IMG/VR virus record: IMGVR_UViG_3300027861_000223
Span: 1 to 21,560 of that record
DNA: 21,560 nucleotides
Source of the DNA: a virus
Strand: one strand, 5' to 3'
Positions 1 to 21,560 of the stretch are shown here, in pieces (the stretch's first letter is position 1; each line of letters begins with the position of its first letter). The notes under the pieces were generated by a model. The model had not been told where the DNA came from. It saw only the letters and a program-made list of their open reading frames with translations, and searched no databases. The position numbers and the translations under genes were made by a program.

Positions 1-2
1 AT

Positions 3-632
3 GTCTATCTCGACTGTGAAACTACTGGCTTGAATCCATATTGCTCGGAAGTAATAGAAGCATTTTTTTATATAGATGAATCTAATAGCTTTCATTTAAA
101 GTGCAAGCCACTTGAATGGAGTGATGAAGCGGCAATTATTCACAAGATACCATATAGTGTTGCTATGAGTTATCCAGAAAAGAAAGATGCCTTTAGAGGT
201 TTATTAAATTGGCTACCTAAAGATTTTAGATTTTTAAGCTGGGTTAATAAGAATACAATGCTAGGTCATATTAATTTTGATCTAGCAATCATTGTCAATG
301 AACTCAATTTACTTGGATGCAAAAACTATTATTTGGAGAATGAATATAATATGAAACCAGCTATCTCGGTTTTAGACTTAGCAAAGAAAGCTGCATTTAA
401 TAGGCTGTTTACTCCGATATTTGGTAAGGATGCCTATAGATTAGGGATTACAGATAGAATAGAAAGCAAGACATCTAATAGACAATCATTTTCTCAAGGC
501 TCAGTTTATTATGCTTTATTTGGAGAGTTGCCACCAAATGCGCATGATGCAAAGGATGATGTTTTAAATCTTGTAAAAATAAGAACAGAGCTGTTAAGAT
601 TGAGTAATGAAACTACAAATTATTTTATCTAA
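3..632 (+). CDS. DEDDh-family 3'-5' exonuclease, 5' end outside window
   Basis: This is a DnaQ/epsilon-type exonuclease cut by the left edge. The frame is open from base 3, and the first residues read VYLDCETTGLNP, the Exo I motif (D-x-E). Exo II is GHINFDL (Asp near residue 93) and Exo III is AHDAKDD (His about 181, Asp about 186, five apart as in epsilon). All four acidic ligands and the general-base His are therefore present. The TTG at 30 follows Exo I and cannot be the start; the real start lies upstream. About 210 residues are visible. In the family, such proteins proofread or trim single-stranded 3' ends; in phages they usually serve replication or recombination. The stop overlaps the next gene by 26 bases, so the two are co-transcribed. 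Family assignment is firm; the exact role is inferred. Confidence 0.88.
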   Translation, partial: VYLDCETTGLNPYCSEVIEAFFYIDESNSFHLKCKPLEWSDEAAIIHKIPYSVAMSYPEKKDAFRGLLNWLPKDFRFLSWVNKNTMLGHINFDLAIIVNELNLLGCKNYYLENEYNMKPAISVLDLAKKAAFNRLFTPIFGKDAYRLGITDRIESKTSNRQSFSQGSVYYALFGELPPNAHDAKDDVLNLVKIRTELLRLSNETTNYFI

Positions 633-1032
633 TATAAAGCCAATATCTCTTAACAATAACAAGGGCATGAACTTTAAAACAAAAAAAACATTTAAAGCTG
701 ATAATTACATACAACTAGAGAGTCTGGTTAACAATCAACTTAGAAAGTACAAATCAGATATAAATAAGTTCAACAATAAATATGACGAGCTTAAACACTA
801 TATAGTAGCTGAATTCAAACACTACTATCCCATATTGGTTAAGAAGGGTGATAGAATATCTAAAACCTCAAAAGACGTATTTAATATTCCAAAATGCACC
901 GAAGATATAATTTTTAAACAATTGGTAGCCGACGACTCTCAAGTGATCGATGGCAGATCTATAAAGATTCATTCCAAAGATATAAGAATAGAAGTAACTC
1001 TCGAATTAAAAGATTTAAAACATATTCTATAG
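607..1032 (+). CDS. RusA-like Holliday junction resolvase, variant active site
   Basis: This 141-aa protein resembles RusA resolvases in its C-terminal half. It has KDVFN (residues 89-93), then ADDSQVIDGRSIK (108-120) and a final beta strand, in the order seen in RusA (RDLDN ... LDDAQV..). RusA resolves branched DNA as a dimer using three Asp residues. Here Asp90 and Asp110 match two of them, but the position of the third (Asp72 in E. coli RusA) is Phe92. It could be a divergent active enzyme with a shifted ligand or an impaired one. The N-terminal half (lysine/asparagine-rich) is not distinctive. The gene starts inside the exonuclease gene, which suggests translational coupling. A role in clearing branched replication products before packaging is inferred. 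Confidence 0.68.
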   Translation: MKLQIILSNIKPISLNNNKGMNFKTKKTFKADNYIQLESLVNNQLRKYKSDINKFNNKYDELKHYIVAEFKHYYPILVKKGDRISKTSKDVFNIPKCTEDIIFKQLVADDSQVIDGRSIKIHSKDIRIEVTLELKDLKHIL

Positions 1033-1083
1033 TCAAAACTTTGACGATTGCCACAATCATATATTACTGAAATAATTTACTAC

Positions 1084-1473
1084 ATGAGTAAAACACAGGG
1101 AACAGCAAGTGAAATATTATTTCGCTATCTATGTTTAAAGAAAGATGTTGTTGCATCTATCCCAGATGTTGACAATGGTTGCGGCTTTGATGTTATTACT
1201 TCATATAATGGCAAGCTGTTAAAGATACAAATAAAAAGCACTAACTATAAAGAAAATAATGGCTATAGAACTTCCGCCTCTCATGGCTCTAATGCAAAAA
1301 AAAATTACACCAAAGAACATTGCGATATTATAGCCGTTCACATTGTTGACATTGATATTTGGTATCTAATACCAATAGAAGAAATAAAGTCTAAAATACT
1401 TAAACTATATCCCGATAAATTAAATCATAAATATTCTAAATATAAATCTGCGTGGCATCTGTTAGCAAGCTAA
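1084..1473 (+). CDS. PD-(D/E)XK nuclease (group I intron endonuclease/HJ-resolvase-like)
   Basis: This 129-aa protein has the small PD-(D/E)XK layout: GTASE (Glu10 in the first helix), GFDVI (Asp36), then LKIQIKST, where Gln49-x-Lys51 takes the place of (D/E)xK. A beta strand and IWYLIPIEEI follow, typical of the PDDEXK_5-like group that includes intron endonucleases and archaeal-type Holliday resolvases. I chose the ATG at 1084, just before the conserved helix. An in-frame TTG at 1048 would add 12 residues of no evident value. Neither start has a good Shine-Dalgarno. It is the third nuclease in a row on this strand, so a job in replication, recombination or host DNA attack fits. The fold is fairly sure; the substrate is not known. 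Confidence 0.68.
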   Translation: MSKTQGTASEILFRYLCLKKDVVASIPDVDNGCGFDVITSYNGKLLKIQIKSTNYKENNGYRTSASHGSNAKKNYTKEHCDIIAVHIVDIDIWYLIPIEEIKSKILKLYPDKLNHKYSKYKSAWHLLAS

Positions 1474-1589
1474 ATTAAAGCTGTTCTGCTTATACCTATT
1501 AGTATTCTAAATTGCTTGATGCCATATCACCAAGACCAGCCACACATCCTTGTGTGACCAGTCGAGGGAGTAATCAAATGAAATTAAAC
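1474..1589. other. Convergent intergenic gap with hairpin and a 16-codon ORF
   Basis: The plus-strand nuclease module and the minus-strand late block end facing each other here. A perfect 6-bp stem CACACA/TGTGTG with loop TCCT lies at 1541-1556, flanked on both sides by GACCAG. No T tract follows on either strand, so it is not a textbook terminator, though it could slow polymerase from both sides. A strong ribosome-binding-like GAGGGAG (1564-1570) stands seven bases before an ATG at 1578 that opens only 16 codons (to 1628). No tRNA or known RNA was recognised. Confidence 0.35.
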
Positions 1590-1982
1590 CTATTCAGATT
1601 TAATGCCAAATTGCGAGTGAATTGCTAGGTGGATATGTTCGTTTTCATCTTCACCATGTAAATAGGCTAGTCGTTTTTGACCATTATTAGATAAGTAATG
1701 AAATCGTTTATATTCTTTTTTACTGTTTATATAATTAACTAAGTCTGCAACTAAAAAGGTATCTAAATCTTTTGTTCTAATATCTATAGCCCTTGCTTCT
1801 CTATGAGAGCTTGAAGTTCTATTTAGTTTTTTATCTTCCGCTAGTGTTGAAATTGTATCTGTGATTGTAAGATCAACAAAGTGCCTTGACCTTGCGTACC
1901 AATGAAGGTCAGCGTATATCATAATTAAAACAGGGTGAAGACTAGTAAATAAAAGCATATCTTTCTCGTGCTTAAATTTCAT
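1590..1982 (-). CDS. Peptidase M15-like endolysin (VanY/L-Ala-D-Glu peptidase type)
   Basis: This 130-aa protein carries the M15 zinc peptidase signature: SSHREARAIDIR (His60, Asp67) and a late IHLAIH segment with His118. In the family, His, Asp and His bind zinc and the enzyme cuts peptidoglycan stem peptides. The usual Gly of H-x-x-G-R-A-x-D is Ala63 here. The segment TDTISTLAEDKKLNR before the motif is common in short phage M15 proteins. There is no signal peptide, so export would need a holin. The start ATG overlaps the upstream stop by one base (TAATG). It is the last gene of the late block, separated from the candidate spanin genes (5907-6348) by the tail hub gene. Host lysis is the likely role; assembly-related wall cleavage is possible. 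Confidence 0.75.
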   Translation of the reverse strand: MKFKHEKDMLLFTSLHPVLIMIYADLHWYARSRHFVDLTITDTISTLAEDKKLNRTSSSHREARAIDIRTKDLDTFLVADLVNYINSKKEYKRFHYLSNNGQKRLAYLHGEDENEHIHLAIHSQFGIKSE

Positions 1983-2284
1983 TATGGGTTTTTGTATAGT
2001 CTAACAGTTAGCTGATAAGGAACAGTTGATATTACCTGTCTGATAACAGTTCCGCTTGATAGGTAAAAAATATCTGTGCTTGCAATTGTTCTCTGTGGCA
2101 TCTGAGAAGCAACATTATTGCTAGGCGTATGTATTTGCAAAGCTCCTGTTGTGCTTAGTGAAATAAGAGAAACAGCGGCGTAAAAACCATTTGGAACAGT
2201 GTAAAGATCACTGACACCACCAGAAGTAAAGCCATCTAAACTAAAAACATTAACTAATTGTTCACCACCGTAAAAAGTTGACAA
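1982..2284 (-). CDS. Small beta-rich structural protein, unknown
   Basis: I do not recognise this protein of about 100 aa. It is rich in beta-prone residues (VPNGFYAAVSLISLSTTGALQIH, in part) and resembles small virion appendage or decoration domains in style only. The frame is open back to a TTG at 2308, but AAGGAG lies at 2299-2294, nine bases before an in-frame TTG at 2284 (or six before an ATT at 2287). I therefore put the start at 2284, giving a protein beginning with STFYGGEQ after the initiator. There is no ATG in frame near the start. Its stop overlaps the endolysin start. Its place between a virion-like protein and the endolysin suggests a structural or lysis-accessory role, which is not proven. 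Confidence 0.6.
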   Translation of the reverse strand: MSTFYGGEQLVNVFSLDGFTSGGVSDLYTVPNGFYAAVSLISLSTTGALQIHTPSNNVASQMPQRTIASTDIFYLSSGTVIRQVISTVPYQLTVRLYKNP

Positions 2285-2285
2285 A

Positions 2286-2348
2286 ATGCATCGCTCCTTT
2301 TGTTGCAATGTAATTATTACAAACTATGATTATTTTATAGCGATGCAT
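2286..2348. repeat. 10-bp perfect inverted repeat in a divergent intergenic region
   Basis: ATGCATCGCT at 2286-2295 is matched by its exact reverse complement AGCGATGCAT at 2339-2348, with 43 bases between. The pair brackets the spacer between the minus-strand structural gene and the plus-strand HNH gene. The left arm overlaps the ribosome-binding site and start of the minus-strand gene. It could be an operator pair, a large hairpin, or a scar related to the endonuclease gene. Confidence 0.5.
2294..2299 (-). promoter_or_regulatory. Shine-Dalgarno deciding a TTG start
   Basis: AAGGAG on the minus strand lies nine bases before the TTG at 2284-2282. It sits inside the longer frame that opens at 2308, where no such site precedes the first TTG. 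Confidence 0.55.
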
Positions 2349-2362
2349 GCTATAAGTAAAAT

Positions 2363-2893
2363 ATGAAAGAGATATATAAACAATATGAAAACACAAATTA
2401 TTTCATATCTAATTTTGGTAACTTAAAAAACAAAAGAAACAAAGTCTTAAAATGTGATCACGCCAATGTAAGATATAAGCAAACATCTTTATATATAAAC
2501 AAAAAACCAAAAAAATTCTTAATACACAGGTTAGTGGCAAAGGTTTTTGTGCCAAACCCAAAAAATCTAAAAATTGTCAATCACATCGACGGCAACAAGA
2601 AAAACAATCATGCTAAAAACCTTGAATGGTGTACTCAAAAACACAATATAAGACACGCTTGGTCAATTGGCTTAACAACATCAAAGGTGGGAGAAAATAA
2701 GCACTCTTCAGTCTTGGATGATATGCACATTTTAACCATCGCAACACTTAAAGATGGCTACAACAGAAATAAGCTGGCTAAATATTTACCAGTAAAAAAC
2801 AATCAAAAAGCCACATTAAAATCAAAGAGAGAGCAAATTAGGCGCATAATAAAAGGTGAAAGATGGAATCATCTAAATTACTTATTTAATTAA
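2363..2893 (+). CDS. HNH homing endonuclease with NUMOD4-like N-terminus
   Basis: This 176-aa protein has an N-terminal NUMOD4-like stretch (YKQYENTNYFISNFGNLKNK) and an HNH_3 core: IHRLVAKVFVPNP, then VNHIDGNKKNNHAKNLEWCT. The His-Asn pair and the final Asn of the metal-binding beta-beta-alpha fold are present. The C-terminal part (about residues 110-176) is basic and probably binds DNA. Family members are free-standing or intron-borne nickases and nucleases that spread their own genes. This one is solitary, lies on the strand opposite to all its late neighbours, and ends with a 4-base overlap into the 3' end of the next minus-strand gene. That fits a mobile gene that landed between two structural genes. 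It is rich in lysine and AAA codons. Family identity is secure; the cleavage site is unknown. Confidence 0.93.
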   Translation: MKEIYKQYENTNYFISNFGNLKNKRNKVLKCDHANVRYKQTSLYINKKPKKFLIHRLVAKVFVPNPKNLKIVNHIDGNKKNNHAKNLEWCTQKHNIRHAWSIGLTTSKVGENKHSSVLDDMHILTIATLKDGYNRNKLAKYLPVKNNQKATLKSKREQIRRIIKGERWNHLNYLFN

Positions 2894-3429
2894 TTTATGG
2901 GTCTATAAAACAAATTAAGACCGCTATTAAATCCGCTTATCATAGCAGTATTAAGTTTTAAGTATAAAGATTCACCTTCAAGAAAAGTTGTCTTTGCAAA
3001 TGTTGGCAAAACTGTTCCTGTCGGATTGACCTCTGTATTTGTTACTAAGTTTTTAAAAGCTGAAACTTGAGCCGTTGCTGTGACTTTTGGTGTTACAGTA
3101 AAAATGCTTCCCTGATCAACACCATTGACATCAATCCAATTTATATCAAATTCAGTTGTTCCACTTACACCGCTTTGATTCCAAAAGTTAACGCCTGTTA
3201 TTTCCGAGTTAAAAAAGAAAGCAGTGACACCATCATAAAAATTAAGACCAGTTGCAACGCCGTATGATCCATTTAAAACCCACCTATGTGAATCAACTTG
3301 ATAGGTGTTTATAAAATTATTTTGAGCAGCAACACGAGTAAAAACAGCCTCACTTATAGCGGCTTTATAACGCACATCACCAACCCTCAACTCTTCTCTT
3401 ACTGGTATAACTAAATCACTGTCAGCCAT
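2890..3429 (-). CDS. Virion/tail appendage protein, unknown family
   Basis: This 179-aa protein is not assigned to a named family. It begins MADSDLVIPVREELRVGDVRYKA (shown in part) and then is rich in aromatic and beta-forming residues, with glycine turns, as in small receptor-binding or tail-tip domains. It has no signal peptide or membrane segment. AAAGGA lies eight bases before the ATG, supporting the start. It follows the tail hub gene after about 50 bases, where a weak imperfect inverted repeat (TTTACT/AGTAAA) is visible. Position downstream of the hub suggests a tail-tip or accessory fibre component. This is inference from context. Confidence 0.6.
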   Translation of the reverse strand: MADSDLVIPVREELRVGDVRYKAAISEAVFTRVAAQNNFINTYQVDSHRWVLNGSYGVATGLNFYDGVTAFFFNSEITGVNFWNQSGVSGTTEFDINWIDVNGVDQGSIFTVTPKVTATAQVSAFKNLVTNTEVNPTGTVLPTFAKTTFLEGESLYLKLNTAMISGFNSGLNLFYRPIN

Positions 3430-3480
3430 TTTAAATCCTTTCTTGTTTTAATTTTACTCACAACATTTTCAAAAGTAAAT

Positions 3481-5907
3481 TTAGATAAAAGTATATGGGA
3501 AGCCATCATCATTAAAATTACTTCTATCAACTATGTATCCAATTTGTGGTGTAAATGGTAAATCACTCTCTAAAGTCACTGTGTTACCAACTATAGACTC
3601 TATTCTTATTAGTTCACTGGTGCTTGTTTCTGAATAATTGTCAGCGTGAACATATATTAAAGATGGCACTACTAAATTATCTGGTAAATCTACATCGAAT
3701 GTCTTGGCATCAGTCACACTTGTTATTGTTACCCTTGCCGTATTATATCCAAACTGCAATTTATACTCAGAATCAATTCCAGCACCAGCATCATTGTAAT
3801 CTGGCACTTCAACTATATATCCAGCTCCAGGTGTAAATGATAGAGGTGTATCTAAAATTAATGCAGCATTATTTGTCGGGTCAATTTCAAAGGTAACCGT
3901 ATCATCATCAAGATAGTCTTTACTTCTAACCCTAACGTTTTTACCTCTAAATATTTCCCACTGAGATGTTGGGCTTCTAAAGCTTCCAAGATCATTTATT
4001 GGCTCTATTATAAGCCTCGTATCAGTTGAGCCAGTAACAACACGACTAGATAAGCTTACAACAACATATCTTGATTCTATTTCAAAAGCACTAGAGATTA
4101 GTGATAATTTTATTTTGCCAGTTTTAATATTTAGAGACTTATTTGTTACCTCATAAAGCTTTGATCTTTGACCGCTACCAGTTCTTAAATCTTTTGTTTT
4201 TGTTTCAGATGGAAATGCCTCTATAATGTCGCCAACTTCTACGGCGTATCCAGTTTTGTAATTAACCTCAACACCTTCAAAGTAAGTCGGCGCTAGAGAA
4301 TATTTATCTATCAACCTTTGTGATAAATTGTTAACTAAATTAAATGTTTCAACATTGCTTCTTAATCCAGTAGATTCTATTTTTAATTGCTTCTTACCAA
4401 CCTTTATTCTTTGCACTGATGTATTATTTAAAACAACCTTACCAGTTAAAAATTTGTCTTCTATAGAATCTTGATTGAAGCGCCAGACATAAGTATTATA
4501 TAAATATTTATGAACGGATCTTCTCTGTTTTATTTTTGTAATATTTGTAATCGTATTATTGTCTAATATTGGTAGTATATCGCTACTAAATGGCGGCACT
4601 ACAAATTTGACTGATGATCTTGCTTTTCTAGGGATAGAATAAAGACCCTGTGGAAAAAATAATTCAGAATCCATATATGTTTTCATATCGTCTATTGAAT
4701 CTTTAATATATAAATCATAATCAATAAAGTTAGAGCTAAAAGAAGCTTTTAAGTTTTCAAACTCTTCAATGTCAACTTCGTTAGAAATCATTCCCAAGCC
4801 AGTTGGTAGAACATTATATTTAGACTTATATTTAAAAGTTCCGAGATATTCGTTTTCAGTTACTAGAGTTTCAAATGTTTCAATAAAGCTGTCACCAGTT
4901 TCTAATTGCCCAAAGCCTCTAATCGTATATGTATTTGTATTTAATGTTGTATCGAGCTGAAAAGTATCGCCAACAACTAAGCCGGTCTTTTCTTTTATGT
5001 CGTAGTAATCAAATATAATTGTATTTGCTAGCTGCTCTGTTATAGAAATAAAATTTACACTCTTTGGAATGTCATCGCTTTCAAAATATTCATTACCCTC
5101 TTCGGATAGCATTATTTTTAAAGATAAATCTAACGGCTTGCCCTGCATTCTGTAAAATGTTTCAAACTCTGTTACTTCATGCGGATTAGCTAGAGTATTT
5201 AATTGCGCTCTTATTACTTCAATGCTTGTATCTGTAAATGATAGCACTTGCATTAATTCATCTTCGATTCTTATATAAGTTGTTAATGCATCTTGAGATT
5301 CATACATTCCAACAGTGTCTAATACTGGTATTGTAGTTACTAAATTATCTATATCAGCACTAAGCTCACCTTGAAACTTTTCTAAAAACACTTGTCGCTT
5401 TAATGATTCACTTGAAGCCAGTGACACCATTACGATTCCAGCTTCCGTATAAAAATCTACAACTATACCTCTAAAAATAGCTTGATAATCTTCTGGGTAA
5501 ACAGCCGCTTCATTAAAGAAGCCAATTGAGAAAGTAGCTTTTTTTCCCAGTATTTCAGTAATTGAATCGAATGATAATGCTTTAGAGACCTTACCGTCAA
5601 CATCTACAATTGCAACATTAACAGTTGATATTGAGCTGGTGCTTCCTTTATCTGGTCTAATTTGTTGAGTGATACTAGTAGTCGTGCCTTGCAATGAAAT
5701 CCAATCAACTGAATTTGGATCGTTTATAGTTCCATCCCAGTTTAAATTATCATCCCAATTAGCATTAGAATCATCCCACTCAAGCGTTTTAAATACAGGT
5801 TGAGCAGCATATAGAGTATCTACACCTTCAATGTCTAAAGCTATTTGTGGCTGTACACCAACTTGTTTTAATAATGATTGTGCCGTAACACTTAAACCAA
5901 CAGCCAT
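3481..5907 (-). CDS. Putative tail hub / central tail-tip protein
   Basis: This large 808-aa protein has features of phage tail hubs. Near residues 120-175 is a segment ending YQAIFRGIVVDFYTEAG, the kind of closed barrel domain shared by gp27-like hubs. Around residues 560-620 it has a long strand-rich region with VEVGDIIEAFPSE and KLYEVTNKSLNIKTGKIKLSL, resembling the hub repeats in which GDIV is followed by a final L-x-L strand. The N-terminus includes WDDSNANWDDNLNWDG, a tryptophan-aspartate rich linker. The C-terminal 160 residues hold two copies of a roughly 50-residue module (see finding). The start ATG overlaps the lipoprotein stop by one base. A role at the tail tip, contacting the tape measure and fibres, is likely but based on pattern rather than a clear family match. 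Confidence 0.6.
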   Translation of the reverse strand: MAVGLSVTAQSLLKQVGVQPQIALDIEGVDTLYAAQPVFKTLEWDDSNANWDDNLNWDGTINDPNSVDWISLQGTTTSITQQIRPDKGSTSSISTVNVAIVDVDGKVSKALSFDSITEILGKKATFSIGFFNEAAVYPEDYQAIFRGIVVDFYTEAGIVMVSLASSESLKRQVFLEKFQGELSADIDNLVTTIPVLDTVGMYESQDALTTYIRIEDELMQVLSFTDTSIEVIRAQLNTLANPHEVTEFETFYRMQGKPLDLSLKIMLSEEGNEYFESDDIPKSVNFISITEQLANTIIFDYYDIKEKTGLVVGDTFQLDTTLNTNTYTIRGFGQLETGDSFIETFETLVTENEYLGTFKYKSKYNVLPTGLGMISNEVDIEEFENLKASFSSNFIDYDLYIKDSIDDMKTYMDSELFFPQGLYSIPRKARSSVKFVVPPFSSDILPILDNNTITNITKIKQRRSVHKYLYNTYVWRFNQDSIEDKFLTGKVVLNNTSVQRIKVGKKQLKIESTGLRSNVETFNLVNNLSQRLIDKYSLAPTYFEGVEVNYKTGYAVEVGDIIEAFPSETKTKDLRTGSGQRSKLYEVTNKSLNIKTGKIKLSLISSAFEIESRYVVVSLSSRVVTGSTDTRLIIEPINDLGSFRSPTSQWEIFRGKNVRVRSKDYLDDDTVTFEIDPTNNAALILDTPLSFTPGAGYIVEVPDYNDAGAGIDSEYKLQFGYNTARVTITSVTDAKTFDVDLPDNLVVPSLIYVHADNYSETSTSELIRIESIVGNTVTLESDLPFTPQIGYIVDRSNFNDDGFPYTFI

Positions 5908-6161
5908 TAGTTACACCTTCCGAATTTTAAGCATTTGTATAATCTAAACTCTTTATCTTCAAAATATAGCTGAATAGTTTCATATTCTTTAGGGTCAACA
6001 CATAAGAAATTAGTAGTATCTATTTCAATACCATTGCGAAAACCAGTGCCAACACTATTAATAGTTGGTATTACATTCGGTCTATTGAAATAACTATTTG
6101 GTGTCGTGCAACTAACTATAAATATCAACGAGAACAACACTAAGTTTCTTTCTATCTTCAT
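5907..6161 (-). CDS. Small lipoprotein, candidate outer-membrane spanin (Rz1-like)
   Basis: This 84-aa protein has a lipoprotein signal: MKIERN, a hydrophobic stretch LVLFSLIFIVS, then Cys18 (lipobox IVSC). The mature part is about 66 residues with several prolines near its start (TTPNSYFNRPNVIP). The gene begins inside the preceding 78-codon gene in another frame (50-base overlap), the arrangement typical of Rz/Rz1 spanin pairs. In that family the outer-membrane lipoprotein meets the inner-membrane spanin to fuse the two membranes at lysis. The mature part is less proline-rich than lambda Rz1. The lipoprotein call is strong; the spanin role is inferred from size, overlap and neighbours. Confidence 0.68.
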   Translation of the reverse strand: MKIERNLVLFSLIFIVSCTTPNSYFNRPNVIPTINSVGTGFRNGIEIDTTNFLCVDPKEYETIQLYFEDKEFRLYKCLKFGRCN

Positions 6162-6348
6162 CTGTTTTAGCCTGTGAAATAGCCTTGATAATCGCAGCTC
6201 TTTTCTGTTGTTTTGTATAAATTACTTTTTGTGCTTTATCTATTTGAAGGTCGATATATTTATCAATAAACATATCTATATAATTTGCGACTATAGGCAC
6301 AGCTTTAGCCACAGCAAATACACCAGTAACTATAGTCGCTAAGCTCAT
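6112..6348 (-). CDS. Small membrane protein, candidate inner-membrane spanin or holin
   Basis: This 78-aa protein has one hydrophobic segment near the N-terminus (residues 2-23, SLATIVTGVFAVAKAVPIVANY). A charged helical tail with many Lys, Asp and Gln follows (residues 28-70). An N-terminal anchor plus helical tail is the plan of Rz-type inner-membrane spanins, and the lipoprotein gene starts within its 3' end. It is short for Rz, and a small holin is the alternative. The ATG overlaps the stop of the upstream gene by one base (TAATG), so expression is coupled. Confidence 0.55.
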   Translation of the reverse strand: MSLATIVTGVFAVAKAVPIVANYIDMFIDKYIDLQIDKAQKVIYTKQQKRAAIIKAISQAKTDEDRKKLSVVLVDIYS

Positions 6349-6611
6349 TAGGCTTGTTCTACTTTTTTAATCATTTCGTATAGCTTGCCAATAATAGCAA
6401 TGATTTCGGCTTGCTCAAGATCTTTAATTTCTTCACCAGCTTCTTTTAATCCACTGAATGCTTCTTTTAAAGTTTCAAACTCTTGTGCAATTTTTACTAG
6501 ATGTGCAATGTCGTCAACTCCGATACCACCTTTTGAAATCTTTTTAGCTTGCTCACCAATTAATGTTAAGCCGTCAATTAATTCACCAATCTCTTTAATA
6601 CCTTTACTCAT
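6348..6611 (-). CDS. Small helical phage protein, lysis cassette
   Basis: This 87-aa protein is predicted to be almost all helix with Lys/Glu-rich amphipathic stretches (MSKGIKEIGELIDGL..., GVDDIAHLVKIAQEFETL...). It has no membrane segment and no cysteine. Similar short SKGIKE-type proteins occur beside lysis genes in other phages, from general knowledge, but their function is not settled. It sits between a TM/coiled-coil protein and the spanin candidates, so lysis timing or assembly is possible. A plausible Shine-Dalgarno (GGGAG) precedes the ATG by about seven bases. Confidence 0.6.
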   Translation of the reverse strand: MSKGIKEIGELIDGLTLIGEQAKKISKGGIGVDDIAHLVKIAQEFETLKEAFSGLKEAGEEIKDLEQAEIIAIIGKLYEMIKKVEQA

Positions 6612-6629
6612 TTTAACTCCCTTGTTAAT

Positions 6630-6881
6630 TTATTTTTGTGATTCTAGCCATACCATTAATTGACCTTGACCACCCTCTAAACTATGTAATCGTTCCCACA
6701 CTCTGTCTAGCTCTTTCTTGTTTTCCTTAGATCTCTCGTCAGTGGCATCATGTTTTGTAGTGTATTCTACCAATCTTAATTCCACTGAAGATATTTTCTC
6801 TAAAGTTTTTCTTGTAAAGTAAGCATTTACCATTAAAAGTAAACTAACAAACGACCCAAAAAGAACTAATATATTTTCCAC
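6630..6881 (-). CDS. N-terminal TM plus coiled-coil protein, holin/spanin-type
   Basis: This 83-aa protein begins with GTG. Residues 3-22 (NILVLFGSFVSLLLMVNAYF) form a transmembrane segment, and residues 24-75 form a charged helix with heptad-like spacing (LRLVEYTTKHDATDERSKE, then LDRVWERLHSLE). This layout occurs in XhlA-like lysis proteins and in short inner-membrane spanins, so it could supply either function in the cassette. The GTG shares its first G with the stop of the 49-codon gene upstream (TAGTG). Membrane topology is clear; the exact role is not. Confidence 0.6.
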   Translation of the reverse strand: MENILVLFGSFVSLLLMVNAYFTRKTLEKISSVELRLVEYTTKHDATDERSKENKKELDRVWERLHSLEGGQGQLMVWLESQK

Positions 6882-7030
6882 TATTTTTTGCTCTTATATT
6901 TAACATCTCTTTCATGTAAAACTTTTGCAGTAACACAATAATCACCTTTAAATTTATCAAACTCACAATGGTTGTATTTTTCTTGCCAGTTTAAAAAAGA
7001 TGCTACAATAATTCCAAATAAAATACTCAT
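6881..7030 (-). CDS. 49-aa single-pass membrane protein downstream of the AlkB-like gene
   Basis: This small ORF starts with MSILFGIIVASFLNW, a short hydrophobic anchor, followed by a polar tail with two cysteines (HCEFDKFKGDYC) and a lysine-rich end. Its ATG overlaps the TGA of the AlkB-like gene (ATGA), and its stop overlaps the GTG of the next gene (TAGTG). Both junctions are tight, so it is very likely translated. The two Cys, nine residues apart, could form a disulfide if the tail is periplasmic. I do not recognise a family. It may belong to the lysis cassette rather than the hydroxylase. Confidence 0.6.
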   Translation of the reverse strand: MSILFGIIVASFLNWQEKYNHCEFDKFKGDYCVTAKVLHERDVKYKSKK

Positions 7031-7848
7031 GAATTTTCCTTTAATTTTAATATATACCTATCTAATCTTTTATTCATTATCCTATGGAAGATCGGCATAG
7101 GCAATATTAATAATACCATAAGAAGCGGTGTTCCATACGGAACAACTGGCATACCTCTGACCCTTCCGAGCTTATCAAATGGCTTATATACATCACTGTG
7201 ATGATTAGAGTGAACGTGAAGATTAAAACCGAAATAATAGCCTAGTAAGCTGTAATCATCCCAAGCGTATTTAACTTTACTTTCTTCACTCACTGGTAAT
7301 TCATCTAATCCATAGTGTTGTAAATAGTTGCCCGAACCTGTCGTGTAAAAAAAGCCTATATTTGTCATCAACATATAAAGAATACCAGAAAAGCCGAAAA
7401 GAAGGTAAATAAAGCATATTACAAGAAAAGAGAGAAACATTTTAAGTTTGCACCTTTTTATTCCAAAAAAAATAATAGGGCTTAATATATATTCATATAT
7501 ATATTTCAGTCTATTTTTATTTCTTGTAGGGTGACCCATATCATTTTTTGTGTTTGCGTAAGGGTGGTGTGAAAAAAGGTGGTGCTGCTCAACCCACCAT
7601 ATACAACTAAAAACTTGTTGCATATAATATAAAGTTTTTGTATACCATTTTTTATTTCTAAGATGAATCAGTTCGTGAAAAAGCCCCACTGATGGCGTTA
7701 TAAAGCCAACAGACCAGCCAGCCATTATTGAATATATTAAATCGTGATCTTTTAGCATATACGGAATTATAAAATAAAAAGATAACTCCACTATTAAATA
7801 TAGGTGTATAACAAAGAATCCGCTTTTATCCATTTTCTCTATAACCAT
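7027..7848 (-). CDS. AlkB/XylM-like membrane di-iron hydroxylase (fatty acid desaturase superfamily)
   Basis: This 273-aa integral membrane protein has the full histidine pattern of AlkB-type hydroxylases: HELIH (His58, His62), HLFSHH (His90, His94, His95), NYLQHYGL (His178, matching the NYxEHYGL signature of AlkB) and HSNHH (His213, His216, His217). These nine His bind two irons in AlkB, which oxidises terminal methyl groups of alkanes, fatty acids or related chains with electrons from rubredoxin. Hydrophobic stretches lie at about 11-30, 38-57, 120-170 and 236-255. It is shorter than AlkB (about 400 aa) because the first transmembrane pair is missing; a separate 51-codon ORF just upstream appears to encode it. 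No rubredoxin or reductase is in the window, so host partners would be needed. Substrate is unknown. It lies in the late block between the adhesin and lysis genes, so it would act late in infection. Confidence 0.88.
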   Translation of the reverse strand: MVIEKMDKSGFFVIHLYLIVELSFYFIIPYMLKDHDLIYSIMAGWSVGFITPSVGLFHELIHLRNKKWYTKTLYYMQQVFSCIWWVEQHHLFSHHPYANTKNDMGHPTRNKNRLKYIYEYILSPIIFFGIKRCKLKMFLSFLVICFIYLLFGFSGILYMLMTNIGFFYTTGSGNYLQHYGLDELPVSEESKVKYAWDDYSLLGYYFGFNLHVHSNHHSDVYKPFDKLGRVRGMPVVPYGTPLLMVLLILPMPIFHRIMNKRLDRYILKLKENS

Positions 7849-7994
7849 TTTTTAACCTTAATTCTAATCATATTTATAAAAACAACCAAAGGAAATAATA
7901 GCCAGCAATAAAACAAACCATCAGGGAAATATTTAACAAGAGCTATGGTCATTATAAAATTTGTAAAGCTAAATAAATACAAAATATCTTTCAT
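7839..7994 (-). CDS. 51-aa two-TM protein, probable detached N-terminal hairpin of the AlkB-like enzyme
   Basis: This small ORF encodes two hydrophobic helices, about residues 4-20 (ILYLFSFTNFIMTIALV) and 27-44 (LFYCWLLFPLVVFINMI), linked by KYFPDG. AlkB and XylM begin with just such a hairpin, and XylM has a comparable W-L ... F-P pattern in its second helix. The 273-aa gene that follows lacks this pair. The ORF starts with an ATGA overlap on the upstream stop, with GAAG just before the ATG, and overlaps the AlkB-like start by 10 bases in another frame, across a run of six A. One extra A would fuse the two into a 322-aa protein. It may be a true small subunit, a frameshift product or a broken gene. 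Confidence 0.62.
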   Translation of the reverse strand: MKDILYLFSFTNFIMTIALVKYFPDGLFYCWLLFPLVVFINMIRIKVKKWL

Positions 7995-8362
7995 GAAGTA
8001 AACGCATCGCACAGTTTTTGATTTATAACAGCCTTCTCTTCATCAGAACAAAAATAGTAATATTTATAAAACTCTTGAGCTTTATCTTTTTGCCCAACCT
8101 CTAGCGTTGGAATTGGAAACTGACTATTACAAGGATTGTCTATTAAAAACTGATTAAGAACTCCAACAGCCCAAGCTTCTTTTCCTGTATGATTAAAAAG
8201 GTCTGTGTTCCCAGTAACCCAAGCAATCATATCTTCCAGTATGAACTCTGGTTTTGTTCTCATTATATTTACAAGATCAGTAGTTGTGTATGATTGATTA
8301 ACATCGATATACACTTTTAGTTTATCACATAAATTGTTGTAAATACCTTGCCCATTTCTCAT
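7991..8362 (-). CDS. Hypothetical phage protein after the glycine-rich adhesin
   Basis: This 123-aa soluble protein is not recognised. It appears mainly helical and acidic-to-neutral, with stretches such as TTDLVNIMRTKPEFILEDMI and a C-terminal KYYYFCSDEEKAVINQKL segment. It has no signal peptide or membrane segment. Its ATG overlaps the glycine-rich gene stop (ATGA), and its own stop overlaps the start of the 51-codon gene (ATGA). Tight coupling to the adhesin candidate suggests a fibre assembly chaperone or small appendage, but nothing in the sequence proves it. Confidence 0.6.
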   Translation of the reverse strand: MRNGQGIYNNLCDKLKVYIDVNQSYTTTDLVNIMRTKPEFILEDMIAWVTGNTDLFNHTGKEAWAVGVLNQFLIDNPCNSQFPIPTLEVGQKDKAQEFYKYYYFCSDEEKAVINQKLCDAFTS

Positions 8363-9423
8363 AATACCACCTGTACTGTTCCGTTATTTCCAGATAATCC
8401 TGCTGCTCCACCTGCTCCACCGTAAGCACCGAGTACTCCACCGCCGCCGCCGCCACTGCCGCCTGAGACAGATGTGCTAAACGAATACGAAGGTGCTTGG
8501 ATTATGATGTTGCCACCAGTGCCACCTGCACCACCACCACCGCCGCCACCAGCAGAGTTAGCAGCATTTCCTTCATTACCTGCGCCACCGTTAAAACCAT
8601 TCGATCCAGATGCAATTACAGAACCAGAACCAGTCATAGGTAATACAGAATAAAGAAAAAGTATTCCTCCGTGAAGCCCTTTGTGACCGCCACCGCCACC
8701 ACCGCCACCTTGGAATGTTATATTTATAGTTATTTTATCAGAGGGATTTCCTGGTATATAGTTGTGTGAACCACCGCCACCACCAGAACCGCCACCAGAA
8801 CCACCATCTTGAAGGGCTGTACCACTATTACCACTTCCACCAGTACCACCGTTTGAGTTGGTGACATTGCCTGCCCCACCAGTACCAGCATAGGGATTTC
8901 CTGTACCAGTAACATTAGAGCCATAGCTCCCATGTCGCCATGCTCCAGCCGCACCAGAACCATTGTTAGATCCACCAGCACCACCTGCCATAACACCTTC
9001 GCTACCGCCGCCACCGCCACCACCATAGCCATTTGTTCCTGCCCCACCTAAACCACCAGGAATTTGGCTACCCTTGCCACCAGTACCACCATTTCTCTGA
9101 GTGGCTGTATAGCCATAATTAAAACCACTAGATGTTGTTCCCGCATATGAGTATCCATTTCTTTCGGTCGCACGACACAAGATTGTACCATCTACATTAA
9201 ATGTACCCGAACAATATATTTCAGCAATATTCCCATTGCCGGTTATATTTAAAGTACCACCAGATTGAATATCAATTGAAGTATAAGCTTTATTTGTTGG
9301 TGCAGTTAAAGTTACCGTTTGACCGTTTAAAATAATTAAATCGCCTTCACTTGGTGGGAAGAATGGTGGAACACCGCCGCCAGAAACCTTTTTATTCAAA
9401 ATAGATATTGGCAAGACTTTCAT
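8359..9423 (-). CDS. Glycine-rich tail fibre/adhesin candidate
   Basis: This 354-aa protein has two parts. Residues 1-95 are beta-type (GDLIILNGQTVTLTAPTNK, SGGTLNITGNG, GTFNVDGTI), like short parallel-helix rungs. Residues 110-354 are dominated by glycine with runs of five to eight Gly separated by Ser, Asn, Ala or Thr loops. Poly-glycine sandwiches of this sort form the receptor-binding part of T-even-like Gp38 adhesins, where loops between Gly strands contact the host surface. Here the same idea is inferred; no sequence homology is claimed. The gene is far more GC-rich than its surroundings because of Gly codons, and this creates a long false ORF in another frame. It lies next to a coiled-coil fibre gene, consistent with a tail-end adhesin. 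Confidence 0.7.
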   Translation of the reverse strand: MKVLPISILNKKVSGGGVPPFFPPSEGDLIILNGQTVTLTAPTNKAYTSIDIQSGGTLNITGNGNIAEIYCSGTFNVDGTILCRATERNGYSYAGTTSSGFNYGYTATQRNGGTGGKGSQIPGGLGGAGTNGYGGGGGGGSEGVMAGGAGGSNNGSGAAGAWRHGSYGSNVTGTGNPYAGTGGAGNVTNSNGGTGGSGNSGTALQDGGSGGGSGGGGGSHNYIPGNPSDKITINITFQGGGGGGGGHKGLHGGILFLYSVLPMTGSGSVIASGSNGFNGGAGNEGNAANSAGGGGGGGAGGTGGNIIIQAPSYSFSTSVSGGSGGGGGGVLGAYGGAGGAAGLSGNNGTVQVVL

Positions 9424-9765
9424 TTATGCTATTTCCTTAATTTCCGCAACGTAAACCACGCTATTTATTTTAACGAAAGTGAAAAGAGTGGTCGTGCCAT
9501 TAACAACAGTTCCATCATAATTGAGATCAGACTTTACACCAACCGGAAGAGTTATTGCTCGGTCTATTGTATCTGTATTCGTAATTGCAAGTATAATTGA
9601 TTTACCATTCACATCATTTGAAAAGGTAAGTGTGATAGCTGTAGATATTGATTTGTGATAAGTGTCACCTAGTGCCCAGTCAACATCTAAAGCCGTGACA
9701 GCTATATCAAGTGGAAGTGATTCTTTAACATTTTCAAATATCGGTGTGTTTCCTGTATAACTCAA
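9424..9765 (-). CDS. Small beta-domain fibre-associated protein
   Basis: This 113-aa protein shows a domain often found in phage fibres: a central ALDVDWALGDTYHKSIS, TLTFSNDVNGKSIILAITNTD, then ITLPVGVKSDLNYDGTVVNG and TTTLFTFVKINSVVYVAEI. The pattern (strand, GKSI strand, PVGVK turn, TLFTFVKI strand) is that of a jelly-roll-like domain attached to tail fibres. Here it stands alone between a coiled-coil fibre and a glycine-rich adhesin, each within ten bases or less. It probably caps or links fibre parts. No enzyme motif is seen. Confidence 0.62.
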   Translation of the reverse strand: MSYTGNTPIFENVKESLPLDIAVTALDVDWALGDTYHKSISTAITLTFSNDVNGKSIILAITNTDTIDRAITLPVGVKSDLNYDGTVVNGTTTLFTFVKINSVVYVAEIKEIA

Positions 9766-9774
9766 AGTATTCCC

Positions 9775-10815
9775 CTAGTATATAAACCAATCTGTTCCAT
9801 CGCTTATAATATTAATTGATTGATAATTTGATGTGATAGAAAAATCACTAGCAACACCATCTATATTCTCAACACCATTTCTGACTATATTTATTGGATT
9901 GTTATCAACATCGCCAGTGATATCTTTTATAACACAATAGAAACTCGCACTTGGCAATGGCAATTGAACATCTAAACCACTTGATATTGGATAGAGTTTT
10001 TTATTTTCCGCTGTAAAGTTAACAGACTGAGAACCATCAACCGACAAGTCATTAGTAGCTAAAATGCTAGAAATTTTTATTTTCTTTTTATTGAATGAAT
10101 CTTCCGAATCTTCTAGTAATAAAATATCATCTTCGACCGATAATAGTTTTTCTGTAAATGTATTTATATCGCCAGACACTCTTTTTAACTGAGCATCGTC
10201 AGTGACATTTGCCAATCCGACATCTGATTTAGTTATCGTAACGATTCCAACTTGACCATTTACACTATTTACATCTGATGCCGAAATTTCAACATAAATT
10301 GAACCTGACCATCTGTAAGTTTTTCCAGTGTCTATTGCTACATATATTTTACCAGTTTCGCCAGTTACGGGAAAGCTTGCAAGGTCTGCATATTCTTCAA
10401 CATCATCAACATAAGACGGAAGATTGATAGCTGGAACTTTTGAATCACCACCAAGAGGTGCTATTCCATTTGCAGCACCAACACTATCTTCTATTGCTTG
10501 TATGTCTGTTGCATTTGTTCCGATGTTAGTTGTGTTTGTTCCAATATTCGTTTCATTCGTGCCAATTCTAGTTTCATGATCTATTAATTGTAATTCATTA
10601 TCGCTAATTCTAGTTTCATGGTCAGCAAGTTCTACATCATTGCTATTAACATCACTTCTAAGTGTATTTAAAAATGCTTGTACATCTTCTACATGCGTGC
10701 CAATCGAACCTTCTCTTAGACTAAAAGTGCCGACAGTAGCATCGTTCACAGTTTTATCTAGCCATGTTGCGTTCGCAATCGCAGAACTTAATTTACTCTT
10801 AAATAATACTGGAAT
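9775..10815 (-). CDS. Trimeric coiled-coil tail fibre protein, likely ATT start
   Basis: From GTG at 10749 the protein is 324 aa, but the frame stays open upstream and reads IPVLFKSKLSSAIANATW followed by LDKTVND, a typical fibre N-terminus of the tail-attachment type. AGGTGG lies six bases before the ATT at 10815-10813, directly after the upstream stop. I therefore start at the ATT (346 aa). A heptad-rich region follows (repeated DHETRI and TNxTNIGTN units, roughly residues 45-90), then a YADLASFPVTGETGKIYVAIDTGKTYRWSG-like module, then SDVGLANVTDDAQLKR (a fibre shaft motif shared with many tail fibres), then a beta C-terminal domain ending DGTDWFIY. It probably forms a trimer attached near the tail tip. 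Confidence 0.75.
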   Translation of the reverse strand: MPVLFKSKLSSAIANATWLDKTVNDATVGTFSLREGSIGTHVEDVQAFLNTLRSDVNSNDVELADHETRISDNELQLIDHETRIGTNETNIGTNTTNIGTNATDIQAIEDSVGAANGIAPLGGDSKVPAINLPSYVDDVEEYADLASFPVTGETGKIYVAIDTGKTYRWSGSIYVEISASDVNSVNGQVGIVTITKSDVGLANVTDDAQLKRVSGDINTFTEKLLSVEDDILLLEDSEDSFNKKKIKISSILATNDLSVDGSQSVNFTAENKKLYPISSGLDVQLPLPSASFYCVIKDITGDVDNNPINIVRNGVENIDGVASDFSITSNYQSINIISDGTDWFIY

Positions 10816-10821
10816 ATTTCA

Positions 10822-10827
10822 CCACCT
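10822..10827 (-). promoter_or_regulatory. Shine-Dalgarno for an ATT-initiated fibre gene
   Basis: AGGTGG on the minus strand starts two bases after the stop codon of the upstream tail gene and ends six bases before an ATT codon. No ATG, GTG or TTG in the fibre frame is near it; the first GTG is 66 bases further on. Confidence 0.5.
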
Positions 10828-10828
10828 G

Positions 10829-11593
10829 TTAAAGTTTTCTAAATGTTAAAGTTTTTGTCTCAAAATATCCAACTAACTTTCTTGCATAAAGCTCATAAAG
10901 CTTAAAGCCAGTTCCTTTACTATCAATTTGAGTTTTTTCTAATAGAGTAGATTCAAAAACATTTGGATTCTCTAAATCAGCTACAAACTCAATAGGATTC
11001 TTATTAATAGCATAATTCAAGAATTGTCTTAAGTCACTTACACCAGTAGCATTTTCTTTGATAGCACCCTGTGGAATTATATCTGTTGCCAGTGTTATGT
11101 TGCATTCCATAAAAGAGTTTTTACCAAATGATACAACCTCAACAACTCCACTAGCTGATTCATTAACTGATGCTTGAGCTGTCTTTACATTGTCTTCAAA
11201 TGCAACGTATTCTTGGAGTAAGAATTGAGGCTCATAAAAGAAACCACTAGCAATATCAGACTCATAGCTATTTGATCCGTCTTTATCTGAAGTAAAACCA
11301 ATTAGGTTATACGCTGATATTGATGATTGCGTTCCGCTTGTTACTAATAATGCAAAGTTAGATGCGGCTGATATTGTTATTTTGCGAGTTAATCTATCTA
11401 TAGTTCCGCTATATTCTTGACCACCTTCAGCATTAAAAGCTTCTAATACTTTGCCTAGAAAATCATTTAGCGTATATGATCCGATTTCAATTTGTGAAGA
11501 TATTTCTCCAGCACCTTCATTAAAATTAATATAATCATTGCTAGATGATATTTCGTGACCGTATGTAAAACCTGAATAACTATTAATACTCAT
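10829..11593 (-). CDS. Putative distal tail or minor tail protein
   Basis: This 254-aa protein follows the tape measure gene, the usual place of distal tail and minor tail proteins. It begins SGFTYGHEISSSNDYINFNE, then SYTLNDFLGKVLEAFN and YSGTIDRLTRKITISA with SAYNLIGFTSDK. This N-terminal pattern (a small domain with GSYTL, a helix and R-x-T-R-x-I-T-I-S) recurs in tail proteins of marine siphophages, from general knowledge. The second half has mixed alpha-beta character. AAAGG overlaps the tape measure stop and lies seven bases before the ATG. Whether it is the distal tail ring itself is not certain. Confidence 0.52.
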   Translation of the reverse strand: MSINSYSGFTYGHEISSSNDYINFNEGAGEISSQIEIGSYTLNDFLGKVLEAFNAEGGQEYSGTIDRLTRKITISAASNFALLVTSGTQSSISAYNLIGFTSDKDGSNSYESDIASGFFYEPQFLLQEYVAFEDNVKTAQASVNESASGVVEVVSFGKNSFMECNITLATDIIPQGAIKENATGVSDLRQFLNYAINKNPIEFVADLENPNVFESTLLEKTQIDSKGTGFKLYELYARKLVGYFETKTLTFRKL

Positions 11594-11601
11594 ATATACC
11601 T

Positions 11602-13494
11602 TTAAGCAAATCTGGCATCATTTAATGATACGCCTTGCTTTCCAAATGATTCGTTCAAAGTTTCTGTTATAAATAATCCAAGCTCTTCTTGCTGCACAAG
11701 TGAGCCTTGAACCACTATTTCTACGTTTGTGTTTGGATCTCTTCTTTCTACATCTTGCTGCTCTATTGCTCCAGTATCAGAAAAGTCAGAACCAAATCCA
11801 ACCTGACCAGATACAGCACTTGCACCACCACCACCGCCACCGCCGCCAGATGCGCCTAAAGCACCAGATAGTAACTTTAATCCTGCACCACCAGCTATCA
11901 TCGCTGCACCACCAGCTGGATTGGGAGAAGCTAGAGTTGCTACACCCAGCTTAATATAATAGTCACCAAACGCACTAGCAACTTCACTAACGGTATTTTT
12001 TACACTTCCTATAAAGGCTTTATTTATATTCTCGCCATTGGCAAGAGCAGCGCCGATTGTTCTGAAAGCATTTCCAAAACCTCTAGTTGCTAAAGTATTT
12101 AAAGTAGCACCTATTTGAGATGCAGTTTGTTTACTATTCTTTGCAGCTGCAACAAAAGCACCACTAATATTTTCACTTGCATTTATAGCTGATTGCTCTT
12201 TTTTTCTATCTAGCTCAGCGAGTAAGTTTGTTTTCTCTGTTTCAATCGCTATAAAACTAGTTGCAAATTCTTGATCAGATATCAAACCTCTTTGATTTAG
12301 CTCAGTCAAAGCTTGTTCCCTAAGAAGTGCAGATTCTTTTATTCTTTCATCATTTTGAAGTTTAACTTGCGCTAATAATTGTGTCTTACTTAGAAGATTA
12401 CTGTTATCGTCATCAGCCCCACCGCCAGTATCTTCACCTTCGCTAGTCTTTAATATTTCTTTTCTTCTTTCTAATAGTGCTTTTAATTTAACTTCTCTTG
12501 CAGCAATCCATCCATCTAGTCTAGCAGTATCTTTCTCAAAAGATCCCCCAAAAAAGTAACTAGCACTATCTGGATTTAGCTCAGATTTGTTTTTTGAAAT
12601 TTCAGATATTTTATCAGCTATCTTAGCTATTTCTTGATCAACTTTTCCTAGCTCCGTACTTGCGTTGCCTATACCAAAAAGACCTATTCTAATTCCCTTT
12701 AGACCACCAGCAAAGTCATTTAAAAAGCCCAAGCCGCCTTTCAATCCCTCTATAAGTGTTTCGTTCTGAGTTATAAAAAATCCCAACTCTTCTAGCGTGT
12801 CACCAAATGTATTTCCGAGTTGATCAACAGCACCACTAAAAGTATTTACTTGCCCAGCAGCCGCACCACCAAATTTGCTATTAAGTTTTGTTAGTGTATT
12901 AGAAAAAGTCTCAGCATTATTTTTACCCTTTTCTATAACAACACCGTATCTTGAGAATGAGCCTATCTCTCCAGCAGCAGCTTTACCAACTAAAGTCGCA
13001 GCACTTCTAAGATCTATTCTTAAAGCGGCGGCGAAATCAGCAGTTGCTCTTGTTGCCTCACCTAAATCTTTTACAGTTAAGTCGCCTAGCTGTTGAATCA
13101 AAGCGGCTGTTTCTAATAACTCTTCATCGCCAAATCTAGTTGATTTTTGTATGTCACTCGCTAAGTCTTGTATCTGTTGACTTGCAGCCTGAGAAAATTT
13201 ACCTGTAATTTGTAGAGCTACATTTAAACTATTTATTGCATCTTCTTGGCGCTTAGCTAAATCTATTGATTGGGATATTAACCTTCCAACACCGACAGCA
13301 GCGATTGCAGTTCCTAGACCAGCTAAAGATGCTTTTAATCCAGAGCCAAGATTTTTAGTTTCTTTCTTAAATTCATTTTCAAACTTGCTACCTGATTTTT
13401 TACCAACTTGACCAGATTCTTTTTCTACTTTCTTTTTACCGCTAGAATCAAGCTTAGGATCTAAAATCATTTCAACAATTAATTTATCAGCCAT
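11602..13494 (-). CDS. Tape measure protein
   Basis: This 630-aa protein is the longest gene after the tail chaperones and has tape measure composition. The N-terminus is lysine-rich and helical (DSSGKKKVEKESGQVGKKSG). A hydrophobic segment at about 54-75 (GLKASLAGLGTAIAAVGVGRL) is followed by long Ala/Gln/Ser-rich helices. A second hydrophobic, Gly/Ala-rich stretch lies near 515-555 and ends in an eight-Gly run. At about 0.15 nm per residue, the family rule predicts a tail near 95 nm. The protein fixes tail length and later helps DNA entry. It starts with ATG directly after the GT chaperone stop (TAAATG). There is no lysozyme or peptidase domain that I can see. Confidence 0.9.
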   Translation of the reverse strand: MADKLIVEMILDPKLDSSGKKKVEKESGQVGKKSGSKFENEFKKETKNLGSGLKASLAGLGTAIAAVGVGRLISQSIDLAKRQEDAINSLNVALQITGKFSQAASQQIQDLASDIQKSTRFGDEELLETAALIQQLGDLTVKDLGEATRATADFAAALRIDLRSAATLVGKAAAGEIGSFSRYGVVIEKGKNNAETFSNTLTKLNSKFGGAAAGQVNTFSGAVDQLGNTFGDTLEELGFFITQNETLIEGLKGGLGFLNDFAGGLKGIRIGLFGIGNASTELGKVDQEIAKIADKISEISKNKSELNPDSASYFFGGSFEKDTARLDGWIAAREVKLKALLERRKEILKTSEGEDTGGGADDDNSNLLSKTQLLAQVKLQNDERIKESALLREQALTELNQRGLISDQEFATSFIAIETEKTNLLAELDRKKEQSAINASENISGAFVAAAKNSKQTASQIGATLNTLATRGFGNAFRTIGAALANGENINKAFIGSVKNTVSEVASAFGDYYIKLGVATLASPNPAGGAAMIAGGAGLKLLSGALGASGGGGGGGGASAVSGQVGFGSDFSDTGAIEQQDVERRDPNTNVEIVVQGSLVQQEELGLFITETLNESFGKQGVSLNDARFA

Positions 13495-14048
13495 TTATTT
13501 TAATCCTTTAAAACCATGCTTTAATAAATCATCAGCAGTTACTATTTTCTTTTTCATCTGCTCTGGATATGCAACCTTAAAAACTTCTTTGTGAATCTTC
13601 TTTCTATTCTTAGACTCCATACTAGGATAGTCAGCAATAGTAAAAGATTCTAGCATGTTTTGAGACTTCATTCTTTGAATACCTCTTGCTAATAAATTAA
13701 ACTCGTAAGTATCTAAACTTTCAACATAATCAATTCTATATTTATAGTGATAACAAATTTCAATTAATACTATTTCGTAATCACTTAAATCTTTTTTTTT
13801 CCATCTAAAACGGCAATAACGTCTTGTATGTCAGCGCCATATAGCGTCTCAGCCTTTTCTTCTGGCAAGCCACACTCAACTAGTAACTCGATAGATAAAT
13901 CATAATCTGTCTTTTTAGACTCACCAGTTATTATAAGTCTAATTTCATCCATAAAAGCCACCATTCTTAGTGCTGTTGGAAATTCTAATTTAAAAATCTC
14001 ACCATAAACATCTAAGTCAAGTTCTCTCTTTTTTAATTGCATCTTCAT
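13495..14048 (-). CDS. GT tail assembly chaperone (frameshift fusion)
   Basis: The T part is read by a -1 shift from the upstream G gene. The shift site is GG followed by nine A and G (plus-strand 13791-13802). In frame zero translation reaches ...DGKKKI and stops at TAA; in the -1 frame the ribosome continues KDLSDYEIVLIEICYHYKY and so on for 98 residues from 13791 to 13495. The T part has no start codon of its own near the junction. It is lysine-rich and ends just before the tape measure ATG. In lambda and many siphophages such a G/GT pair coats the tape measure during tail assembly, with GT made as a minority product. Position, slippery run and reading frame all agree. The fusion would be about 185 residues. 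Confidence 0.85.
13785..14048 (-). CDS. G tail assembly chaperone
   Basis: This is the frame-zero product of the G/GT pair, 87 aa if started at the ATG at 14048. GGGAG stands eight bases before that ATG. An in-frame ATG at 14063 would add five residues (MGVNQ) and lacks a Shine-Dalgarno. The sequence KKRELDLDVYGEIFKLEFPT..., then LSIELLVECGLPEEKAETLYG and DIQDVIAVLDG, resembles small tail chaperones that begin with a beta strand pair and end in helices. It helps the tape measure and tail tube assemble and is not kept in the virion. It is preceded by a terminator and followed by the frameshift site. Confidence 0.82.
   Translation of the reverse strand: MKMQLKKRELDLDVYGEIFKLEFPTALRMVAFMDEIRLIITGESKKTDYDLSIELLVECGLPEEKAETLYGADIQDVIAVLDGKKKI
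13792..13800 (-). promoter_or_regulatory. A9 slippery sequence for -1 frameshift
   Basis: Nine consecutive A on the minus strand contain A AAA AAA in the zero frame (GGA AAA AAA AAG). A slip back by one base joins G to the T frame. The zero frame ends six bases later (ATT TAA). I saw no clear stimulatory stem downstream, but the run itself is long enough for efficient slippage. Confidence 0.8.
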
Positions 14049-14068
14049 TTGATTAACTCCCATTTATC

Positions 14069-14091
14069 AAAAAGGCGGCTGTTACACCGCC
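14069..14091 (-). terminator. Rho-independent terminator between major tail and chaperone genes
   Basis: On the minus strand GGCGG (14091-14087) pairs with CCGCC (14078-14074) around an eight-base loop, followed at once by five T (14073-14069). It begins just after the stop of the major tail protein gene and ends before the G ribosome-binding site. It would cut down expression of the tape measure and later genes relative to the abundant tail tube protein. Confidence 0.8.
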
Positions 14092-14097
14092 ATTAAA

Positions 14098-15015
14098 TTA
14101 TGCTTCTATACCTGTTTGTTTCCAATCACCAATCGAATAAAGATTTATTTGCTCTGGTTTTGAATCGTCAAGATAAGCTGTAAATGTACAGTTTAATGTT
14201 TGAATATCTGTTCCAGAATAATTAAGACTCTCAGGTTTTGGGGCTGATAACCAAAAGATAAAGTCTCTTGATCTATCTGAATCAGCAAGTCTAACTGGAT
14301 GAAGAATTAATTTTCCACCTTGAGATTTTAAACTTCTTGAAATCTTAGATGCACCACCACCAATTAGTTTTGTTCCACCTGCTGGAGTAAAAGTATCACC
14401 AACAGAGCCAGCAATTAAAGCCTCTAGTCTTTCTTTTGAAAGCTCAATAAAAGCTGCTGTACAACTTGCTGTCTGACCTTGAACAATTTCATCTAATAGT
14501 ATTTCTGATGATTGATTTGCTTTGACCTCCCCAACAGTTGTTTCCATTGAGATTTCAATTCCCTCAGAAGTTCTTCCAAGATAACCACCAACACCAGTTG
14601 TAATTGCATAAGAAAAAGATGGTGCATTTGATTGAATCTCTTCAGTAACAGCACCAATTTCATCATTAACAATGTGAACATCTGAAACATTTAAAACTTC
14701 AGCACTTAATCCAGAGATAGCGTCAACAGCAACTTGCATCGCACTAGCAATAGTTGCAGCATCATCGTCATCTGTATAAGATACAGTGATTTTTGTTTTA
14801 CCTGCTGGAGCTGGATCAACAGCAACACCGTTATCCATAAGCAGATAGTAACTTGTCTCAGCGCCACTAGCGTCAACAACATTTAAGTCAAAATATTCAC
14901 CAGATAAAGATCCTGCAACGTCAGCTACTACACCGACAACTCTGCATTGCTCTTTACCCCAATAAATCTTTGAAGCTTCGTAAAAAATTTCCTGTTCATC
15001 TGTTCTACAAGCCAT
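14098..15015 (-). CDS. Major tail (tube) protein
   Basis: This 305-aa protein is placed just before the chaperones, as expected for the tail tube subunit. Its C-terminal half has the tube-protein layout: IEISMETTVGEVKANQSSEILLDEI..., then TAAFIELSKERLEALIAG, a Gly-rich turn and a run of strands ending LNCTFTAYLDDSKPEQ. Residues about 37-105 look like an inserted module common in phage structural proteins (GEYFDLNV, TSYYLLMDNG, DPAPAGKTKITVSY, then DAATIASAMQVAV). The insert may sit on the tube surface. AAAGGA precedes the ATG by about seven bases. A terminator follows the gene, which fits its need for high expression. Confidence 0.78.
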   Translation of the reverse strand: MACRTDEQEIFYEASKIYWGKEQCRVVGVVADVAGSLSGEYFDLNVVDASGAETSYYLLMDNGVAVDPAPAGKTKITVSYTDDDDAATIASAMQVAVDAISGLSAEVLNVSDVHIVNDEIGAVTEEIQSNAPSFSYAITTGVGGYLGRTSEGIEISMETTVGEVKANQSSEILLDEIVQGQTASCTAAFIELSKERLEALIAGSVGDTFTPAGGTKLIGGGASKISRSLKSQGGKLILHPVRLADSDRSRDFIFWLSAPKPESLNYSGTDIQTLNCTFTAYLDDSKPEQINLYSIGDWKQTGIEA

Positions 15016-15045
15016 TTTAATATCCTTTGAAAAAGTTATAGTTCT

Positions 15046-15468
15046 TTATATTCCATGTACATAATCAACTGTTACTGTAAATTGTATAGAATACTTGTAC
15101 ATATTGTCATTATTATTTATAGATTCAATATCAATACCCGATGAAGTTACATTTTTAATGTAATTTTGCTGTGAAATATACGGCTTAAACATTGCTCTTG
15201 CTTGTATGTTTATAGCTTCACAATATGCTTTATCATAATCATCTATAGGCTCAGAGTCTCCAGCTTTATATATAGACAGCTCAACAGAAATATCACTTTC
15301 AATAGACGTGTCTAGTAAAACGCTACTCATAGAGCCAATCTGCAAGTGATAAGTATTTTCTATTACAGTATCGGCTATTTCTTCAGTTAGTGGCTTATCA
15401 TTAGCTCTTAAATCTGAGTTTTCAGATCTAATAACACCTTTAAAATATGATCTAATTTCATCAATCAT
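15046..15468 (-). CDS. Putative tail terminator / tail completion protein
   Basis: This 140-aa protein starts MIDEIRSYFKGVIRSENSDL and has IADTVIENTYHLQIG followed by alternating strands (DISVELSIYKAG, MYKYSIQFTVTVDYV). The layout of a first helix, a conserved central strand pair and a final strand pair fits gpU-like tail terminators, which end tube polymerisation and join it to the head. Its place between the adaptor candidate and the major tail protein supports this. The start overlaps the upstream stop (ATGA). Assignment rests on order and secondary structure more than on motifs. Confidence 0.55.
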   Translation of the reverse strand: MIDEIRSYFKGVIRSENSDLRANDKPLTEEIADTVIENTYHLQIGSMSSVLLDTSIESDISVELSIYKAGDSEPIDDYDKAYCEAINIQARAMFKPYISQQNYIKNVTSSGIDIESINNNDNMYKYSIQFTVTVDYVHGI

Positions 15469-16187
15469 CTTCTGTATAACCTCGTAGTACGAATATCGTA
15501 TGGTGTAATGTCTAGTTCACCGTCGCCATCTTGGTCTAATCTAAGTGCCGATCTAGTTCTTGCGCTGTTTCTTAATGCTGTATATTCTAATTTCTTCTCT
15601 TGAAATAAGTCACCACTAGATACTTGAAAAGATTCAAATATAATTAGTAATGTTTCAAAGCTTGACCACTGTCTAAACTGCTCTTTAAATTCAGGATCAG
15701 TTACAGTTGATAAATCCAATTTTGTATATCTTGAGCTATCATTTTTCCAAATTCTTTGCTCGTCTAAATATGCAACAATTCTCTCTTGTGCTTTTCTATG
15801 AGCATATATAAAAGAGTTTTTTCCCTTGGGTAAGTATCTGTGAATCTTAGGCTCAAATGGCAATATATCATTGTCAGTGCTTAGTAGAGCATCTATCTCT
15901 TCAGTTAATACATTTATACCAGCCATATAAGTTTTTGTTTTGCTTCCGCTAACAGCAACAATTTGAACGGCAACATCTTTAAAGGCATCTAATTCATAAG
16001 CCCAATCTAAAAACCATTTGTCAGTATCGCCACCATTATAAACACTGATAAATGGATCACTAGCACTTGGCTGTATAAGAATGTCTGTAATAACTTCATC
16101 ATCAGTAACAAAAGACCTACTAGCATCTAGTCTAGTTTTTTCGTCTATTTGCAAAACAGTTTCAAAAGTCATGCTCGGGAAAATCAT
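15465..16187 (-). CDS. Putative head-tail adaptor with calcium-loop motif
   Basis: This 240-aa protein has a beta N-terminal half (residues 1-100, PKD/Ig-like in style: TFETVLQIDEKTRLDAS, FISVYNGGDTDKWFLDWAYE) and a helical C-terminal half (about 120-215: AHRKAQERIVAYLDEQRIW, QWSSFETLLIIFESF, SGDLFQEKKLEYTALR). The helical half resembles head-tail connector proteins that follow capsid genes. At the end is DQDGDGELD (about residues 219-227), a D-x-D-G-D-G calcium-binding loop as in dockerin or EF-hand repeats. It lies between the fibre-like protein and the tail terminator candidate. The N-terminal domain may project outward as a collar decoration. Function is inferred from order. Confidence 0.5.
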   Translation of the reverse strand: MIFPSMTFETVLQIDEKTRLDASRSFVTDDEVITDILIQPSASDPFISVYNGGDTDKWFLDWAYELDAFKDVAVQIVAVSGSKTKTYMAGINVLTEEIDALLSTDNDILPFEPKIHRYLPKGKNSFIYAHRKAQERIVAYLDEQRIWKNDSSRYTKLDLSTVTDPEFKEQFRQWSSFETLLIIFESFQVSSGDLFQEKKLEYTALRNSARTRSALRLDQDGDGELDITPYDIRTTRLYRR

Positions 16188-16210
16188 TTTTTACCTCATT
16201 CAAGTAATGT

Positions 16211-19200
16211 TTATATGGCTGCTGGTATCAAATTAGCATTAGTTAGTGTTTTTAATATAGCTTCTTTCATAGAAGCACTTACCGTTGTATTTGATTGTAA
16301 ATAATTCCAGACAGCTTCGGCAACTTCTTGTTGCGTTAAATTATTTAACCCGCTAATTGCATTTAATATCGCAGTTTCTATAGAATCTAACTCTGCTTTT
16401 GTAGGTGCATCATAGTCAATTAATGCTTGATCAGCTTGAGCTTTTACTTGGGCTTCACTTAAATCATTTAATGCATTTATAAGACTTTGTGTAGCAGTGT
16501 GTTGAGCTAGCAAATTAGTTTCTACTGCATTCAATTCAATTGTTTTGGCTAACCCGCTTTGTATCTCACTAATTGGATGGGTATGATAAGGCAATATTAC
16601 AAATTCATCACTTGAGCTTGGTGCTTGTGACCACTCTTCTTCAAAAGTAAAAGTTCCATTTGTTGCTGAATATTCTAATATCGGTCTTGCTTCCCCATCT
16701 AATGCGCCCGATGTAAAAACTATTAATTCATGATCAAATGCTCCCGAGATATAACCGCTTATATTGGTTTGAAATGTTGATGTTGTTGGTGTTCCTGTAA
16801 CCTCCCCATCAATAGCTCTGTTAGCCTTTCTAAGTAAATCCATAAGCTTGCCAAATGTGCCAGCCGTTGTGTGTTGATTATATGGCTCATCCCAAACACC
16901 ATCTGCAATATTAACAACACTAGGTATTGACGCTATAATATTTGATTCAACTGCGTCTAGTTCTGTTTTTGTTGGTGCATCGTAATCACCTAGAGCAGTA
17001 TCAACTTCGGTGTTAACTTGTGCAGGGCTAATATCATTTAAGTTAGATATATCAGTTTGAATTTGAGTGATTCCAGCGTTATCAGGTGCAATAGTATTTG
17101 CGCTATCTGTTCCACGCATATCTGTATTTGTTGTAGTTGTATCTACTAGTGTTACATTTGCAACCGTATCAGTAACAGGATTAAAGTCGTTTAATGCTGC
17201 AATATCTGCTTGAGTGTCGTCATGCTCACCAATTAGGATAGCTTGTCTTGTATCGGCTTGTGATTTTGTTTCTAGTAATTGCAACAATGCCCCAAAGCTT
17301 GATGATACATTATGACTTGTAAGAAGTGCATCCCAGACGGGCGTTGCGTAATCAGGTGAAGCAACATAGTTAACATTTCCATTTACACCATCTACTGGCA
17401 CTGATTGAGTGCTTAATACATAACCATTAACAGCAGCATTTATATCTCCCACACTAGCTCTCTTTAATTTTATATTATCTTGCATAAATAGCATTTGACC
17501 TACAGCCGGTAAGTCATCAAAAGTTACAAGGGTATTATTTTCTTTTTGCCACCTCATTCCATTTGCAGTTACTAAAGACTGCTCAACCTCGTCGAAAATA
17601 ACTTGTGGTGATACTCCACCATTACCAATTTCGATATTAAGTTGAGGTGTTACAAAATCATAAGTAATATTAACAAGTGATGAACTACTGCCAGAATACA
17701 TTGTATTGCCCTGCGCGGTTAGTAAAAGCGATTGAGTGCCATCAATAATTAAATCGTTAAGGGTAGGATCAAAGTCTGAAATTATAGGTCTATAACCTAT
17801 TCGGTCAATGATATATGACCATGTACCGCTAGAACCCAACGGTGTCGAATAAACCAAAGTTCCTGTTTGGTTAGTATATCTTTGAACGCTTGTGCCTGTG
17901 TTATCGAAAATCTCAACCGTTGATGTGCTTAAATTATTAAATGTTAAAGAAATAGAGACTTGCACACCGGCAGAGCTTGTAAACCTACCTACCCCAGTTG
18001 CGCCATTTACAAAGTTAAGCGTTCCAGTTGTTGTTATATCACCTGTAAAAACACTAGATTTAATTGTAAGCGTATTACCTGTTAAGTCGATAACTTGCGC
18101 CGCAGTTGCATCAATAACAATGTCAAAGCTACCAGCATCTATTAAATCTGCTGTTTTAGTTACAAGCGTAGCTGATTCCCCATCATAATTATCATATAAA
18201 TACGCTTTAGCTCTGTCGTAAAACTTGCCTGAGTTGTCAATACTTGTATAAGCGTCAACAACCGCCTTACTAGTTTCACTTAAAAGTGTATCATCTAATT
18301 GAGCCATAACAGCTCCATGCGATACGTTTTTGGCAGTTCCATCAATAGTTTCATAATCAACCACACTAAATGAGTTGCTAGAAATATTTTTTAAGTACGC
18401 TATACCCGCCCACTTCCACGAAGTTTCTGTTATTGTTTGCGTGTGTCCAGTTACCGAAGCATACTCAACGGAAAGTTCTAAATTTTCTCCCGCTATTGAA
18501 GTTCCACTATCTACTACACCGCCAATTGAATCGCAGACAAAAATCTTTGTACTTGGAAAAATGTTTGAATACGTATCTTTAAAAAATATATTTAGATCAG
18601 CATCATTGTTCGCATCACTGCCCGGAGAAACACTATATCCGCATCTAAAATCTGTCGATATAATATTTGTGGCATTTATAGTTTGAGAAACAATTAAATT
18701 AGACCGCCAAAAAGCTATTTTGCTTGTATTTGTACCTATGTCTAGCACAATAAATCTTTCACCTGATACTGCGCCGATGTTGTAAGTTCCTGCCGCATCG
18801 GAGCCAAAAACAGAGATACACGCTCCTCCTGTTATTTTACAAGAACCGCCCTGTAGATCTGAATCGGCAAGCCTAAAACCTATGGCGTCAGTAGAAGATA
18901 TTAAAGATGTGCAGTTTATAAATTGTTGGTTTACCGCATTGCTAGACCATGCTGTTCCACCGTCAGGAGAAACTAGATCGGCATTAGTTTCTATACCCCA
19001 CCATTTTTGCCATTCAGCAGGCGATAAGGTTGTACTCCCATTTCCACCACCTGGCAATCTTGCTGGTGTACTATCAAATTTTAAAATACCACCTAGCCAC
19101 CAGACTTTAGCCGATAGATTTGTTATAGCTATTTGGTCTCCACTATTACCACCGTCTGCACTATAAATATTTACAGGATTAAAAAATTCTTTATTATTGT

Positions 19201-19678
19201 AGCTTTTGAGGTGTCCAAAAACTGCAAGTCCGCCAGCAAACCTATAGCATTGGTTATTGTTATCGTTTGTTACGTTTATGGTTTTGGCTTCATCGTAAAA
19301 ACATACTGAGTTAGAAACCCCATTTGTACCCATTAAAACATTATCTGTCTGCGTTACTATATTGCCAGTAACTGATAAATCAGTAGTGACAGACTCGCTA
19401 AAATTTTTAGAAACTAAAAAAGTGTCACCATTTACTGGAGTGTATTCCAAGCCATCATTATCAATAAAATCAAGCTCAACCTCTAAAACTGTTGCACTTA
19501 CATACCGTCTTACCCACGATAAGCCTTTATACACTGTTCCTGTTGAATCCCATACCCCTACAATTCTAGGTGTATTAAAATCACCACTAACAAAGCTTAC
19601 ACCAGAACAAGTTAATTGATTATTGGAGTAAGAACTAACTGTTCCGCTATATTTTGAGCCTGTAATAGATATTGTCAT
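16211..19678 (-). CDS. Large fibre-like virion protein (1155 aa)
   Basis: This is the largest gene of the window. The first 500 residues are beta-rich, Ser/Thr/Asn/Gly-heavy and lack cysteine patterns or enzyme motifs, in the manner of parallel beta-helix fibres (for example NQCYRFAGGLAVFGHLKSYN and AWSSNAVNQQFINCTSLIS). The remainder has modules widespread in phage fibres: a GTPTTSTFQTNISGY domain near 960-1030, and two copies of an ND(I/L)SxAQV...DYDAPTKxELDxxE motif (about 880-915 and 1070-1105) likely to form short coiled coils. The gene lies between the capsid group and the head-tail adaptor, not among the tail fibre genes. It could be a head or neck fibre. The precise attachment is unknown, and a polysaccharide-degrading role cannot be excluded. 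Confidence 0.72.
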   Translation of the reverse strand: MTISITGSKYSGTVSSYSNNQLTCSGVSFVSGDFNTPRIVGVWDSTGTVYKGLSWVRRYVSATVLEVELDFIDNDGLEYTPVNGDTFLVSKNFSESVTTDLSVTGNIVTQTDNVLMGTNGVSNSVCFYDEAKTINVTNDNNNQCYRFAGGLAVFGHLKSYNNKEFFNPVNIYSADGGNSGDQIAITNLSAKVWWLGGILKFDSTPARLPGGGNGSTTLSPAEWQKWWGIETNADLVSPDGGTAWSSNAVNQQFINCTSLISSTDAIGFRLADSDLQGGSCKITGGACISVFGSDAAGTYNIGAVSGERFIVLDIGTNTSKIAFWRSNLIVSQTINATNIISTDFRCGYSVSPGSDANNDADLNIFFKDTYSNIFPSTKIFVCDSIGGVVDSGTSIAGENLELSVEYASVTGHTQTITETSWKWAGIAYLKNISSNSFSVVDYETIDGTAKNVSHGAVMAQLDDTLLSETSKAVVDAYTSIDNSGKFYDRAKAYLYDNYDGESATLVTKTADLIDAGSFDIVIDATAAQVIDLTGNTLTIKSSVFTGDITTTGTLNFVNGATGVGRFTSSAGVQVSISLTFNNLSTSTVEIFDNTGTSVQRYTNQTGTLVYSTPLGSSGTWSYIIDRIGYRPIISDFDPTLNDLIIDGTQSLLLTAQGNTMYSGSSSSLVNITYDFVTPQLNIEIGNGGVSPQVIFDEVEQSLVTANGMRWQKENNTLVTFDDLPAVGQMLFMQDNIKLKRASVGDINAAVNGYVLSTQSVPVDGVNGNVNYVASPDYATPVWDALLTSHNVSSSFGALLQLLETKSQADTRQAILIGEHDDTQADIAALNDFNPVTDTVANVTLVDTTTTNTDMRGTDSANTIAPDNAGITQIQTDISNLNDISPAQVNTEVDTALGDYDAPTKTELDAVESNIIASIPSVVNIADGVWDEPYNQHTTAGTFGKLMDLLRKANRAIDGEVTGTPTTSTFQTNISGYISGAFDHELIVFTSGALDGEARPILEYSATNGTFTFEEEWSQAPSSSDEFVILPYHTHPISEIQSGLAKTIELNAVETNLLAQHTATQSLINALNDLSEAQVKAQADQALIDYDAPTKAELDSIETAILNAISGLNNLTQQEVAEAVWNYLQSNTTVSASMKEAILKTLTNANLIPAAI

Positions 19679-19685
19679 ATTTTAC

Positions 19686-20135
19686 CTATGTATAAACTAC
19701 AGCCGTCAATTGATCGCCTGTATAAGTTAAAGTTTTAGTTAAATCTATTCCAGCTGGTGTATCGCCTGAAAGAACAATGCTCGTTAGCTTATCACCCGTA
19801 TAGTTTAAAGTTTTTGTAATTGTATTTGAATTTTCTGTATAAACAATACTGTTTAACTTATCACCAGTGTAATTTAATGAGTAATTCCATGATTGTATAT
19901 TCTTAGAGACCGACTCAAAATGCTCTTGAATGCTTATTACTAATTGCCAGTAATTCGTGTGTGTTGGTAGGTTGCCAGTGGTTTGGGTTTTAGCTATATA
20001 TGATGATCCTTGATAATAAACTAAATCTCCAACTTCGTAAGTTGAAGCATTGTCATAATCGCCAGCCGGATTTATGGTTGTATTAAATATAACGGCTGGA
20101 TCAAGTAGCTTTACCAGCTTAAACTCATTAGCCAT
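19686..20135 (-). CDS. Carbohydrate-binding-like protein with three YTGDKL repeats
   Basis: This 149-aa protein has a short module at about residues 26-66, NASTYEVGDLVYYQGSSYIA followed by PTHTNYWQLV. That is the pattern of chitin/cellulose-binding CBM5/12-like domains (Y..GD.V.Y.G..Y.A....P....W). The C-terminal 65 residues carry three copies of a 15-residue unit, TLNYTGDKLTSIVYT-like, at about 86-100, 109-123 and 135-149, reminiscent of RHS/YD repeats. Such small proteins in capsid regions may decorate the head and bind surface glycans; that is inference. The start overlaps the previous gene by eight bases. Confidence 0.65.
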   Translation of the reverse strand: MANEFKLVKLLDPAVIFNTTINPAGDYDNASTYEVGDLVYYQGSSYIAKTQTTGNLPTHTNYWQLVISIQEHFESVSKNIQSWNYSLNYTGDKLNSIVYTENSNTITKTLNYTGDKLTSIVLSGDTPAGIDLTKTLTYTGDQLTAVVYT

Positions 20136-20448
20136 AAATCAAACCCACTCTGTTATCCCATACGTTTGTAAACTCTTGACTCTCATTTGCATATAATATT
20201 TTTATCTCACTCGTTGTCAGATCAACTCTTTGTATTCTCCACTTGCTTTCGCTTGATAAAGAACTTGGTAGTGCCGATCCTATATATATATAACTCGAAC
20301 TAGATGTATCAACTAGTGTTATTGTCTCTTGGTTTGCGTTAGTATCAACGCCACCAACAAAAACCTCAATAGCAGTTTCTTTGTCTCTAGTTGGAGATTC
20401 TACAAACTTAGTATATTCTCTACCTTCAATTGTCTTTGGTATTGCCAT
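20128..20448 (-). CDS. Small structural protein near the capsid gene, unknown
   Basis: This 106-aa protein is mostly beta. It has an N-terminal segment GREYTKFVESPTRDKETAIE, a central SSSSYIYIGSALPSS, then SKWRIQRVDLT and a C-terminal NVWDNRVGLIYG. Proteins with a YIGxA ... WRI ... F..(V/I)WD-R pattern recur beside phage fibre genes in my general knowledge, without a known activity. It overlaps both neighbours (23 and 8 bases), so expression is coupled. A virion accessory role is likely. Confidence 0.58.
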   Translation of the reverse strand: MAIPKTIEGREYTKFVESPTRDKETAIEVFVGGVDTNANQETITLVDTSSSSYIYIGSALPSSLSSESKWRIQRVDLTTSEIKILYANESQEFTNVWDNRVGLIYG

Positions 20449-20650
20449 TAGACTCGCTTTCTATTTGAATAACAGTTTCATCTTTTGCTATTTCATAATA
20501 CCACGCAAACCAATAACCCTTGGCATAAGTGATATTATCAAATTCCAAAGCAGACATTTTTAACTCTAACTGCTTATGAAACATTAAAGAGCGAAGCCGT
20601 TTTTCAGACTTCGCCTTAATATAATTTCTAATCTTAAAAGATGTAGACAT
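20426..20650 (-). CDS. 74-aa hypothetical protein after major capsid gene
   Basis: The protein is basic at the N-terminus (FKIRNYIKAKSEKRLRSL) and has a Trp/Tyr-rich middle (YAKGYWFAWYYEIAKDE) and an acidic end. AAAAGG precedes the ATG by about seven bases, and the capsid stop is only 13 bases upstream, which supports it as real. No family is recognised. It could be a small capsid accessory protein or a head completion factor. Confidence 0.5.
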   Translation of the reverse strand: MSTSFKIRNYIKAKSEKRLRSLMFHKQLELKMSALEFDNITYAKGYWFAWYYEIAKDETVIQIESESNGNTKDN

Positions 20651-20663
20651 TAAAACCTTTTAA

Positions 20664-21509
20664 TTATGCTACTAATTTTCCAACAAGTGGAGATTTACCA
20701 GCCGCAGCGCCTTGCTCACCGATTTCTAGACCGCCTAGCCCAAAAACCTGATCCATAGCGACCCTTTTTGATGAAGCACCATATTCGTTAGCATCTTGCT
20801 CTGACATTTCTACGCCACCTTGAAAAGCTAAACCAATACCATCAGCATCATACATTTTCATTTCATCACCAACAATTAGTCTTGAAATTACAACAGGAAC
20901 TCCGTAAAGTTGACCGATTTGACCAGTTCTAACATTAGCACTTCCATAAAAGTCAGCTCTAATGAAATCACTCTCTGCAAGCATTTCAGCTTCTTTATCA
21001 GCACCGATAGCAATAGTCATACGACCAATGTCAGCACCATTTTGTAAAAGTTGTCTTCTTAGTTCTAATACTTGCTCTTTAACAGTTGTGAAAGTTGCAG
21101 CAGAAACTTCAATGTCAGCAACAGCGTCAATTGTAGCAAGAACTTGCTGATCAACATTCTTAGCATGAGCTAAAGATGCTCTCATTGCAGCTTCAACCTT
21201 GTACTCGATTGTTGATTGATAGTTATCTCTTGAGTCATATAACCAAGCAATATAAGCATTATTGTCTAATGCAATATTATCTTCAGAGTCAACTAGAGAA
21301 GTTGCATCACCAGCAGCACCAAAAGTTCTGTTAGTTACAGAAAAGTTAGAAAGCTTAGGTACAGAAAAAGATTTAGAACCTTTAACAGCAAAAGCAGAAA
21401 CGTCTCTAACTGTTCCAGCTAGGATTGATTTCTCGATTAGGTTTTTTTGAACAGCAGAAACGATTAGATCGTTTTTAGTATTCGGTAGTGTTTGGATAGC
21501 ATCAGCCAT
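20664..21509 (-). CDS. Major capsid protein (HK97-fold type)
   Basis: This 281-aa protein has the look of HK97-fold coat proteins lacking a long scaffold domain. An N-terminal arm (LPNTKNDLIVSAVQKNLIEK) is followed by an E-loop-like region with strands (KSFSVPKLSNFSVTNRTFG). A long spine helix follows (about residues 100-150, AAMRASLAHAKNVDQQVLA, then TTVKEQVLELRRQLLQNG). The P-domain/A-domain region has IGADKEAEMLAES and GQIGQLYGVPVVISRLI, the typical G-x-x-x-G-x-P-V strand near the end. AAAGGA lies nine bases before the ATG. It is the first gene of the late block within the window; terminase, portal and protease would lie beyond the right edge. Confidence 0.85.
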   Translation of the reverse strand: MADAIQTLPNTKNDLIVSAVQKNLIEKSILAGTVRDVSAFAVKGSKSFSVPKLSNFSVTNRTFGAAGDATSLVDSEDNIALDNNAYIAWLYDSRDNYQSTIEYKVEAAMRASLAHAKNVDQQVLATIDAVADIEVSAATFTTVKEQVLELRRQLLQNGADIGRMTIAIGADKEAEMLAESDFIRADFYGSANVRTGQIGQLYGVPVVISRLIVGDEMKMYDADGIGLAFQGGVEMSEQDANEYGASSKRVAMDQVFGLGGLEIGEQGAAAGKSPLVGKLVA

Positions 21510-21560
21510 TTTACATTCCTTTGTTATTAGTTTTTATTATTATTTCAATCTATCTTTATT

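Follow-up and report, generated by a model that had tools for sequence, protein, structure and literature searches.

Two adjacent open reading frames (ORFs) in different frames, the larger encoding an AlkB-like protein, lie on the minus strand of the window analyzed here (21,560 bases, from IMG/VR), which also carries phage head, tail, and replication genes. The arrangement raises the question of whether the two ORFs are pieces of one enzyme and, if so, how a protein encoded in a single frame almost everywhere else comes to be divided. The 51-codon ORF overlaps the 273-codon ORF by 10 bases (7839 to 7848), which take in the last A of a run of six A's (A6); when the upstream frame is read to the A6 run and the downstream frame is read from there, the joined product is 322 amino acids (aa) long. 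A sequence-only reading of this stretch had reported these ORF sizes, coordinates, overlap, run, and join, and every number held when we reread the sequence. Overlaps between genes are frequent in this operon (−1, −4, −8, −10, −23, and −50). The ATG of the 51-codon ORF and the stop codon of the preceding 123-aa ORF share the sequence ATGA (gap of −4), and the stop codon of the 273-codon ORF overlaps the next ORF in the same manner (gap of −4). The features considered below are collected in Table 1.

Table 1. Features of the AlkB-like locus and the surrounding cassette
Feature	Position in window	Strand	Evidence or remark
51-aa ORF, two hydrophobic helices	7839..7994	-	Multiple-sequence alignment (MSA), shuffle tests, hydropathy, ATGA overlap with upstream ORF; ATG at 7994, TAG ending at 7839
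273-aa AlkB-like membrane di-iron core (TM3-TM6 region)	7027..7848	-	PF00487, phmmer to 8sbb/8f6t, AF2, Foldseek; ATG at 7848, stop ending at 7027
A6 run, site of the frame break	7848..7853	-	Sequence; the ATG of the 273-aa ORF begins with the last A of the run
AAGGTT with Shine-Dalgarno-like AAGG, upstream of the start of the 273-aa ORF	7854..7859	-	dG of −3.8
Uncharacterized 123-aa ORF, immediately preceding the hairpin ORF	7991..8362	-	29% identical homologue at the same position in the sister phage
354-aa adhesin-like protein	8359..9423	-	Sister comparison: first 110 aa 83% identical, remainder diverged, 40% glycine
Variable cassette (adhesin tip, 123-aa ORF, and enzyme)	7049..9004		Within the cassette, only 8489-8707 aligns with the sister (69%)

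The likeness of the 273-aa protein to AlkB goes beyond chance, and its core looks complete. It matched PF00487 (FA_desaturase) at 49.8 bits (E = 5.2e-13), above the Pfam gathering cutoff of 29.7 bits, and the only solved structures that it matched in phmmer searches were FtAlkB and FtAlkBG (8sbb/8f6t). An AF2 model, run with 23 relatives as the alignment, had a pLDDT of 87, with residues 1 to 6 disordered and the first helix beginning at residue 9; Foldseek matched this model to 8sbb (E = 1.2e-06, TMq of 0.80) and to 8f6t (TMq of 0.81). All nine histidines of the iron ligand list established for FtAlkB (PMC10113152) are present in invariant columns (H58, H62, H90, H94, H95, H178, H213, H216, and H217), falling in HExxH, HxxxHH, the H of NYxxHYG, and HxxHH. 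The protein thus shares with AlkB its fold, its histidine ligands, and the NYxxHYGL motif, but it differs in its low identity (16 to 18% in structural alignment), in having TM1-TM2 encoded in the other ORF, and in the replacement of the ligand Glu271 (NYxEHYG) by Gln177 (NYLQHYG). Gln is invariant at this position in the aligned relatives too, but the patterns used to retrieve them favored Q; Glu is found there in 77 of 80 viral AlkBs. As had been proposed from the sequence, then, the match to PF00487, the fold, and the histidines identify an AlkB-like protein without the TM1-TM2 hairpin. The six helices that AlkB holds in one chain are not found in one chain here, and the six-helix plan is recovered when both ORFs are taken together. 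The substrate tunnel of FtAlkB enters between TM1 and TM2 (PMC10113152), so in a core without these helices the access of substrate should be altered. General family scans named no rubredoxin gene in the window.

The small ORF was a candidate for the missing hairpin. Hydropathy (17-residue windows) gave two transmembrane segments, at residues 4 to 20 and 27 to 43, and in the MSA the ORF aligned from residue 1 with the N-terminal hairpin of Bacteroidota and Poseidoniales relatives. Its start motif, MKDILYL, compares with MKDLKYL or MKSIKYL in relatives (over a longer stretch, MKDILYLFSF versus MKDLKYLAAF in those from Bacteroidota). The joined length of 322 aa is comparable with the 316 to 350 aa of relatives; in the nearest short ones (Poseidoniales, 316 to 317 aa), the first histidine box lies at residue 111 or 112 and the next motif lies 118 residues on, and in the joined window sequence the corresponding values are about 106 and 117. 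The similarity in sequence is modest to marginal: against three hidden Markov models (HMMs), shuffled-hairpin controls matched or beat the joined sequence in 26/500, 13/1000, and 9/1000 cases. By itself the small ORF had no significant match in any HMM or family scan, and the codon usage score of its frame was not distinctive. The earlier identification of the small ORF as the first AlkB hairpin is thus backed by position, start, length, and topology in the alignment and only modestly by the shuffle statistics. Taken in combination, position, length, topology, and start make a common origin of the small ORF and the core likely, the sequence alone being no proof of it, and one ancestral gene now probably lies in two frames.

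The single-frame state is nearly universal among relatives. With the count limited to those with complete 5′ ends, hairpin and core lie in one frame in 148 of 149 (76 cellular and 73 viral), and at least 90 open residues precede the first histidine box in 75 of 76 cellular and all 73 viral sequences. The sole cellular relative with fewer, from a Rugosibacter MAG (L058), may reflect an assembly frameshift and would thus give a base rate for such breaks. The proteins closest in sequence are AlkB-like “fatty acid desaturases” of Bacteroidota, Poseidoniales, and Collimonas (L027, L112, L046, and P0001; 25 to 30% identity), which resemble the window enzyme in total length and in the position of the histidine box but are encoded in one uninterrupted frame. 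Searches with peptide patterns of the window protein turned up nothing closely related in viral contigs or genomes, and in the tree the protein sits on a very long branch beside another long one, so we name no donor. We found this exact split in no other genome. The sequence-only reading had suggested looking for the same split in related phages; what a sister phage has at this locus instead is a hairpin-less AlkB-like protein. A desaturase domain was absent from the other related contigs, most of which are fragments.

The sister phage (IMGVR_UViG_3300009079_000092; L014) is 95.2% identical to the window over 2891-7049 and 83% identical over 9004-12188. The two share the gene order of adhesin-like protein, small protein, and AlkB-like/PF00487 enzyme, and the part that varies between them begins within the adhesin tip and finishes at about the stop codon of the enzyme, such that the cassette changes together with the glycine-rich tip. 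The glycine-rich C-terminal part of the 354-aa protein looks like an adhesin tip; the protein had no Pfam or PHROG match above the cutoff, and searches with peptide patterns of the 123-aa protein found no relatives. Where the window has its enzyme, the sister encodes, as a single ORF, a 205-aa PF00487 protein (L014:8264-8881) that has AlkB-like histidine boxes and, beginning at the first of them, can be aligned with the window core (26% identity); it also aligns with a full-length AlkB-like protein from residue 163 of the latter on. Only one helix precedes its first histidine box. Its frame opens at its own ATG, which is preceded by AAAGG, immediately after a stop codon, which leaves that frame unable to encode TM1-TM3. 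Searches for relatives of this enzyme gave one weak Bacteroidota match and no phage or plasmid match. An AF2 model of it, made without an alignment, was poor (pLDDT of 55) and was set aside. Because the two enzymes are so divergent, replacement by recombination, rather than descent in place, is likely at this locus.

The sister enzyme is the best independent argument for an unfused core. Since an AlkB-like enzyme without the hairpin occupies the same locus, there is no necessity for the 273-aa core to be joined to a hairpin, and the lineage appears to tolerate hairpin-less versions. As the sister has no room for TM1-TM3, the window core probably starts at its own AAGG-ATG and is expressed by itself. 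The AAGG sits 7 nucleotides before the ATG, a Shine-Dalgarno-like placement typical for this phage; its dG is equalled or bettered in 18 of 26 listed genes, compared to 24% of internal ATGs, giving a likelihood ratio of ~3 for listed genes versus internal ATGs.

We consider the best explanation, with a chance a little short of even, to be that the hairpin is a separate ORF and the core is translated alone, within a variable cassette linked to the adhesin. On this view, the phage, which belongs to an uncultured lineage, would carry a divergent AlkB-like integral membrane di-iron oxygenase or desaturase in a cassette beside an adhesin. The ancestral gene would have encoded six transmembrane helices in a single frame, and in the present genome the TM1-TM2 hairpin would have been split off as an upstream ORF in a different frame. 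The core, with TM3-TM6 and the nine histidine ligands, would most likely be translated by itself from its ATG, by means of its own AAGG and of termination-reinitiation from the overlapping hairpin ORF, and the hairpin could serve as a small subunit in its own right or persist as a vestigial leader peptide. We infer both independent translation of the core and enzyme activity. Weighing against this explanation are the one-framed relatives, the marginal similarity of the small ORF to hairpins, its indistinct codon usage, the failure to find the split in another genome, and the consideration that, given the position of the tunnel in FtAlkB, a core without its hairpin may be inactive. A more specific version, in which the hairpin at the substrate entrance is a 51-aa subunit of a two-polypeptide AlkB-like enzyme, made by coupled translation in a lineage that sheds N-terminal helices and swaps the enzyme with the adhesin tip, strikes us as rather unlikely.

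The rival that survives best, although we also hold it to be unlikely, is an assembly or sequencing error in the A run, with the true genome encoding one uninterrupted 322-aa AlkB-like protein. That the split stands alone among 149 relatives, that it falls at a homopolymer, and that the joined length and the position of the histidine box suit unsplit relatives would all be expected of such an error. However, homopolymers of at least six bases occur at 31 other places inside open minus-strand genes, the 273-aa ORF itself contributing five, and those genes stay open; alignment of the flanking genes to those of the sister shows no net frame breaks, and no net frame-breaking indel is apparent in the 95%-identical flank. 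Illumina sequencing, if it was the method used, would rarely miscall a run as short as A6. A real and recent indel, which would leave the small ORF and the core as remnants of a gene that is broken or is off in part of the population, would account equally for a unique split at a homopolymer and would fit the very long branch of the protein. Against this, the nine ligand histidines and the remaining core are intact, the core has kept a Shine-Dalgarno sequence and an ATG, and A6 is short for a phase variation tract; we judge such an indel about as unlikely as an assembly error.

Far less probable is that the A6 run yields the 322-aa fusion, whether through programmed −1 frameshifting of ribosomes or through slippage during transcription. 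An AAA codon in the P site would re-pair perfectly one base back, and the core ORF starts the new frame. However, A6 followed by TGG makes no strong heptamer, there is no heptamer of the A AAA AAG type, and the downstream RNA fold was no better than those of shuffled sequences (z of −0.21), so that neither the slippery heptamer nor the stimulatory structure of programmed −1 frameshifting is found here; moreover, the core has its own start. A scan for RNA families found none. Of the earlier proposal that the two ORFs are one enzyme, the part that gained ground was the match in total length and the alignment of the hairpin, and the part that lost it was the one-base slip. Hardly credible is the idea that the small ORF has nothing to do with AlkB and encodes some other small membrane protein, for instance a holin-type peptide, the core being an ordinary short family member. 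Although the ORF alone has no HMM match and small ORFs with a membrane helix are common in the region, it agrees with the family hairpin in where it lies, in its length and start motif, and in the pattern of its helices.

Production of AlkB by a phage had been emphasized as novel, a point that the viral data overturn. In IMG/VR, 182 viral contigs matched AlkB; among the 80 kept for analysis, 16 have T4-core neighbors within the stretch that was fetched, and some are plainly T4-like. In one of them (L183), the AlkB-like gene (L183:3557-4621) lies between genes for a gp23-like major head protein and a gp19-like tail tube protein. AlkB in phages is thus not new. These viral proteins (L128 and the T4-like L183 and L164) belong, like that of the window, to the AlkB family and are encoded in phage contigs but, unlike it, are full length and unsplit, with no adhesin cassette adjoining in the contigs looked at. 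Neither of the two proteins scanned (L183 and L128) had a PHROG. Among phage records, the same gene was found only in Acinetobacter “phage” records carrying alkB1 among bacterial genes, the same records being the only ones returned in a search with the L183 protein. One of these, CAKLQH020000011.1 (L024), named Acinetobacter phage MD-2021a, carries alkB1 among ppiD, acyl coenzyme A dehydrogenase genes, and other bacterial genes and is apparently bacterial DNA bearing a phage name. Searches by title, abstract, or term counts found no papers on phage AlkB in the literature collection covered, which does not prove that there are none. Three points are new here: a hairpin separated by frame, seen in one genome and unproven; a sister enzyme that lacks the hairpin; and the linkage of the enzyme to an adhesin cassette.

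We infer from the presence of the adhesin in the same cassette that the enzyme could modify a receptor or the envelope. The putative enzyme might act on a host membrane lipid or a lipid-anchored surface molecule, and the resulting change could, for example, exclude superinfecting phages that use the same receptor. The main alternative would be a role in fluidity or lipid metabolism, in which terms phage lipid desaturases have been discussed (PMC7678222, PMC8224337, PMC8228385). The fatty acid desaturases of cyanophages and a Nitrospirota virus (PMC7678222, PMC8224337) are, like the window enzyme, lipid enzymes that phages carry and that belong to the membrane desaturase type, a likeness drawn from their descriptions, but they are described as auxiliary metabolic genes with no adhesin cassette. 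If the arrangement is real, the substrate entry hairpin of an AlkB-like enzyme would be detachable or losable, making a minimal catalytic core directly testable, and a phage membrane-lipid oxygenase would be tied to a variable host recognition module, which hints at receptor or membrane modification over carbon metabolism.

Two further genes in the window deserve mention. A 130-aa protein (1590-1982) containing SSHR...AIDIR recalls an M15-type peptidase (endolysin) and had no family match in PHROGs or NCBIfam. An HNH endonuclease gene (2363-2893) lies on the plus strand amid minus-strand late genes; it falls outside the alignment with the sister phage and therefore is probably a homing-type insertion.
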